Assembly: GCA_028283605.1 (NCBI GenBank)
Contig: JAPWKH010000018.1
Location: 186,001-250,000, forward strand
Length of the DNA: 64,000 nucleotides
Source of the DNA: Arachidicoccus sp.
Lineage (GTDB): Bacteria > Bacteroidota > Bacteroidia > Chitinophagales > Chitinophagaceae
Reading direction: 5' to 3'
How positions within the stretch are numbered: the stretch's first letter is position 1; each line of letters begins with the position of its first letter. The notes below the pieces were generated by a model. It was not told the DNA's origin. It was given only the letters and a program-made list of their open reading frames with translations, and did no database searches. The translations under genes and the position numbers were made by a program. Positions 1 to 64,000 of this stretch are shown here, one piece after another.

Positions 1-1698
1 TCTTCGGGTGATCAAGTCATTGATTTTGGACAAAATTTGGTAGGATGGGTACGGTTTAAAGTTAGCGGGGGAAATTCCGGAGATACCGTAATTTTATCCC
101 ATGCAGAAGTTTTGGATAAACAAGGAAATTTTTATACTGATAATTTAAGAACAGCTAAAGCGGAGGACATATATATATTAAACGGGAAATCAGTAGAGGA
201 AACATTTCATCCACATTTTACATGGCATGGCTTTCGTTATGTAAAAATCAAAGGATATCCCGGTGAAATAAAAAGGGAAAACTTTGAGGCTGTGGCATTA
301 TACTCCAATATGCCATCCACCGGTACTTTTGTAACATCAGATACTTTGATCAATCAGTTGCAGCATAATATTCAATGGGGCCAGAAAGGAAATTTTCTTG
401 ATGTTCCTACCGATTGTCCTCAAAGAGATGAAAGGCTTGGCTGGACAGGAGATGCACAGGTTTTTTTCCGCACTGCATCTTTTAACAGAAACGTATATAA
501 TTTTTTCAATAAATGGTTAGGAGATATCGCGGCAGACCAAAAACCAAACGGATTGGTTCCGGACGTAATTCCGGATGTATTGGGTGGAAACGGAGGATCT
601 TCTGGATGGGCAGATGCGGCTGCTATTATTCCATGGAACATGTATATAACTTACGGCGACAGAAATATTTTGGCGAAGCAATACGCAAGTATGAAATCCT
701 TGGTCAGTTATATGACGGCTTCAAGCAAAAACTATTTATGGAATAACGGAAGAAATTTCGGTGACTGGTTATTCTTCAGCCCTTTTGACGATAAGGATGG
801 ACAATCAGCAGTAACTGATAAATATTTGATAGCGCAATGTTTTTTTGCGCATTCAACTCAGTTATTAGTAAACACAGCAGCTGTATTAGGAAAGAAAGAA
901 GACGTGAAATTTTATTCCGATCTACTACTGAAAATTAAAACTGCTTTCTTGAATGAATATATGACACCTACAGGGAGATTGGTTTCAGGCACACAAACAG
1001 CCTATGTACTTGCGCTGGAATTTGATATGCTTCCGGATTCATTAAGATTACAAGCCGCAAATCGTTTAGTAGAAAATATAAAAAAATACCGCAACCATAT
1101 CACTACCGGATTTTTAGGAACACCTTATATTATGGATGTATTGACAAAATTCGGCCGTACTGATGTTGCCTATCAATTGCTGTTTCAAAAAACATATCCA
1201 TCATGGTTATATCCAATAACAAAAGGCGCAACTACCATTTGGGAACGGTGGGATGGAGTTAAACCTAATGGAACCTTCGAAAATCCAGAAATGAATTCCT
1301 TTAATCATTATGCATACGGAGCAGTAGGTGATTGGATGTATCGTACAATCGGAGGAATTGATACATATAGCGATGCTCCTGGATATAAGCATGCACAAAT
1401 AAAGCCGGATGTAAAAGGACATTTTAATTCTGCTGATACAAGATTAATGACAGGATATGGATTAATCAAAAGTGCATGGAAAAAATCGGCAGACAGTCTT
1501 TGTTTAAATATTCAAATCCCCGCAAATACTATTGCTGATTTATATATTCCTATTTCTAATAAAACAAAAGAGAAAGATATCGTGGAAAATAATAATCTCC
1601 TTTCCCAAGATAAGACTATAAAAATTATAGGTAAAGAGAATGAGTATTTTGAAATACAAGTGGGTTCAGGTAATTATCAATTTAAACTTTTATATTAA
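1..1698 (+). CDS. alpha-L-rhamnosidase, GH78 (5'-truncated by window edge)
   Basis: The gene enters from the left edge in frame 1, so only the C-terminal part (565 codons) is visible. GH78 enzymes release terminal alpha-L-rhamnose from pectin side chains, flavonoid glycosides and similar glycans. The visible part begins in the beta-sandwich region with the family-typical FGQNLVGW segment. The (alpha/alpha)6 catalytic domain follows, with DVPTDCPQRDERLGWTGDAQ; its Glu (codon 430-432) is the expected general acid. A second motif, TTIWERWDG, carries the expected base Glu (codon 1243-1245). A C-terminal beta domain closes the protein. It heads a same-strand run of carbohydrate-active genes. A TTG codon at 37 lies inside a conserved motif and is not a start. 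Family assignment is firm; substrate is inferred. Confidence 0.93.
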   Translation, partial: SSGDQVIDFGQNLVGWVRFKVSGGNSGDTVILSHAEVLDKQGNFYTDNLRTAKAEDIYILNGKSVEETFHPHFTWHGFRYVKIKGYPGEIKRENFEAVALYSNMPSTGTFVTSDTLINQLQHNIQWGQKGNFLDVPTDCPQRDERLGWTGDAQVFFRTASFNRNVYNFFNKWLGDIAADQKPNGLVPDVIPDVLGGNGGSSGWADAAAIIPWNMYITYGDRNILAKQYASMKSLVSYMTASSKNYLWNNGRNFGDWLFFSPFDDKDGQSAVTDKYLIAQCFFAHSTQLLVNTAAVLGKKEDVKFYSDLLLKIKTAFLNEYMTPTGRLVSGTQTAYVLALEFDMLPDSLRLQAANRLVENIKKYRNHITTGFLGTPYIMDVLTKFGRTDVAYQLLFQKTYPSWLYPITKGATTIWERWDGVKPNGTFENPEMNSFNHYAYGAVGDWMYRTIGGIDTYSDAPGYKHAQIKPDVKGHFNSADTRLMTGYGLIKSAWKKSADSLCLNIQIPANTIADLYIPISNKTKEKDIVENNNLLSQDKTIKIIGKENEYFEIQVGSGNYQFKLLY

Positions 1699-1809
1699 AA
1701 TATTGAAGTTGAATCAAACAAGTAGTTGAGTAAATTACAATTACTAATCATATTTTTTAATCCTTTTATACAAAAAGAATTATATAACAATACAATACCA
1801 TTGTTCTTT

Positions 1810-3375
1810 ATGACAACTTTCCAATTAATCTTAAAAAATATAGCTTTTTTCATATGTTCATTTCTTATGACAGGCTATAGTTCATTATTAGCTCAAAACA
1901 TTCATGAATACAACATTGCATCTTACGGCGCAGTCGGCAACGGACAAACTTTAAACACGAAAGCGATACAAAATGTGATCGACAAGGCAAGCGCACAAGG
2001 CGGCGGCGCAGTTATTATTCCCGAAGGTAAATTCTTAACAGGCACACTTGAAATGAAAAGCAATGTAGAATTGCGTTTGGAGAAAAACGCGGTTTTGCTG
2101 GGAAGCACCAATCCTTTCGATTATCCTGCTCATGAAATGAAAGATCATCCTCAAAGCCCTAAACAAGATGATAATTCTTCTCTAGCACTTTTAGTTGCCT
2201 ATCGTGCTCAAAATATTGCGATTACAGGAAATGGGACTATTGACGGACAAGGCACGGCACTAGCATTGAATGTGGATAGTTTATATTATCTCGGTGTTAT
2301 CAAAGATCCAAATCATTCCAGCAGGCCTAACGAGAAAGTAAGACCAAAGCTTTTTCTTTTTTCGTTATGTAAAAATATTAATTTGGAAAATGCCACTTTA
2401 AAAAATTCCGCCTGCTGGGGATTATCTTTTGAACTATGTGAAAATCTCACGTTTCATAAACTTACTGTAATCAACCGTGCTTACTGGAACAATGATGGTA
2501 CAGATATTACCGATTGCAAAAACGTAAAAATTACGGACTGCGATTTCAGTTCAGCAGATGATGGTATTTGTCTGAAATCATATTATCCCGGTTACTGCGA
2601 TGATTCATTTTATATTGCCAATTGCACAGTTCGTTCGGGAGCAAGCGCTATAAAATTTGGAACTGCATCTTACGGCGGGTTTAAAAATATTGTTATTGAC
2701 AATATAAAAATATTTGACACCTACCGATCTGCAATCGCAATTGAATCGGTGGATGGTGGTGATATTGAAAATATTAAGGTAACAAACATTACTGCAAAGA
2801 ATACGGGCAATGCAATTTTTATTCGGTTAGGTAACAGGATAAGAAAACAACCGGGTCAGGTTAAAAACATTTACATAGGCAATATAAGTGTACAAATACC
2901 ATTTGGCCGGCCGGATATTAATTATGACTTAAGAGCGGAAGAACCTTCTTATCACAATCCATTTTCTTCTTCTATAACAGGTATTACAGGCTATAATGTA
3001 AAAGACATTACACTTGAAAATATTGATATTATTTATCCCGGAAGAGCATCTAAAGCACAGGCATATTTTCCTTTGTGGAGATTAAAAGATTTTCCTGAAA
3101 GAACAGGCAGCTATCCGGAATTTTCAATGTTTGGAGAAATGCCCGCGTGGGGCTTTTATGTTCGCCATGCAGAGAATATAAAAATGAAAAATATTGTGTT
3201 GAAATTAGATAATGAAGATTTTCGGCCTGCCTTTGTTTTTGATGATGTAAGCAATATAGAGTTAGATAAGATAAGCCTTCCTGCCGGTTATCAAAAAAAT
3301 CAAATCATTGTAAAAGACGGTAAAGAAGTTAAATTAAATGAATCAGATAAATTGAAAGTTGAATTATTAAATTAG
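1810..3375 (+). CDS. GH28 polygalacturonase-like glycoside hydrolase
   Basis: A 521-residue secreted protein with the right-handed beta-helix (pectin-lyase-like) fold of GH28, which cleaves galacturonate or rhamnogalacturonan linkages by inversion. I chose the ATG at 1810 because it is followed directly by a signal peptide ending near SLLAQ; the frame stays open to a TTG at 1726 but the extra residues look non-coding. Catalytic acids are visible as DGTD (D229, D232) and ADDG (D250, D251). The usual GHG motif of classical polygalacturonases is replaced by SGASAIKFG, so the substrate may be a rhamnogalacturonan or an oligosaccharide end rather than plain polygalacturonan. It lies 111 bp after a GH78 gene and just before an esterase, consistent with joint pectin breakdown. 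Confidence 0.9.
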   Translation: MTTFQLILKNIAFFICSFLMTGYSSLLAQNIHEYNIASYGAVGNGQTLNTKAIQNVIDKASAQGGGAVIIPEGKFLTGTLEMKSNVELRLEKNAVLLGSTNPFDYPAHEMKDHPQSPKQDDNSSLALLVAYRAQNIAITGNGTIDGQGTALALNVDSLYYLGVIKDPNHSSRPNEKVRPKLFLFSLCKNINLENATLKNSACWGLSFELCENLTFHKLTVINRAYWNNDGTDITDCKNVKITDCDFSSADDGICLKSYYPGYCDDSFYIANCTVRSGASAIKFGTASYGGFKNIVIDNIKIFDTYRSAIAIESVDGGDIENIKVTNITAKNTGNAIFIRLGNRIRKQPGQVKNIYIGNISVQIPFGRPDINYDLRAEEPSYHNPFSSSITGITGYNVKDITLENIDIIYPGRASKAQAYFPLWRLKDFPERTGSYPEFSMFGEMPAWGFYVRHAENIKMKNIVLKLDNEDFRPAFVFDDVSNIELDKISLPAGYQKNQIIVKDGKEVKLNESDKLKVELLN

Positions 3376-3401
3376 TAGTTTTTGAGGATAAAATTTTTAA
3401 C

Positions 3402-4280
3402 ATGAAGATTAAAATTGAAAAAACGATTTTTCTATATTTTTTCTCAGTCGTTTGTTGCAGTATGGCACTTGCCCAAAAAGTGATTCCGCTGTATGATGCC
3501 AATAAAATTCCTTTTGCAAAAGAAGGAACGGAAATTCCGAGATTGACTTGTTACATTCCTGAACACAAGGGCAGTGACATTGCCGTAATCGTTTGTTCGG
3601 GTGGTTCATATGGCGGACGGGCAAATAACGTGGAAGGCATTCCCGCATGTAAAAAACTGAATGAAGCGGGCATCACTGCATTTCTTTTGGATTATCGTGT
3701 TCCCAACGCCTCTAAGATGGAACATAAAGAAATTGTTCCATTCACGGATGCGCAAAAGGCGATTGAATATGTAAGGGAGAATGCGAAACAATATGCCATC
3801 AATCCACATAAGCTTGGTATAATGGGTTTTTCAGCTGGCGGACATTTGGTTACAACAGTCGAAACGCACTTCGATACGACGGCTTTGGCAAATCCTAAAA
3901 ACATAAATTTTCGTCCTGATTTTGTTGTTGCAGTATATCCTGTGGTGAGCTTTGCAGACAGCCTTACACATTTACAATCGCGCAATAATTTAATTGGTCC
4001 CGATATAACTTTTGATAATATAAAAAAATACTCCAATGAATTACAGGTAACAGCAAAAACGCCACCTACATTTATTGTTGCAGCAGTGGATGATAATGTG
4101 GTAAAAGTGGAAAACAGTTTATATTTGGAAGCTGCATTGAGGCAGCACAGGGTTCCTGTAAGAATGTTTTTATATGCCAAGGGTGGACACGGTTTTGGCA
4201 TAAATAATAAAACGGCAATCGTTCAATGGACCGAACCTTGTATCAAATGGATACGTTCCGAAAAGTGGAATAGAAAATAA
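3402..4280 (+). CDS. secreted alpha/beta hydrolase, probable carbohydrate acetylesterase
   Basis: A 292-residue alpha/beta hydrolase with an N-terminal signal peptide ending near MALAQ. The nucleophile elbow GFSAGG places the catalytic Ser at 144, the late GGHGFG motif gives His263, and VAAVDDN near residue 223 carries the likely acid. An oxyanion-type segment CSGGSYGG lies near residues 66-73. Proteins of this class next to plant polysaccharide hydrolases often remove acetyl (or feruloyl) esters so that glycosidases can act. Here it sits 26 bp after GH28 and ahead of a GH78, which supports de-esterification of acetylated pectin; that role is inference. Fold and catalytic triad are seen in the sequence. 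A generic esterase or dienelactone-hydrolase-like function cannot be excluded. Confidence 0.85.
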   Translation: MKIKIEKTIFLYFFSVVCCSMALAQKVIPLYDANKIPFAKEGTEIPRLTCYIPEHKGSDIAVIVCSGGSYGGRANNVEGIPACKKLNEAGITAFLLDYRVPNASKMEHKEIVPFTDAQKAIEYVRENAKQYAINPHKLGIMGFSAGGHLVTTVETHFDTTALANPKNINFRPDFVVAVYPVVSFADSLTHLQSRNNLIGPDITFDNIKKYSNELQVTAKTPPTFIVAAVDDNVVKVENSLYLEAALRQHRVPVRMFLYAKGGHGFGINNKTAIVQWTEPCIKWIRSEKWNRK

Positions 4281-4313
4281 GAACATAGTTGTTTCACATA
4301 ATTATTCCATGTC

Positions 4314-4340
4314 TTTCATTCAATATCCTATTGGATGAAA
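4314..4340 (+). other. intra-cluster hairpin upstream of GH78
   Basis: An 11-bp inverted repeat with one G-T pair and a 5-nt loop lies between the esterase stop and the next GH78 start (arms 4314-4324 and 4330-4340). It has no T run directly after it, so it is not a standard terminator. It could stabilise or process the transcript between the two genes. Pairing is seen; the role is unknown. Confidence 0.35.
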
Positions 4341-4362
4341 TAATATTAAATTTTTTTAATTA

Positions 4363-6708
4363 ATGACTATTATTTTTCGTAGAATCTACACGGTGTTACA
4401 ACTGTTTATTACTTCAATTATAGTAATCAATGCAAGTGCACAAACTGCTTCTGAACCAATTGACTTACGCGTAGACCTTATATTGAATGCAGATAAAGTA
4501 TGGAAAAACGGTTTTGAAGTGGACAAAAGTTTAGCGCAGGCTGCCAAAGAAAATGATGTTTATCAAACTGCACGCATAGCGAGTGCTAAGCCTTGGTTTT
4601 CATGGGTCATGAACGGTGGCAAAAAAAGTACTTTCCAAACTGCTTACCAGATACTGGTTGCTTCATCGCCCGCTAAACTCGGTTCAGGTATTGGAGATAT
4701 GTGGAATTCGGGCAAAGTAAATTCCGACCGTCAATTGGGAATTGCGTACAATGGAAAGCAATTGGCGCCCAATACAGTTTACTATTGGCAAGTAAAAATT
4801 TGGGACAACAAAGGGTTGCCCTCTGAAAATTCCAAACAATCCACATTTCTTACCGACAGTATTTTAAAGCCTTACCAGACTCCTCACACGCCTTTGGTAA
4901 AAACAGTTCAACAGCCTTTGCATGAAAATCATTTGGACAATGGCAATACTTTTTATGATTTCGGAAAAGACGCTTTTGGTCAATTGGCTTTTCTAATTCA
5001 TTCTGATGGCGAGAAAGATACTTTACTTGTTCACGTAGGAGAAGCTACGGACAATAAAGGTCATGTGGAAAGAAAACCAAGAGGTGTAGTCCGATATCAG
5101 CTGCTAAAAATTCCGTTGAAAAAAGGAGAAAATTATTATCATCCTATATTTAAAGTAAGTAGACTTAGTACAGGACCTCGGTCTATTCTTATGCCTGCAT
5201 ATATTGGAGAAGTAATGCCTTTTAGATACGTAGAAATAGAACAGCCAAATGTGGATATAAAAGTGGTAAAAGCGGAACGCTATGCGGTCAACTATGTATT
5301 TGATGATACGGCTAGCGAATTTGAAAGTTCTGATACTATATTGAACAAGGTTTGGGATTTATGTAAGCATACGATGAAGGCTACAAGCTTTACGGGGCTT
5401 TATATTGACGGTGATAGGGAACGTACGCCTTATGAGGCGGATGCGCTCATTAATCAGCTTTCGCAATATGCATCGGATGCCGAATATAATATGGCAAAAC
5501 GTTCTCTGGATTATTTGGTTTTTCATGCTACATGGCCTACGGAATGGTCTTTGCAGAACCCATTGATAGCCTGGAATGATTACCTGTATTCAGGTGATAT
5601 ACGTACCGTAAAAAAACTTTATGAAGACCTGAAGCCTAAAACCTTATTGTCCTTGGCGCGTGCAGATGGTTTGGTTAGCGCCAGTCTCGGCAAACAAGAC
5701 AGTAGTTTTGCGAAATCCCTTCACTTGATAAATTTCGATGGAAAGGCTGCCATCAGGGATATTGTAGACTGGCCGCAGAAAGGCGGCGTGGGGCTGTCTC
5801 CAGATGCGTTGGGAGAGACGGATGGATTTGTTTTTACGGACTATAATTCGGTTGTGAATGCGTTCCATTACGCTTCGTTGGTTTGTATGAAGAAATTAGC
5901 CTTGGCTTTAAACAAAAAATCAGATGTGGATTTTTATGAACAAAAAGCAGCACAGGCAAAACAATCATTTCAACACATTTTCATAGATTCAATATCTGGT
6001 CTTGTAAAAGACGGCGAAGGAACCTTGCATAGTTCCTTACATGCCAATATGATGGCCTTAGCTTTTGGCTTGGTGCCACAACAAAACATATCAAAGGTTC
6101 TGTCTTTTATTCAGTCCAGAGGAATGGCATGCAGCGTATATGGCGCACAGTTTTTACTGGATGCTTTGTATGATGCAAATGATGCCGATTATGGATTGAA
6201 ACTATTGACATCAACAGACAAACGTAGTTGGTACAATATGATTCGCACGGGATCAACCATGACTACGGAAGCATGGGACACGGAATACAAGGGCAATCAG
6301 GACTGGAACCATGCCTGGGGCAGTGCACCAGCCAATATTATTGTTGAAAAGCTGATGGGCGTCATGCCATTGTCACCTGCTTTCGGCAACATCCAAATAA
6401 AACCCCGTGCAGGGAAATTGAAGCATGCAAGTCTTAAACTTGCAACATTAAGAGGAAGCGTAAATGTGGCGTTTGAAAATGAAGATCAGTCTTTTTATTT
6501 AGAAACATATTTGCCGCCAAATACAAAAGGGATAATTTATTTGCCGCGAAAAAACGCATCAGATCTGCTTTATAGAAATGGAAAAAGAATCGTTGCTTTG
6601 CATGATAATGATTTTTGGCTTGTTAAAGATGTAAGTGCAGGAAAAGATATTTGGCAGGTTAAATACATGCAGAAGAGAAGCTTTCAGAACGAGGCAACAA
6701 AAGAATAA
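4363..6708 (+). CDS. alpha-L-rhamnosidase, GH78
   Basis: A complete 781-residue secreted GH78-family protein. The N-terminus is a signal peptide ending near INASAQ, followed by an Ig-like domain typical of the family, a beta-sandwich region, the (alpha/alpha)6 barrel and a C-terminal beta domain. The general-acid motif reads DGDRERTPYEAD (Glu353) instead of the DCPQRDER form in the first GH78, and the base motif reads MTTEAWDTE (Glu636). It therefore belongs to a different GH78 subgroup and may act on another linkage or aglycone. It starts 82 bp after the esterase and ends 46 bp before the next GH78, so all are likely cotranscribed. Family firm, substrate unproven. Confidence 0.92.
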   Translation: MTIIFRRIYTVLQLFITSIIVINASAQTASEPIDLRVDLILNADKVWKNGFEVDKSLAQAAKENDVYQTARIASAKPWFSWVMNGGKKSTFQTAYQILVASSPAKLGSGIGDMWNSGKVNSDRQLGIAYNGKQLAPNTVYYWQVKIWDNKGLPSENSKQSTFLTDSILKPYQTPHTPLVKTVQQPLHENHLDNGNTFYDFGKDAFGQLAFLIHSDGEKDTLLVHVGEATDNKGHVERKPRGVVRYQLLKIPLKKGENYYHPIFKVSRLSTGPRSILMPAYIGEVMPFRYVEIEQPNVDIKVVKAERYAVNYVFDDTASEFESSDTILNKVWDLCKHTMKATSFTGLYIDGDRERTPYEADALINQLSQYASDAEYNMAKRSLDYLVFHATWPTEWSLQNPLIAWNDYLYSGDIRTVKKLYEDLKPKTLLSLARADGLVSASLGKQDSSFAKSLHLINFDGKAAIRDIVDWPQKGGVGLSPDALGETDGFVFTDYNSVVNAFHYASLVCMKKLALALNKKSDVDFYEQKAAQAKQSFQHIFIDSISGLVKDGEGTLHSSLHANMMALAFGLVPQQNISKVLSFIQSRGMACSVYGAQFLLDALYDANDADYGLKLLTSTDKRSWYNMIRTGSTMTTEAWDTEYKGNQDWNHAWGSAPANIIVEKLMGVMPLSPAFGNIQIKPRAGKLKHASLKLATLRGSVNVAFENEDQSFYLETYLPPNTKGIIYLPRKNASDLLYRNGKRIVALHDNDFWLVKDVSAGKDIWQVKYMQKRSFQNEATKE

Positions 6709-6754
6709 TGCTCTCAATATTGTCTTAAAATATTTTAGGTTAAAAATTTATTTC

Positions 6755-7879
6755 ATGCTAATCTCACATAAAACTTTAAAAGTTTACGGCTTAATATCTT
6801 TGCTCGTTTATTCATCTTTTTCAGCAGGGTTTATTTCAGCGCAATCAATTCATATAAAAAATTTGAAATGCGAGTATCTTGAAAATCCTATTGGAATAGA
6901 TAATATGCACCCACGATTTACCTGGCAGATTGATGATTCTTCGCACGGTGTTTATCAAACCGCATATCAGCTTATTGTGGGAACAGATTCTTCTGATATT
7001 GCAATAGTGAAAGGAAGCATTTCTCAAACCAATAAAATAATTTCATCACACAATCTTGCGATATATTCCGGAAAAGAACTAAGACCATTTACTAAATATT
7101 ATTGGAAAGTTGCTGCATGGATAAATAATAAACAATTTATCTCTCCTGTACAATCATTCGAAACAGGAATGCTTTCTGTAAGCGATTGGAAAGGATCATG
7201 GATCAGCGATGGAGAAAATATAAATTTAAAACCCGCACCTTATTTCAGAAAAGAGTTTGATGCAGCGAAGTCTATAAAGTCTGCAAGAGCCTATATTACC
7301 GCCGCAGGTTTGTATGAATTATATATCAACGGAAAAAGAATCGGCGACCATCGGTTGGATCCTGCATTTACACGCTTTGATCGCCGAACATTGTATGTTA
7401 CTTATGATATTACCCAACAAATTCAATCAGGAAAAAATGCAATAGGTGTAATACTCGGCAACGGCTGGTACAATTTTCAGTCGCAAGCCGTTTGGGATTA
7501 TGAACGTGCTCCATGGCGCAACCGGCCTGCATTTTGTATGGATTTGAGAATAACTTATACAGATGGAACAGAAGAAACGATAAGCTCCGACAGAAGCTGG
7601 AAAACATCTCTCGGGCCAATAGTTTACAATAGCATTTATACAGGCGAACATTATGATGCAAGGTTGGAACAGCAAGGCTGGAATGAGATAAACTATGATG
7701 ACGGTAAATGGAAGAATGCAATTTACCGCAAATCGCCTGCGGAATATATTACCGCCGAAGCTATGCAGCCGATCAGGAATGTGGAAGAAATAGGGCCTGT
7801 AAGCATTACCAAGAAAAATGATTCAGATTATATATTCAATTTGGACGCAACATTGCAGGCGTTACTCGCATTGCGTTGA
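6755..7879 (+). pseudogene. GH78 alpha-L-rhamnosidase, N-terminal fragment of frameshifted gene
   Basis: This is the first half of a third GH78 gene. The ATG at 6755 starts a signal peptide ending near GFISAQ; the frame is open further upstream but reads over the end of the previous gene. An Ig-like N-terminal domain follows (with the family motif HPRFTWQ) and then the rhamnose-binding type beta-sandwich (YELYINGKRIGDHRLDP). At residue 362 the reading frame is lost: the family motif FGRNIAG is encoded only in the neighbouring frame, and this frame adds a short unrelated tail and stops at 7879. The continuation is at 7843-9444. One missing T at 7840-7842 would restore a protein of about 896 residues, a normal GH78 length. 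Confidence 0.88.
7838..7846 (+). other. single-base frameshift site in GH78
   Basis: The bases AATTTGGAC encode N-L-D in the upstream frame, but reading one base back gives N-F-G, matching the conserved FGxN motif of GH78 (compare FGQN at the start of the window). The site has only three consecutive T and does not fit the classical X-XXY-YYZ slippery heptamer. A lost T, real or from sequencing, is the simplest explanation. Confidence 0.8.
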
Positions 7880-9444
7880 ACGGAGATTCGGGACTTGTAG
7901 TTCGCGTTATACATGCAGAGCGGTTGGATAAAAAAGGAAATTTAGACCAATCGAATGTGGACTATTTTTTATCGGATAAAACAAAAAGTTACGATCCTTT
8001 TGCTACCGATATTTATACATTAAGCGGAAAAGGAGAGGAGACGTTTATGCCTCATTTCGATTACAAAGGATTTCAATACATAGAAGTAAAAGCTGATAAA
8101 CCTATAGCCTTAAATAAAGAAAATCTTACAGCCTATTTTATGCATAGCGATGTGCCGCCTGTCGGAAAAATTCAAACATCCAACGAATTGCTGAACAAAA
8201 TTTATGCAGCAACAAATGCTTCTTATTTATCCAATCTTTTCGGTTATCCTACGGATTGTCCAACGCGTGAAAAGAACGGCTGGACAGGTGATGCGCACAT
8301 TGCAAGCGAAACGGGGTTATATAATTTTGATGCAATTACTGTTTATGAAAAATGGTTAAGAGATATGCGCGATGAACAGCAGCCAAATGGTATGTTGCCT
8401 TCTATTATTCCAACAGATGGCTGGGGTTACGAATGGGGTAATGGACTGGATTGGACAAGCGCAGTAGCTATAATACCATGGAACGTATATTTATTTTATG
8501 GCGACACAAAAATATTAAGCGATAATTATGAAAATATAAAAAGTTACGTAGATCACGTTGCGGATTTGTATCCTGGCGGACTCACGGATTGGGGACTTGG
8601 CGATTGGGCGCCGTTAAAATCTAAAACACCTGTGGAATTAACTTCATCTGTTTACTATTATGCGGATGCAACAATATTATCAAAAGCTGCGAAGATTCTC
8701 GGAAAGAAAGACGATTATATAAAATACAATTCTCTCGCCGAAAAAATTAAGAATGCTATAAACAAAAAATACCTTAATTCACAAAAAGGAATTTATGCAG
8801 AAGGTTATCAAACGGAATTAAGTGTTCCGCTGTATTGGGGCATTGTACCGGACAGCTTGAAAATAAAGGTTGCAAAAAATCTTGCCGATTCTGTTGCTTC
8901 AAACAATTATCATTTGGATGTTGGCATACTTGGAGCAAAAGCTGTATTAGGCGCTTTAAGCGATAACGGCCAAGCGGAGACTGCTTATAAATTAGCTTCT
9001 CAAAATACTTTCCCTTCATGGGGATGGTGGATCGTTAACGGCGCAACTACTTTGTATGAAAACTGGAATATTACGTTGAACCGGGATTTATCTTTGAATC
9101 ATATTATGTTTGGCGAAATTGGTGCATGGCTGTATAAATCACTTGGCGGTATCAAACCCGATGAGAACAATGCAGGATTTAAAACCATATTATTAAAGCC
9201 GAATTTTGTTGAAGGGTTGAACGCTTTTTATGCGGAGCATACAAGCCCATACGGAAAAATTATTTCTTCATGGAATCGCAATGGAAAGCAAATAATTTAT
9301 AATGTTAATATACCCGCCAATTCTTCCGCTATCCTTTATTTTCCGGTACAAAAAGATCAATCGGTTTATTTAGATGGCAAGAAAATAAAAAATCCACAAG
9401 GCTTTTCGGTAATATCCGGAAGTTATTCATTTGTTATTAAATAA
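7876..9444 (+). pseudogene. GH78 alpha-L-rhamnosidase, C-terminal catalytic fragment
   Basis: This is the second half of the frameshifted GH78; homologous coding continues upstream to about 7843. It holds the complete (alpha/alpha)6 catalytic domain: YPTDCPTREKNGWTGDAH with the acid Glu at codon 8269-8271, GLDWTSAVAIIPWN, and GATTLYENWN with the base Glu at codon 9058-9060, then the C-terminal beta domain. No internal stop or loss of a catalytic residue is visible, which argues for a recent or artefactual frameshift rather than long decay. The ATG at 7876 is unlikely to start a functional protein because there is no export signal and the N-terminal domains are missing. The next gene is a GH76, 96 bp downstream. 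Confidence 0.88.
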
Positions 9445-9458
9445 TTTTTTGGCTCTGT

Positions 9459-9510
9459 ATTTTATGAATTTCTTTCAAGCGCTGATTTATTCAACATTCA
9501 TTCATAAAAT
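9459..9510. repeat. 11-bp inverted repeat between GH78 and GH76
   Basis: Two perfect 11-bp arms (ATTTTATGAAT at 9459-9469 and its complement at 9500-9510) are separated by 30 bp in the only larger gap of the distal cluster. The spacing suits a looped mRNA element or a regulator site better than a terminator. Observation only. Confidence 0.35.
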
Positions 9511-9540
9511 TTATAGGATAACTATTTCAAAATTTATATA

Positions 9541-10614
9541 ATGAATCGCCGATCAAAAATTAATCTATTGATTTTATTTTTCCTGATTCACGGCAGTTTA
9601 CAGGCTCAACAAAATATATACAAGAATGAGATGCATGCTTTGTATAAAAATATTCAGAAAAAATATTTTCAACCGGATATAGATTATTATAAAGAACATG
9701 TTGAAAGCAATCCGGAAAAAAAAGTTGCTTTTGTATGGTCGATGGCTGCTTTATGGCAAGCCGATAATGAAGTAGAAGCCATTGATAAAAATGCAGAACT
9801 GCTCGATAAAGATTTAAAAGTTATCAATAAATATTTTGATACCAATCCGCCTGCTGCCGGCTATGATTCTTATCCTTCAGAATTTGGCAGAGGAGACAGG
9901 TTTTATGATGATAATCAATGGTTGGGATTAACGGCTGTGGATGCTTATAACAGAACGAGAAATAAATCTTATTTAAACTTTGCAAAATTAATTTACCGTT
10001 TTATGATGACGGGCTACGATACAGTTTCCGGCGGAGGTTTGTATTGGAAAGAAGGAGATAAAACCACAAAGAATACTTGCAGCAACGGACCGGGAATAGT
10101 ATTGGCGTTAAAGCTTTACAAAGCAACCAAAGACAAGCATTATTTAGATACAGCTTTGTTATTGTACAAATGGGTAAATAAACATTTACAGGATCAAGAT
10201 GGATTGTATTTTGATAATATAAAAGTTAAAACAGGTCAGATTGAAAAGTATAAATTTTCTTATAATTCAGGTACTATGTTGCAGGCAAATGTTTGCTTGT
10301 ATGAAATTACCCATGATCAAAAATATTTAACCGAAGCTATACGAATAGCTGATGCAGCAGAAAAATATTTTTATGCTTCAGGAAAATTTAGAGATGATTA
10401 TTGGTTCAATGTGGTTTTGTTGAGAGGTTATCAGCAATTACTGAATTATAATGCTGGCAAGCAATATATACATGCTTTCCAAAAATGCGTGGATAATGCG
10501 ATCCGGACAGATTTTAATTCATTTGGCTTAATAGGAAAACTCAAATCAAAAAATCTCGTAGAGCAAGGAGGAATGCTGGAAATACTCGCAAGATTTGCGC
10601 AAATATTTCATTAA
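9541..10614 (+). CDS. GH76-family glycoside hydrolase (alpha-1,6-mannanase-like)
   Basis: A 357-residue secreted protein with a signal peptide ending near SLQAQ and the (alpha/alpha)6 fold of GH76. GH76 members are endo-alpha-1,6-mannanases acting on yeast mannan, or related transglycosidases. Family-typical features are the catalytic Asp pair in YDDNQW (D123, D124), a GGGLYWK segment, a CSNGPGIVLALKLY helix and YNSGTMLQAN. Residues D123-D124 are in the position expected for the acid/base pair. It is the last gene of the cluster and ends convergently with pabC, with 4 bp of overlap. A mannan-type enzyme in a rhamnosidase cluster is unexpected: the glycan may be mixed, or this GH76 may have another specificity. 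Confidence 0.8.
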   Translation: MNRRSKINLLILFFLIHGSLQAQQNIYKNEMHALYKNIQKKYFQPDIDYYKEHVESNPEKKVAFVWSMAALWQADNEVEAIDKNAELLDKDLKVINKYFDTNPPAAGYDSYPSEFGRGDRFYDDNQWLGLTAVDAYNRTRNKSYLNFAKLIYRFMMTGYDTVSGGGLYWKEGDKTTKNTCSNGPGIVLALKLYKATKDKHYLDTALLLYKWVNKHLQDQDGLYFDNIKVKTGQIEKYKFSYNSGTMLQANVCLYEITHDQKYLTEAIRIADAAEKYFYASGKFRDDYWFNVVLLRGYQQLLNYNAGKQYIHAFQKCVDNAIRTDFNSFGLIGKLKSKNLVEQGGMLEILARFAQIFH

Positions 10615-11222
10615 ACTGCAAAAAGAATATCGCTGCAACTCAATATCCACGCACTTTCCCAGCCGTTCAATGCATTGAATAATTTTATTTCAGAGTAATT
10701 TTTTAAATCCCGAAAATCTATATCTGCTTCATGAATTACATTTTGTGAAAGAAGGTAATTGCGTTGAACACCTTGCAGTAAAGGCTTTGCAGGAGTAAGC
10801 CAATCTGTTCCATTATATAAAGCGATATTAGTAAAAGAAGTATCCGTAAGCAGATTGTTTTGTACGATCAAAACCTCTTCATCATCTTTTAAATTTTCGG
10901 ATAAAGCGTTTAGTTTGTTTCGATCGGCATATTTAAAGCTATACTCAATTTCACTGCCTTCTTTTATTATCAGTTTATTGATTTGCTTTCTTTGATAAGG
11001 AGAAAATTCAACTTCTACATTTGCTGCATCATAGACTACACGACACTTGTAGCGAATATTTTTTTCTTTGGGATAATTTGAATCAAGAATAATTTCTTCC
11101 AAAGAAAAATAAATTATCTTCCCGAAATTTGCTTTTTGTGTTTTGAGAAAACGTTGCTCATGCCAATGAATCAAAGGCATTTTACCGTTTTCAAATGATA
11201 TAGTTTCAATAAATTGGCACAT
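10611..11222 (-). CDS. pabC: aminotransferase class IV, probable aminodeoxychorismate lyase
   Basis: A protein of about 203 residues of the PLP-dependent class IV aminotransferase fold. It likely converts 4-amino-4-deoxychorismate to p-aminobenzoate and pyruvate for folate synthesis. The ATG at 11222 is preferred over an upstream in-frame TTG at 11234. Visible features: HEQRFLKTQ near the N-terminus, KYADRNKLNAL with the probable PLP lysine, and LLTDTSFTNIALY, a cofactor-phosphate binding region typical of PabC/IlvE. It overlaps the end of pabB by 17 bp, so translation is probably coupled. It is shorter than E. coli PabC (about 270 residues), as is common for these compact pabB-linked forms. 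Role supported mainly by context. Confidence 0.82.
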   Translation of the reverse strand: MCQFIETISFENGKMPLIHWHEQRFLKTQKANFGKIIYFSLEEIILDSNYPKEKNIRYKCRVVYDAANVEVEFSPYQRKQINKLIIKEGSEIEYSFKYADRNKLNALSENLKDDEEVLIVQNNLLTDTSFTNIALYNGTDWLTPAKPLLQGVQRNYLLSQNVIHEADIDFRDLKNYSEIKLFNALNGWESAWILSCSDILFAV

Positions 11223-12189
11223 ATACTTTGTCAATCATTTCTTTGTATTCAGTTTCCAAATCGCTCATGGAAGTAATTCCGCCTCCGCTTTTAAAAACAA
11301 ATCCGTTTTCTGTTTTTTCAAGATAACGGATAATGACGCAGCTGTCTAAATCTTTTCCGTCAAAAATACCCCAAATGCCTGTGTAATGAGATCTTTCGTG
11401 CGTTTCGGTATTCAAAATTATCTCTACGGTTTTTGCTTTCGGTGCGCCGCAAATAGAACCTGCGGGAAGTAATACGGATAAAATACTGCCGATTTTATTT
11501 TTAAAGTTTTCTCTTATTTCCCCGCTGATTTTTGAACTGATTGATAATAGATTTTTTTGATTGGTATGTATTTTTTCTATAAATCGAAAATCATCTACAC
11601 GTACATTTTTTGCAACGATACTTAAATCGTTTCTTATTAAATCCACAATAGTAAATTGTTCGTTGAGTTCTTTTTCATTCCCTAAAATTATTTTGTCGGC
11701 TTCTTGCAAATCCGCGTCTATCGTGCCTTTCATGGGAAAGGAATAAATTTTTTCATTTTCAATTTTTATAAAAGGTTCCGGAGAAAAATGAACAAATTTA
11801 TTTTTGTATAACAATTTATATTTTGCTTTTCCTGCATTGAACAATTCTTTCAAAGTAAAATTTGTTTCTACTTTTGTGGAGCAAGTCAAATTCAATAAAT
11901 AAGTATTTCCATTCTGAGTTTCGGATTTTACTTTATTGAATTGTTGGCTATATTCTTCTATTGAAACAGGAAATTTTTTCCATTCTAATTTTTTGTTATC
12001 GGTATTTATTTCTTCTGAAATATTGATGAACAGGGGATTTGAGCAAAATACATTTTCGTCGGATAAATTTTCAAGAGGAATTACTTCAATCTGATTGCAT
12101 AAAAAATCGCAGATAAAGAAGAAGGGAATTTTGCTTTCGCATAATTCATTCATCTTGTCAAAATATATTTTCTTTGTATCCAAATTCAT
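11206..12189 (-). CDS. pabB: aminodeoxychorismate synthase component I
   Basis: A chorismate-binding enzyme of about 327 residues. PabB aminates chorismate to 4-amino-4-deoxychorismate using ammonia from the PabA glutaminase. Core motifs are present: NLTCSTKVE, FSPEPFIKI, SFPMKGTIDA, ELNEQFTIVDLIRNDLS, LLPAGSICGAPK and SGGGITSMSDLETEY. It is shorter than full-length PabB (about 450) because the N-terminal domain is reduced, as in many Bacteroidota. I use the ATG at 12189; an in-frame TTG at 12210 would overlap pabA. pabC follows with overlap, and pabA is divergent 11 bp away. The three together make p-aminobenzoate from chorismate. Confidence 0.88.
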   Translation of the reverse strand: MNLDTKKIYFDKMNELCESKIPFFFICDFLCNQIEVIPLENLSDENVFCSNPLFINISEEINTDNKKLEWKKFPVSIEEYSQQFNKVKSETQNGNTYLLNLTCSTKVETNFTLKELFNAGKAKYKLLYKNKFVHFSPEPFIKIENEKIYSFPMKGTIDADLQEADKIILGNEKELNEQFTIVDLIRNDLSIVAKNVRVDDFRFIEKIHTNQKNLLSISSKISGEIRENFKNKIGSILSVLLPAGSICGAPKAKTVEIILNTETHERSHYTGIWGIFDGKDLDSCVIIRYLEKTENGFVFKSGGGITSMSDLETEYKEMIDKVYVPIY

Positions 12190-12200
12190 CGTTAAAAAGA

Positions 12201-12776
12201 ATGTCCGCAAAAATATTGATAATTGATCACAACGATTCTTTTACTTACAACTTAGTTCAGTTGTTGGAAGAAGCAAATGCTGAAAGTATTGCTGTGGCTG
12301 CATTTGACAATATTGCTATTAATGAAATTTTAAATTATGACGGAATAGTTCTATCGCCCGGACCTGGCTTGCCAAAAGATTACCCAGCAAGTTTGGAATT
12401 AATAAAAACATTTTATAAAACGAAATCTATTCTTGGAGTTTGTCTTGGAATGCAAATGATTGTGGAATGTTTTGGCAGTGAGTTATACAATCTCGAATAT
12501 GTTCAACATGGTAAACAAACCGAAATATATAAAGAACAGGATTGTATTTTATTTGACAATATTTCTTTCCCGATGAAAGTTGGCTTGTACCATTCCTGGG
12601 CGATGAATAAAGATAAAAAGGTTGATGATTTGCAGATAACTTCTTTAACCGATAATGGCATTGCCATGTCGCTAAAACACACTAATTGCAATACTTTCGG
12701 TGTGCAGTTTCATCCTGAATCATATATGACAGAACAAGGGCTGCAGCTGATGAAGAATTGGTTGAAAATGATTTAA
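12201..12776 (+). CDS. pabA: aminodeoxychorismate/anthranilate synthase glutamine amidotransferase
   Basis: A 191-residue class I glutamine amidotransferase that supplies ammonia from glutamine to PabB (and possibly to anthranilate synthase). The ATG at 12201 gives the normal N-terminus MSAKILIIDHNDSFTYNL; an in-frame start at 12174 would add nine non-conserved residues and overlap pabB. The oxyanion and nucleophile motifs LSPGPGLP and GVCLGMQ (catalytic Cys) and the C-terminal QFHPES (His-x-Glu) are intact. It is transcribed away from pabB with only 11 bp between start codons, so the promoters must lie inside each other's coding sequence. It ends directly before the convergent cysM (stops adjacent). 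Confidence 0.9.
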   Translation: MSAKILIIDHNDSFTYNLVQLLEEANAESIAVAAFDNIAINEILNYDGIVLSPGPGLPKDYPASLELIKTFYKTKSILGVCLGMQMIVECFGSELYNLEYVQHGKQTEIYKEQDCILFDNISFPMKVGLYHSWAMNKDKKVDDLQITSLTDNGIAMSLKHTNCNTFGVQFHPESYMTEQGLQLMKNWLKMI

Positions 12777-13649
12777 TCATCCAAACAAATCGCTGCTCAA
12801 ATATCTGTCGCCACGGTCGCAGGCAATAAACACAATTATACCTGATGAAATTTTCTCTGCCAGTTTGATCGCTGCGGAAGCTGCGCCGCCACTACTCATA
12901 CCTACAAATATTGCTTCTGTTTTCGCGAGTTGTCGAGTGGTTGCAATGGCTTCTTCTTCAGAAATATCTTCGGTAATATCTACAAGATTCGGGTCAAAAA
13001 TTTTAGGAAGATATTCCGGCGACCATCTGCGTATTCCTGGAATGGATGAGCCTTCGGTAGGCTGGCAGCCAACAATTTTGATGTCAGGATTTTTTTCTTT
13101 TAAAAATTTTGAAACACCCATGATAGTACCTGTTGTACCCATAGAACTTACGAAGTGCGTTATCTTACCATCGGTATCTTTCCATATTTCAGGACCGGTA
13201 GTTTTGTAATGAGCCATGTAATTATCGGGATTGGCGAATTGATTCAAGAGAAAATAGTCAGCTTGTTTTCCTTTGTCTTCGGCATAATCCCTGCATACTT
13301 CCATATTATCCAGCAAAGTAACTTTTGCTCCAAATGCTTCCATGGTAAGCGTACGCTCGCGCGTAGAATTGGAGGGCATTACCAGTTCAATTTCCAAATC
13401 GAAAAGTCGAGCCATCATTGCCAGAGCTATTCCAGTATTGCCGCTCGTGGCTTCTATTAATTTTGTTCCCGGTTTTATATCGCCACGCTTCAATGCGCTG
13501 TCTATCATATTAAAGGCCGCGCGGTCTTTAACGCTTCCTGCAGGATTGTTTCCTTCGAGCTTTGCAAATATTTTTACGTTTGGATTGGGATTTAATTTTA
13601 CTAACTCTGCCATTGGCGTATTGCCTATGGTTTGTATAATAGTTGGCAT
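12777..13649 (-). CDS. cysM: cysteine synthase (O-acetylserine sulfhydrylase)
   Basis: A 290-residue PLP fold-type II enzyme that makes cysteine from O-acetylserine and sulfide (or thiosulfate for CysM proper). The PLP lysine sits in NPAGSVKDRAA (Lys42), followed by the substrate loop TSGNTGIAL and the phosphate-binding GTTGTIMG. The MPTIIQTIGNTPM start and ARLFDLEIELVMPSNSTRER segment resemble the CysM branch more than CysK. It lies 16 bp after cysE on the same strand, so the two consecutive steps of cysteine synthesis form an operon. It may associate with CysE in a cysteine synthase complex; CysK versus CysM is not settled by reading alone. Confidence 0.9.
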   Translation of the reverse strand: MPTIIQTIGNTPMAELVKLNPNPNVKIFAKLEGNNPAGSVKDRAAFNMIDSALKRGDIKPGTKLIEATSGNTGIALAMMARLFDLEIELVMPSNSTRERTLTMEAFGAKVTLLDNMEVCRDYAEDKGKQADYFLLNQFANPDNYMAHYKTTGPEIWKDTDGKITHFVSSMGTTGTIMGVSKFLKEKNPDIKIVGCQPTEGSSIPGIRRWSPEYLPKIFDPNLVDITEDISEEEAIATTRQLAKTEAIFVGMSSGGAASAAIKLAEKISSGIIVFIACDRGDRYLSSDLFG

Positions 13650-13665
13650 GAAATGAAAATATTTT

Positions 13666-14478
13666 TTAGTGAACTATTTTGTTTTTAACTACTTCTATTG
13701 TTGCGCGATGGTAAACCGTAGAGTTTGGCGGCACGCTTCCCGTAAGCCATACATTCCCGCCTATGATACTGTGATGCCCGATAATTGTATCGCCACCGAG
13801 AATAGTAGCTCCGGAGTATATGATTACATGATCTTCCACCGTAGGATGGCGTTTTATATTCATCATTTCTTTTTCTACGCTCAGCGCACCTAATGTAACA
13901 CCCTGATAAATCTTTACATGATTGCCGATAACAGTAGTTTCTCCAATCACAATACCTGTGCCATGGTCTATAAAAAAGTTTTCTCCAATAACCGCACCTG
14001 GATGAATATCTATTCCTGTATGTGCATGCGCGTATTCAGTAAGTATACGTGGCAACACTTGTACATTTTGCTGTTGTAAACTATTCGCAATTCTATAAAA
14101 AGATATTGCCATAAAACCAGGATAAGTGCGCACAACTTCAAATAAACTTTTTGCCGCCGGGTCGCCCGCAAATATTGCCGCAGCATCTTTGTTGAGCAAA
14201 TCGTACAAAGAAGGAATATCCTTGAAAAATTTATTTGCAATAAATGATTTGCTGCAATCTTTACATGCTTTAGTGTTGTTAAGAATTTGTACAAGTTCTT
14301 TTTCCAAAGCAGAAAATTCTTGTTTTATTTCATCGACAGATATATAATGTTTTTTTGATTGCTCCGGATATAATAGCCGCAATACTTTCTGCGCCCAGCC
14401 TGCGATAATTTCGTTTGGCGGCACAGCTTCCGCTCTTTGCTGCTTTTCTAATATATGCAGGAAAAAATTTTCTTCCAT
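13666..14478 (-). CDS. cysE: serine O-acetyltransferase
   Basis: A 270-residue hexapeptide-repeat acyltransferase that makes O-acetylserine from serine and acetyl-CoA, the first committed step of cysteine synthesis. The N-terminal half is helical; from about residue 155 the left-handed beta-helix is clear: GIDIHPGAVIG, FFIDHGTGIVIGETTVIG with the catalytic DHGTG and His, GVTLGALS, and GATILGGDTIIG. The C-terminus ends in VVKNKIVH rather than the usual -I tail that docks into CysK, so complex formation with the neighbouring cysteine synthase is uncertain. First gene of the cysE-cysM operon, with a TAACTTTG -7 element 32 bp upstream. Confidence 0.92.
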   Translation of the reverse strand: MEENFFLHILEKQQRAEAVPPNEIIAGWAQKVLRLLYPEQSKKHYISVDEIKQEFSALEKELVQILNNTKACKDCSKSFIANKFFKDIPSLYDLLNKDAAAIFAGDPAAKSLFEVVRTYPGFMAISFYRIANSLQQQNVQVLPRILTEYAHAHTGIDIHPGAVIGENFFIDHGTGIVIGETTVIGNHVKIYQGVTLGALSVEKEMMNIKRHPTVEDHVIIYSGATILGGDTIIGHHSIIGGNVWLTGSVPPNSTVYHRATIEVVKNKIVH

Positions 14479-14509
14479 GTAAAAAAATTACGCTTTAATG
14501 TTTTGCCGA

Positions 14510-14517
14510 CAAAGTTA
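14510..14517 (-). promoter_or_regulatory. -7 promoter element of cysE-cysM
   Basis: On the minus strand the bases read TAACTTTG, an exact match to the Bacteroidota -7 consensus TAnnTTTG, 32 bp before the cysE start. No clear TTTG is seen at the -33 distance, so only half of the promoter is supported. Confidence 0.45.
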
Positions 14518-14605
14518 GGCTAAACATTAAGAATACATGTTTATTTCGTTATGAATAATAAAATGCAGTAGGCAGAAATTAATGCTATGCAATAATGTAT
14601 AAAAT

Positions 14606-14640
14606 AAAAAATCCCCGCAATAATCGGCGAGGATTTTTAT
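14606..14640 (-). terminator. intrinsic terminator of the S8 protease gene
   Basis: Inverted repeat with AAAAATCC / GGATTTTT arms and a GC-rich centre, ending in a long T run on the minus strand. It lies 18 bp past the protease stop and separates that gene from cysE. Confidence 0.75.
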
Positions 14641-14657
14641 CTGTAAATTTTTATGGA

Positions 14658-17600
14658 TTATTGAACAATTATCTTTCCGGTTATATCTTTATTGCCCGCA
14701 TTTTGAATGGTGTAAAAATAAATACCCGGAACCAGTTTGGGTAATAATAAACTTTGCAGTCCCCCCACAAGATTTTGCGAATATACCCGACGGCCTACAG
14801 CATCTACGATTACAATAGCGCCTTTCTCACCTCCAAAATTTACATATACGTTTGTAGATTTATTAATTACGTTTGGATACAACGAAGTTGTATTTCCGTG
14901 AGGTAAATTAATTATATCCGAATAAAAAATTCCTCCGGGGCTTTCTATTACTTTTAAACGATAATAATTATTTCCCTGTTGTGGAGAATCATCTGTATAG
15001 TTAAATGGATTCAGGCTGGTCACAGATGAAGGATTTTCGGTATCAATTGTTTCAAAAGAAGAGAAATCATTTTCCTTACTGCGTTGCAACTCAAAAGTTA
15101 CGTTGCCGGTAGCGGTGGCAGCTTTCCATTTCAATACGTTTGACTTGCCTTGTATATTGCCGTTGAAATAATCCAGTATTATAGGAAGCGCGCTGTTTTT
15201 TGTTTGTACCACAAACCCGCTGAAGCCTTCTACATCAAATGAAATTTCCCATCTGCTTGCACCGGCATTCCATACAATATTTTTATCATCCGGATCGATG
15301 ATAGATTCTTTGGCGCTGTAAGTTCCCGGTTTACCTGAACCATCGCTGCTTGTTCCGGAATATTTTCCGATAAGCAAATTATGAATGCCTGCGGAATCTG
15401 TAGGATTTGCCGGCAGTGCTAATCCTGCCGGGTTGGTGGTATTAAACGCATCAAATTCGGATTGTTTAAAATAAAGCGTTACCCTTGCCGTAGCAGTAGT
15501 GCTGTTTACAGCAGGCGTTATTTGATAATGCCTTGATAAATAATAATCATTATCATAAACAGGCGTGGCGGATTCCAACCATACTTTAGCGGTTATATTT
15601 CCTGTAACGGGGCTTGCGCCATTTGGCGATATTTGCGCTATCAATTCATTATTTGCATTTCTGAATTGCTCGCTCGTATTGATGTCATGTGTGGAATCAG
15701 AAGTATATGTTGCAATATTATCCGTTAATCCATCGCTGTATACATCAGATCTTATTTTATAGTTATAAGAAGCATTATTCCATGTCTGGCCGTTGTCTGA
15801 AGATAATACGCTTCTTCCCGCAGGATTCTGAGTGTTATAAAAGATAACCCATTTGCTTCCCGATGGCGCTAAAGTATCTATATACATTTCAATAAAATAA
15901 TCTTGTCCGGATGTAACCCGGATGTTTAATGAATCAAGATTGATATAATTCATGGTTAATTCGGCTAATGCTGCCGAATCGACATGCGCGCTTCCTAATA
16001 ATGAATCGGGTTTATTATTCTTACTGCTGCGAATTTCCACAATTAAAGGGGCAATATATAAATGCGATTGGAAATAGGCGCCGGCTAATTTGCCGGTAAT
16101 ATCCGGAGTGAATCTTACGGCAATTCTATTGTTATTTACATACGTAGCTGCATCGCCGGTTGAGCTGCTTGCAAGGCTTGTTGATTTATCATACTTATAT
16201 AATTTTCTTTGCTGTGAGGTTGAATTAAATATAGCAGCAGCAGCTTTGTAAACATCTAATTTTCCATAGCCCCAAATATTATTAGGAAAAGACAGAGAAG
16301 CCGGAGTATAATCTTTGTTTACATTCGAGGTTAAAAGGCTTTTTATATCGGTTGCAGAGGCAGCAGGATTTGCCTGAAATAACAATGCAACAGCGCCCGT
16401 AATTGCAGGAGTAGCCATACTGGTTCCCTGATCTAACATATAATATTTCGAAATTGGGTCCGAAGCTGTAGCGGCGGAAGATCGGCTGGATACGATACCT
16501 TCCCCTGGTGCTGTAAGTTCCGGCTTCATTACGCCATCTCTTCTCGGACCATGAGAACTGAAACTTGATATGCTGTCTATCGTATCATAATAGGCTAAGG
16601 TGGAACCATCTTCTCCTACCCAGGATACTTTTGTGTTATAGGAAGCCGCCGTAATAGCGGTTGTGGCGTCTCCGGGCGAGCCTACTAAATAATCATTGTC
16701 TCCGCCACTTAATTCCGTTCCTTCAAATTGACCGCTATTACCTGTACCATCGAGCCAGCCGTCAACTGTTGCAGCATTGTCGGTATCATTAATTAAAGTA
16801 AGTGTCCATACTCCGTTGGGATTTTTTTTGGTAACGGAATCTCTGTCCATATATAATTCCAGATACGTATTATTATTAGCGGGATCATTGTCTGCAACCA
16901 TTTGTATGCGGATGCTTTTGTTCGTATCTAAATGGGAAGCAATAAGATTTCCCATTGTAACAGTATCGGAATTTGTACCCAAAGGGTCTGTAACTACTGC
17001 GGAAATATCATTGTTGTTATTCAGATACAAAAGATAATCAAAGACATAATCTGTATTGTTTATTCCACCGCTGTCTATGGTAAATGTCATGGATGCTTTT
17101 CCGTTGGCTGCTAAAGTTAAACGGTTGTGCAAGTACGAACCATTATCATTGCCTGCGGCTATTACTACCGCTCTTCCGTTGCCGGAGGAAGTAAAATAAT
17201 CTACAGCCTGGTCAGCTGCATCTGTGCCATCATGTGCACTGAATTGCCCTCCGAGACTCATGTTTAAAACTATAGGACGTTGAAGGCTGTCTGCAAGATG
17301 TTTTAAGAATAATATTGCATCTATTTCATTATCGGTACTGAACGATCCGTTGCCGCCTTTGATTACAACAATATCTGCTTCAGGAGCAAAGCCTTCATAT
17401 TGTTTATACTTGCCGCCGCTTCCATTACCGGCTGCAGTACCTGCAACATGCGTGCCGTGGCCGTTATTATCTGTTTCCCTTATTTTCCCTGCTTTAGAAA
17501 CCAATTCTGCACTTATCTGATCTTTTGTGTAATAAACGCCGTAATCAAATCCCGGCGCATTTTGTTCGGTACTATTGGGGGTTAATGTCATATCCCAAAT

Positions 17601-18191
17601 ACAGAGAATGCGAGAGGTGTTTGAATCCGAAGGTTCTCTGAAATCGGGATGCTTCCAATCGATGCCTGTATCAAAAACAGCTACGATAGTGCCTTTTCCT
17701 TTATAAACGGTGTTGTTCAATTTTCCGTCGTGCAATAGCTTAGCGCCGGACATAGCCGTAGACATATCATTATTGATTTTAGTCTTTCGCGGAATGTCTA
17801 TGTATTTTATGTCCTGTCTTTTTGAAAGTGCTGCTATTTGCTCGGCAGTCAGGGATGCTGTTACAAATCCCGGTAATACAGAACGGACATTGTATCCTTC
17901 GGTTTTTAACGAATTACCGTTTTTGGTATAAATAATGCAATCAAATGTATTTGCGGTTGGCACGCTTGTATTATTTGCCGATGCTGCTTTCGTGGAAGGC
18001 GTGATTAAAAATCTCGATACATTTTTATTTTTAATACTGTCATTTACCGGAGTTAAGATAGGTTTTTCAATAGATTGCCGCAAAATGGGATTGATTTTTA
18101 AATTTTGCGATTTGGCATTTGTAATAAAAGAAACAATCACTACAAATAATAAGGCTAACCGAACTTTTTTGTTGGTTGTAAAAATGGACAT
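14658..18191 (-). CDS. secreted subtilisin-like (S8) serine protease with T9SS sorting domain
   Basis: A 1177-residue exoprotease. The ATG at 18191 precedes a signal peptide (LALLFVVIVSFITNAKSQ); a TTG two codons upstream is less likely. A propeptide of about 150 residues leads into the S8 domain with all three catalytic residues: Asp174 in VFDTGIDW, His245 in NGHGTHVAG, Ser591 in GTSMATPAI. The Asp-to-Ser distance is longer than in simple subtilisins because of an insert between the His and Ser blocks. Several beta-rich domains follow, then a C-terminal domain ending in PGIYFYTIQ and GKIIVQ, a type A T9SS sorting signal. It should cross the outer membrane by T9SS and act at the surface or outside; substrates unknown. 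Confidence 0.93.
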   Translation of the reverse strand: MSIFTTNKKVRLALLFVVIVSFITNAKSQNLKINPILRQSIEKPILTPVNDSIKNKNVSRFLITPSTKAASANNTSVPTANTFDCIIYTKNGNSLKTEGYNVRSVLPGFVTASLTAEQIAALSKRQDIKYIDIPRKTKINNDMSTAMSGAKLLHDGKLNNTVYKGKGTIVAVFDTGIDWKHPDFREPSDSNTSRILCIWDMTLTPNSTEQNAPGFDYGVYYTKDQISAELVSKAGKIRETDNNGHGTHVAGTAAGNGSGGKYKQYEGFAPEADIVVIKGGNGSFSTDNEIDAILFLKHLADSLQRPIVLNMSLGGQFSAHDGTDAADQAVDYFTSSGNGRAVVIAAGNDNGSYLHNRLTLAANGKASMTFTIDSGGINNTDYVFDYLLYLNNNNDISAVVTDPLGTNSDTVTMGNLIASHLDTNKSIRIQMVADNDPANNNTYLELYMDRDSVTKKNPNGVWTLTLINDTDNAATVDGWLDGTGNSGQFEGTELSGGDNDYLVGSPGDATTAITAASYNTKVSWVGEDGSTLAYYDTIDSISSFSSHGPRRDGVMKPELTAPGEGIVSSRSSAATASDPISKYYMLDQGTSMATPAITGAVALLFQANPAASATDIKSLLTSNVNKDYTPASLSFPNNIWGYGKLDVYKAAAAIFNSTSQQRKLYKYDKSTSLASSSTGDAATYVNNNRIAVRFTPDITGKLAGAYFQSHLYIAPLIVEIRSSKNNKPDSLLGSAHVDSAALAELTMNYINLDSLNIRVTSGQDYFIEMYIDTLAPSGSKWVIFYNTQNPAGRSVLSSDNGQTWNNASYNYKIRSDVYSDGLTDNIATYTSDSTHDINTSEQFRNANNELIAQISPNGASPVTGNITAKVWLESATPVYDNDYYLSRHYQITPAVNSTTATARVTLYFKQSEFDAFNTTNPAGLALPANPTDSAGIHNLLIGKYSGTSSDGSGKPGTYSAKESIIDPDDKNIVWNAGASRWEISFDVEGFSGFVVQTKNSALPIILDYFNGNIQGKSNVLKWKAATATGNVTFELQRSKENDFSSFETIDTENPSSVTSLNPFNYTDDSPQQGNNYYRLKVIESPGGIFYSDIINLPHGNTTSLYPNVINKSTNVYVNFGGEKGAIVIVDAVGRRVYSQNLVGGLQSLLLPKLVPGIYFYTIQNAGNKDITGKIIVQ

Positions 18192-18305
18192 AAGCAATAT
18201 TTTTTTATGATAATTATTATGATAAAATTAGATTAAAATATTAATTCAATATAAGTTAATCAAAAGAATTTATATTTCAATCATTATTTCACGAAGTAGC
18301 CTGTC

Positions 18306-18932
18306 TTAATAACCGTAATAATTTTTAGCCTGCTGTACCAATATTTCGATGCCCTTATCTTCGCCGTTGGCATTATATGTTTGCTTGAGGCTGGAACCAA
18401 AAATTTTTGCGACTCCCTGATAGACTACGGCCGAAAAATCGCCTTTGTATTCATCTATAATTTCATAGCAACTGCTGCCTGTTTCTCTGTATATCAGTTT
18501 CATCAATACTTTTCCCTGGTAAATAGAAAGGTTGCTTAGTTTGCTGGTAAACTGTGTACGCAATTCTTTTTCGTGTGATTTGATAATGGCTTTTCTCTTC
18601 TTTTTATCTGTTACACCCACCATCTCTCTGTTGATTTGGTTAATTACGTAGCTTGCTGTTTTGGCATAAGGATATGTTACAAAAACCGCATTTCGCAGCC
18701 TTGTCCATTCCGCATACATTTTTCGCATTTTTGCATTCGCGCGGGCGAATAAATAAATAGGATATAATTCTTCGTTGGAAGGAACTTTTTCTCCCGAATC
18801 TGTAATATACACTTCCACGCGTATTGTATCAAACGCGCCTGTTTTTAATTTCTGCGCATTTGCCTGCTGTTTGCAAAAAATAAGAAAAAGAAATACAGCA
18901 GTTGTAATAATATGTTTAACTGAACGAATCAA
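18306..18932 (-). CDS. DUF4294 family protein
   Basis: A 208-residue Bacteroidota protein of unknown function with an N-terminal signal peptide (VFLFLIFCKQQANAQ). The family pattern is visible: LYPIYLFARANAKMRKMYAEW, RLRNAVFVTYPYAKTA, GKVLMKLIYRETGSSCYEII and a closing ILVQQAKNYYGY. The frame has no early ATG; the start is TTG at 18932, placed there because it leads straight into the signal sequence and an in-frame stop lies a few codons upstream. The protein is likely periplasmic. It is divergent from holA and separated from the protease gene by about 114 bp. No function can be given. Confidence 0.82.
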   Translation of the reverse strand: MIRSVKHIITTAVFLFLIFCKQQANAQKLKTGAFDTIRVEVYITDSGEKVPSNEELYPIYLFARANAKMRKMYAEWTRLRNAVFVTYPYAKTASYVINQINREMVGVTDKKKRKAIIKSHEKELRTQFTSKLSNLSIYQGKVLMKLIYRETGSSCYEIIDEYKGDFSAVVYQGVAKIFGSSLKQTYNANGEDKGIEILVQQAKNYYGY

Positions 18933-19018
18933 TCCTGTTAAAATAAAATTTTTGTTTTAACCGACAAAAATAATCCGTTTAATAATAACCCAATTTTCAA
19001 AAACGTTAAATGAACTTC

Positions 19019-19039
19019 AAAAGAAAGCGGCTTTCTTTT
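19019..19039. promoter_or_regulatory. palindrome in the DUF4294/holA divergent region
   Basis: A perfect 10-bp inverted repeat with a 1-bp centre (AAAAGAAAGC-g-GCTTTCTTTT) lies between the two divergent genes and ends at a TACATTTG sequence (19039-19046), an exact -7 consensus only 4 bp before the holA ATG. It could be an operator for either gene. Symmetry is seen, binding is inferred. Confidence 0.4.
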
Positions 19040-19050
19040 ACATTTGCAAC

Positions 19051-20046
19051 ATGTCTGTAGAAAAAATTATTAGTGATTGGAAGAATAAAATTTTCAAGCC
19101 TGTATATTGGCTGGAGGGCGATGAAAATTATTATATCGATAAGTTAATGCATTTTGCAGAGCATGAAATTTTACCGCCGCAAGAAGCGGAATTTAATCTT
19201 ACTGTTTTTTATGGGAAAGATGCCGAATGGTCGCAGGTATTGAATGCCTGCAAAAAATTTCCCATGTTTGCAGACAGGCAGGTTGTGCTGCTGAAAGAAG
19301 CCCAGCACATGAAAGACATTGCAAAATTTGAAACTTATTTGGAACATCCGCAGCCTTCCACCGTTTTTGTAGTGGCTTATAAAGAGAAGAAGCTGGATGC
19401 CAGAACAAAATTTGCCAAGATTGTAAAAGAGGTCGGAGAAGTATTGACTACTTCCAAAATTACGGATTCCAAGCTGCCGGATTGGGCTGCACAAATGATT
19501 CATCAGCACGGCTATACGATAGAACAAAAAGCATTATTATTACTAATAGATCACATCGGGAATGATTTGTCGAGGATTGAAAATGAAATAGAAAAAATTA
19601 TTATCAACCTGAAGGACAGGAAAAATATCATTGTTGAAGATATTGAAACATTTGTAGGCATCAGCAAAGAATTTAATGCATTTGAATTGCAGCTTGCGAT
19701 TGCGCGGAAAGATTTGCCGAATGCTATCCGCATTATCCGTTATTTTGAAAGCAATCCAAAAGCCGCACCTATACAATTAATATTGCCTACACTCTATAAT
19801 TTTTTCAGTAAAACGGCAATGATATTCAGCGCATCGGGCCCGGAAAAAAATATAGCTGCGGCAATTGGAATACATCCTTTTTTTGTAAAAGATTATTTAG
19901 CTGCTGCAAAAAATTACGGGCAACAAGGTATTGAAAACATTTTGCTATTGTTACATTCCTATAATCTTCGAAGTATCGGAATCAATGATCCAGGCACAAG
20001 CGACGCGGATTTGATGAAAGAGATGATGGTAAAGATGATGCACTAA
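19051..20046 (+). CDS. holA: DNA polymerase III subunit delta
   Basis: A 331-residue clamp-loader subunit: it opens the beta sliding clamp so the gamma complex can load it on primed DNA. The N-terminal segment KPVYWLEGDENYYIDKL matches the HolA pattern, followed by a degenerate AAA+-like region (ADRQVVLLKEAQHM, VFVVAYKEKKLDARTKFAK) and the helical C-terminal domain (FELQLAIARKDLPNAIRI). Length is normal for the family. It is a single gene, divergent from DUF4294 and convergent with recQ; the stop regions overlap by 4 bp. A -7-like TACATTTG only 4 bp before ATG suggests a very short or absent 5' leader. Confidence 0.9.
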   Translation: MSVEKIISDWKNKIFKPVYWLEGDENYYIDKLMHFAEHEILPPQEAEFNLTVFYGKDAEWSQVLNACKKFPMFADRQVVLLKEAQHMKDIAKFETYLEHPQPSTVFVVAYKEKKLDARTKFAKIVKEVGEVLTTSKITDSKLPDWAAQMIHQHGYTIEQKALLLLIDHIGNDLSRIENEIEKIIINLKDRKNIIVEDIETFVGISKEFNAFELQLAIARKDLPNAIRIIRYFESNPKAAPIQLILPTLYNFFSKTAMIFSASGPEKNIAAAIGIHPFFVKDYLAAAKNYGQQGIENILLLLHSYNLRSIGINDPGTSDADLMKEMMVKMMH

Positions 20047-21947
20047 TATTTGCTTATCATTCCAAATAAATCTATTTTAATTTCTTCTTCACTTTGCAAA
20101 GTGCGTAATGTTTGTTTTATGTTTTCTGGCGAGTAATTATTCAATATTTTGATTATATTTTTTGTAGCCAATGCCATGTTTTGATTTAGTAAATTCATTA
20201 TTTCAGAAGCGATAATTTTAAACTCTTTAGCCGATAATTTTTTATTTTCGGGCTGCTTGCAATTATCGCAAATGCCGCAATTCAGCGCGTTTGCATCGCC
20301 GAAATATTGAGCTATAAATTTACTTCTGCATTCTTTGGTATGTACATATTGCAGCATTTTATCTACAAGATCAGAGAATATTTTTTTTCTTTCAAGATAG
20401 CCGGCATGGTCAAAAAGAATATCATCTACAGGCGCTCTATCCTTTAAAAAAAACAATTGAGGCGTTTCTTTTTGAGGAAGATATTCAAGAACATTGATGT
20501 GGTGCAATGCTCGCAGTTGCTGTTTTACGCTATCCTCCGGCTGATGAAGGAGCTTTGCAATTTGCTTTTCAAACACAGATACGCGATAGCTTACAATACC
20601 TTCGTAATTGCGCAAAAGGCATTTTATAAGAGGCTCGTATTGGGAATAGCTTTTCTCAAAATCGTACAGGCTTTCCTTATCGATGGTAAAACCAACTTTC
20701 GATGGAAGAAAAATATTTTCGTTAAAAGTCATAAAGCCCGACTGCTCTAATGCTTTTATACAATAAATAGTTTGCACGGCATTAAGCCGGAAATTTTTAA
20801 TAAATGTATTGAAGTCAAAATCGTAAAAATTTCCTTCGCCCGTACCGGACGGAATTTGCAGAAAATCACAAATGTTTTGGTACGTTTTCTTTATTTCGGA
20901 AAAGCCCGGGAAACGAATGTCTTTTAAATTACGCAGATCTGCCAAGTCTTGCTGTGTGTACAATAATATTGCTTTTGACATTGCGTTGTTGCGCCCGGCG
21001 CGGCCGGCTTCCTGATAATAATTTTCTAAACAATAAGGTATATCATAATGTATTACGCGCTCCACATCGGGCTTATCAATTCCCATTCCGAAGGCATTGG
21101 TGCAAACAATTACACGTGTTTTGTTTTGCATCCAGTTATTTTGTTTCGTATTTCTTACTTCTTGTGAAAGTCCTGCGTGATAAAAGTCTGCAGATATATT
21201 TTTCATATTCAGCAGCTTGCTGATATCTTGTGCAATTCTCCGCGATTTGCAATACACGATGGCGCTCATCGTTTGTCCGCTTAAAAATTTACAGAGCGAG
21301 TCAAATTTATTATCACATTGCTTGGTTTCAAATTCGAGATTCTTTCTCTGAAAAGAACTTTGGAAAACGGAATACTTCTTGAATAATAATTTATTAATAA
21401 TATCTTTTTGTACTGTCGGCGTAGCAGAAGCTGTTAAAGCTATTACAGGAACATCGGGAAAATATTTCCTTAATTCGGATATTTGTAAATATGCCGGCCG
21501 AAAATCATACCCCCATTGCGAAATACAATGCGCCTCATCCACGGCAATCAGGTTTACGTTCAGTTCGTTACATATACTTTTAAACGCATTTGTATCCAAT
21601 CTTTCCGGAGAAAGATAAAGGAATTTGTATTTTCCTTTCGTTGCGTTTGATAATTCTTCCCAAACTTCATCTTTGCTCAATCCGGAATAGACGGCGCATG
21701 CAGCAATTCCTCTGGAAAGGAGATTTTCTACCTGGTCTTTCATGAGGGCAACCAAAGGTGTAATTACAATGCAAACTCCTTCTTTCATCATGGCCGGCAC
21801 TTGGAAACAAATTGATTTTCCCCCGCCGGTTGGAAGGGATGCTAAAGCATCTTTTCCTTCCAAAACGGCGTTAATAATAGATTCCTGTTCTCCTCGAAAA
21901 GAAGAAAAATGCCAGTATTGTTTTAATATATCTGTTGCGGTTTGCAA
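20043..21947 (-). CDS. recQ: ATP-dependent DNA helicase RecQ
   Basis: A 634-residue superfamily 2 3'-5' helicase acting in recombination and fork repair. Walker A (LPTGGGKSICFQ), DEAH box (AVDEAHCISQWGYDFRP), motif III (ALTASATP) and motif VI (EAGRAGRN) are all present, followed by the RQC zinc-binding cysteines (CRSKFIAQYF ... CGICDNC). A C-terminal HRDC domain is not obvious; the last 60 residues are a short helical tail. The frame has no ATG near the N-terminus, so the start is the TTG at 21947, with an in-frame stop just upstream. It is convergent with holA and divergent from dnaB across an AT-rich gap. Confidence 0.93.
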   Translation of the reverse strand: MQTATDILKQYWHFSSFRGEQESIINAVLEGKDALASLPTGGGKSICFQVPAMMKEGVCIVITPLVALMKDQVENLLSRGIAACAVYSGLSKDEVWEELSNATKGKYKFLYLSPERLDTNAFKSICNELNVNLIAVDEAHCISQWGYDFRPAYLQISELRKYFPDVPVIALTASATPTVQKDIINKLLFKKYSVFQSSFQRKNLEFETKQCDNKFDSLCKFLSGQTMSAIVYCKSRRIAQDISKLLNMKNISADFYHAGLSQEVRNTKQNNWMQNKTRVIVCTNAFGMGIDKPDVERVIHYDIPYCLENYYQEAGRAGRNNAMSKAILLYTQQDLADLRNLKDIRFPGFSEIKKTYQNICDFLQIPSGTGEGNFYDFDFNTFIKNFRLNAVQTIYCIKALEQSGFMTFNENIFLPSKVGFTIDKESLYDFEKSYSQYEPLIKCLLRNYEGIVSYRVSVFEKQIAKLLHQPEDSVKQQLRALHHINVLEYLPQKETPQLFFLKDRAPVDDILFDHAGYLERKKIFSDLVDKMLQYVHTKECRSKFIAQYFGDANALNCGICDNCKQPENKKLSAKEFKIIASEIMNLLNQNMALATKNIIKILNNYSPENIKQTLRTLQSEEEIKIDLFGMISKY

Positions 21948-22184
21948 TTTTTTTATTTAAAATTTTCAGCAAATCAATGGAAAATATTTGTATTAATTAC
22001 TGTAATATTTTCTGTTAATAGAGTTCTGATAGAATTGAATAAATTATTCATTTCCGCGTAAAAATGTGTAGTTTTAAGGAAATATCTTTTTGCACATAGT
22101 AAAGTGAATTACTGCCGTTTTTTACTGTAAAACTTTTTTTATTGTTTAAAAAGATTTTTTAATTGGGAATAAACATAAAAATAA

Positions 22185-22193
22185 TGTGGATAA
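22185..22193 (-). promoter_or_regulatory. DnaA box
   Basis: TGTGGATAA on the plus strand is the exact complement of the DnaA-box consensus TTATCCACA. It lies 179 bp before the dnaB start. I saw no second strong box in the gap. Confidence 0.5.
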
Positions 22194-22281
22194 CCGGTGA
22201 GTGAATACCTTAATAAAAATTAAGCCTGAGAATATTTTTTTCAAAAATCCGTAGTGCTATATTCGTTGTTTGAATCAAAAA

Positions 22282-22301
22282 AATAACGATGTGTCGTTAT
22301 T
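22282..22301. promoter_or_regulatory. 8-bp inverted repeat upstream of dnaB
   Basis: AATAACGA and its perfect complement TCGTTATT flank the 4-nt centre TGTG, 70 bp before dnaB. No T run follows, so it looks like an operator or mRNA hairpin rather than a terminator. Confidence 0.45.
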
Positions 22302-22371
22302 AAATTATTATATTATTATTATTTTTTTATTGTAAATAATTTTAAACTCATTATAAATTCTTTAAATATTA

Positions 22372-23943
22372 ATGGACAATCTATCGAATGTAAACAGAGA
22401 CAGGAAAACAACAAGAAAAAAGCCCGTGGTCGATTTAAGTACAATGATGTACGGCAAAGTACCTCCGCAGGCGAGAGACCTTGAAGAAGTAATACTGGGT
22501 GCGGTAATGTTAGAAAAATCTGCTTTTGATAAAGTAATAGAAATTATTCGCTCAGAGTGTTTTTATGTAGATGCGCACCAAAAAATATTCAATGCTTGTG
22601 AAAGGCTCGCCAATCTGAACATGCCGATCGATATGCTTACGGTTGTGGAAGAGTTGAAGCGCTCCGATGAGCTTGAAATTGTTGGCGGTCCATTTTATAT
22701 TTCAAAACTTACGATGTCTGTGGCCTCTTCGGCCAATATTGAAACGCACGCCAAAATACTGCTCGAAAAATTTATTCAACGCGAACTCATCAAAATCAGC
22801 GGCGAAATCATTGCCAATGCGTTCAATGAAACGATTGATGTATTTACGCTGCTCGATGAAGCGGAGCAAAAAATATTTAATATAACCAATAATTACCTTA
22901 AGAAAAATTACGACGATATCGGGGATGCTTTGGCAAAAGCTATTGAAAGAATAGATAAACTCCGTTCGCAGAAAAATGAAATTTCCGGCGTGCCGAGCGG
23001 CTTTGCAAGTTTAGATAAAATTACTTACGGCTGGCAACCAAGCGATTTGATTATTCTTGCCGCCAGGCCATCGGTCGGTAAAACGGCTTTTGCTTTAAAC
23101 TTAATCCGCAATGCAGCATTGCATCCTACCAATCCTACTCCGGTAGCTTTTTTCTCGCTGGAAATGAGTTCTTCGCAATTGGTACAGCGTATATTGTCTG
23201 CCGAAAGTGAAATATGGCTCGAGAAAATTTCGCGCGGCAATTTGGAAGATCATGAATACCAGCAGTTGTACAGCCGCGGAATGAAAAGGATAGAGACTGC
23301 TCCTATTTTCATTGACGATACCGCAGCGCTGAACATATTTGAATTTCGCGCAAAAGCGCGCCGTTTGGTAAATAAAAATAAAGTAGGGTTGATCGTAATC
23401 GACTATCTCCAATTGATGAGTGGAAGCGGCGATCGCAACTCAAATCGTGAACAGGAAATAAGTACGATATCGCGCAACCTGAAAGTTTTGGCTAAAGAAT
23501 TGAATATTCCAATAATCGCGCTGAGCCAATTGAGCCGCGCCGTTGAATCGCGTAAAGAATCAAAAATCCCGCAGCTTAGTGATTTGCGCGAGTCCGGCGC
23601 TATAGAGCAAGATGCCGATATGGTAATGTTTATTTACCGGCCTGATTATTATGAAATACAAGCCAATGAAATGGGGGAAAGCACGCAAGGCGAAACATTG
23701 ATAAAAATTGCCAAGCATCGTAATGGATCATTGGATACTATCAAATTACGTGCGCGATTGGAAATTCAGAAATTCGAAGATGATAGCGATAAAGGCGGAT
23801 TTCCGGGTAACTGGAAAAAAATATCTCCTCAAACGCCTCCTTCATCCGGTTCCGGCGATGCCCAGTTTTTCATCAGCCGTGGCAGCCGTATGAATTCCGG
23901 AGAGTTTGATGACGGATTTGATAATAACGAAGCACCCTTTTAG
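22372..23943 (+). CDS. dnaB: replicative DNA helicase DnaB
   Basis: A 523-residue hexameric 5'-3' helicase that unwinds DNA at the replication fork. The N-terminal domain starts at PPQARDLEEVILGAVML; the RecA-like C-terminal domain has Walker A ARPSVGKTAFALN near residue 230, the DnaB motif FFSLEMSSSQL, Walker B VIDYLQLM and the LSDLRESGAIEQDAD segment with the arginine finger region. A 30-residue Gly/Ser/Asp-rich acidic tail ends the protein, common in this phylum. No intein is present. It ends at a strong terminator. Divergent neighbour recQ and upstream holA make this a replication/repair block. Confidence 0.96.
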   Translation: MDNLSNVNRDRKTTRKKPVVDLSTMMYGKVPPQARDLEEVILGAVMLEKSAFDKVIEIIRSECFYVDAHQKIFNACERLANLNMPIDMLTVVEELKRSDELEIVGGPFYISKLTMSVASSANIETHAKILLEKFIQRELIKISGEIIANAFNETIDVFTLLDEAEQKIFNITNNYLKKNYDDIGDALAKAIERIDKLRSQKNEISGVPSGFASLDKITYGWQPSDLIILAARPSVGKTAFALNLIRNAALHPTNPTPVAFFSLEMSSSQLVQRILSAESEIWLEKISRGNLEDHEYQQLYSRGMKRIETAPIFIDDTAALNIFEFRAKARRLVNKNKVGLIVIDYLQLMSGSGDRNSNREQEISTISRNLKVLAKELNIPIIALSQLSRAVESRKESKIPQLSDLRESGAIEQDADMVMFIYRPDYYEIQANEMGESTQGETLIKIAKHRNGSLDTIKLRARLEIQKFEDDSDKGGFPGNWKKISPQTPPSSGSGDAQFFISRGSRMNSGEFDDGFDNNEAPF

Positions 23944-23950
23944 AAAAAAT

Positions 23951-23980
23951 AAAAAATCCCGGAAAGATCCGGGATTTTTT
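23951..23980 (+). terminator. bidirectional intrinsic terminator between dnaB and pgk
   Basis: A perfect 12-bp stem (AAAAAATCCCGG / CCGGGATTTTTT) with a 6-nt loop and T runs on both strands. It lies between the convergent dnaB and pgk stops and can serve both genes. Confidence 0.88.
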
Positions 23981-24014
23981 GTTGACATATTTTCTCATAA
24001 ATAAAAAACCGATT

Positions 24015-25208
24015 CTATTTTATCGCTGCAATTCCGGGCAGAATTTTTCCTTCAAAAAACTCTAATAAAGCGCCACCGCCGGTAGATACATGACTTATTT
24101 TATCTGCTAAATTAAATTTATTTACCGCTGCTACACTATCACCGCCGCCGACTAATGAGAATGCTCCGGCCTGGGTAGCTTTAGCCACTGCTTCTGCTAT
24201 GCACTTTGTTCCGTTTTGGAATTTCTCCATTTCGAAAACGCCCATAGGGCCGTTCCATAAAATAGTTTTAGAATGAAGTATTACGTTTGTAAAAGCATTT
24301 TGGGCATCTTCCGCAATATCAAGCCCCATCCAGCCGTCTGGAATATTATTGCTGGGTGAGGAAGATGTTTCCGCATCTTCCGCGAATTTATTTGCTATAA
24401 TGGAATCGCTGGGTAAGTGAATGCATACGCCTTTTTCTTCCGCTTTTTTAAGTAGTTCCTTCGCGGTGGATAAACGATCTTCTTCGCAAAGAGAATTGCC
24501 GATGTTGCCGCCTAAAGCTTTGAAAAATGTATATGCCATACCACCGCCGATAATAATATCCGTTGCTTTGTCCAAAAGATTTTCCAGTATCAGTATTTTG
24601 TCTGAAACTTTTGCTCCGCCAATGATTGCAACAAAAGGTTTCTCCGTTTTGTGCAATACTTTTTCTGCACTGGATACTTCAGCTTCCATTAACAATCCGA
24701 AGAATTTTTTATCTGAAGGAAAATAATCTGCTACGATTGCTGTGGAAGCATGCGCACGGTGCGCTGTACCGAAAGCATCATTTACATATACATCGCCGTA
24801 TTTGCTTAATTTTTCTGCGAAAGATTTATCTCCTTTTTCTTCTTCAGGATAGAAGCGGAGGTTTTCTAATAGTAAAACTTCGCCGGGTTGCAGGTCTTTT
24901 GCTTTATTGGCAGCATCTTCCCCAATGCAATCAGAAGCAAATTGTATCTGTTTGTCTAGTAATTGACTCAAGCGTTGCAATACATGTTTTAAGGAATATT
25001 TTTCTTCAGGGCCGCCTTTCGGTCTTCCTAAGTGGCTCATTAAAATTACGCTTCCGCCGTCGTTCAATATTTTGTTGATGGTTGGTAATGTGGCGCGAAT
25101 GCGTGTATCGTCGGTAATTTCAAATGTAGTTTTGTCTAAAGGAACATTAAAATCTACTCTGATCAACGCTTTTTCATTTGCAAAGGAATGTTCTGTAAAT
25201 CGGCTCAT
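24015..25208 (-). CDS. pgk: phosphoglycerate kinase
   Basis: A 397-residue glycolytic enzyme converting 1,3-bisphosphoglycerate and ADP to 3-phosphoglycerate and ATP. The substrate site RVDFNVP, the SHLGRPKG loop, the [12 protein letters not shown] signature and the C-terminal nucleotide-site GGGDSVAAV with [14 protein letters not shown] are intact. Length is normal. It is a single transcription unit: downstream is a shared terminator with dnaB, upstream a 367-bp gap with a GC-rich element. A TATCTTTA sequence on the minus strand before the start is close to the -7 consensus but one base off. Confidence 0.97.
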
Positions 25209-25327
25209 AATATTTTTTCTTTACTGTGTACTTTTTAATGGGCGTAAAGATAGAAAATTGTAAACAAGTAAGCGGGATGTATATGATTATTTAATGACAG
25301 AGAGAGAATGAACACTTGGAAAATGCG

Positions 25328-25500
25328 TTGAGCGCGCGAGGGATAGTAAGGGTGCGACAGAGTGGTGCGTGCAGACACGCGCCACGGCAGAGCAGTGCGA
25401 AGTGCAATGGAGTACCAGAGCGAAGCGTAGCCCTGCATAGCCCGACGGCAAGCGTATTTTGGTTTTTGCAAAAGTATGGTAAGCTTGCCGGCGCGCCCAA
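25328..25500. other. GC-rich structured element (candidate ncRNA or dispersed intergenic repeat)
   Basis: The core 25361-25440 has 49 G/C of 80 bases (61 percent) inside an AT-rich gap. Outer arms TTGAGCGCGC (25328-25337) and GCGCGCCCAA (25491-25500) pair with one mismatch. Inside are a 10-bp hairpin with one G-U pair and a CAGA loop (25362-25371 with 25376-25385), a GCAGAGC/GCCCTGC pair with one mismatch (25387-25393, 25430-25436), and an 8-bp stem CGGCAAGC/GCTTGCCG (25446-25453, 25483-25490) with an inner TTTTG/CAAAA pair. GGGATAG (25340-25346) and ATAGCCC (25437-25443) are reminiscent, from memory, of intergenic repeats in this phylum. Strand and function are unknown. Confidence 0.55.
25362..25385. 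other. 10-bp hairpin with tetraloop inside the GC-rich element
   Basis: GTGGTGCGTG and CACGCGCCAC pair fully (nine Watson-Crick, one G-U as RNA) around the loop CAGA. It is one of the strongest local helices in the window and has no T run, so it is not a terminator. Confidence 0.6.
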
Positions 25501-25575
25501 AATGTATATTAATTGATCTTAAAGATTGCATTAATTTTTAACGTGTGCAGATAAATTTTCTGCTTAAATTTACAA

Positions 25576-26715
25576 ATGCCTTTTACAATTTTAAAACGGC
25601 TTACGCGCAATCTACTGTTGATCCCGACAATATTGGCTGCATTTGTATTTTTGGGAGCTTGCCTGGCTTCGGAGCTCGACCCGAAAACATGGTGGTTTAT
25701 AGGGCTGCTCGGTTTGCTGTTGCCTTATTTGATCGTATTAATGTTGCTGGCATTTATTTTTTGGCTAATGATAAAGCCTGTGTATTGCCTCATTCCGCTG
25801 TTAGTATTGATGATTGGTTGGCGGCAATTATCGGTAGTGTTTTCGTATCATATATTCAATAGCTTTCATACGGATATTAAAGGGCGGAATACTTTGCGTG
25901 TTGTAAGCTGGAATGTAGGCAGCATGTATGGAATGAAAAATAACAGCGCAGCTAAAAAGCACGACAGAAGAGAGATCGTGAGCAGTATTTTGAATTTGCA
26001 GCCGGATATAATTTGCCTGCAGGAATTCAGCAATTCCGAAACGCAGGGAAAGGAGGCGGATAATATCGGGTTGTTTAAGAAGGATTATCCATATTATTTT
26101 TACTCGAAAGATTTGAATAAGCGTAATGGTTATTACCAATCCGGCAGCATAATTTTTTCAAAATTTCCAATTATAGATTCTGCTAAAATTAAATATCCGA
26201 AAGGGATATCAGAGAGTTTTATTTACGCAGATATTTTACATGGAGAAGATACTTTCAGAGTCTTTGATGTACACTTGCAATCGTATAAATTTTCAGCTCA
26301 GGATTATGCAGACATAGGCGCTATAAAAAAGCAATCCGATTCTACATGGAAAGCCTCCATAAGCTTGATGAATAAAATGCAGCTTGCTTACGCAAGGCGT
26401 GGCGTGCAAGCCGATATGATCCGCAATTTCAGCGACAGTACAAAATTTAAAAGCATTATCTGCGGCGATTTTAATGATGTGCCGGGTTCGTATACTTATT
26501 TTAAAATACGCGGCGAAAGACAAGATGCTTTTTTGAAAAAGAACTGGGGCATTGGAAGAACGTATTACTCCATTGCACCAACTTTACGAATAGATTATAT
26601 ATTGCCGGACAGGAATTTTAACGTTAATCAATTTGATATTGTAGATGAAGATTTGAGTGATCACTTAATGCTTGTGAGCGATTTACAAGTGAAACAAATT
26701 ACAAATTCCCGCTGA
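25576..26715 (+). CDS. membrane-anchored endonuclease/exonuclease/phosphatase family protein
   Basis: A 379-residue protein with an N-terminal membrane region of about three helices (residues 10-95) and a C-terminal EEP (DNase I-like) metallo-phosphodiesterase domain. The domain motifs are visible: RVVSWNVGSM, PDIICLQEFSN with the catalytic Glu, DVHLQSY, ICGDFNDVPGSYTY and DYILPD ending with the SDHLM histidine. The EEP domain should face the periplasm or outside. Members act on nucleic acids, phospholipids or phosphoinositides; the substrate cannot be told here. The 3' end overlaps the convergent lipoprotein gene by 17 bp. Confidence 0.85.
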   Translation: MPFTILKRLTRNLLLIPTILAAFVFLGACLASELDPKTWWFIGLLGLLLPYLIVLMLLAFIFWLMIKPVYCLIPLLVLMIGWRQLSVVFSYHIFNSFHTDIKGRNTLRVVSWNVGSMYGMKNNSAAKKHDRREIVSSILNLQPDIICLQEFSNSETQGKEADNIGLFKKDYPYYFYSKDLNKRNGYYQSGSIIFSKFPIIDSAKIKYPKGISESFIYADILHGEDTFRVFDVHLQSYKFSAQDYADIGAIKKQSDSTWKASISLMNKMQLAYARRGVQADMIRNFSDSTKFKSIICGDFNDVPGSYTYFKIRGERQDAFLKKNWGIGRTYYSIAPTLRIDYILPDRNFNVNQFDIVDEDLSDHLMLVSDLQVKQITNSR

Positions 26716-27103
26716 ATGTATATTTCAAATCTATTTTCCAATCCCCGTTTTGATTAACGGCTTTTAATTTCTGGTTGTTCTTGTCAAGTGAATTTTGATA
26801 AGAAATTATTTTCGTATTGGTGTCAATTGCCTCGTTATTCTGAATAATGATATTTGCTGAACGGTAGGATTCTCTTTTATCGGCATCATATTGGTAATAG
26901 GCATTTTTCATTTTATCCAGATAGGAATTATTAACCGAATCCTGTACCATATAAAAATTCGCCTGTTTAAAATCGCCTTTCATGCACGCATCCAAAAAGC
27001 TTTGTGCTGCAACAAGTTCATTATCCGCTTTTGGATAATTGGCAGTTTCGCATGAGCAAAAAAGAATTGTAACCAATACTACTACGGCAGAAAAATATTT
27101 CAT
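26699..27103 (-). CDS. small lipoprotein of unknown function
   Basis: A 134-residue putative lipoprotein. The signal sequence ends in a lipobox-like LFCSC, with Cys18 as the likely lipidated residue. The mature part has one alpha/beta domain with AAQSFLDACMKGDFKQANFYM near its start and NQNGDWKIDLKYTF at the end. This pattern is like small NTF2-fold lipoproteins (DUF4878 type), but I do not assign it firmly. It is convergent with the EEP gene, overlapping it by 17 bp, and has its own upstream gap of 160 bp shared with the divergent cutC. Confidence 0.7.
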   Translation of the reverse strand: MKYFSAVVVLVTILFCSCETANYPKADNELVAAQSFLDACMKGDFKQANFYMVQDSVNNSYLDKMKNAYYQYDADKRESYRSANIIIQNNEAIDTNTKIISYQNSLDKNNQKLKAVNQNGDWKIDLKYTFSGNL

Positions 27104-27224
27104 TATTTTAGGTTTAATTTCAATCCGCTAATTTCAGATGTTTATTTCACAATTTTGATAAATTTTTTGGACTCTTTAAAATATTTTAAGTTGGTGTAAT
27201 GATATTAAAAAAGCATTTCTTTTG

Positions 27225-27240
27225 TATGCTATTTGGCATA
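27225..27240. promoter_or_regulatory. short inverted repeat upstream of cutC
   Basis: TATGC (27225-27229) and GCATA (27236-27240) flank a 6-bp centre, 32 bp before the cutC ATG. Possible operator; arms are short, so chance is a real alternative. Confidence 0.2.
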
Positions 27241-27271
27241 ATAATAAATTTATATAATTAAAAAAGTGTAC

Positions 27272-27991
27272 ATGTCTTATCTTTTGGAAATTGCCGTATT
27301 CAACATACAATCTGCATTGCTCGCAGCACACGCAGGCGCGGACAGGCTGGAACTTTGCGAGAATCCTTATGACGGAGGTACTACGCCTTCTTACGGATTT
27401 TTAAAAACCGTAAAAGAAAAAATATCCATTCCCGTTTTTCCGATCATTAGACCGCGCGGCGGAGATTTCATTTATTCTGATGAAGAATTTGAAGTAATGA
27501 AAGAAGACCTGCTTTTATGTAAAGAAATGGGCTTTCAAGGCGCTGTACTTGGCTTGTTACAAAAAGATGGAAGCATTGATGCTGAAAGAACAAAGCGATT
27601 GGTAGACGCAGCTTATCCGCTGGAGATAACTTTTCATCGTGCGTTTGACAGGGCAAAAAATCCTTTGGAGAGTTTGGAGAAAATTGTTGATTGTGGTTGC
27701 TCCAGAATTTTAACAAGCGGACAAAAACCCAATGTGGGTGATGCTTTGGACTTAATAAAGAAACTGATTGAACAAGCCGGTGAAAGAATTATTATTCTTC
27801 CGGGCAGCGGCGTTCGCAGCAGCAATTTGGAAAAAATAAAAGAAGCAGGAGCAACAGAGTTTCATTCCTCTGCAAGAAAAGAAATTCCTTCATCCGCAGC
27901 ATTTATAGTTGATTCTATGGAAGAAATATTGACCAATACAATAGTTGATGTTGATGAAATAAAGAAGATGAAAACTATTCTTCAATCATAG
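27272..27991 (+). CDS. cutC: copper homeostasis protein CutC
   Basis: A 239-residue TIM-barrel protein of the CutC family. The ATG at 27272 is chosen over an in-frame GTG at 27266. Family motifs are clear: AGADRLELCENPYDGGTTPSYG, PVFPIIRPRGGDF, GAVLGLLQKDG, TFHRAFD, RILTSGQKP and ILPGSGVRSSN. CutC was linked to copper tolerance in E. coli, but its biochemical activity is not settled, so the name is by family only. It stands alone, followed by a strong terminator; no copper exporter or chaperone gene is adjacent in this window. Confidence 0.92.
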   Translation: MSYLLEIAVFNIQSALLAAHAGADRLELCENPYDGGTTPSYGFLKTVKEKISIPVFPIIRPRGGDFIYSDEEFEVMKEDLLLCKEMGFQGAVLGLLQKDGSIDAERTKRLVDAAYPLEITFHRAFDRAKNPLESLEKIVDCGCSRILTSGQKPNVGDALDLIKKLIEQAGERIIILPGSGVRSSNLEKIKEAGATEFHSSARKEIPSSAAFIVDSMEEILTNTIVDVDEIKKMKTILQS

Positions 27992-28010
27992 TTATATATC
28001 ACTATTAACG

Positions 28011-28042
28011 AAAAAAGGCTGAACTTATATTCAGCCTTTTTT
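28011..28042 (+). terminator. intrinsic terminator after cutC
   Basis: A 13-bp perfect stem (AAAAAAGGCTGAA with its complement) and six-base loop followed by a T run. It lies between cutC and the convergent membrane-protein gene and works on both strands. Confidence 0.85.
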
Positions 28043-28064
28043 ATTATAATTATATAATTTTTTA

Positions 28065-28535
28065 TTATAAAACTGCGTCAGCAAATTTTTGGCTGCGATA
28101 GCAAATGGGAAAAACAATAGTTCCAACCAATCCGATGATGGCCAATATAGGAATTACCAATAGCTTGAACTGATGAATGTGCAAAGGCGTATCTCCGTAA
28201 TTTCCTTTTGCCACTACCAAAATCAGCCAAAGAAAAGCGAGTGCGTAAATAACCGATGCCAATATGCTGCCTGCGCTTTTTAAGTAGTGCGATAATACAG
28301 CGTATAATATTCCGCATGTTACTAATGGAATTAAACATCCGAAAGCCACAGTCTGAACGTTTACTATATAAGACGACATTGTAAGTTGTAAAATATTGAC
28401 ATACACAGACCAAAATGCCAAACATATAATAGCAGTAACAAAACCTAAAAATGTGCCGACATACATTGCACGCGAAACGGGTGTATGATATGATTGAAAA
28501 TTAAATACGACTTCGTTCTTGAATTTCTTTTCCAT
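28065..28535 (-). CDS. small integral membrane protein, unknown function
   Basis: A 156-residue hydrophobic protein with four predicted membrane helices, at about residues 24-50, 58-82, 89-110 and 124-147. A short charged N-terminus (MEKKFKNEVVF) and C-terminus (YRSQKFADAVL) probably lie in the cytoplasm. No catalytic or ligand motif is recognisable. It may belong to the Yip1-like or DUF-type small membrane proteins, but this is a guess. It is a single gene with a start at ATG 28535, followed by the terminator shared with cutC. Confidence 0.65.
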   Translation of the reverse strand: MEKKFKNEVVFNFQSYHTPVSRAMYVGTFLGFVTAIICLAFWSVYVNILQLTMSSYIVNVQTVAFGCLIPLVTCGILYAVLSHYLKSAGSILASVIYALAFLWLILVVAKGNYGDTPLHIHQFKLLVIPILAIIGLVGTIVFPICYRSQKFADAVL

Positions 28536-28612
28536 TGAATAGATTTTTATTTAATCACAACATGGCAAAGATAAAGCAACCGAAGTGATACGAAAAAACT
28601 TTTTCAAAAACT

Positions 28613-29428
28613 TTATTTCACATTTTTCCAAAGCAAACTTCCATCACCGTAACTCAGAAAACGGAAATCATTTTGCAAGGCATAATCATATATTTTTTTC
28701 CAGTCTTCACCGACTGTTGCAGCAACTAAAAGCAATAGCGTAGATTTTGGCTGATGAAAATTAGTAATCAACCCAACGGCAACTTTTAACTGATATCCCG
28801 GCGCAATGATGATTTGTGTTTTGCTAAATAAACGGGTTTGATTTTTTTCTTCTAAATAATTTTTCAACGCTTGCAACGCTTCTGCTTTGGCATAATGCTT
28901 CGGTAAATCATATACTTCCCATTGATTGATTCGAAGAGAATAATTCCCAGTTAATATTTTAACACCCATCCAATACAACGATTCGATTGTCCGTAATGAT
29001 GTAGTGCCAACAGCAACGATTTTATTTTCCGAATTTCGAATCAGATCATCAATCAATTCCACAGAAACATCTATAAATTCTGCATGCATCTCATGCGTTT
29101 CCATTGTATCGCTTTTCACGGGTTTAAAAGTGCCTGCGCCTACATGCAGCGTTACAAAAGATGTATGAATGTTTTTTGCTTTCAGATCATTTAATAAGTC
29201 TTTCGTAAAATGCAGTCCTGCAGTTGGCGCAGCTACGGAACCATCATGTTTTGCATAAATGGTTTGATAGGTTTCTTTGTCTTTTTCTTCTGCATTTCGG
29301 TTCAAATAAGGTGGCAATGGAATTTGACCGGTGATGTGCAAAATATCTGCAAAACAGTATTCATCAATATTCCAGGAAAATTCTATCAGAAAATAATCAT
29401 TTAATTTTTCTATTTTTTTTACCTTAAT
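28613..29428 (-). pseudogene. queA: queA, C-terminal fragment (frame-disrupted)
   Basis: This is the C-terminal two thirds of S-adenosylmethionine:tRNA ribosyltransferase-isomerase, which transfers the ribosyl group of AdoMet to 7-aminomethyl-deazaguanine at the tRNA wobble base in queuosine synthesis. The open frame begins after a TAA at 29429-29431 and has no plausible start: homologous coding runs from the first codon (KVKKIEKLNDYFLIEFSWN). Core motifs are intact: ITGQIPLPPYLNR, APTAGLHFTK, LHVGAGTFKPV, HEMHAEF, VGTTSLRT, NFHQPKSTLL and SYGDGSL. The N-terminal part is at 29434-29826. Everything apart from the junction looks functional. Confidence 0.9.
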
Positions 29429-29433
29429 TTAAT

Positions 29434-29826
29434 TCATTTTCCTGTAATAAGATTTTTTTCCAAAAAATCTTCTTTCCATTTTTTAGCATTACCTACAAGG
29501 CATTTCCATAAAACTTTGCCATGCTGCATCATTGCAGAAGTTATGTCCGAATATTCATCGGCCGGTTCGAGACAAAAAATTTCGATATGTGCTCCTGAAA
29601 TATTTTGAAACAAAAGCCTTGCTTCTACAACTTTCGTATTGTTGAAAACAAGCAATGTGTTTTGTGGTAAAATGTCTGCCAGATTTTTATAAACGCTCTC
29701 TGATATATTTCCTTTTTCATAAACCAGCAACTTGCTTTCATCCCTTTTTGGCAAAGGGAATTTTGCAATTTTTTCTTCAGGTAAATCATAAACGAAATCA
29801 AGTATTGATAAATCTTTCGGATGCAT
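29434..29826 (-). pseudogene. queA: queA, N-terminal fragment
   Basis: The first 130 residues of QueA, starting at ATG 29826 with LSILDFVYDLPEEKIAKFPL, then DESKLLVYEKG, TLLVFNNTKVVEARL and the insert-containing LWKCLVGNAKKWKED. The reading frame stops with TGA at 29434-29436. Downstream homologous coding resumes at 29428, but in the interval all three frames close: TGA 29434, TAA 29429 in the resumed frame and TAA 29424 in the third. At least two small indels, or one larger one, are therefore needed to join the halves. Joined, the protein would be about 404 residues, near the length of the longer Bacteroidota QueA type. Confidence 0.9.
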
Positions 29827-29911
29827 TGTTATGAATCGTATCAGTTTAATGAAGTGCGAATGTACAATTCATTTTCGCCATATTTTTGAAGGTATTTTTT
29901 TATCATATACT

Positions 29912-29948
29912 AAAAAAGCAACAGATTTATTTTATTGCTTTTTTATTT
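29912..29948 (-). terminator. intrinsic terminator of the SDR gene
   Basis: A 10-bp perfect stem (AAAAAAGCAA / TTGCTTTTTT) with a 13-nt loop and flanking A/T runs, 27 bp past the SDR stop on the minus strand. Confidence 0.65.
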
Positions 29949-29974
29949 TAAGGAAAAATGAAAAGTTACGTATA

Positions 29975-30730
29975 TTATCTTGTCGTATATCCTCCATTAG
30001 CAAATATTGTTTGCCCTGTTATCCACCAACCATCCGTTACCAAAAATTCAACTAAGGGAGCAATATCTTCTATTTTTGTGAGACCTCCGAGCGCAGATGC
30101 TGACTTGTGATAAGCAACAGCATCAGGGGATTCTTGTCCATAAAAAAAAGGAGTATCCATAGGGCCGGGAGCAACATTTGTAACAGAAATTCCTCTTTCG
30201 CCAAATTCTTTGGAAGCTGCGCGTGTAAAGTGCTCCACTGGAGACTTACCACCGGCATAAGTTGAATACAATCCTGTATATGCTGCTAATAAGGAAGTAA
30301 CAATTGTACAAATCTTGCCATTGTCGTTTAGTTGCTTTCCTGCTTCCTGAATGAAGAAGTATGCAATTTTTGAATTGATATCAAACATGGTATCATATTC
30401 TTTCTCGGTAGTATCAATGAACGGCTTTTTTAATACTTTTCCAACTGTGTTAATAGCGATGTCGATGCCCCCAAAATTTTTCTTTGTTTCATCAAACAAT
30501 TTCTTAATATTCTCAATATTGCTTAGATCAGCCCGAAAAAGAAATCCTTCACCACCCGTTTTTTTAATTTCATTGAGTGTTGTTTCAGCTTCGGATTTTG
30601 AACTTTCACTATTATAATGAAGGGCAATTTTTGCACCTTTTGCAGCAAGATTTTTACTGATAAGACCTCCTAAGTTTTTACCTCCTCCGGTAACGATTAC
30701 TGATTTGTTTTCTAAATCATTCTTAACCAT
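29975..30730 (-). CDS. SDR family oxidoreductase
   Basis: A 251-residue classical short-chain dehydrogenase/reductase. The dinucleotide-binding TGGGKNLGG is at residues 15-23, an Asn-containing NTVGK takes the place of NNAG, and the active site has YSTYAGGK (Tyr-x3-Lys) with a Ser in the preceding VTSLL. The C-terminal VTDGWWITGQTIFANGGY is typical of SDRs of the 3-oxoacyl-ACP reductase or glucose-dehydrogenase type. The substrate is unknown. An AraC-type regulator gene on the same strand, 94 bp upstream, suggests the SDR is inducible or co-regulated; such pairs are frequent. Confidence 0.88.
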   Translation of the reverse strand: MVKNDLENKSVIVTGGGKNLGGLISKNLAAKGAKIALHYNSESSKSEAETTLNEIKKTGGEGFLFRADLSNIENIKKLFDETKKNFGGIDIAINTVGKVLKKPFIDTTEKEYDTMFDINSKIAYFFIQEAGKQLNDNGKICTIVTSLLAAYTGLYSTYAGGKSPVEHFTRAASKEFGERGISVTNVAPGPMDTPFFYGQESPDAVAYHKSASALGGLTKIEDIAPLVEFLVTDGWWITGQTIFANGGYTTR

Positions 30731-30824
30731 AGTTATTTGTTTTATAGGTTATTTAATAATTATAATACCATACAACAAAAGTAGAAGCCTTTGAAATAAA
30801 AATCATGGTGAACTTTTCGGAATA

Positions 30825-31211
30825 TTAATATGTTGATTGTGTATTGCGAAATTGTATTGGAGTTAACCCGATATATTTTTTAAAAAATTTTGAGAAATTT
30901 GAGGGGTCGTAGGTTAGCATTCTTGCAATTTCGGCAACAGTTAAATGTGTAGTTGATAAAAGACTTTTGGCTTTATTCAATATTTTCTCATCATAAAAAT
31001 GGCAGGGATGCTGATGATATTTTTCCTTAATAATTTCTATAAGATATTTATGGGACACAAATAATTTTTGTGAAATTTCTTGGATATTCATCATTTTCAT
31101 TTCTCTGCCCGAAATCAAATCTTCCAAATGTTTATCCAGCAACTTGAAGTAATTTTCTGATACTTGCTGTATTCTAATATTTTTTTTTGCATTTGTATAG
31201 GCATTTTTCAT
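30825..31211 (-). CDS. AraC-type helix-turn-helix regulator (DNA-binding domain only)
   Basis: A 128-residue protein that is essentially an AraC DNA-binding domain. A short helical lead (residues 1-40) is followed by two helix-turn-helix units: MMNIQEISQKLFVSHKYLIEII and LTVAEIARMLTYDPSNFSKFFKKYIGLTPIQFR. The ATG at 31211 is preferred over an in-frame TTG at 31226. Normal AraC regulators carry an N-terminal sensor domain of 150 or more residues; it is absent here, and the upstream region does not encode one. The protein may bind DNA constitutively or be a remnant of a longer regulator. It probably controls the downstream SDR gene (inference from context). Confidence 0.82.
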   Translation of the reverse strand: MKNAYTNAKKNIRIQQVSENYFKLLDKHLEDLISGREMKMMNIQEISQKLFVSHKYLIEIIKEKYHQHPCHFYDEKILNKAKSLLSTTHLTVAEIARMLTYDPSNFSKFFKKYIGLTPIQFRNTQSTY

Positions 31212-31255
31212 TATGCAAAAATGCAATAAATAATTTACTGAGCGGAATGTAAGTT

Positions 31256-31263
31256 TATCTTTG
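31256..31263 (+). promoter_or_regulatory. -7 promoter element before the FAD dehydrogenase gene
   Basis: TATCTTTG, an exact TAnnTTTG match, lies 33 bp before the ATG at 31297. No convincing -33 TTTG is present at 19-21 bp upstream. Confidence 0.4.
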
Positions 31264-31296
31264 TATTCATTTTTTAGGATAAATACCTAACATTTC

Positions 31297-32895
31297 ATGC
31301 AACAAAAAATACAATTACGCCTGCAACCCAATGAAGCCGGCAATGAAAATATTGTTCGCGAATTCATTGCTGATACTTTAGGAAAAAGCTATAATCAAAT
31401 CAGCGGCTACAATATTCTTAAGAAATCCATAGATGCAAGAGGCAGGCAGATTTTTATCAATCTTACGGTAAATGCTTTTATCGATGAGCCTTATCAGCAA
31501 AGAGAAATTCATCAATTATTTTTACAAGATGTAAGCCATTCATTGCACTCCGTGATTATTATAGGAGCCGGTCCTGCGGGATTATTTGCTGCCTTGAGTT
31601 TGATTGAGAAAGGAATCAAGCCCATTATTTTAGAAAGAGGAAAAGATGTAAAATCTCGCAGAAGAGATTTGGCTGTTTTGAATAAAGAAGGCATCGTAAA
31701 TCCGGAAAGTAATTATTGTTTTGGCGAAGGCGGCGCCGGCACTTACAGCGATGGTAAATTATTTACCAGAAGCAGTAAACGCGGCAACATAGATAAAGCC
31801 TTGAATACATTTGTACAATTTGGCGCGGAAGAAAAAATATTATACGATGCACATCCGCATATTGGAACCAATAAACTGCCGCAGATTATTACGAATATGC
31901 GTAAAGCTATTATTGATAGCGGAGGAGAATTTTTATTCGGCAAAAAAGTAATTGATTTTGTTATTAAAGAAAATAAAATTACATCCGTCTCAACTGCTGA
32001 TGGCAACAGCTTTTCGGCCGATAGCGTAATTCTTGCAACCGGCCATTCTGCGCGAGATATATTTGAATTGTTTTTTAATAAAAATATCTTAATAGAAGCA
32101 AAGCCTTTTGCTTTGGGCGTGCGCGTAGAACACCCGCAGGAAATCATTAATCAAATTCAATATCATTGTTCGACAGAGGAATTAGAGAAGAAAGCGTTGC
32201 CTCCTGCTTCCTATAGTTTGGTAGAACAAGTCGATGGTAAAGGTGTTTTTAGTTTTTGCATGTGTCCCGGAGGTATTATTGCGCCGGCAGCAACTAATTC
32301 CGGGGAACTTGTTGTGAATGGTTGGAGCCCAAGCAAAAGAAATAATCCTTATGCGAATAGCGGCATGGTAGTGCAAGTAGAAGAAAAAGATGCGATCAAT
32401 TATTTTAATAAAATAAAAAATAAAAATTCGTACGTAAAAAACAATGCTTTGCTGTTGATGAGATTTCAACAGGAGATAGAAAAAAAATGTTTCGCGGCTG
32501 GCGGCGGCGGTTTCGTAGCCCCGGCACAAAGGCTGGCTGATTTTACGAATGGGAAAATATCATCGTCTTTGCCGCAATGCAGCTATATTCCCGGCTTGGC
32601 ATCTGTTGATATGCAAAATGTACTTCCGGGTTTTGTTGCAGAAAGATTAAAAGAAGCTTTTAAACAATTCGGGAAAAAGATGAAAGGATATTATACCAAT
32701 GAAGCAGTGATTGTTGCAACAGAAAGCCGTACTTCTTCTCCTGTACGCATTCCGCGCGATGGAGAAACATTATTACATCCGCAAATCAAAAATCTATATC
32801 CTTGCGGAGAAGGAGCGGGATACGCCGGCGGCATTATCAGCGCAGCAATGGACGGAACAAAAATCGCGGAAAACATCGCAGCGAAATTTTATTGA
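31297..32895 (+). CDS. NAD(FAD)-utilizing dehydrogenase (COG2509 type)
   Basis: A 532-residue flavoprotein. After an N-terminal domain of about 85 residues, the FAD-binding Rossmann motif VIIIGAGPAGLFAALSLIEKG appears, followed by ILERGKDVKSRRRD and NYCFGEGGAGTYSDGKL, a signature of this uncharacterised dehydrogenase family. Later motifs are VILATGHSARD, FCMCPGGIIAPAAT, and a C-terminal FAD contact region, YPCGEGAGYAGGIISAAMDG. The electron donor and substrate are not known; the family is soluble and widely distributed. It is a single gene with a -7 element upstream and a hairpin terminator downstream, divergent from the AraC gene. Confidence 0.88.
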   Translation: MQQKIQLRLQPNEAGNENIVREFIADTLGKSYNQISGYNILKKSIDARGRQIFINLTVNAFIDEPYQQREIHQLFLQDVSHSLHSVIIIGAGPAGLFAALSLIEKGIKPIILERGKDVKSRRRDLAVLNKEGIVNPESNYCFGEGGAGTYSDGKLFTRSSKRGNIDKALNTFVQFGAEEKILYDAHPHIGTNKLPQIITNMRKAIIDSGGEFLFGKKVIDFVIKENKITSVSTADGNSFSADSVILATGHSARDIFELFFNKNILIEAKPFALGVRVEHPQEIINQIQYHCSTEELEKKALPPASYSLVEQVDGKGVFSFCMCPGGIIAPAATNSGELVVNGWSPSKRNNPYANSGMVVQVEEKDAINYFNKIKNKNSYVKNNALLLMRFQQEIEKKCFAAGGGGFVAPAQRLADFTNGKISSSLPQCSYIPGLASVDMQNVLPGFVAERLKEAFKQFGKKMKGYYTNEAVIVATESRTSSPVRIPRDGETLLHPQIKNLYPCGEGAGYAGGIISAAMDGTKIAENIAAKFY

Positions 32896-32912
32896 TATTT
32901 TTAAATTATATA

Positions 32913-32949
32913 AAAATGCCGAAAACTAAATATATCGTTTTCGGCTTTA
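32913..32949 (+). terminator. intrinsic terminator of the FAD dehydrogenase / phnA pair
   Basis: A 9-bp perfect stem GCCGAAAAC / GTTTTCGGC with a 10-nt loop and flanking A and T runs, placed between two convergent genes. Confidence 0.75.
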
Positions 32950-32965
32950 ATAAATTTATCGCTCA

Positions 32966-33547
32966 CTAAGCTCCTTGCTTGCGTACATACATTGTTTTAA
33001 TCATAATGCTTTGCCCGTCTATTTTTCCTTCGATATAATTAAAATCATTCGCATCCACACGAATATTTTTTATTACAGTTCCCAAGCGTGCATTCACAGC
33101 AGAACCTTTCACATCAAGCGATTTGGTTAAAACAACTGTGTCACCGTTTTCCAATGTATTGCCGTTTGCATCTTTGTGTAAGTCCACGCTGGCGTCGTTT
33201 TCATGATCTCCTGTCGCTTTTGCCCATTCCAAAGTTTCATCGTCCAGATACATCATATCAATATTTTCTGCAGCCCAGCTTTCGTTGCGCAACCTGTTGA
33301 GCATACGCCATGATACAACCTGAACCGAAGGTACTTCGCTCCACATGGAAGTTGTAAGGCATTGCCAGTGATTGCTGTCAAGTTCTTCTTTCTTTTCTAA
33401 CTGTGCGAGGCATTTATTACAGATATAAATTTCCCTGTCGGAAATATTATTTGCAACAGGCGGCGCTTCGTAAACATTCAATGTGCTTGTTGCAGCGCAT
33501 AGTTCACATACGTTATTGCTTCTTTGTTGTAATTGAGCAACGTTCAT
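32966..33547 (-). CDS. PhnA/YjdM family zinc-ribbon protein
   Basis: A 193-residue protein of the PhnA (YjdM) family. The N-terminal part has zinc-ribbon cysteines (CELCAAT, then CNKC about 30 residues on). The C-terminal PhnA domain is seen as LHKDANGNTLENGDTVVLTKSLDVKG, a GTVIKNIR strand and GQSIMIKTMYVRKQ. It has an extended middle compared with the roughly 110-residue E. coli protein. The name PhnA came from a phosphonate locus, but no phosphonate gene is nearby and the biochemical role is unproven. It lies between two terminators, upstream of clpB's end. Confidence 0.85.
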   Translation of the reverse strand: MNVAQLQQRSNNVCELCAATSTLNVYEAPPVANNISDREIYICNKCLAQLEKKEELDSNHWQCLTTSMWSEVPSVQVVSWRMLNRLRNESWAAENIDMMYLDDETLEWAKATGDHENDASVDLHKDANGNTLENGDTVVLTKSLDVKGSAVNARLGTVIKNIRVDANDFNYIEGKIDGQSIMIKTMYVRKQGA

Positions 33548-33594
33548 ATTATTAAAATTGTTGAGGCTGCAAATGTGTAATTATTTTTTCATAC

Positions 33595-33624
33595 AAAAAA
33601 GCCGGGGAAATTTTCCCGGCTTTT
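33595..33624 (-). terminator. intrinsic terminator of clpB
   Basis: The stem GCCGGGGAAA / TTTTCCCGGC (one G-T pair) has an A run on the left, which becomes a T run on the minus strand. It lies 12 bp past the clpB stop. Confidence 0.82.
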
Positions 33625-33635
33625 CAACTTTTATT

Positions 33636-36272
33636 TTATCCTTCCACTTTCTTTTTCGATTTCTTTTTCTCTTCTTCAAGGTTTTCATTTCTGAATACTA
33701 CAATTCCGTCGAATACATCCACTAAAACAGGGTGGTCTTTATTGATTTCGCCTGCCAGTATTTTTTTGCTCAACGCATTAATAATTGACTTTTGAATGAA
33801 TCTTTTCAACGGCCTTGCACCGAACTGAACATCATATCCGTTTTCAGCCAGATAGTCAATTACATAATTGCTGAAGTCAATACTAATGCCGTTTTCAACG
33901 ATTTGTTTCTTCAATTGTTTCAACTGAATGTTGATGATATTCCTGATTTCTTTTTTCTGTAAAGGATGGAACATAATGATTTCATCAATCCTGTTTAAGA
34001 ACTCGGGACGAATAGTTTCTTTCAGCAAATTCATTACATCATTTTTGGCAATGTCTTCTGCTTTTTCAATATCATCTGCATTTGCTTCAAATGCTTCCTG
34101 TATCAAATGACTGCCGATATTGCATGTCATAATGATGATCGTATTTTTGAAATTAACCGTGCGGCCTTTATTATCCGTCAAATGTCCGTCGTCCAATACT
34201 TGCAGCAAAATGTTGAATACATCGGGATGCGCTTTTTCAATCTCATCAAACAATACTACGCTGTATGGTTTGCGGCGAACGGCTTCTGTTAATTGCCCAC
34301 CTTCGTCATAACCAACATAGCCGGGAGGCGCGCCCACCAAACGCGAAACGCTGTGCTTTTCCTGATATTCACTCATATCAATTCTAGTCATCATCGATTC
34401 ATCGTCGAATAAAAATTCAGCCAATGCTTTTGCTAATTCCGTTTTACCCACACCGGTTGTTCCCAAGAAAATAAATGAACCAATTGGTTTCTTTGGATCG
34501 CTCAAACCCGCACGACTTCTGCGTATCGCATCCGAAACAGCAACGATAGCATCTTCTTGTCCAACAACTCGATTATGCAAATATTCCTCCAAATGCAACA
34601 GTTTATCTTTCTCGCTTTGCAACATTCTGCTTACCGGAATGCCTGTTGCTTTTGCAACATTTTCTGCAATATCTTCAGCATCCACTTCTTCTTTCAACAA
34701 TCTTTTTTCCGAAATATCCGAAAGCTCTTTCGTGTATTTTTCAACGATTTCCTGCTGCTCTTTTATTTTACCATAGCGAATTTCAGCCACCTTTCCATAA
34801 TCGCCTTCGCGTTCGGCTTTTTCCGCTTGTAATTTTAATTGATCAATTGCAGCCTTGGCGTTCTGCACTTTTTCAACCACTTCTTTTTCTTGTTGCCACT
34901 TGGCTTTATACGTATCGCGTTCCACCATTAAGTTGCCGATGGTTGTATTCAACTCTTTTAATTTTGCTTCGTCATTCTCACGTTTGATTGCCTCGCGCTC
35001 TATTTCCAATTGACGAATTCTTCTTTCCAATTCATCCAATTCCTCAGGCATAGAATTCATCTCCAGCCTAAGTTTGGCGGCACTTTCATCGATCAAGTCA
35101 ATTGCTTTATCAGGCAAAAATCTATCAGTAATATAACGGTTGGATAATTCTACCGCAGCAATAATTGCTTCATCTTTTATCAGGACATGATGATGCGCTT
35201 CGTAACGCTCTTTTAATCCGCGCAAAATAGAAACTGCATCTTCAACGGTAGGCTCATCAACCAACACTTTTTGAAAACGGCGTTCAAGCGCTTTATCTTT
35301 TTCGAAGAATTTTTGATATTCATTTAAAGTTGTAGCACCTATTGCACGCAGTTCTCCGCGAGCCAATGCAGGCTTCAAGATATTTGCTGCATCCATAGCG
35401 CCTTCTCCGCCGCCTGCTCCTACGAGCGTGTGAATTTCATCGATAAATAAAATAATTTCGCCATTACTGTCAGCAACATCCTTCACAACACCTTTCAATC
35501 TTTCTTCAAACTCGCCTTTATATTTTGCACCGGCAATTAATTGACCCATATCAAGTGCGTAAATAACTTTCGATTTCAGGTTTTCAGGCACGTCGCCGTT
35601 TACGATTCTATGTGCCAAACCTTCTGCAATGGCCGTTTTACCAACGCCCGGTTCGCCTACAAGAATGGGATTGTTTTTTGAACGGCGGGAAAGAATATGC
35701 AGCGTTCTGCGTATTTCTTCATCGCGACCAATTACAGGATCGAGCTTGCCTGCTTGCGCTAATTCATTTAAGTTTTTAGCGTATTTCTGTAAAGCGTTGA
35801 ATTGCTGCGAAGCGGTTTGTGAATTAACGGTTCCGCCTTTTCTCAATTCTTTAATGGATGCGACCAAACCTTTTTCGGTCAAGCCGGCATCTTTCAAAAT
35901 CTTCGCGGTATCATCATTGCCTTCAACAATGGCAAGCAATAAATGTTCGGGATTGATAAATTCGTCGCCGAATTGTTTTAAATCTTTATTCGCACGCAGT
36001 AAAGTATTGTTCAACTCACGGCTTACTTGTTGCGCAGCCACGCCTGAAGCAGCTTTCGGTAAGCGGTCTAAACTCTCGTTTACTTTTCCTTCGATATACG
36101 GAATATTAACATTGTTTTTCTTCAATAGAAATTCGACTGCACTGTCTTTATCGTTCAGCAAAGCCTTTAGAAGATGATTGGTTTCAATATTCACATCATT
36201 GTAATCAAATGCAAATTGTTGAGCTGCCTGAATCAGTTCCTGCGCTTTAATTGTATAGTTATTAGGATTCAT
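33636..36272 (-). CDS. clpB: ATP-dependent chaperone ClpB
   Basis: An 878-residue Hsp100 disaggregase that works with DnaK to dissolve protein aggregates. Domain order: Clp N-domain repeats (1-150), AAA+ module 1 with Walker A GEPGVGKTAI and Walker B ILFIDEIHTL, the long coiled-coil middle domain (about 410-530; ELERRIRQLEIEREAIK), AAA+ module 2 with GTTGVGKTEL and VLFDEIEKAH, and the C-terminal D2-small domain (GARPLKRFIQ). A charged Lys/Glu tail ends it. Length is normal. It is a single gene, divergent from porX, with a terminator directly downstream. No heat-shock operator of the CIRCE type was seen upstream. Confidence 0.97.
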   Translation of the reverse strand: MNPNNYTIKAQELIQAAQQFAFDYNDVNIETNHLLKALLNDKDSAVEFLLKKNNVNIPYIEGKVNESLDRLPKAASGVAAQQVSRELNNTLLRANKDLKQFGDEFINPEHLLLAIVEGNDDTAKILKDAGLTEKGLVASIKELRKGGTVNSQTASQQFNALQKYAKNLNELAQAGKLDPVIGRDEEIRRTLHILSRRSKNNPILVGEPGVGKTAIAEGLAHRIVNGDVPENLKSKVIYALDMGQLIAGAKYKGEFEERLKGVVKDVADSNGEIILFIDEIHTLVGAGGGEGAMDAANILKPALARGELRAIGATTLNEYQKFFEKDKALERRFQKVLVDEPTVEDAVSILRGLKERYEAHHHVLIKDEAIIAAVELSNRYITDRFLPDKAIDLIDESAAKLRLEMNSMPEELDELERRIRQLEIEREAIKRENDEAKLKELNTTIGNLMVERDTYKAKWQQEKEVVEKVQNAKAAIDQLKLQAEKAEREGDYGKVAEIRYGKIKEQQEIVEKYTKELSDISEKRLLKEEVDAEDIAENVAKATGIPVSRMLQSEKDKLLHLEEYLHNRVVGQEDAIVAVSDAIRRSRAGLSDPKKPIGSFIFLGTTGVGKTELAKALAEFLFDDESMMTRIDMSEYQEKHSVSRLVGAPPGYVGYDEGGQLTEAVRRKPYSVVLFDEIEKAHPDVFNILLQVLDDGHLTDNKGRTVNFKNTIIIMTCNIGSHLIQEAFEANADDIEKAEDIAKNDVMNLLKETIRPEFLNRIDEIIMFHPLQKKEIRNIINIQLKQLKKQIVENGISIDFSNYVIDYLAENGYDVQFGARPLKRFIQKSIINALSKKILAGEINKDHPVLVDVFDGIVVFRNENLEEEKKKSKKKVEG

Positions 36273-36568
36273 ATATAAATTTATTTTCCTTTTGTAAAGT
36301 TAGAAATTCAATCCGTAACGCTTTGGTAAGATTTCCGGATTGCTTTTTCTGTATAACAAATTATATACTAGTCAAAATTTTAGGAAATTATGTCGGAAAA
36401 TATTGGCGATAAATGACTGAAAGTCTTATCAGTAAAGGATTTTATGTAAATATGTCCGAACAAAACAAATAAAATAAATGTAAAAAATATACATTCTTCA
36501 CATATTTAAAGCGATGAATCGTAATTTTAAAAAAATCAAATAATTGATTTAATATTTACACTTAAAAT
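36273..36568. other. intergenic region between clpB and porX
   Basis: 296 bp of AT-rich sequence between divergent genes. A TAACTTTA on the minus strand before clpB is one base off the -7 consensus. CAATCCG and CGGATTG form a loose 7-bp inverted repeat near the clpB side. No other feature is supported. Confidence 0.4.
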
Positions 36569-38125
36569 ATGTCAGCAGCAAAAATTGTTTGGGTGGATGA
36601 TGAAATAGAAAGCCTGAAATCGCAGAAGATTTTTCTGGAACAAAAAGGTTATGAGATAATTACTTTTACTAACGGGTTTGATGCAATTGAATATATAAAA
36701 AATGATTTGCCCGATGTTGTTTTGCTGGACGAATCGATGCCGGGTATCAGCGGATTGGAAACACTGGCGCAGATAAAAGAAATCAATCGGCAGTTACCCG
36801 CGGTGCTTATCACAAAAAATGAAACCGAGAATTTGATGGAAGATGCCATCGGCAGCCAGATTGCAGATTATTTAATTAAACCCGTAAATCCAAATCAGGT
36901 TTTATTATCCTTAAAAAAAATACTGGACAATAAAAGACTGGTAGCAGAAAAAACTACTACCGCTTATCAACAGGAATTCCGAAATTTATTTATGGCTTTT
37001 AATGATAATCCTGATTACGAACAATGGCCGGATATTTATAAAAAAATCGTGTATTGGGAACTCGAAATGGAAAAAAGCAACAGCCCCGAAATGCGCGAAG
37101 TATTGCAAACGCAGAAACAGGAGGCCGATAACGAATTCTTCAAATATATCTCAAAAAATTATGCCGGTTGGTTACAGCCGAAAACTACAGAGAAGCCTGT
37201 AATGAGCTTTGATTTATTAAAAGAAAAAGTAATTCCTGCGCTTGAAAAAGATAAGCCTGTATTTTTTATACTGATTGATAATCTCCGCTTTGATCAGTGG
37301 AAAGTATTGCAACCTTTGTTTGCGGAAGATTTTAAAATTGTAAATGAAGATACATTTTACAGCATTTTGCCAACGGCAACGCAATACTGTCGTAATGCGA
37401 TTTTTGCTGGCATGCTGCCTTCAGAAATAGAAAAAACATTTCCCGACAAATGGAAGAATGATGAAGAAGAAGGAGGTAAAAATTTGTATGAAGAAGATTT
37501 TTTAACTGCATATATCAAAAGGCTTCAGAAGAAAGACATTAAATTTTCTTACACCAAAGTTGTGAATAATCAGGATGCCCAAAGCATGATGAATAACATA
37601 CACAATTTAATGTCAAACGATTTGAATGTAATCGTGTATAATTTTGTTGATATGCTCAGTCATGCGCGTACGGAAATGGAAGTGCTCAAAGAATTGGCGA
37701 GTGACGAAACTGGTTACAGAAGCATTACCAAAAGTTGGTATGAGCATAGCCCTTTGCGGCAAGCGCTTAAAAAAATTGCAGACAAAAACATAAAACTCGT
37801 ATTGGCAACCGACCACGGAAGTGTGCAAGTACGTACGCCCTATAAAATTATTGGCGATAAACAAACTACAACTAATCTGCGTTACAAGCATGGACGCAAT
37901 CTCAACTACAATCCTAAGGATGTATTAGCATTTAAAAACCCTGCGGAAATAGGGCTGCCTGTTCCTACCATAAATTCTTCTTTCGTATTTGCAAAAGAAG
38001 ACGGGTTTCTTTGCTATCCAAACAACTATAATTATTATGTAAATTTTTATAAAAATACTTTTCAGCACGGAGGCATAAGCATGGAAGAGATGATCGTTCC
38101 TGTGGTACAAATGGAAAGTAAATAA
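36569..38125 (+). CDS. porX: T9SS regulator PorX (response regulator with PglZ domain)
   Basis: A 518-residue two-domain protein. Residues 1-125 are a CheY-like receiver: acidic pair WVDDE, phospho-acceptor Asp54 in VLLDESMPG, and conserved Lys in YLIKPVNP. A helical linker leads to a PglZ (alkaline-phosphatase superfamily) effector domain with FFILIDNLRFDQW, PTATQYCRNAIFAG, NFVDMLSH, ATDHGSVQV and the histidines of YKHGRN and QHGGISMEE. This REC-PglZ architecture is that of PorX, which with the sensor kinase PorY controls type IX secretion in Porphyromonas and relatives. The protease at 14658 carries a T9SS signal, so regulator and cargo are in one window. No porY is adjacent. Confidence 0.93.
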   Translation: MSAAKIVWVDDEIESLKSQKIFLEQKGYEIITFTNGFDAIEYIKNDLPDVVLLDESMPGISGLETLAQIKEINRQLPAVLITKNETENLMEDAIGSQIADYLIKPVNPNQVLLSLKKILDNKRLVAEKTTTAYQQEFRNLFMAFNDNPDYEQWPDIYKKIVYWELEMEKSNSPEMREVLQTQKQEADNEFFKYISKNYAGWLQPKTTEKPVMSFDLLKEKVIPALEKDKPVFFILIDNLRFDQWKVLQPLFAEDFKIVNEDTFYSILPTATQYCRNAIFAGMLPSEIEKTFPDKWKNDEEEGGKNLYEEDFLTAYIKRLQKKDIKFSYTKVVNNQDAQSMMNNIHNLMSNDLNVIVYNFVDMLSHARTEMEVLKELASDETGYRSITKSWYEHSPLRQALKKIADKNIKLVLATDHGSVQVRTPYKIIGDKQTTTNLRYKHGRNLNYNPKDVLAFKNPAEIGLPVPTINSSFVFAKEDGFLCYPNNYNYYVNFYKNTFQHGGISMEEMIVPVVQMESK

Positions 38126-38213
38126 GAATGCGGACGGGAGGATGAATGGAAGATATTTGTAAAATCCAATATCTTTACCACAATAAATTTTGGTACAAAA
38201 ATTCTAATGAGAA

Positions 38214-39002
38214 ATGCAGATGACAATTAAAAAACGACATAAAATAATGAGTAAATATTTTTTATTTTTTTTCATATTTATTTTGATTAATAAAATTCAT
38301 GCGCAAGCGCCGATCGCTTATCAGTTAGGCGTATCTCCTTCTATTACAAGCGAGTTGCTGGTAAAAGAAGATTCTCTAAAAAACCAGTTTGCGCGCAAAG
38401 GATTGCTGTGGCCGGCGAGGGAAATTTATATCCGCTCCTTTAAATATGACAGTAAAATGGAAGTATGGGTAAGGAACAACGGCAATGAAAAATTTCAATT
38501 GTTTAAAACATACAACGTTTGTGTAATGGCAGGCGCTATCGGTCCTAAAAGAATTGAAGGCGATTATCAGGTGCCTGAAGGATTTTATTGCATAGCCGGT
38601 TTCAATCCGCGCAGCGAATATCATTTGAGTTTAAAAATCAGCTACCCGAATGAATCAGATAAAATATTAAGCGATCCATTAAAGCCTGGGAGCGGCATTT
38701 ATATTCATGGTAATTGTGTATCTGTAGGATGCATTCCTTTGCAAAACGATCAAATAGATGAAGTATATTTAATGGCTTCTGCCGCAAGATTAAATGGCGA
38801 AACAAATATTCCTTTGCATATTTTCCCTGTATATTTTGATAATCCTAAAAGCGTGGCTTTTTATACAAAATATTCAATGGATAATATAGACTTGCAGCAT
38901 TTCACTTGTTCATTAAAACCTGCGTTTGATTATTTTCAGCAAAACAAAACATTGCCTTTAATAGGCATTTTAAAAAACGGAGATTATGAAGTGCTGAATT
39001 AA
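38214..39002 (+). CDS. L,D-transpeptidase family protein (YafK-like)
   Basis: A secreted 262-residue protein (251 if the ATG at 38247 is used; both precede the signal sequence FLFFFIFILINKIHAQ). It contains a YkuD-type L,D-transpeptidase domain, with IRSFKYDSKMEVWV at the start and the catalytic GIYIHGNCVSVGCIPL, where the His and the Cys in VGC form the active site. Such enzymes make 3-3 crosslinks in peptidoglycan or attach proteins to it; YafK-type members can also cut such links. It acts in the periplasm. The gene is convergent with manA; stop regions overlap by 4 bp. Confidence 0.88.
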   Translation: MQMTIKKRHKIMSKYFLFFFIFILINKIHAQAPIAYQLGVSPSITSELLVKEDSLKNQFARKGLLWPAREIYIRSFKYDSKMEVWVRNNGNEKFQLFKTYNVCVMAGAIGPKRIEGDYQVPEGFYCIAGFNPRSEYHLSLKISYPNESDKILSDPLKPGSGIYIHGNCVSVGCIPLQNDQIDEVYLMASAARLNGETNIPLHIFPVYFDNPKSVAFYTKYSMDNIDLQHFTCSLKPAFDYFQQNKTLPLIGILKNGDYEVLN

Positions 39003-40210
39003 ATTTCCGGAACAAAAGCTTTGTATGCAATACCTTTTGACGACGAGCGTACTGCATATTTTGTTTCTGGTAAAATAAATGCTGCTTCTCCGTGAGAAAG
39101 TTTTAATTCTTTCTCATTATTTGATATAATTATTTCTCCTTCGGTTACAATAATTATCTCCGCAGAAAAGGCTGTATTAGCAATCGTTTCAGAAGAGTCC
39201 ACTTCAATTTTCGTAATGCCGAAATCGGGAACAGGGCATGGATAAATTTTTTCTTTATCCGGCAAAATATTTCCATTTATTACATTTGGAACTACGCCTT
39301 CGAATTTGGTATGCTTCAACAATTCCGGTACATCAATATGCTTTGGAGTAAGACCGCCGCGCAGCACATTATCGCTATTAGCCATCAGTTCCACATTTTG
39401 CCCTTCCATGTATGCGTGCGGTATACCGGCGCTTTGGAAAATGGCTTGCCCGGGCAATACTTTCACTATGTTGAAAAAATAAATGGAATAAATACCGCGA
39501 TCAATATTTGTAAGTTCTTTGTTCGTTTGATATTCGTACACGCGGCGAACCCAAAAACCGGGTTTGGATTTATCGGTAGAATCGCTTTGCAATTCACGCT
39601 GTACCAAAGGTTTCAGCAATTCATCCGATTTGTCTTGCGGTAATTCCATTACATATTGGTACAAACCTTTATAGCCATTATTTTTAAAAATCGGAATAAG
39701 CGTTTCAAACTCCGGAACCGACGACAATACTTGTTCTAATTTTTCTTTTATCAAAAAACCATGCAGCAGCCAAAATTCGCTTAATGCAACCATCACTTCG
39801 GGTTTATGGTTGCGGTCTTTATAATTCCTGCTTTTATCTGTAATGGCAATGCCGGCGGCTTCTTCCGCGTCAAAGCCTTTCTCCGCTTCGGTTTTGGAAG
39901 GATGTACCTGAATGGATAACAACTCACGTACATCTAAAATCTTAAAGAGATAAGGCAGTTCTCCAAAGCGCTTAAAAACTTTATCGCCAATATATTCTTC
40001 AGGATTTTCATTTATCAGTTCATTTAACAGCCTATCATTTCCGTTCACTACAATTGTTGAAGAATTTGACGGATGTGCGCCCATCCAGTATTCTGCAAAA
40101 GGTTTATGTTCGTTGTTTTCTATATTGAGCAGTTGCGGAATAAATTTGTAACCGCCCCATGAATAATGTTGTACTTTTCCTTTGAGTAAAAAAATCTTAT
40201 CTTGAAACAT
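38999..40210 (-). CDS. manA: mannose-6-phosphate isomerase, class I
   Basis: A 403-residue zinc enzyme that interconverts mannose-6-phosphate and fructose-6-phosphate. The cupin metal ligands are visible in LLSIQVHPSKTEAEKGF (Gln and His) and NHKPEVMVAL (His-Lys-Pro-Glu); the active-site segment GIPHAYMEGQNVELMANSDNVLRGGLTPKH is intact. Length fits the class I family. It lies between the L,D-transpeptidase (4-bp convergent overlap) and the divergent yraN. Together with the nearby GDP-heptose genes it suggests surface glycan precursor supply, though no transcriptional link is visible. Confidence 0.94.
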   Translation of the reverse strand: MFQDKIFLLKGKVQHYSWGGYKFIPQLLNIENNEHKPFAEYWMGAHPSNSSTIVVNGNDRLLNELINENPEEYIGDKVFKRFGELPYLFKILDVRELLSIQVHPSKTEAEKGFDAEEAAGIAITDKSRNYKDRNHKPEVMVALSEFWLLHGFLIKEKLEQVLSSVPEFETLIPIFKNNGYKGLYQYVMELPQDKSDELLKPLVQRELQSDSTDKSKPGFWVRRVYEYQTNKELTNIDRGIYSIYFFNIVKVLPGQAIFQSAGIPHAYMEGQNVELMANSDNVLRGGLTPKHIDVPELLKHTKFEGVVPNVINGNILPDKEKIYPCPVPDFGITKIEVDSSETIANTAFSAEIIIVTEGEIIISNNEKELKLSHGEAAFILPETKYAVRSSSKGIAYKAFVPEI

Positions 40211-40251
40211 GGAATAAAAAAATTAATTGCCGGCAAGTTAATTAAAGATTG

Positions 40252-40605
40252 ATGCATAACAAAACTATAGGTAAAGATGGCGAAGCCTTAGCCGTAAACT
40301 ATTTTATACAAAATGGGTTTACAATATTGCATTGCAATTGGCGGCATGGTTATATAGAAATAGATATCATAGCTTATAAAGAAAAAATGTTACACTTTAT
40401 AGAAGTGAAAACCCGCACAGGAACTGCATTTGGAAGACCGGAGGAAGCTGTGTCGAAAAAGAAAATGGACATGCTGAAACGCGGCGCTGAAGAATATCAA
40501 TATAAAAACCCACAATGGAAATATATTCAGTTTGATGTGCTTGCTGTACAAATTTTAAAAGACGGAAGCACAGAATACTGGCTGAATGAAGATGTATATT
40601 TTTGA
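40252..40605 (+). CDS. YraN/UPF0102 family endonuclease-like protein
   Basis: A 117-residue protein with a restriction-endonuclease-like fold. The ATG at 40252 is preferred to the in-frame TTG before it. Motifs: GKDGEALAVNYF, NWRHGYIEIDIIAYKEKMLHFIEVKTR (the D-x-n-E-V-K nuclease-like core) and DMLKRGAEEYQ, followed by the FDVLAV strand. The family is widespread and likely acts in DNA metabolism, but its substrate is not established. Divergent from manA with 41 bp between starts, and convergent with the MmcQ/YjbR gene. Confidence 0.9.
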   Translation: MHNKTIGKDGEALAVNYFIQNGFTILHCNWRHGYIEIDIIAYKEKMLHFIEVKTRTGTAFGRPEEAVSKKKMDMLKRGAEEYQYKNPQWKYIQFDVLAVQILKDGSTEYWLNEDVYF

Positions 40606-40633
40606 ATGCCGCATTATTGTAATCTGAAAGCAA

Positions 40634-40960
40634 TTATTTCTTTCTCCCTTTTACCAATTCATAAGATTTTTCGATTGAATCAAGTACGATTTTTTTATCG
40701 GCTCCATTATCAATAAGAATAGTATTCCAGTGTTTTTTATTCATGTGATAACCGGGAATAATGTAAGCGTATCTTTCCCTTAATTCAATTGCTTCTTCTG
40801 GATTGCATTTCACATTGAGGCGCATTTGATTATCATCAAAACCAATCAATAAAAATATTTTGTTATTTACTTTATATACAAATGTTTCTTCGCCAAAAGG
40901 GAAGCATTCTTCCGCATCTTTTAACGACAATGCAAAATCTCTTATATCATCTAAATACAT
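40634..40960 (-). CDS. MmcQ/YjbR family DNA-binding protein
   Basis: A 108-residue protein of the MmcQ/YjbR (CyaY-like fold) family. Diagnostic segments: FPFGEETFVYKVNNKIFLLIG, LNVKCNPEEAIELRERY, and the closing PGYHMNKKHWNTILID with conserved His and Trp, then a short helix (DSIEKSYELVKG). The fold suggests DNA or small-ligand binding, but no function is proven. It follows the GDP-heptose genes on the same strand, with 33 bp from gmhB, so it may share their transcript. Confidence 0.88.
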   Translation of the reverse strand: MYLDDIRDFALSLKDAEECFPFGEETFVYKVNNKIFLLIGFDDNQMRLNVKCNPEEAIELRERYAYIIPGYHMNKKHWNTILIDNGADKKIVLDSIEKSYELVKGRKK

Positions 40961-40993
40961 CGTACAAAAAATATTTAAATAAAGATACTTTGA

Positions 40994-41539
40994 TTACAAT
41001 AAATCAATGTTGTCTGCAAAAGATTTCAGGCTGTCGAATTTTGCATCGATTAAAGGATGCGGTAATGTAACGTCGTTTGTTGTTGTAAGAAAAATAGTTG
41101 TATTTATGCCCGCGTTTCTTGCAAATTGCATGTCGCTTATGTTGTTACCAACCATTATACTTTTTGAGAAATCTATTTGAGGAAAATCTTGCTTTGCCTG
41201 TAATGCCATTCCCGGATTTGGTTTGCGGTTGGGTGCATTGTCTTCCAAATCAATTGCATAATATATTTTATCTATTCTGCCACCGGAGTTTTTTATTTCT
41301 TTCAACAAAATATTATTCATCGCGTGCATCGTTTCTATTGTAAATACACCTTTTGAAACGCCGCGCTGATTGGTACATACAACGATAGTTCCGAAGATGC
41401 CAGATAATTTTTTCATAGCCTCTTTTACCCCGGGCATGATTCTGTATTTATCTAAATCTTTCACATAATCTCCGGGATTATCTTCATTCAATACACCGTC
41501 TCTGTCGAGAAATAAAGTCCAGTTTTTGTTGTAAATCAT
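40994..41539 (-). CDS. gmhB: D-glycero-D-manno-heptose 1,7-bisphosphate 7-phosphatase
   Basis: A 181-residue HAD-superfamily phosphatase that removes the C7 phosphate of heptose bisphosphate. HAD motif I is LFLDRDGVLNED (nucleophile Asp and acid Asp); motif II is VVCTNQRGVSKG; motif III/IV appear as KPNPGMALQAKQDFP and SIMVGNNISDMQFA. It resembles the GmhB/histidinol-phosphatase group. The context settles the role: it is the last gene of hddA-gmhA-hddC-gmhB. The next start is 6 bp away, indicating tight coupling. Histidinol-phosphatase is the alternative by sequence alone, but no his genes are nearby. Confidence 0.9.
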   Translation of the reverse strand: MIYNKNWTLFLDRDGVLNEDNPGDYVKDLDKYRIMPGVKEAMKKLSGIFGTIVVCTNQRGVSKGVFTIETMHAMNNILLKEIKNSGGRIDKIYYAIDLEDNAPNRKPNPGMALQAKQDFPQIDFSKSIMVGNNISDMQFARNAGINTTIFLTTTNDVTLPHPLIDAKFDSLKSFADNIDLL

Positions 41540-41545
41540 TTATTT

Positions 41546-42235
41546 TTATTTAAGTTCTTCAGCCGCTTTTTTATAATCCTCGGGAATGCCCATATCGATA
41601 AAATATCCATCTTGCACCGAAGTATAAAAATTATTATCGGTATAATATTTTTCCAAAAAATCTTTCTCGAAAGAAAATTTATCAGGAAAACTTTTCTGTA
41701 AAAACAAAGGAATATTTAATGCATAGAAACCACCGTTTATCAAGCCTTTGGAATAATATTCTTTTTCTTTAAACTGAATAATTCTTCCGTCATCATTGGT
41801 TTCAACCACACCGAAACGGTCAAAATTTTGCATAGGTTTTAAAGCCAGTGTGCAGGAAGATTTTTTCTCAAAATGTATATTTTTTATTTTTTCGGTATTC
41901 ACTTTAAACAATGTATCGCCGTTGGTAATAAAAACATTTTCACTCAAAGCCTTGCTGCATGCAAGTTTGATGGCGCCGCCAGTTCCTAAAGGTTCTTCTT
42001 CCAAAGAAAATTTGAAAGATAAGGTAGCATATTTTTCGTTGATATGATTTTGCAAAACATCGGATTTGTAACCCAATGCAAAAATGAAACGTTCTATTTT
42101 TTCGGATAGAAAATATTCGATAACATAATCAATGAAAGGCTTGCCATTCACGGGAGCCATACATTTTGGTAAATCAGGCACTTCACTGCGCAAACGCGTT
42201 CCTAATCCGCCTGCAAGTATGATGAGTTCATTCAT
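41546..42235 (-). CDS. hddC: D-glycero-alpha-D-manno-heptose 1-phosphate guanylyltransferase
   Basis: A 229-residue nucleotidyltransferase. Starting at ATG 42235 gives the family N-terminus LIILAGGLGTRLRSEVPDLPKCMAPV, the nucleotide-binding loop; a longer frame upstream lies inside gmhA. FITNGDTLFKV carries the metal-binding Asp, EEEPLGTGGAIK the sugar-binding region. In the heptose context this is HddC, which makes GDP-D-glycero-alpha-D-manno-heptose, rather than the ADP-forming HldE. Start and gmhA stop overlap as TAATG, so translation is coupled. GDP versus another nucleotide is inferred from context. Confidence 0.86.
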   Translation of the reverse strand: MNELIILAGGLGTRLRSEVPDLPKCMAPVNGKPFIDYVIEYFLSEKIERFIFALGYKSDVLQNHINEKYATLSFKFSLEEEPLGTGGAIKLACSKALSENVFITNGDTLFKVNTEKIKNIHFEKKSSCTLALKPMQNFDRFGVVETNDDGRIIQFKEKEYYSKGLINGGFYALNIPLFLQKSFPDKFSFEKDFLEKYYTDNNFYTSVQDGYFIDMGIPEDYKKAAEELK

Positions 42236-42810
42236 TATCCAAAAATTTCTTCTTCCACCAATTGGCAAATAATGTGTCCGATAAGCATGTGGCATTCTTG
42301 AATGCGCGGCGTGTCCGCTGCGGGTACGCTGAAAAGCATATCGCTTATATCTTTTAATTGGCCGGAAGAAGCGCCTGTAAAACCAATCGTTAAAATGCCT
42401 TTTTCTTTTGCCGTATTGAATGCCTGTACAATATTTTTTGAATTGCCGGAAGTACTTAATCCAATCAATATATCTCCTGATGTACCAACGCCGTCAAGTA
42501 AGCGCGAATAAATCAAATCAAAATTATAATCATTCGCAACCGCTGTGAGATAAGATGTATTGCAATGCAAAGCTTCCGCAGGTAAAGCTTTTCTGTCTTT
42601 ATAAAAACGACCTGAGAACTCAGCTGCTAAATGTTGCGCATCTGCGGCACTTCCGCCATTGCCGCAAAACCAAACTTTATTACCATCTGTAAATGCTTTA
42701 GCAATAATTTTTACGACATTCTCTATTTGTATAATGAATTTATCATCTTGCAAAATTTGTTGTTTTGCTGATATGGATGCTGATATACAATTTGTAATTG
42801 TTTTTCTCAT
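42235..42810 (-). CDS. gmhA: D-sedoheptulose 7-phosphate isomerase
   Basis: A 191-residue SIS-domain isomerase that makes D-glycero-D-manno-heptose 7-phosphate from sedoheptulose 7-phosphate. GmhA motifs are clear: KVWFCGNGGSAADAQHLAAEFSGRF, LSTSGNSKNIVQAF and TIGFTGASSGQL, with the active-site Glu and His in AAEFSG and ECHMLIGHIICQ. It starts 10 bp after hddA and overlaps hddC by one base. Length is normal. It opens the heptose route used for lipopolysaccharide cores or surface glycans. Confidence 0.93.
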   Translation of the reverse strand: MRKTITNCISASISAKQQILQDDKFIIQIENVVKIIAKAFTDGNKVWFCGNGGSAADAQHLAAEFSGRFYKDRKALPAEALHCNTSYLTAVANDYNFDLIYSRLLDGVGTSGDILIGLSTSGNSKNIVQAFNTAKEKGILTIGFTGASSGQLKDISDMLFSVPAADTPRIQECHMLIGHIICQLVEEEIFG

Positions 42811-42820
42811 TTTATATTAT

Positions 42821-43855
42821 TTATCCTACAGTCCATGATCTTAATCCTTCTGATGTAAATTGATAAGGATGGACAACGCCGCCGAAGTTGCGTAATGTTT
42901 CTGAAACTTTATAAGATGTATTGTCTGGACAATAAAATATCATAAAACCTCCTCCTCCTGCTCCGCTTATTTTACCACCGGCTGCTCCTGATTTTTTGGC
43001 TGCTTCATAAATTTCTTCCAAAAGATTGTTAGAAATATTGTGAGCCATTTTTCTTTTTTGGCTAAATCCAAAATCCAATATATTCCCTATCTCATTTAAT
43101 TTTCCAGTAAGCAATGCTTCTTTCATCATTCGTGCCTGTTCTTTTAATTGATGCATTGCTTCAATGGATTTTTCATTGTTGTCTTTTACATTTTTTTGCT
43201 GTTCAACAATTATCTTAGCCGATTCGCGGCTTGTGCTGGTATAATACAATAATAAGTTGTTCTCCAGCTCGTTTAAATAATCCTGCTTAATCCTCAATGG
43301 ATTTACGATTGTTTTTTCTTCACCGTAAAATTCCATAAAATTGACTCCTCCGAATGTTGCAGCATATTGATCTTGCCTGCCGCCGGCAAGATTTAAATCT
43401 CTTCTTTCTATTTCATAAGCATATTGCGCAATATCATATTCTCCTAAAGGAAGTTTTAATAATTCCACAAAAGCACCAAGAATAGCAACTACTAATGTAG
43501 ATGATGTACCCAATCCGCTTCCGGCCGGTGCGTCTACAAAAGTACTTAGGCGAAAACCTTTATCCGGAAAGCCGTAATCTTTTTTGATACGATTATAAAC
43601 ACCTTTCAATAGATCGAGTTTTCCGTTAAGCGGAAGTTCATTTCTTATGTCATAAACTTCACGCTCATTGCGATCGAATGCTTCTAAAATAATTTGATTG
43701 CAATCAGAAATTTCTATAGTAGCTTTTGCATACAAAGAAACGGTAGCATTAAGAATTGCCCCACCAAAATTGTCGCAATAAGGGCTTACATCAGTTCCTC
43801 CTCCTGCAAGGCCAATGCGTAAGGGAGCCCTGCTTCTGTAAATCTTTTTATGCAT
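42821..43855 (-). CDS. hddA: D-glycero-alpha-D-manno-heptose 7-phosphate kinase
   Basis: A 344-residue GHMP-family kinase that phosphorylates heptose 7-phosphate at C1. The start RSRAPLRIGLAGGGTDVSPY, the ATP-binding PAGSGLGTSSTLVV near residue 105 and the C-terminal GKISGAGGGGFMIFYC are typical. HddA rather than fucokinase or mevalonate kinase follows from the next gene, gmhA. It is the first gene of the minus-strand set hddA-gmhA-hddC-gmhB; the 459-bp gap upstream should contain the promoter, although no full -33/-7 pair was found there. The pathway is GDP-heptose synthesis for surface glycan. Confidence 0.9.
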   Translation of the reverse strand: MHKKIYRSRAPLRIGLAGGGTDVSPYCDNFGGAILNATVSLYAKATIEISDCNQIILEAFDRNEREVYDIRNELPLNGKLDLLKGVYNRIKKDYGFPDKGFRLSTFVDAPAGSGLGTSSTLVVAILGAFVELLKLPLGEYDIAQYAYEIERRDLNLAGGRQDQYAATFGGVNFMEFYGEEKTIVNPLRIKQDYLNELENNLLLYYTSTSRESAKIIVEQQKNVKDNNEKSIEAMHQLKEQARMMKEALLTGKLNEIGNILDFGFSQKRKMAHNISNNLLEEIYEAAKKSGAAGGKISGAGGGGFMIFYCPDNTSYKVSETLRNFGGVVHPYQFTSEGLRSWTVG

Positions 43856-44147
43856 TATAAAAATTTAAAAATTGTGTTGGTATAATTACCGGCAAAGAGG
43901 AAAATGGAAATTTAAAATACTTTACATTTATCGTCATAAAAATATTGACATTTGCTTTCGCTGCCATAAAATAAAAAATACCATCTTTTCTATCGTTGAA
44001 ACGCTCTAATTCAGAAAACAAATATCTTTTTTAAATGAAGTAATATTTATTCAACCACTTAATTCATGCAAACGGCTATTCTATTTATTTTATCTTTTCG
44101 AAGAAAATATAATGTTGTTGTAAATAGGCTTTCACTTACAAATAATT
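43856..44147. other. intergenic region upstream of hddA
   Basis: About 290 bp of AT-rich sequence without a convincing gene. One minus-strand frame stays open for about 55 codons up to hddA, but it is Phe-rich and low in charged residues, so I do not call it. The hddA promoter presumably lies here; no clear consensus is seen. Confidence 0.4.
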
Positions 44148-44299
44148 CTATTGGTATAAAGAAATAATTTTTTTGCCATACTTTTCTTCTAAATGCTTAT
44201 GCCGAGCATCTTTCACGTCTTCGTTCGATATTTGTAAAGGCCTTGTAGGTTTAATATTCAATGTAAGTTTCTTTTTCTTTGGAAAAATTTATCAAACAT
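44148..44299 (-). pseudogene. small reading frame downstream of GT4, apparently frameshifted
   Basis: Fifteen bases after the GT4 stop an ATG at 44299 starts MFDKFFQRKR and the frame then stops within three codons. The next frame continues with a protein-like stretch: LTLNIKPTRPLQI, then NEDVKDARHKHLEEKYGKK and IISLYQ before TAG at 44148. Joining them needs one extra A in the A-rich run at 44268-44281 and gives a basic protein of about 50 residues. The second part has balanced charge, an amphipathic helix and no low-complexity bias. I do not recognise a family. It may be a real small gene of the GT4 transcript, hidden by a one-base loss. Confidence 0.45.
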
Positions 44300-44314
44300 A
44301 CGTATAAAAAATTG

Positions 44315-45448
44315 CTACGTAATATTTGCAATATTCAAAATAGTATTTGCCAATATTTCCCAGCTGTATTTCTTTTTTTCTTCTTTTATAAAAGGAATAA
44401 AATAATCTTCGCCTAAAGCATATAGCTTCTGAATGCCTTGTGCAATGGACATTTCATCCGGTTCAACCACAATGCCGGATTTTTCATTCGGGACAAGTGC
44501 AGGCAACCCTCCGACGTTTGTTACCAACATCGGTTTTTCGAAATGATACGCCAAAGGCGTTACGCCGCTTTGTGTTGCGCTGCGATATGGCTGAATAACA
44601 AAGTCGGCAGCTGAAAGATAATAACGGACTTCACTATCGGGAATAAAATCTGTTCGCAAAATCAAATCGTCTTCAATGCCCGATTCCTTAATAAATTGCA
44701 AGTAAGGTTCCTTGTCTTCGTAAAACTCGCCGGCAATCAATAGTTTCGGAAATATATTTATTGTATCTTTTTTATCTTTCAATATTTTCATTGCCTTCAG
44801 CAGCATATCCAATCCCTTATATTTTCTGATAAAACCGAAGAAAAGAATTGTTGGTTCATTATCGATGCCTATATGTTTTCGAGCGTCTTCTTTTGATATC
44901 TGTTCGCCGAAATTGTCGTATAAAGGATGAACGATTTGCTTAGCAGGCTTTGCTGTAAATAGTTTTAAATCATTCAATACTTTTTCACTCATCGTAATGA
45001 ATGCATCAATCGGCTTTGTAAAATATTGTGTAAGCTGCTTGTCTCCAAAACGTTTTTCATGCGGAATCGCGTTATCGGCAATACAAATTATTTTCGTGTA
45101 TTTATTTTTTCTGACTATTCGTAAAATCGTTCCCAAACATGCGCCCATAAACGGAAGCCAGTAGCGAACAACAATAATATCAGGTTTGAGTTTTTTTAAT
45201 TCATTGCCAACTTTTAGCCAATTGATAGGATTAACAGAATTGATACAAACCTTAATATTTAAATCTTTCGGCGCCGGTTCTGTAGAATATTGAGTCGTAC
45301 CGGGGAAAAGAAAATTCGGGTATTGTAAAGAAAATGTATAGATAATTGTATCGTGGCCATCCTGCATAAATTGCCTTGTAAGCCTTTCATCGAAAGAAGC
45401 AAGGCCGCCACGTAAAGGATATGCCGGACCAATGATTACAATTTTCAT
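44315..45448 (-). CDS. glycosyltransferase family 4 (GT-B)
   Basis: A 377-residue retaining glycosyltransferase of the GT-B fold. The N-terminal donor/acceptor domain begins with VIIGPAYPLRGGLASFDERL; the C-terminal GT4 domain has PTILFFGFIRKYKGLDMLLKAM, the nucleotide-sugar region LLIAGEFYEDKEPY and the E-x7-E-like PLAYHFEKPMLVTNVGGLPALVPNEKSGIVVEP. It is soluble or membrane-peripheral, without a signal peptide. Donor and acceptor are unknown; closeness to GDP-heptose and mannose genes suggests surface polysaccharide or glycoprotein assembly (inference). It follows rseP on the same strand with 39 bp between them. Confidence 0.88.
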   Translation of the reverse strand: MKIVIIGPAYPLRGGLASFDERLTRQFMQDGHDTIIYTFSLQYPNFLFPGTTQYSTEPAPKDLNIKVCINSVNPINWLKVGNELKKLKPDIIVVRYWLPFMGACLGTILRIVRKNKYTKIICIADNAIPHEKRFGDKQLTQYFTKPIDAFITMSEKVLNDLKLFTAKPAKQIVHPLYDNFGEQISKEDARKHIGIDNEPTILFFGFIRKYKGLDMLLKAMKILKDKKDTINIFPKLLIAGEFYEDKEPYLQFIKESGIEDDLILRTDFIPDSEVRYYLSAADFVIQPYRSATQSGVTPLAYHFEKPMLVTNVGGLPALVPNEKSGIVVEPDEMSIAQGIQKLYALGEDYFIPFIKEEKKKYSWEILANTILNIANIT

Positions 45449-45487
45449 TTATATCTATTAAACCTGAACAGATAAATGTTTTTTATT

Positions 45488-46858
45488 CTATCCTTTTTTG
45501 AATAATTTAAAGATGTCGTTGCCAAAAACAAATATCATTAAACCAAACAATACAATCATTCCGGCTACTTGTGCATATTCCATAAATTTTTCGCTCGGCT
45601 TTCTTTTTGTAATAATTTCATACAGGCAGAAAAGCGCATGGCCTCCGTCTAAACCGGGTATAGGCAACAAATTCATAATAGCTAATATCATGGAAAGAAA
45701 AGCAGTAAGCGACCAAAAAGCCTGCCAGTCCCAACTAGCAGGGAAAAGATTCGCGATACCGATAGGGCCGCTTGTGCCTTCTGCAATATTCACTTTTCCA
45801 CCAAAAATTATTTTCAGTTGGCGCACATACGATACCAGTGTTTCGCAACCTTTTGCAACTCCGGCAGGAATAGAGCCAAAAAAGGAATAATGAACGCTAT
45901 CTGTAGGAATAATTTTATATAAATCTTTTACTGATGGCGAAACGCCAATAGTGCCGCTTGCAGGAACTGTAATATTAAGTATTGCAGTATCTCTGTCGTT
46001 TCTTAGTACCAAAAAAATAAGCAGATTATTTTTATTGGCTTTGATAGTTGAAGATACTTCATCCCAAAACTGAACAGGATGATTGTTTACCGCAATAATT
46101 TTGTCATTCTTTAAAAAGCCCGCTTTTTTTGCAGCAGAAGTATCTACAATACTATCCAAAGGTTGGATTGGAATACGAATATCACCCGCACTTAAAAAAT
46201 GAAGATGTTTGTTGATAACTACAGAAGCTAAATCGTTAGGCAGGAGAATATTTACATTTTTCCCTTCTCTGTTTACGGTAATTGTCTTTGTATTATTCAG
46301 CAAAATATCTAAGGGAACTTGTTCAAAACGCTGCGTAGGTTTTCCGTCCAAAGCCATGATAACGTCGCCACTTTTTAAACCTACACTTTGTGCCAGCGAG
46401 TCTGCAACAATGCCGTAAGGTAATTTTTGTGCCGGCGTATATTCATCTCCCCACGTCCACAACATCATGCTGTAAATTGTAAAGCCTAATAAAACATTCA
46501 TTGCTATGCCGGCCAGCATAATGATTAGTCTTTGCCATGCCGGTTTGCTGCGAAATTCGTAAGGCTTCGGCGGCTCTTTAAGTTGTTCCTTGTCCATGCT
46601 CTCATCGATCATGCCGGATATTTTTACATAGCCGCCCAATGGAATCCATCCGATTCCGTATTCCGTTTCGCCAACTTTTTTCTTAACAAGAGAAAACCAC
46701 GGATCGAAGAAAAGATAAAATTTTTCAACACGGCATTTAAAAATCCTTGCTGTGATATAATGTCCGAACTCGTGGAGGATAACAAGTATGGATAAAGATA
46801 AAATTAATTGTACGGCTTTAATGCCTACGGTTGCCCAATCAATTGCTAATAAAGTCAT
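45488..46858 (-). CDS. rseP: site-2 zinc metalloprotease RseP
   Basis: A 456-residue membrane protease of family M50B, which cleaves anti-sigma factors inside the membrane after a first cut by a site-1 protease. The zinc motif HEFGH (H29, E30, H33) lies in the first membrane helix; the second metal ligand motif LLPIPGLDGGHALF is near the C-terminus. Two PDZ-like domains are visible in between: LPYGIVADSLAQSVGLKSGD and VDTSAAKKAGFLKNDKIIAV. Four membrane helices in all. dxr follows the RseP gene's upstream side on the same strand (39 bp); that dxr-rseP order is common in bacteria. Confidence 0.94.
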   Translation of the reverse strand: MTLLAIDWATVGIKAVQLILSLSILVILHEFGHYITARIFKCRVEKFYLFFDPWFSLVKKKVGETEYGIGWIPLGGYVKISGMIDESMDKEQLKEPPKPYEFRSKPAWQRLIIMLAGIAMNVLLGFTIYSMMLWTWGDEYTPAQKLPYGIVADSLAQSVGLKSGDVIMALDGKPTQRFEQVPLDILLNNTKTITVNREGKNVNILLPNDLASVVINKHLHFLSAGDIRIPIQPLDSIVDTSAAKKAGFLKNDKIIAVNNHPVQFWDEVSSTIKANKNNLLIFLVLRNDRDTAILNITVPASGTIGVSPSVKDLYKIIPTDSVHYSFFGSIPAGVAKGCETLVSYVRQLKIIFGGKVNIAEGTSGPIGIANLFPASWDWQAFWSLTAFLSMILAIMNLLPIPGLDGGHALFCLYEIITKRKPSEKFMEYAQVAGMIVLFGLMIFVFGNDIFKLFKKG

Positions 46859-46897
46859 TTAGTGAATTATAAATTATGAGTTATATGTTATTCTTAT

Positions 46898-48055
46898 TTA
46901 TAAATTTGACAAGGTTGCGGCAAAGCTACGTGCTTCCGCATCACTTTCAAGATAATCGTCTAAAGTAGGATTTTCTATATAGTTTATTTTAGTCATGGTT
47001 TTTTCTATTATCTCCGTCATTTCTAAAAATCCAATTTTGTTATGTAAAAATGCAAATACTGCCAATTCATTGGCTGCGTTTAAAACACATGGCAGGTTGC
47101 CGCCCTTGTTCAACGCTTCTGATGCCAACACGAGATTGCGGAAGGTCTTAAGGTCGGGTTCTTCAAAAGTAAGCGTATCCGGCGTTCTGAAATTATATCT
47201 TGGAAAAGTAGAAGCAATCCTGTTTGGAAAACTTAATGCATATTGTATAGGAACTTTCATATCCGGCATGCCCATTTGCGCTTTCATGCTGCCATCTTCA
47301 AATTCCACCATACTGTGAATGATGCTCTGCGGATGAATAATTACATGTATTTGCTGCGGTTTCAGGTTGAACAGCCAGCGCGCTTCAATCATCTCAAGTC
47401 CTTTATTCATCAGCGTTGCAGAGTCTACCGAAATTTTAGCGCCCATATTCCAGTTGGGATGCTGGATGGCGTGTTCGCGTTTTACATTTACGAGATAATT
47501 TGTTTTCTTTCCCAAAAACGGGCCGCCGCTTGCAGTTAAAATTACTCTGTCTATTTTATTATATCCTTCGCCAACAAGGCATTGAAAAATGGCAGAATGC
47601 TCACTGTCTATCGGGATAATGGGAATTCTTTTTTCGTATGCCGTTTTCATTACCAGATCACCGGCCACGACCAAAGTTTCTTTATTAGCCAGACCGATTG
47701 GTTTGCCAATATCCAATGCTTTGAGAGTGGGTTTTAAACCAGCAAAGCCCACTATAGCCATAATCATAAAGTCGTAAGAATCTAAGCCTGCAACATCTAT
47801 AACGGCCTGTTCGCCTGTAAATACTTTAATATGAGTATTGATAAGGGCATTTTGTACCAATGAAAATTTGGCTTCATTAGCGATTACTACAATATTCGGA
47901 TTGTATTTGATGGCTTGCTGAATAAGCAGCTCATGATTGTTGGACGCTGTAAGTATTTCAACAGAAAATAAGTCCGGATTTGCATCAATGACGCTAAGCG
48001 CCTGCAGACCAATTGAACCTGTTGAACCAAAAATTGCTATTCTTTTCTTCTGCAT
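46898..48055 (-). CDS. dxr: 1-deoxy-D-xylulose 5-phosphate reductoisomerase
   Basis: A 385-residue NADPH enzyme, second step of the MEP isoprenoid pathway, making 2-C-methyl-D-erythritol 4-phosphate. NADPH motif IFGSTGSIGLQAL at residues 8-20, metal and substrate motif PIDSEHSAIFQCL, ILTASGGPF with the flexible loop, HPNWNMGAKISVDSATLMNKGLE, and a C-terminal helical domain with NAANELAVFAFL. All catalytic residues appear intact. It is first in a dxr-rseP unit, and dxs is in the same window at 58975, so the pathway's first two enzymes are present. Confidence 0.96.
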   Translation of the reverse strand: MQKKRIAIFGSTGSIGLQALSVIDANPDLFSVEILTASNNHELLIQQAIKYNPNIVVIANEAKFSLVQNALINTHIKVFTGEQAVIDVAGLDSYDFMIMAIVGFAGLKPTLKALDIGKPIGLANKETLVVAGDLVMKTAYEKRIPIIPIDSEHSAIFQCLVGEGYNKIDRVILTASGGPFLGKKTNYLVNVKREHAIQHPNWNMGAKISVDSATLMNKGLEMIEARWLFNLKPQQIHVIIHPQSIIHSMVEFEDGSMKAQMGMPDMKVPIQYALSFPNRIASTFPRYNFRTPDTLTFEEPDLKTFRNLVLASEALNKGGNLPCVLNAANELAVFAFLHNKIGFLEMTEIIEKTMTKINYIENPTLDDYLESDAEARSFAATLSNL

Positions 48056-48262
48056 AATTCTTTAATCCTGAATTCAAAATTCAAACCGTGTAAAGATATT
48101 GGTTTTGACGGAAATGGGAAATCGCTATAAATGATTATTGCCATAATAATGTTAAAGCGTAAATAGGGCAATAAACTTTAATTCCATAACGGAAAAAATT
48201 AGTTAGCAAAACGTTATTCAGAGATAAATTATTTACCGGGACAGCATCTACAATTACAAAAC

Positions 48263-48286
48263 TTGCAATCTTATTTTAGATTGCAA
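48263..48286 (-). terminator. probable terminator of the Rrf2 gene
   Basis: A 9-bp perfect inverted repeat (TTGCAATCT / AGATTGCAA) with a 6-nt loop lies 11 bp past the Rrf2 stop. On the minus strand it is followed by GTTTTGT, a weak T run. Confidence 0.5.
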
Positions 48287-48296
48287 TAGCCCAAGT

Positions 48297-48701
48297 TCAG
48301 TTAAGATCAGCCACAGTCTGATGTTCCAATATGGCAAGATTTGCATCGCGTACTTTTATAAGTACATCGCGCAAGCCGCAATCTTTCTCATTACAATTAT
48401 CGCATTTCCGGTAAAAATGCAGGCTTACGCAAGGTAAAAGAGATATCGGACCTTCTATCAATCTCATTACATCTGCCAGAATTATTTTGTCTGCATCTCT
48501 GGCTAAGAAATACCCGCCGCCTTTTCCTTTCTTGCTGTCCAGTATGCCGTCTTTCTTCATTTCGAGTAAGATATTTTCCAAAAATTTTAAAGGAATTTTC
48601 TTCTTACGCGAAATCTCTGCAATTAAAATCGGGCTATTGTCTTTTTGCTTCGCTAAATACATCAAAGCCTGAAATGCATATTGAGTTTTTTTGGATAACA
48701 T
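48297..48701 (-). CDS. Rrf2 family transcriptional regulator
   Basis: A 134-residue Rrf2 regulator. The N-terminal winged helix (MLSKKTQYAFQALMYLAKQ, then LIAEISRKKKIPLKFLENIL) is followed by a glycine-rich wing KGKGGGYFLA. The C-terminal half contains four cysteines in CVSLHFYRKCDNCNEKDCGLRD, the type of cluster that holds an iron-sulfur centre in IscR/NsrR-like members and lets them sense Fe-S status, NO or redox. Its target is unknown; no isc/suf genes are next to it. It is divergent from the DUF2723 gene (223 bp between starts) and may control it or itself. Confidence 0.9.
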   Translation of the reverse strand: MLSKKTQYAFQALMYLAKQKDNSPILIAEISRKKKIPLKFLENILLEMKKDGILDSKKGKGGGYFLARDADKIILADVMRLIEGPISLLPCVSLHFYRKCDNCNEKDCGLRDVLIKVRDANLAILEHQTVADLN

Positions 48702-48848
48702 TTTTTATTATAATGTTGTTTGAATTTTCTAAAATACAAAAATATCTTTTTTATTATACAATAAGTGCTGCTATATTCGTATAACAAAAATGTATAATAT
48801 TTTTTGTGAAAAAATATTTATTTATATCAAAAAAATTATATGCACATC

Positions 48849-48878
48849 TTGCAATTTCAATACTTTGCCTTACGTTTG
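48849..48878 (+). promoter_or_regulatory. full -33/-7 promoter of the DUF2723 gene
   Basis: TTG at 48849-48851 and TACGTTTG at 48871-48878 are separated by exactly 19 bp, matching the Bacteroidota pattern TTG-N19-TAnnTTTG. Transcription would start near 48884, about 40 bp before the ATG. Confidence 0.6.
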
Positions 48879-48924
48879 CCGGTAATCAAAAATCTCATAT
48901 TTTTTTTGAAAAACTTATTCTGCA

Positions 48925-51900
48925 ATGAATTTTAAAAAAGCGAACAACGTTACAGGTTGGATTGTGTGTTTAATTGCGTGTGCTACATATATATTGACAT
49001 CGGAAAAAAGCGGCAGCTTTTGGGATTGCGGCGAATTTGTGAGCAGCTGTTATAAAGTGCAAATTCCGCATCCGCCGGGAGCACCTTTATTTGTGTTGGT
49101 AGGGCGTTTTTTTATCATTCTTTTCGGAGACAATCCGCTTACGGCTGCTAAAGCTGTAAACATTATGAGCGCGTTGGCCAGCGGTTTTGCCGTGTTGTTT
49201 TTGTTTTGGACAATTACCCATTTTGCACGTAAGCTGGTACAAGGCGCACGAAATGTTGCAGACCTTACCAAAAATGAAATATTCATGATTATGTCTGCCG
49301 GCATTGTAGGTGCATTGGCATTATGCTTTAGTGATTCCTTTTGGTATAGTGCAGTGGAAGGTGAAGTATATGCGCTGTCTGCTTTCTTTACGGCATTAGT
49401 GTTTTGGGCGATTCTAAAATGGGAGCATGTTGCAGACGAACCCGGTGCAGACAGATGGATCGTATTTATATTCTTTATGATGGGTCTCGCTATCGGAGTA
49501 CACTTGCTTAATTTGCTTACGATACCCGCTATTGTAATGATTGTGTATTTCAAAAAAAGAAATTCATTTGATTATAAAAAAATCAGGAAATATTTTTTGT
49601 GGATTTTGATTATCGGCGGGATTGTTGGATTTATTGGCGCATTGATAATGGCTAAGATAAATGCAGCGCCTGACAGCGGCGTTCCTATGGATGCAACCGT
49701 TGCAATGGCGGTATTATTTGGAGCAGCGATTGCTATTGCTTTGCTGTATTTAATCGAAAGATCTGGCAAAGAGAAAAAAGAATTATACGGCGGAGCCTAT
49801 ATATTTTTCATATTCAGCGTTTTCATATTGGGCTTTGTGCAATTAGGTGTAATACAGGATTCTATTGCTGTTGCCGGCCATACCGATATATTTTTCGTAA
49901 ACTCATTGGGATTACCATTTTTCTCTGGGTTTGCATTTTTCTTCATTGTATTAGCCATTTTGATTTGGTGGGGATTACGCATATCTAAAAAGAAAAATTG
50001 GTATTTTGTAAGGTTAGGCTTGTGGTGTCTTGCATTTATGTTTATCGGGTTTAGTTCATACGTTACTACAATGATACGCAGTACTGCGAATCCTGCTGTA
50101 GATATGTTTAATGTGGATAATCCAATGAGCTTAGTTGGGTATTTAAACCGTTCACAATATGGAGATTTCCCAATACTATATGGTCAGAAATTTACTGCGC
50201 AGCCTATAAATGTTCATTACGGTAGCGAGCAATATCAAAAAAGTACTGATGAAAAAGGAGAAGCTAAATACGTGCCAACAGGCAAATCAATTAGTTATGT
50301 GTATTCTCCGGACGATATGATGATTTTCCCGCGCGTATGGAACAATTCTACCGACAGGCATCAAACGGAATTTTATGCAGATTGGCTGGGCATCGGAAGA
50401 GACCCTCAATCGGGTCAATTTGACCGCGCACCGAACTTTATAGATAACATAAAATTCTTCTTATCATATCAGTTTTATTATATGTACTTCCGCTATTTTA
50501 TGTGGAATTACAGCGGAAGACAAAATGATTTGCAAGGCTATACCATAAACGATGTGCGCGATGGCAACTGGATCACAGGTATTTCATTCATCGATAATTT
50601 AATGCTCGGCGATCAAAGTGTAATGCCAAGCCAGTTACAGAATAATAAAGCGCATAACGTATTATTTGCCCTGCCATTTATCCTTGGGATTATCGGAATG
50701 TTTTATCATTTCAAGAAAAAAGGAGACGATGCTTTAATTACGTTCCTTTTATTTTTCATGACAGGCTTTGCAATTATCATTTATCTAAACCAAGCCGGTA
50801 ATGAACCTCGCGAGCGTGATTATGCCTATGCAGGTTCTACTTACGCATTTGCAATTTGGATAGGTATCGGTGTATTTAAAATACGTGATTGGCTATTGAA
50901 AATAAAGAGCCTCAGCCCGATTGCAGCAACTTCAATTGCGTCAGCAGCATGTTTTCTTTTAGTGCCTGTAAGAATGGTGCAGCAGGAGTGGGACGACCAT
51001 GACAGAAGCCAGAAATTATTGCCGCCCGATATGGCAAGAGATTATCTCAACAGCTGCGCGTCGAATGCTATTCTGTTTACTTTTGGAGATAATGACACTT
51101 ATCCGTTATGGTACGCACAGGAGGTGGAACATGTAAGGCCGGATATCAGAATCATCAATACAAGTTTATTGGGTATTGATTGGTATATCAACGATCTTCG
51201 GACTAAAGTAAATGAAAGCGATTCTATCGATGTAATATTTAGCAGAAAACAAATTGAAGGAGACAACCGAAATCAGGTAATATTTCAGCCGCAAAATAAT
51301 ATTCCGCAAAATAATTATTACGATTTGTATGATATGCTGAAAAATTATGTTGGCAGCGACGATCCTTCTAAATTGGATCAAACAAGAGGCGGCATTAATA
51401 CATTCCCTGTAAAGAACTTATTTATTCCTGTAGATACTGCTTTAGTAAGAAAGAACGGAACGGTAAATTCGGCCGATAGCGTTTTGGATGCGATTCGTTT
51501 TACTTTCCCAAGCAATAATATCTTTAAGAATGATTTGGCGGAATTGGCAATCATTGCTGCCAACAAATGGAAACGCCCTATTTATTTTTCCATGAACCAA
51601 CAAGTAGGTTTGGGATTGGATGATTATCTGAGACAAGATGGGCTTGCTTATCGTTTGGTACCTGTTTTATCCAAGGACGAAAGCAAAGATTCTTTATACA
51701 ATAAATTTAGCGGAACATTTGGCCAGTTACTAAAATCCAATATCAATGCAGATGAAATGTACACTACATTGATGGAGAAATTCGTATTTGGTGGAGCAGA
51801 CATTCCCGGTGTATATTTCGATGAAGAAAACAGAAGGCACTTAATAACTATCAGGGATGCTTTTGCAGATAATGCCATCGCTTTGGTAAAAGAAGGAAAG

Positions 51901-52290
51901 CGGGATGAAGCTAAAAAAATCTTGGAAAAAGCAGATAGCAAAATGCTGGAAGGAAATTTTCCATATGGCATGCCTTCCAAATATGGTATGCACAATCAAA
52001 CTTCATTTAAATTCTTATTAGCAGCATATTTAGCAAAAGATGATAGATTGATTGCAAAAGTTTCACGTTCATTAAAAAATGATTTAGCGCAGGAAATAAG
52101 ATATTTTAATTCTTTAAGCCCGGAACGCCAGGCAAGTTATGGATATGAAATTCAAGGTTCCTTAAATGTACAGCAAATGTCTATGTTAATAGATCAACTG
52201 GCAAATATAGATAAGCCGCAAAATCCGTTACAACAATTAGAAAACGGCGATAGCTCAATGCTTAAAAAACAAGATTCCGCTAAAAAATAA
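48925..52290 (+). CDS. DUF2723 membrane protein, GT117-like glycosyltransferase
   Basis: A 1121-residue polytopic protein, among the larger membrane proteins of this phylum. Residues 1 to about 570 hold roughly twelve membrane helices; the N-terminal loop ILTSEKSGSFWDCGEFVSSCYKVQIPHPPGAPLF carries conserved acidic and Cys residues expected for a GT-C-type active site facing the periplasm. A further helix pair is near residues 595-660, including NEPRERDYAY. The C-terminal 450 residues are soluble, with FTFGDNDTYPLWYAQEVEHVRPD. The family includes TMEM260-like protein O-mannosyltransferases, so a role in glycosylating exported proteins is likely, by family. Promoter and terminator flank it as a single gene. 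Confidence 0.9.
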   Translation: MNFKKANNVTGWIVCLIACATYILTSEKSGSFWDCGEFVSSCYKVQIPHPPGAPLFVLVGRFFIILFGDNPLTAAKAVNIMSALASGFAVLFLFWTITHFARKLVQGARNVADLTKNEIFMIMSAGIVGALALCFSDSFWYSAVEGEVYALSAFFTALVFWAILKWEHVADEPGADRWIVFIFFMMGLAIGVHLLNLLTIPAIVMIVYFKKRNSFDYKKIRKYFLWILIIGGIVGFIGALIMAKINAAPDSGVPMDATVAMAVLFGAAIAIALLYLIERSGKEKKELYGGAYIFFIFSVFILGFVQLGVIQDSIAVAGHTDIFFVNSLGLPFFSGFAFFFIVLAILIWWGLRISKKKNWYFVRLGLWCLAFMFIGFSSYVTTMIRSTANPAVDMFNVDNPMSLVGYLNRSQYGDFPILYGQKFTAQPINVHYGSEQYQKSTDEKGEAKYVPTGKSISYVYSPDDMMIFPRVWNNSTDRHQTEFYADWLGIGRDPQSGQFDRAPNFIDNIKFFLSYQFYYMYFRYFMWNYSGRQNDLQGYTINDVRDGNWITGISFIDNLMLGDQSVMPSQLQNNKAHNVLFALPFILGIIGMFYHFKKKGDDALITFLLFFMTGFAIIIYLNQAGNEPRERDYAYAGSTYAFAIWIGIGVFKIRDWLLKIKSLSPIAATSIASAACFLLVPVRMVQQEWDDHDRSQKLLPPDMARDYLNSCASNAILFTFGDNDTYPLWYAQEVEHVRPDIRIINTSLLGIDWYINDLRTKVNESDSIDVIFSRKQIEGDNRNQVIFQPQNNIPQNNYYDLYDMLKNYVGSDDPSKLDQTRGGINTFPVKNLFIPVDTALVRKNGTVNSADSVLDAIRFTFPSNNIFKNDLAELAIIAANKWKRPIYFSMNQQVGLGLDDYLRQDGLAYRLVPVLSKDESKDSLYNKFSGTFGQLLKSNINADEMYTTLMEKFVFGGADIPGVYFDEENRRHLITIRDAFADNAIALVKEGKRDEAKKILEKADSKMLEGNFPYGMPSKYGMHNQTSFKFLLAAYLAKDDRLIAKVSRSLKNDLAQEIRYFNSLSPERQASYGYEIQGSLNVQQMSMLIDQLANIDKPQNPLQQLENGDSSMLKKQDSAKK

Positions 52291-52309
52291 ATAGATTATT
52301 AATTTTAAT

Positions 52310-52344
52310 AAAAAGCCTTGAAAGTTCTTATTTCAAGGCTTTTT
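52310..52344 (+). terminator. intrinsic terminator of the DUF2723 gene
   Basis: Perfect stem AAAAGCCTTGAAA with its complement, 7-nt loop and a T run, starting 20 bp after the stop. Confidence 0.88.
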
Positions 52345-52508
52345 ATTTTCTGTATGATTTTATTATAAGACTTCGCACCTCGAAATGTAAATTTTTTCAG
52401 TGCATAATACTTAATCTTGTCATCATGTCAGAAAATTTACTTTGGTATTCTCTTTGATTTTGAGATAAAGGATTTTAATTTATAATCATGAATTTTTAAT
52501 TTGTAAAT

Positions 52509-54317
52509 ATGGCAGTAGGACAAATACGCGTACAAACGGAAAACATTTTCCCTATTATTAAAAAATTTCTTTACAGCGAACATGATATTTTTATTCGTGA
52601 ATTAATCAGCAACGCTGTTGACGCTTCCCAAAAAATAAAAACACTTTCATCCATCGGCGAAGCAAAAGGCGATCTTGGTGAATTAAGAATTGATGTATCA
52701 ATTGATAAAGAAAACAAAACCATTACTATAGAAGATCGTGGCGTAGGGATGACTTCAGAAGAAGTGGATAAATATCTAAATCAGTTAGCATTCAGTGGTG
52801 CTGAGGAGTTTTTGAACAAATATAAAGATGCCAATATTATTGGGCATTTTGGACTTGGTTTTTACAGTGCTTTTATGGTAAGCGACAAAGTGGATGTATA
52901 CACCAAAAGCTATAAAGATGCACCTGCCGCACATTGGAGTTGCGATGGTAGTCCCTCTTTTGACTTGGAGCAAATAGAAAAAGAAGAACGCGGAACAAAA
53001 ATAGTTTTGCACATCAATTCCGATAGTGAAGAATTTCTTGATAATGATAAAATTCGTCATAAACTAGAGAAGTTCTGTAAGTTTCTACCAATTCCTATTT
53101 TCTTTGAAGACAAGCAGATTAATAATACAGAACCAATTTGGACAAAGAAACCTTCTGAATTGACGGATGAAGATTATAAAAATTTCTACAAAGAATTATA
53201 TCCGTTCGGCGAAACGCCTTTGTTTTGGATTCATTTGAATGTAGATTATCCGTTCAATCTTACTGGAATTTTATATTTCCCGAAAATCAAACAGAGCTAT
53301 GAAATTCAGAAAGATAAAATACAATTGTACAGCAATCAGGTTTTTGTAACCGATGAAGTAAAAGATATTGTTCCGGAATTTTTAATGCTATTGCACGGCG
53401 TAATCGACAGCCCCGATATTCCTCTAAACGTGAGCCGAAGCTATTTGCAAGGCGATCCGAACGTAAGAAAAATCAATTCATACATTACGAAAAAAGTTTC
53501 TGACAAATTGGAAGAAATTTTTAAGAATGACAGAAAATCTTTTGAAGAAAAATGGGAAAGCATTGGATTGTTCGTGAAGTATGGAATGATAACTGATGAT
53601 AAATTTTTAGAAAAGGCTGCGAAATATTTCATCATGCAAGATGCAAAAGATGAAAAAGCTTTTTATACAATAGATGAATATAAAACTACAACTGAAGCAT
53701 TGCAAAAAAATAAAGATGGCAAATATGTCATTCTTTATACCACAGACCCGGTGCAGCAAGACGCATATATCAAAGCCGCTCAGGCAAAGGATTTTAAAGT
53801 AGTTCGTTTTGAAACGATTGTAGATTCGGCGTTTATCAACAATATGGAAATGAAATGGAGCGATGTTCAGTTTACTCGAGTGGATGCTGATATTGTAGAT
53901 AATTTAATAGATAAAAACGAGAATATAGATAGCGTTTTAAGCAAAGAAGAAACAGAAAAATTGAAATCTCTTTTTGACATAAAAGTAAACGGATTGAATG
54001 TAACCGTAGATGTAAAAGGCTTAAGCGCAGAAAGCGCACCGGTAATTGCAACCCGCCCTGAATTTATGCGCCGTATGAAAGATATGGGCGCTGTAGGCGG
54101 CGGCATGACTTCTTTTTATGCGACAATGCCCGACGAAGTTACTTTAACTGTGAATGGCAATCATCCGATTTACGAGACTTTATTAAAAGAAGAAAATAAA
54201 GAGCAGCAGGAAAAACAAATTCACAATCTTGCCGACTTAGCATTGCTTTCCCAAGGATTGTTAAAAGGAAGTAATTTGACTGAATTTATCAACAGGAGTG
54301 TGGAATTGATGAAGTAG
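52509..54317 (+). CDS. htpG: molecular chaperone HtpG (Hsp90)
   Basis: A 602-residue bacterial Hsp90, a dimeric ATP-driven chaperone. The N-terminal GHKL ATPase has IRELISNAVDAS (catalytic Glu and ATP-binding Asn), IEDRGVGMT and IGHFGLGFYSAFMV. The middle domain has GILYFPK and IPLNVSRSYLQGD with its arginine that contacts ATP; the C-terminal domain carries MKDMGAVGGG and ends without the MEEVD tail of eukaryotic Hsp90. Length is close to the family norm. Single gene followed by a long hairpin terminator, convergent with nuoA. Confidence 0.97.
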   Translation: MAVGQIRVQTENIFPIIKKFLYSEHDIFIRELISNAVDASQKIKTLSSIGEAKGDLGELRIDVSIDKENKTITIEDRGVGMTSEEVDKYLNQLAFSGAEEFLNKYKDANIIGHFGLGFYSAFMVSDKVDVYTKSYKDAPAAHWSCDGSPSFDLEQIEKEERGTKIVLHINSDSEEFLDNDKIRHKLEKFCKFLPIPIFFEDKQINNTEPIWTKKPSELTDEDYKNFYKELYPFGETPLFWIHLNVDYPFNLTGILYFPKIKQSYEIQKDKIQLYSNQVFVTDEVKDIVPEFLMLLHGVIDSPDIPLNVSRSYLQGDPNVRKINSYITKKVSDKLEEIFKNDRKSFEEKWESIGLFVKYGMITDDKFLEKAAKYFIMQDAKDEKAFYTIDEYKTTTEALQKNKDGKYVILYTTDPVQQDAYIKAAQAKDFKVVRFETIVDSAFINNMEMKWSDVQFTRVDADIVDNLIDKNENIDSVLSKEETEKLKSLFDIKVNGLNVTVDVKGLSAESAPVIATRPEFMRRMKDMGAVGGGMTSFYATMPDEVTLTVNGNHPIYETLLKEENKEQQEKQIHNLADLALLSQGLLKGSNLTEFINRSVELMK

Positions 54318-54347
54318 TCTCAATCAATTCTTTCAAAACGAGAAATT

Positions 54348-54384
54348 AAAAAGATGCCGATAAAATTTTTATCGGCATCTTTTT
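54348..54384 (+). terminator. intrinsic terminator of htpG
   Basis: A long perfect stem (AAAAAGATGCCGATAAAA with its complement) and T run between htpG and convergent nuoA, about 30 bp after the htpG stop. Confidence 0.88.
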
Positions 54385-54460
54385 ATATAATGATATGAAT
54401 AAAGAATATCATTTATTTCGCTTTTTAAACTCCTCTCTTTTGGAGAAATTTAGGAAGGAA

Positions 54461-54874
54461 TTAATCTTCCCATTGCAATGCGCCTTTCTTAATGATATAA
54501 ACAAAACCTATAAGAAAAGATGCGACAAACAAAAGCACTTCGCCAAATCCGTTCCAGCCAAGGCTTCTGAAATTTACCGCGTAAGGATAAAAGAATATTA
54601 CCTCCACATCGAACAGCACAAACAATATTGCAATCAAAAAATACTTAATAGCCATTGGTTGTCGTGCGTTACCATGCGTAGCAATACCGCTTGTAAAATT
54701 TTCTAGCTTGTCGCTTGTATTTCTTTTCGGCCCTAAAAATGCGGAAGCCAAAAGCATAGTTCCAACAAAGCCTGCGGCAAATATTATTTGCAAAACTATC
54801 GGCAAATAATCCGACGATTTTTCGGAATACGAAATTATATTTTGCGCAGCTGATAAAAAGTTCAACAAAGTCAT
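54461..54874 (-). CDS. nuoA: NADH-quinone oxidoreductase subunit A
   Basis: A 137-residue subunit of respiratory complex I, which couples NADH oxidation to proton export. Three membrane helices (about 25-48, 76-98 and 106-129) and the NuoA signature KYFLIAILFVLFDVEVIFFYPYA are present; the N-terminal part has the loop GPKRNTSDKLENFTSG with the Cys-lacking E-N-F variant of the usual conserved Y-E-C-G segment. The other nuo genes normally follow nuoA directly; here the downstream neighbour is htpG in the opposite direction, so this copy stands alone. Either the complex I genes lie elsewhere or this is an extra copy. Confidence 0.9.
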   Translation of the reverse strand: MTLLNFLSAAQNIISYSEKSSDYLPIVLQIIFAAGFVGTMLLASAFLGPKRNTSDKLENFTSGIATHGNARQPMAIKYFLIAILFVLFDVEVIFFYPYAVNFRSLGWNGFGEVLLFVASFLIGFVYIIKKGALQWED

Positions 54875-54929
54875 TGTATAAAATTATTTTACAAAAATAA
54901 AATTATCTGTCCATAAAAAGGAAAGAAAT

Positions 54930-56099
54930 TTATGGTTCCGGCCCACCTTGCAAGTTAATTGCATCAGCGTGTCCGGTAAACACTTCTCCAATTTTTTTCG
55001 CAGAATAATTTCGAGGGCTGTATTTATTTCCCAATACAATAATTGTAACGGTATCTTTCACATATCTTGTAAACACATTATTGCTTCCGTGCCAATATCC
55101 GTTGTGGTAAATTATTGAATCGCCTGTTTTGGAATTAAAATATGTACGCCATGCAAGGCCATAATTGTGCATTGATGCATGCTCTCGGCTTTGTGACTCA
55201 TATGCCATTGCAAGCGTTGATGCTTTTATAAAGGTATGCATATAAAGGCTTCTGTCCCACTTCAACAAATCTCGTACGGTACTGTAAATATTTTTATCGC
55301 CATAAGTACAATCCAGATTTGTCATTAAATACGGACGATTGCCCATATATGTCGGAATATAATTTGCTGTATCTTTTATCGAAAAAACATATGTGTGACT
55401 TAATCCTAAAGGTGTAAATACGCTGTCTTTCATGAACTTTGGATAACTCATTCCAGTAACCTTCTCTATAATCGAAGCCAGTAAAATGAAATTGGTATTA
55501 CAATACTGAAATGCTCGATCCGGAAGATTGGCGCGCGGCGGCTTATTTCTTATCATAAAATCGATCACGTCCTGGTTGGTTGCATGACCTTTTTTCGGAA
55601 ATCCTTTTTCGATAAAATCCAAATAATTAGGCAATCCGCTTCTGTGCGAAAGCAACATGTGAATGGTAATTCCAGGATATGGAAATGCGGGAAAATATTT
55701 TTGAATATAATCGTCCAGAGACAACTTACCTTCTTCCCACAAATGCAAAACCGTCATTCCTGTAAATGTCTTTGAAGTGGAAGCCAGATGCAATTGCGTT
55801 TCAGGCGTTATCAGCGTTCTTGCTTTAAAATCGGCATAGCCTTTATAATCCTCAAAAACTATTTGTCCGTTTTTTGCCACAAGTATTTCTCCGTTGAAAT
55901 ATGGGCCTAATATTTTATGATATGCCTCTTCGACACGGTCATGATAATATTTTTTTTCTGACGGAGATAAGGGATGAAATATAGATGAATCGCCTTTTAC
56001 AGGAAGGGGAATTATTGCATTATTCTTTTTGTTTTTCTTTGCTCCGCACGATGTCCCGAAGAAAACGAAACATGAAAAAAGTATAAACGATGCTTTCAA
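54930..56099 (-). CDS. serine hydrolase lipoprotein (class C beta-lactamase fold)
   Basis: A 389-residue lipoprotein: the signal ends at FGTSC with Cys18 as the lipid site. The rest is a penicillin-binding-type serine hydrolase. The nucleophile motif is S-T-S-K (Ser107, Lys110), the second motif is YCN (Tyr-x-Asn), and a HNGYWHG segment replaces the KTG-type third motif. Such proteins can be D-amino-acid peptidases, esterases or beta-lactamases; nothing here indicates resistance. Anchored probably in the outer membrane facing the periplasm or surface. Single gene, divergent from the GlmU-like gene. Confidence 0.85.
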   Translation of the reverse strand: MKASFILFSCFVFFGTSCGAKKNKKNNAIIPLPVKGDSSIFHPLSPSEKKYYHDRVEEAYHKILGPYFNGEILVAKNGQIVFEDYKGYADFKARTLITPETQLHLASTSKTFTGMTVLHLWEEGKLSLDDYIQKYFPAFPYPGITIHMLLSHRSGLPNYLDFIEKGFPKKGHATNQDVIDFMIRNKPPRANLPDRAFQYCNTNFILLASIIEKVTGMSYPKFMKDSVFTPLGLSHTYVFSIKDTANYIPTYMGNRPYLMTNLDCTYGDKNIYSTVRDLLKWDRSLYMHTFIKASTLAMAYESQSREHASMHNYGLAWRTYFNSKTGDSIIYHNGYWHGSNNVFTRYVKDTVTIIVLGNKYSPRNYSAKKIGEVFTGHADAINLQGGPEP

Positions 56100-56243
56100 A
56101 ATTAACGCTATTTTATTGGTCGAAACAAAAGTAATACAATTGCTTCGTGCAAATATTTTAATTGTGGATTTGTTGATAAAATAAGAATTCGTTAGGAATT
56201 GTTATTTTGCATTTTCATATATCTAACAACAAGCCTCTCTATC

Positions 56244-57365
56244 ATGGCAATTGCGTTATTTGAAGAACATTGTCAGCGTGAAAGATTTTATCCGCTCACA
56301 TTCACCAAACCCTTTGCTGAATTGCATTGCGGCATTTTTACATTCCATGAATGGTGGGGAAAATTTACCAAACAAAAAGTTACTGATAATAAATTTGATG
56401 ATTCAATTGTTATCAATTCGCATATTTTGCCGAACGAAAATATTTGGAATGAAATCCAAAACCTTGCGCCAAATGTATTGCTAAAAGACAGCAACGGCAA
56501 TATTTTGGCTGCGAAAAACCATGTGCTGCAAGAAGAAAAAATTGATTCGGTTATTGCAAAATCTTCTTTTGATTTCATTGAAACGCCACATCAACTTTTG
56601 CAACATCATTCAAAAATTATTGAGCAACAATTTCATTTAATAAAAAAAGAAAAAGTTTCGCAAAATATCTCATCGACCAACAACATTATCAATGAAGAAA
56701 ATATTTTTATAGATGAAAATGTTGAATTGGAATATGCTACACTTAATGCTAAAGAAGGCTGTATTTACATTGGGGCAAACGCTGTGGTGATGGAAGGAAC
56801 GGCTATTCGCGGTGCATTTGCTTTGGGCGAAAATGCCGTTGTAAAAATGGGATCTAAAATTTACGGTGCTGTTTCAACAGGAAGAAAATGCACGCTCGGC
56901 GGCGAAATTAAAAATACTGTTTTCAATCATGGAAGCAACAAAGCGCATGATGGCTATTTGGGCGATTCAATTATCGGTAGTTGGTGCAATTTTGGTGCAG
57001 GTGCAACAAACAGTAATGTGAAAAATACAGCCGGTGATGTGAAAATTTATGATTATCACACGAAAAAATTTATTCCTTCAGGAAAGAAATTCGGATTGAT
57101 CATGGGCGATTATTCACGCATTGCCATTAACAGTTCTATCAATACAGGGAGCAGCATTGGCGTGTGTTGCAATGTTTTTGGCAAAGGTTTATTGCCTAAA
57201 TTCATTGCAAATTTCTCGTGGGGGGTAGATGATAAAACAACGATTTATCCAATCGAAAAAGCAATAGAACATATTGATAACTGGATGGATTTTAAGAAAG
57301 AAAAACTGACCGAAAGCGAAATTCAAAATTTGAAACATATCTTTGAAGCATCGAAAAGCCAATAG
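56244..57365 (+). CDS. GlmU-like sugar nucleotidyltransferase / acetyltransferase
   Basis: A 373-residue two-domain protein. The ATG at 56244 fits the conserved start IALFEEHCQRERFYPLTFTKPFAELHCG; 15 codons of open frame upstream are not family-like. The N-terminal domain is a reduced nucleotidyltransferase with little of the GGxGTR loop. The C-terminal domain is a left-handed beta-helix (GAFALGENAVVKMGSKIYGAVSTG, then GDSIIGSWCNFGAGATNSN) typical of GlmU-type acetyltransferases. It matches the Bacteroidota family described as UDP-GlcNAc diphosphorylase / glucosamine-1-phosphate acetyltransferase. It precedes tpiA by 60 bp. Whether it replaces GlmU is open. Confidence 0.85.
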   Translation: MAIALFEEHCQRERFYPLTFTKPFAELHCGIFTFHEWWGKFTKQKVTDNKFDDSIVINSHILPNENIWNEIQNLAPNVLLKDSNGNILAAKNHVLQEEKIDSVIAKSSFDFIETPHQLLQHHSKIIEQQFHLIKKEKVSQNISSTNNIINEENIFIDENVELEYATLNAKEGCIYIGANAVVMEGTAIRGAFALGENAVVKMGSKIYGAVSTGRKCTLGGEIKNTVFNHGSNKAHDGYLGDSIIGSWCNFGAGATNSNVKNTAGDVKIYDYHTKKFIPSGKKFGLIMGDYSRIAINSSINTGSSIGVCCNVFGKGLLPKFIANFSWGVDDKTTIYPIEKAIEHIDNWMDFKKEKLTESEIQNLKHIFEASKSQ

Positions 57366-57425
57366 CACAGGAAGTCTAAAAGACAAAAATTATTCATTGT
57401 AAATTATTAATTTTTAATTGAAGAA

Positions 57426-58187
57426 ATGCGTATACAAATAGCTGCCGCAAACTGGAAAATGAATCTTACACTTCAGCAAGGGGAACAACTTTTGAATGAG
57501 GTATTATCAAAATCTAAGCAACTTAAGGACTACGAACAAATCATATTTGCCGTTCCTGCGCCTTATCTCCAGGCAGCGGTAAATCTTGTGAAAGGGAAGA
57601 AAAATGTATTTATTGCTGCACAGAATATTTATCAGAAAAAATCAGGTGCATATACTGGTGAAATTTCTGTGGAAATGTTGCAATCCTTAGGCGTTACACA
57701 TACTATTATTGGCCATTCAGAGCGCAGAGAATACTTCCATGAAACGAATGAAACACTTGCCAAGAAAATAGATATTGCATTAGAACATAATATTACACCA
57801 ATATTTTGCTGTGGCGAGCCTTTGGGTATTCGTGAAGCCGGTACACAAAACGCTTTTGTAGCCAAGCAATTGGTAGAATCCATTTTCCATTTATCGAAAA
57901 ATGAAATCAGCAAAATTGTAATTGCTTATGAACCCATCTGGGCGATAGGTACTGGGAAAACGGCAACAAGTGAACAAGCTCAGGAGATTCAAAAATATCT
58001 TCGTTCTCAAATTGTGAAGCATTATGATGAGAAAACAGCCGATATTGTTCCTATTCTTTATGGAGGAAGCGTGAAGGCTGCTAATGCAAAAGAGCTGTTT
58101 GGTCAGCCTGATATTGATGGTGGTTTGGTAGGAGGAGCATCTTTAATTACGGACGAATTTGTAAGCATTATTGATGCATTGAAATAA
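57426..58187 (+). CDS. tpiA: triosephosphate isomerase
   Basis: A 253-residue TIM-barrel enzyme of glycolysis, interconverting dihydroxyacetone phosphate and glyceraldehyde 3-phosphate. Active-site residues are visible: AANWKMNL (Lys11), IIGHSERREYF (His of the SERR region), IAYEPIWAIGTGKTATSEQAQ (catalytic Glu in YEPIW, then loop 6) and the phosphate-binding YGGSVKAANA with GGLVGGASL. Length is normal. It follows the GlmU-like gene closely and ends at a hairpin shared with rpmA. Confidence 0.97.
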   Translation: MRIQIAAANWKMNLTLQQGEQLLNEVLSKSKQLKDYEQIIFAVPAPYLQAAVNLVKGKKNVFIAAQNIYQKKSGAYTGEISVEMLQSLGVTHTIIGHSERREYFHETNETLAKKIDIALEHNITPIFCCGEPLGIREAGTQNAFVAKQLVESIFHLSKNEISKIVIAYEPIWAIGTGKTATSEQAQEIQKYLRSQIVKHYDEKTADIVPILYGGSVKAANAKELFGQPDIDGGLVGGASLITDEFVSIIDALK

Positions 58188-58189
58188 GA

Positions 58190-58222
58190 AAAGCCGTTTG
58201 ATCATTGATCGAACGGCTCAAT
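58190..58222 (-). terminator. hairpin between tpiA and rpmA
   Basis: Stem AGCCGTT / AACGGCT extended by GATC / GATC after one mismatch. The T run TTTTCTTATTT is stronger on the minus strand, so it mainly serves rplU-rpmA, and perhaps tpiA as well. Confidence 0.65.
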
Positions 58223-58243
58223 TATATTTTAAGCTGAGTTTTA

Positions 58244-58522
58244 CTAAGCTTCTGCTACTACTTCTTGCGGAGCAGCTACTACAGATACTTTGGTAATATC
58301 TCCTTTGGTTTTACGAAACTCAACAATACCATCTGATAAAGCGAATAAAGTAAAATCTTTACCAACACCTACATTTTTACCCGGATGAAAAGTGGTTCCT
58401 CTCTGGCGAACAATGATATTTCCTGAAATTGCAGGCTGACCACCAAATATTTTAACACCGAGACGTTTGCTGCGTGAATCGCGACCGTTCTTTACGCTAC
58501 CTTCACCTTTTTTATGAGCCAT
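58244..58522 (-). CDS. rpmA: 50S ribosomal protein L27
   Basis: A 92-residue ribosomal protein close to the peptidyl-transferase centre. The start [21 protein letters not shown], the [22 protein letters not shown] segment and the [11 protein letters not shown] strand are diagnostic. The ATG at 58522 gives the mature N-terminus without an extension. It lies 38 bp after rplU in the classical rplU-rpmA pair. A C-terminal tail rich in Val and Ala is slightly longer than in E. coli. Confidence 0.97.
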
Positions 58523-58560
58523 TGTATTATAAATTAATCAGTTTAAAAATCAAATTTAAA

Positions 58561-58866
58561 TTACGCTATCGCATCAATTTTGATTTGCGTATAATGCGTA
58601 CGATGCCCGTGTTTTTTGCGGAAACCTTTTCTGCGTTTTTGCTTGTAAGCAATTACTTTATCGCCCTGTACAAGACTGTTGACTACTTCAGCTTTTACAA
58701 TTGCTTTAATATCAGCGCCTAAAGAAACTTTACCATCAGCGCTGTGCAACAATAAATCTTTGAATTCTACCTTATCTCCGTTATTTCCGGAAATGTGCGG
58801 TACATATAAAGTATCGCCTTCCTGAACTCTGAATTGCTGACCCGCTATTTTTACGACTGCGAACAT
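58561..58866 (-). CDS. rplU: 50S ribosomal protein L21
   Basis: A 101-residue ribosomal protein binding 23S rRNA. It starts FAVVKIAGQQFRVQEGD and ends with the RNA-binding KQKRRKGFRKKHGHRTHYTQIKI segment. Length is normal for the family. First gene of rplU-rpmA; a TACTTTTG -7 element lies 21 bp upstream on the minus strand. Confidence 0.97.
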   Translation of the reverse strand: MFAVVKIAGQQFRVQEGDTLYVPHISGNNGDKVEFKDLLLHSADGKVSLGADIKAIVKAEVVNSLVQGDKVIAYKQKRRKGFRKKHGHRTHYTQIKIDAIA

Positions 58867-58886
58867 GATTTAAAAAATTAGGACTG

Positions 58887-58894
58887 CAAAAGTA
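58887..58894 (-). promoter_or_regulatory. -7 promoter element of rplU-rpmA
   Basis: Read on the minus strand this is TACTTTTG, an exact TAnnTTTG match, about 20 bp before the rplU ATG. The leader would be short. No TTTG is seen at the -33 distance. Confidence 0.5.
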
Positions 58895-58974
58895 AGCAGA
58901 ATTTTTGAGATTTGATAATAAAATAAAAAAATATTTTTTGAATTAATTGGCGATACCTCGTAGCAAACACGCTT

Positions 58975-60903
58975 TTATAGGACGGTTTCTTTTATTCCGG
59001 CTTTTTGCATTGCCATTTGTTTTACTTTTTCTACGATTGCATTTTCGTCATAATGGCATTCTGCATACAACTCTTTCAATGTGCCATGCTCAATTATTCT
59101 GTCAGGAATACCCATCAATTCCACATCTGCATGATAATTGTTTTCTGCCATAAATTCCAGTACTGCGCTTCCAAAACCGCCTTTTACTGTTCCGTCTTCT
59201 AAAGTGATTATTTTTTTATACTTGGCAAATACTTCATGCAACAATTCTTCATCTAAAGGTTTTACAAAACGCATATCGTAATGCGCCGGATGTAAACCTT
59301 CTTTTTGTAATGTGCGAATAGCAGCCGCAGCAAAATTTCCCGGATGTCCGATGGAAAGGATGGCAATGTTTTCGCCGTCTTTTAACTTACGGCCTGTTCC
59401 TATCTGTATTTCTTCTAAAGGTTTTCGCCAGTCGGACAGTACGCCATTCCCGCGCGGATAACGAATTACAAAAGGTAATTGCATAGATTCAAGTTGTGCC
59501 GTATACATCAGGTTGCGCAATTCACTTTCATTCATTGGTGCGGAAATGATCATATTTGGAATGCAGCGAAAATAAGGGATATCGTAAGCGCCATGATGCG
59601 TTGGGCCGTCTTCGCCAACAAGGCCTGCGCGGTCAAGGCAAAATATAACGGGTAATTTTTGTAATGCCACATCGTGAACCGCCTGATCAAATGCACGCTG
59701 CATGAAAGACGAATAAATATTACAAAAAACACGCAGCCCTTGGGTAGCCATTCCTGCACTAAAAGTTACGGCATGCTGTTCACAAATGCCCACGTCAAAA
59801 GCGCGTTGCGGCATGGCATCCATCATAAACTTGAGCGAGCTTCCGCTCGGCATGGCAGGCGTTACGCCGATTATTTTTTCATTTTTCTCTGCGAGCTCTA
59901 TGATTGTATGCCCAAATACATCCTGATATTTCGGAGGTTGAGGCAAATCAAATTTTTTCTGATAAATTTCACCTGTTATTTTATCGAACAATCCCGGCGC
60001 ATGCCATTTGGTTTGTTCTTTTTCAGCCAGCGCATAGCCTTTGCCTTTTGTTGTAATGACGTGCAATATTTTCGGACCGGGAATTTTTCTTAATTCGGTT
60101 AATGTATCTACAAGATTGGTAATATTATGTCCGTCGATTGGGCCGAAATATCTTATTTTCAGCGATTCAAAAAGATTGGAACTTTTGCTTATCATACTTT
60201 TCAGGCTGTCAGCTACTTTGCCTGCCATTGCTCTGGTAAACTTTTTCCCGGGCAATTTTCCCAAAGCTTTCCAAACATCTTCTTTAAATTTATTATAAGT
60301 GTGCGAAAGAGAAATATCGGTAAGATATTCTTTCAGAGCGCCTACATTCGGATCAATGCTCATGCGGTTATCGTTGAGAATGATCAATATATCGCTGTCG
60401 CTCACGCCTGCATGGTTCATGGCTTCAAATGCAATGCCTGCCGTCATGGACCCATCGCCGATAATGGCTACGGATTTTCTGTCTTCACCTTTGTATTTTG
60501 CGGCAATTGCCATTCCCAATGCGGCGGAAATAGATGTGGAAGAATGGCCTACGCCAAATGTATCATATTCGCTTTCACTTCGTTTAGGAAATCCGCTTAA
60601 TCCTTTGTATTTTCTGTTAGTAATAAAACTATCGCGCCTGCCGGTAAGTATTTTGTGTCCATAAGCCTGGTGACCTACATCCCATACCAGCTGATCGTAA
60701 GGCGTATTATAAATATAATGCAGCGCTACTGTTAATTCCACAACGCCAAGGCTGGCGGCAAAATGCCCGCCATGCACGCTTACTATATCAATTATATATT
60801 GCCGCAATTCATCGCATACTTCATGAAGTTGGGCTTTATCCAACTTTTTAAGGTCGTCGGGGGAGTTTATTTCCCGTAACAAATTGCCGGGTAATATTTG
60901 CAT
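58975..60903 (-). CDS. dxs: 1-deoxy-D-xylulose-5-phosphate synthase
   Basis: A 642-residue thiamine-diphosphate enzyme, the first step of the MEP isoprenoid pathway, condensing pyruvate with glyceraldehyde 3-phosphate. The ThDP motif IGDGSMTAGIAFEAMNHAG (GDG...N) is near residue 155, followed by LNDNRMSID; the transketolase central domain has VGICEQHAVTFSAGMA and DRAGLVGEDGPTHHG, and the C-terminal domain has TLEDGTVKGGFGSAV. Length is normal. Divergent from rpmE2; its promoter must lie in the 200-bp gap. Works with dxr at 46898. Confidence 0.96.
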   Translation of the reverse strand: MQILPGNLLREINSPDDLKKLDKAQLHEVCDELRQYIIDIVSVHGGHFAASLGVVELTVALHYIYNTPYDQLVWDVGHQAYGHKILTGRRDSFITNRKYKGLSGFPKRSESEYDTFGVGHSSTSISAALGMAIAAKYKGEDRKSVAIIGDGSMTAGIAFEAMNHAGVSDSDILIILNDNRMSIDPNVGALKEYLTDISLSHTYNKFKEDVWKALGKLPGKKFTRAMAGKVADSLKSMISKSSNLFESLKIRYFGPIDGHNITNLVDTLTELRKIPGPKILHVITTKGKGYALAEKEQTKWHAPGLFDKITGEIYQKKFDLPQPPKYQDVFGHTIIELAEKNEKIIGVTPAMPSGSSLKFMMDAMPQRAFDVGICEQHAVTFSAGMATQGLRVFCNIYSSFMQRAFDQAVHDVALQKLPVIFCLDRAGLVGEDGPTHHGAYDIPYFRCIPNMIISAPMNESELRNLMYTAQLESMQLPFVIRYPRGNGVLSDWRKPLEEIQIGTGRKLKDGENIAILSIGHPGNFAAAAIRTLQKEGLHPAHYDMRFVKPLDEELLHEVFAKYKKIITLEDGTVKGGFGSAVLEFMAENNYHADVELMGIPDRIIEHGTLKELYAECHYDENAIVEKVKQMAMQKAGIKETVL

Positions 60904-61014
60904 TCGCCAGAATTTAAGTTGTAAAAATAAAGTAAATTCCTAATTTCCGGGTTCTTTATTACCCTTAATTAAATAGTAACGGCTAAGCGCATTATCGGTA
61001 AATGGCATATTTTT

Positions 61015-61045
61015 TTTGCAAATTTCAGTATTAAACATACTTTTG
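61015..61045 (+). promoter_or_regulatory. full -33/-7 promoter of rpmE2
   Basis: TTTG at 61015-61018 and TACTTTTG at 61038-61045 are separated by exactly 19 bp, the best promoter match in the window. Transcription would start near 61052, leaving a leader of about 55 nt. Confidence 0.68.
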
Positions 61046-61107
61046 CATCCCAAATTTTATTTTTTAATTATACGGCAAAATCCGTGTAGCCTAAACAAAT
61101 TCATTTT

Positions 61108-61359
61108 ATGAAAAAAGGTATCCATCCGGAAAATTATCGTTTTGTTGTGTTTCGCGACATGAGCAATGGCGTAGAGTTTTTATCAAAATCTACAGCATCT
61201 TCCAATGAAACTACTGTTTACGAAGGTGTGGAATATCCGGTAATCAAGCTGGAAATTTCCAATACTTCGCATCCGTTCTATACAGGTAAAAACGTATTGG
61301 TAGATACTGCAGGACGTATTGATAAATTCAAAAAACGTTATGCAAAGAATACAAAATAA
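61108..61359 (+). CDS. rpmE2: 50S ribosomal protein L31, type B
   Basis: An 83-residue ribosomal protein. The segments GIHPENYRFVVFRDMSNG, YPVIKLEISNTSHPFYTGK and a basic tail (DKFKKRYAKNTK) are diagnostic. It is type B: the zinc-binding cysteines of type A L31 are absent. In some bacteria type B replaces a zinc-dependent copy under zinc limitation; in Bacteroidota it is often the only copy, so no zinc control is implied. A full promoter lies upstream and a hairpin terminator downstream. Confidence 0.96.
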   Translation: MKKGIHPENYRFVVFRDMSNGVEFLSKSTASSNETTVYEGVEYPVIKLEISNTSHPFYTGKNVLVDTAGRIDKFKKRYAKNTK

Positions 61360-61412
61360 TTTTTTGTATATGATTAATTCTCTTATTTTGGGAATTGATA
61401 TAAATTAATTGT

Positions 61413-61452
61413 AAACAGTAGTGAATATTTATTTACTACTGTTTTCTTTTTA
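61413..61452 (+). terminator. intrinsic terminator of rpmE2
   Basis: Stem AAACAGTAGTGAA with its complement (one G-T pair), short AT loop, then TTTTCTTTTT. About 55 bp after the stop. Confidence 0.75.
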
Positions 61453-61484
61453 TAATAAAATCATCGTTCCAAAAATGTATGTAA

Positions 61485-61500
61485 ACCGGTTTAATCCGGT
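61485..61500. promoter_or_regulatory. inverted repeat upstream of the pgi promoter
   Basis: ACCGG (61485-61489) and CCGGT (61496-61500) flank a 6-bp AT centre, about 30 bp before the -7 box of pgi. It could be an operator; short arms leave chance possible. Confidence 0.3.
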
Positions 61501-61503
61501 AAA

Positions 61504-61536
61504 TTTGTACACTCAATTTTTATAATTATATATTTG
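61504..61536 (+). promoter_or_regulatory. probable promoter of pgi
   Basis: TATATTTG (61529-61536) matches the -7 consensus exactly; TTTG at 61504-61507 lies 21 bp upstream, 2 bp longer than the usual spacing. It is 25 bp before the ATG. Confidence 0.5.
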
Positions 61537-61561
61537 TTCCCGCTGATTTAAAATTTTTAAT

Positions 61562-63217
61562 ATGTTACCGAAAATTAATCCCACAACTACACAGGCCTGG
61601 CTGCTGTTGAAGAAGCATTACGACGAAGAAATGAGCCACACGCAAATAAAGAATTTGTTTGAGAAAGACAAGGAAAGATTTAATAAATTTTCTCTTTGGT
61701 TTAATGATATTCTTTTTGATTATTCTAAAAATATTATTACCGAGAAAACACTAAATATATTATTAAATCTTGCCGAAGACTGCAAGGTAAAAGAAGCCAT
61801 TGAAGCAATGTTCAGCGGCGAAATAATCAATGAAACGGAAGGCCGGTCTGTATTGCATACCGCTCTTAGAAATTTTTCAGGAAAGCCTGTGTACAGCGAA
61901 GGTAAAGATGTAATGCCCGATGTACACAGAGTGCAAAAACAAATGAAAGATTTTGCCGATAAAATTCATTCAGGAGAATGGAAAGGATATAACGGTAAAA
62001 AAATAAAATACATTGTAAACATTGGAATAGGAGGCAGCGATCTTGGCCCTGTAATGGTTACGGAAGCATTAAAGGCTTATTGGAAAGAAGGTATTCAACC
62101 ATATTTTGTAAGTAATGTGGATGGCACGCATATCGTGGAAACATTGAAAAATGTAACGCCGGAAGAAACGCTTTTCCTGATTGCTTCCAAAACATTTACT
62201 ACGCAGGAAACCATGACCAATGCGCATACTGCTCGCGACTGGTTCTTACAAACTGCAAAAGATGAAGCACAAGTTGCAAAACATTTTGTGGCATTAAGCA
62301 CCAACGAAAAAGAGGTGAAAAAATTCGGTATTGATCCTGCCAATATGTTTGAATTCTGGGATTGGGTTGGCGGACGATATTCTTTATGGAGCGCAATAGG
62401 GTTGTCAATTGTATTGACAATCGGCTATGATAATTTTGAAAAATTATTGCGTGGCGCATATACTACGGATGAATATTTCAGAACAGAAAAATTTAATAAA
62501 AATATTCCTGTTATCATGGCTTTGGTTGGTCTTTGGTACACCAATTTCTTTGGCACTCAAACCGAAGTGATATTACCTTACGATCAGTATATGCACCGCT
62601 TTTCGGCTTATTTTCAACAAGGCAATATGGAAAGCAATGGAAAAAGTGTAGATAGAATCGGCGACAATGTTTCGTATGCAACAGGCCCTGTAATTTGGGG
62701 AGAACCGGGAACAAACGGACAACATGCATTTTATCAGCTTATCCATCAGGGTACTATAAAAATACCTGCGGATTTTATAGCACCGGCTATCAGCCATAAT
62801 CCTGTTGGCGATCATCATGCAAAATTGTTGAGCAACTTCTTTGCACAGACAGAAGCATTAATGAACGGTAAGAGCGAAGAAACAGTAATAGAAGAATTGA
62901 AAGCGCAAGGAAAGAGCGATGAAGAAATTAAAAAGATAACGCCTTTTAAAGTATTTGAAGGCAACAGGCCAACAAATTCTTTTTTATTAAAAGAAATTAC
63001 ACCCGAAAGTTTAGGTAGTCTTATCGCTTTATATGAGCATAAAATATTTGTACAAGGAATTATTTGGAATATTTTTTCTTTCGATCAATGGGGCGTAGAA
63101 TTGGGCAAGCAACTGGCAGGAAAAATATTGCCGGAACTGCAAAACGATGATGAAATAAGTTCTCACGACTCTTCAACAAATGGATTGATTAATGCATTTA
63201 AAAAACTGAGAAAGTAA
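61562..63217 (+). CDS. pgi: glucose-6-phosphate isomerase
   Basis: A 551-residue SIS-fold enzyme interconverting glucose-6-phosphate and fructose-6-phosphate. Motifs: [17 protein letters not shown] at the start, the first signature [28 protein letters not shown], the [17 protein letters not shown] signature with the catalytic Arg, and [10 protein letters not shown] with the catalytic Glu and QLIHQGT. The C-terminal [28 protein letters not shown] carries the catalytic Lys. Length equals the E. coli enzyme. A single gene with its own promoter and a downstream hairpin. Confidence 0.97.
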
Positions 63218-63243
63218 TTCATTTAATTTTATCAGCATATATT

Positions 63244-63274
63244 AAAAGGCCTGTACGATTTAATATAGGCCTTT
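63244..63274 (+). terminator. intrinsic terminator between pgi and the ABC gene
   Basis: Stem AAAAGGCCT / AGGCCTTT with flanking A and T runs, between the convergent pgi and ABC transporter genes. It may work on both strands. Confidence 0.72.
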
Positions 63275-63282
63275 ATAATTTA

Positions 63283-64000
63283 TCAACTTACTCTTTTCCC
63301 TTCGAGTAGCATTTCCAGTGCATGATCGGGCGTGCCTGCAAGAATAACTTCGCCCGCATTTACAAAGAAAATTTCATCTGCATTTTGTATCGTATTCAAC
63401 CGGTGTGCAATGATGATGCGCGTAGTATCTTGAGGAAGTTTCGAGAGAATATCTTCCAGCAACTTTTCCGTAACGGTATCAATGTTTGCAGTAGCTTCAT
63501 CCAGAATTAAAATCTTCGGTTTACGTAACACTGCGCGGATAAAGGCAATTAATTGTTTCTGCCCGAGACTTACCGATTCGCCGGCTGATGCCAATTCTGT
63601 ATCTAATCCTTTTTCGAAACGCATGAGCAACGCGCTCAAACCTGCATTGCCAATGGCTTTCTTTAACTCATCATCGGTTGCATTCATATAATCATTATTG
63701 CCGTATAATATATTTTCGCGCAAAGTTCCCGTAAACAAAAATGGCTCTTGTAAAATAAAACCGATTTCCTTTGTTCTTTCTTCTGAAGAATAAGTTCTGA
63801 TATCCGTTCCGTTCAACAAAACTTTTCCTTCGGTGGGATCGTACAATCTTGCAATCAAAGAAGCCGTAGTGCTTTTGCCTCCGCCGGTAGGCCCAACCAA
63901 TGCGTACGTTTTACCACGCTCCATTTTGAAACTGATATGATGTAATACTTTTTTGCCGTCAGGATATTGAAAAGAAACATCTTTAAATTCCATTACAGTA
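63283..64000 (-). CDS. ABC exporter, ATP-binding part (truncated by window edge)
   Basis: The C-terminal nucleotide-binding domain of an ABC transporter, 236 residues from an internal ATG at 63993; the frame stays open to the window edge, so the gene continues beyond 64000. Walker A is GPTGGGKST, the Q-loop GFILQEPFLFTG, the signature SVSLGQKQLIAFIRAVL (SLGQ instead of SGGQ) and Walker B ILILDEATANIDT; the H-loop is IIIAHRLNTI. These match the exporter (ABCB/MsbA-like) class, in which a membrane domain precedes this one. No membrane helix is visible in the window. Substrate unknown: lipid, peptide or drug. Confidence 0.85.
   Translation of the reverse strand, partial: TVMEFKDVSFQYPDGKKVLHHISFKMERGKTYALVGPTGGGKSTTASLIARLYDPTEGKVLLNGTDIRTYSSEERTKEIGFILQEPFLFTGTLRENILYGNNDYMNATDDELKKAIGNAGLSALLMRFEKGLDTELASAGESVSLGQKQLIAFIRAVLRKPKILILDEATANIDTVTEKLLEDILSKLPQDTTRIIIAHRLNTIQNADEIFFVNAGEVILAGTPDHALEMLLEGKRVS

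Follow-up and report, generated by a model that had tools for sequence, protein, structure and literature searches.

Rfam files Flavo-1 (RF01705) as an sRNA. REP palindromes carry a GTAG or CGTC tag at their foot, and the core sites of integron attC read RYYYAAC ... GTTRRRY. Flavo-1 is listed for Bacteroidetes with its function unknown (PMC2864571); in F. psychrophilum, some of its matches are described in 5' transcribed regions, matches sense and antisense to transcripts occurring alike and many lying outside transcripts (PMC9723704). The element described here, which in the open-licence papers searched was not found described as a whole and of which pieces of 10–14 bases were absent from the same papers, shares features with several of these systems and extends one of them.

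The element lies on the + strand at positions 25325–25500 (GCGTTGAG ... CGCCCAA) of a 64,000-nucleotide stretch of an Arachidicoccus sp. genome, here called the window, between two divergent genes, pgk, which starts at 25208 on the − strand, and an EEP-family gene starting at 25576 on the + strand. It is repeated over the same extent in the genome, with sharp ends of conservation over 133 copies. The original prediction, made from the window sequence, had placed a folded block at 25328–25500; the block is real, and its true start is moved to 25325. The predicted GC content of 49 of 80 bases at 25361–25440 is exact, and over the whole element the count is 104/176, against 33/116 and 16/75 in the two flanks. 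Judged by the block's own sequence, the verdict that it is not a terminator holds. A protein-coding block was rejected, in agreement with the original prediction: the open frames over it are mechanical, and the family copies differ in length and interior.

The family plan is a three-way junction in which the element ends pair (P1) and enclose an arm (P2) and a hairpin (P3). In the aligned copies the order is P1 (GCGTG/CACGC) at the extreme ends, P2 (GGGATAG ... ATAGCCC), GA and then P3, and all parts of the window copy are given here for the + strand. Its P1 is formed by 25334–25338 and 25492–25496, with a C-G pair where 48 of the 50 aligned copies have T-A. This register, common to the family, differs from the outer arms first proposed (25328–25337/25491–25500), 9 of whose 10 pairs are present in the sequence; owing to a GCGCGCG run, both registers are possible in the window copy. 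The outer stem of P2 joins 25340–25345 (GGGATA) to 25438–25443 (TAGCCC), and the arm contains an A-opposite-G mismatch that is conserved in the family. For both P1 and the outer P2 stem, pairing is seen in the sequence and covariation in both alignments described below. Inside lies the inner stem of P2, 25349–25352/25431–25434, found in the 50-copy alignment, where its second pair occurs as four Watson-Crick types. The inner pair proposed earlier, 25387–25393/25430–25436, is present with 6 of 7 pairs but is not the inner stem of the family.

The interior of P2 is variable, being either of the window type (AAGGG ... CCCT with extra hairpins) or of the Flavo-1 type (AGCGG ... AGCGG). The extra hairpin of the window copy, at 25362–25385, was predicted correctly, with 10 pairs between 25362–25371 and 25376–25385, one of them G-T, and a CAGA loop. 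Eight copies in the same genome carried the lead-in sequence and six of these had a loop ending in AGA; over the six, 53/60 cells are paired, compared with 3–34 when the arms are slid, and two-sided changes occur at four positions. The P3 hairpin spans 25446–25490, and its predicted stem (25446–25453/25483–25490) has all 8 pairs. Stem and loop of P3 are both free in sequence across the family, and the stem varies yet pairs, with four of the five modelled pairs changing on both sides in the 59-copy set.

We built a covariance model from an alignment of 50 copies, in which 92.1% of cells pair (81.2% after shuffling) and the covariation is 0.272, compared with 0.104 for shuffled alignments and at most 0.074 for slid structures. 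The 5' arm is biased in this alignment because 5'-arm patterns served to retrieve or anchor 41 of the copies. A second set comprised 59 model-found copies outside model building; none of them duplicates a row of the first set, and one pair is about 0.91 alike. Here 89.1% of cells pair (76.5% shuffled), two-sided changes occur at 15 of 19 pairs and the covariation is 0.328 (0.116 shuffled; slid structures ≤0.066), in an alignment that was fitted to the structure and hence leans toward it. The compensatory changes that the original prediction called for are thus found in both sets. One P2 position (columns 23/196) has a non-standard pair, mostly G-A, in 50 of the 59 rows. Over all modelled pairs of the 59-copy set, G-T outnumbers A-C on the + strand by 24 to 14, or by 10 to 4 once the two poorest columns (23 and 24) are left out, a weak hint from wobble counts that the + strand may be the one that folds, as RNA or as single-stranded DNA.

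The window copy by itself folds better than its shuffled versions on either strand, with z −2.96 as + strand RNA (3/200 shuffles as good), z −3.44 as + strand DNA (0/200) and z −3.38 as − strand RNA (0/200). As single-stranded DNA, its minimum fold is the family three-way junction, with P1 in the register of the original prediction; in the default RNA minimum fold the family junction is not formed. Homology, that is, repeats in the genome combined with a covarying fold, is a stronger test than shuffled folding.

Comparison with the known RNA models gave no Rfam family match for the window copy, even at an E value of 10 for Flavo-1, and the copy fails the Flavo-1 gathering score of 42 bits. That threshold is passed by 10 loci of the family, 6/20 and 4/15 in two scans (L234, L236, L299, L302, L244 and L200; L078, L090, L079 and L091), always at the same place on the element, while the other 25 loci tested, the window copy's among them, fall below it; two variants from the same genome, L023 and L022, score 22.6 and 20. 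Because these 10 loci pass, Flavo-1 and the element family overlap, and since the window copy stays below the threshold, Rfam's rule does not admit it to Flavo-1. The likeness falls on the P2 side of the element only: the Flavo-1 model is 76 nt long and includes neither the closing stem P1 nor the P3 hairpin, and the window-type P2 differs from it in its inner stem and extra hairpins. At one of the passing loci (L244, 302–412 and 1501–1589), a copy of the element is located some 1.1 kb past a 5S rRNA gene.

Searching the same genome with 25300–25520 returned 29 matching pieces, several of them fragments of one copy, and the covariance model gave 27 matches at E 0.01 or better. Four of five congeners had no model match and the fifth had one weak match (E 0.004). 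In one congener (G004, L032 1500–1560 and 1730–1760) we observed repeated gene ends with short GGCGCGTGT...ACACGCGCC hairpins between them. Model matches were found in 20 of 59 relatives, the genome itself included, and in at least 33 of 198 genomes sampled across the phylum; the phylum counts are floors, with weak matches lost, because 16 candidates only were scored per genome. One genus, by inference Flavobacterium, had matches in 55 of 61 genomes, with up to 46 each. An exact 19-base signature hit 20 loci in named genomes, all Bacteroidota (18 titled Flavobacterium or Flavobacteriaceae, 1 other Bacteroidota and 1 Ilyomonas). The likeness to dispersed intergenic Bacteroidota elements that the original prediction pointed out is thus borne out by the 27 matches, the signature loci and the covarying stems, and both further copies and covariation, on which the original prediction hung, are present.

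The family extends to plasmids and viral contigs. Among 72,556 plasmid records the element core matched 38, all but two of them (36) from Bacteroides, Parabacteroides or Phocaeicola. A stretch of pBF9343 including its copy matched 82 plasmid records, all from Bacteroidales genera, and 31 records were matched over 80% of this 141-base query, part of which is flank. The pBF9343 copy (L251 3001–3076), found on conjugative Bacteroides plasmids, has its end at a recombinase gene's stop codon; an ArdC-like gene lies near it on these plasmids. In the viral collection, 94 loci carry a 15-base signature, and 10 of them carry 13 model matches. The window copy itself had no match among the plasmid records or the INPHARED phage records.

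The element is dispersed, ends sharply and keeps its fold, has multiplied within genomes and is present in some and absent from other related species. Two copies in the Arachidicoccus genome (L002 and L004) are identical at 172/179 positions, whereas outside them only 10 nt are alike on the right side and the left side gives a weak local score; the second-closest pair is 83.5% identical, and the median pairwise identity over 22 copies is 64%. Another genome (G306) has five identical 93-nt copies whose left flanks are partly common (about 29 to 120 bp); of their right flanks, two are runs of N and the three readable ones are unrelated. In G122, the copies at two loci (L328 427–582 and L329 427–582) share their left flank and P2; their P3 hairpins, each self-complementary, differ, and their right flanks are unrelated. 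Conservation over 133 of the 134 copies pooled is limited by P1 on the left and, on the right, by CC with three A-rich positions. In the 60 nt on either side of the pooled copies, no promoter or terminator common to them was found. No target-site duplication stands out in their flanks, the best excess over permuted flanks (10 vs 3.7) being that of a 3-mer whose offset does not adjoin the ends. Synteny of the pgk–EEP pair was not seen in the five congeners, so that they provide no empty site for the window copy, and no clean empty site was found among the plasmids aligned, a subset.

To the neighbourhood of the element we devoted a survey of 71 loci from other genomes and viral contigs, two of which have identical flanks, using mechanical gene calls. 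A stop codon lies within 10 bp of the element end, overlaps included, in 12/40 cases at the 3' end and 8/31 at the 5' end; the corresponding counts for start codons are 2/26 and 1/38. The orientations relative to the neighbouring genes were 30 −−, 20 ++, 9 +− and 5 −+. Copies adjoining a convergent gene end were also seen (L328). The Arachidicoccus genome differs, with 8 of its 22 listed copies, those in the 50-copy alignment, lying between divergent genes, like the window copy.

A single conserved site bears on whether the fold matters in place. The genes pdxJ and hydrolase are adjacent in 46 of 59 genomes examined (of 61); the gap between them contains the element in 5 of the 46, and is 10 bp or less, or an overlap, in 27. 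Two more copies lie after a pdxJ gene that does not have the hydrolase as its neighbour. The 13 distinct pdxJ-linked copies, 7 of them found through a 5'-arm pattern, have a covariation of 0.288 (0.081 shuffled), with P1 broken in two; at the pdxJ site of three species, all three arm changes are compensated and none is broken. Because of this covariation and these compensated changes, the fold may be kept in place and not only during movement. Its retention can reflect function in place, independent or repeated insertions, or hairpin-templated correction. AT-rich repeats of the type TTTTAGATTTTAGATTGCAG were also seen to fill the pdxJ–hydrolase gap in several genomes of the inferred Flavobacterium genus (L256, L257, L261, L286, L290 and L304).

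Among the three guesses of the original prediction, a mobile repeat is the best supported, a structured ncRNA remains a candidate and an attachment site has no support in the present analysis. At the 5' end of the window copy stands GTTGAGC, but reading by eye found no RYYYAAC partner in attC order; 111 copies from other genomes show no conservation of the left-end GTT. The likeness to a MITE is closer, as the element is short and non-coding and has sharp boundaries and inverted ends, with P1 as the terminal inverted repeats; it differs in the lack of a target duplication, in the conservation of its internal fold and in that no parent transposon was found, in a search that covered Y1 only. The reading that we hold most plausible, if tentatively, is a non-autonomous mobile DNA of about 80–200 bp, MITE/REP-like in habit, whose fold would be important for its spread. 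It is supported by the sharp ends, the near-identical copies at unrelated places, the presence or absence at one gene pair and the positions directly after stop codons. The copies on plasmids, the covarying fold, the family junction as the minimum fold of the window copy's single-stranded DNA and the Flavo-1 matches of F. psychrophilum in either sense and outside transcripts also speak for it. Against it count the lack of a target duplication and the failure to find a mobilising gene, Y1 transposases not tracking the element. What weighs most against a pure passenger is the covariation at pdxJ, which hints at a local function.

Covariation, strong in the family and also found at this single site, would fit a functional structured RNA, a UTR element or sRNA that is dispersed and acts as RNA at each of its sites. 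Such a role would accord with the excess of G-T over A-C on the + strand and the conserved A-G and G-A mismatches, which point to one strand; + single-stranded DNA, however, would give the same wobble bias. The placing of Flavo-1 among the sRNAs and the 5'-transcribed matches in F. psychrophilum favour an RNA, but there the matches occur in either sense and are often untranscribed, no promoter or terminator travels with the element, both orientations to neighbouring genes occur and most congeners lack it, so we consider this explanation possible but on the unlikely side. A still less probable alternative is a host element acting at the DNA level, by binding a nucleoid, replication or termination factor or by blocking transcription, and spread by conversion and duplication. 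Ends near stop codons in both orientations, copies beside a convergent gene end and retention at the pdxJ site in several species would suit it, whereas the 8 of 22 copies between divergent genes and the patchy occurrence among close relatives would not. In a separate test of strand bias against replication, with dnaA taken as the origin, 150 of the 187 matches in ten genomes divide 87 to 63 between the replication strands (p 0.06); the counts are heterogeneous, with one genome (G287) reversed and another (G224) at 9 vs 0, and the base skew sampled in two genomes failed to track dnaA.

We consider it very improbable that the element is a REP moved by a RAYT/IS200-type Y1 transposase. Like REP/BIME sequences, it is dispersed, folded intergenic DNA without target duplication, and Y1 genes are common in the relatives (41/59). 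It is nevertheless larger, three-armed and divergent within a genome (the median of 64% given above), and the REP foot is not seen at its ends, the GTAG/CGTC tag being absent from the end consensus of the pooled copies. Y1 as the mobiliser was rejected across the 61 genomes, where PF01797 was the sole model used for detection: the element is present in 17/20 genomes without Y1 and 38/41 with it, and the genome richest in the element (46 matches) has no Y1 gene. The 59 relatives likewise showed no link between Y1 and the element. The single Y1 gene of the Arachidicoccus genome (C11:102890–103231; L030 1489–1947) is of IS200 size, with GTTCC/GGAAC hairpins alongside that are unlike the element. 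By a loose hand count, on which we base no conclusion, weak RAYT-like Y1 matches (~185–200 aa) occur in 10/20 element-bearing and 11/39 element-free genomes among these relatives.

For the mobile DNA that we favour, we propose an enzyme supplied in trans that recognises the folded strand as single-stranded or extruded DNA, most likely the strand reading GGGATAG...ATAGCCC. The enzyme would copy this strand into the borders of genes, in many cases directly after a stop codon, and this process would be what selects the fold. More speculatively, and with less confidence than we give to mobility itself, there may be a Bacteroidota-wide mobile class with a folded single-strand (DNA or RNA) three-way junction as the substrate of an unrecognised trans-acting enzyme, Flavo-1 being one arm, exchanged among chromosomes, plasmids and phage-like contigs. 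The window copy, between two divergent promoters, is probably a passenger. The element extends the known orphan motif Flavo-1 and is most likely non-autonomous mobile DNA. An orphan structured motif without a function since 2010, Flavo-1 now becomes part of a bounded, dispersed, three-armed element, and this view of the whole element shifts the question to what moves it, which strand folds and how important single copies are for the neighbouring genes.
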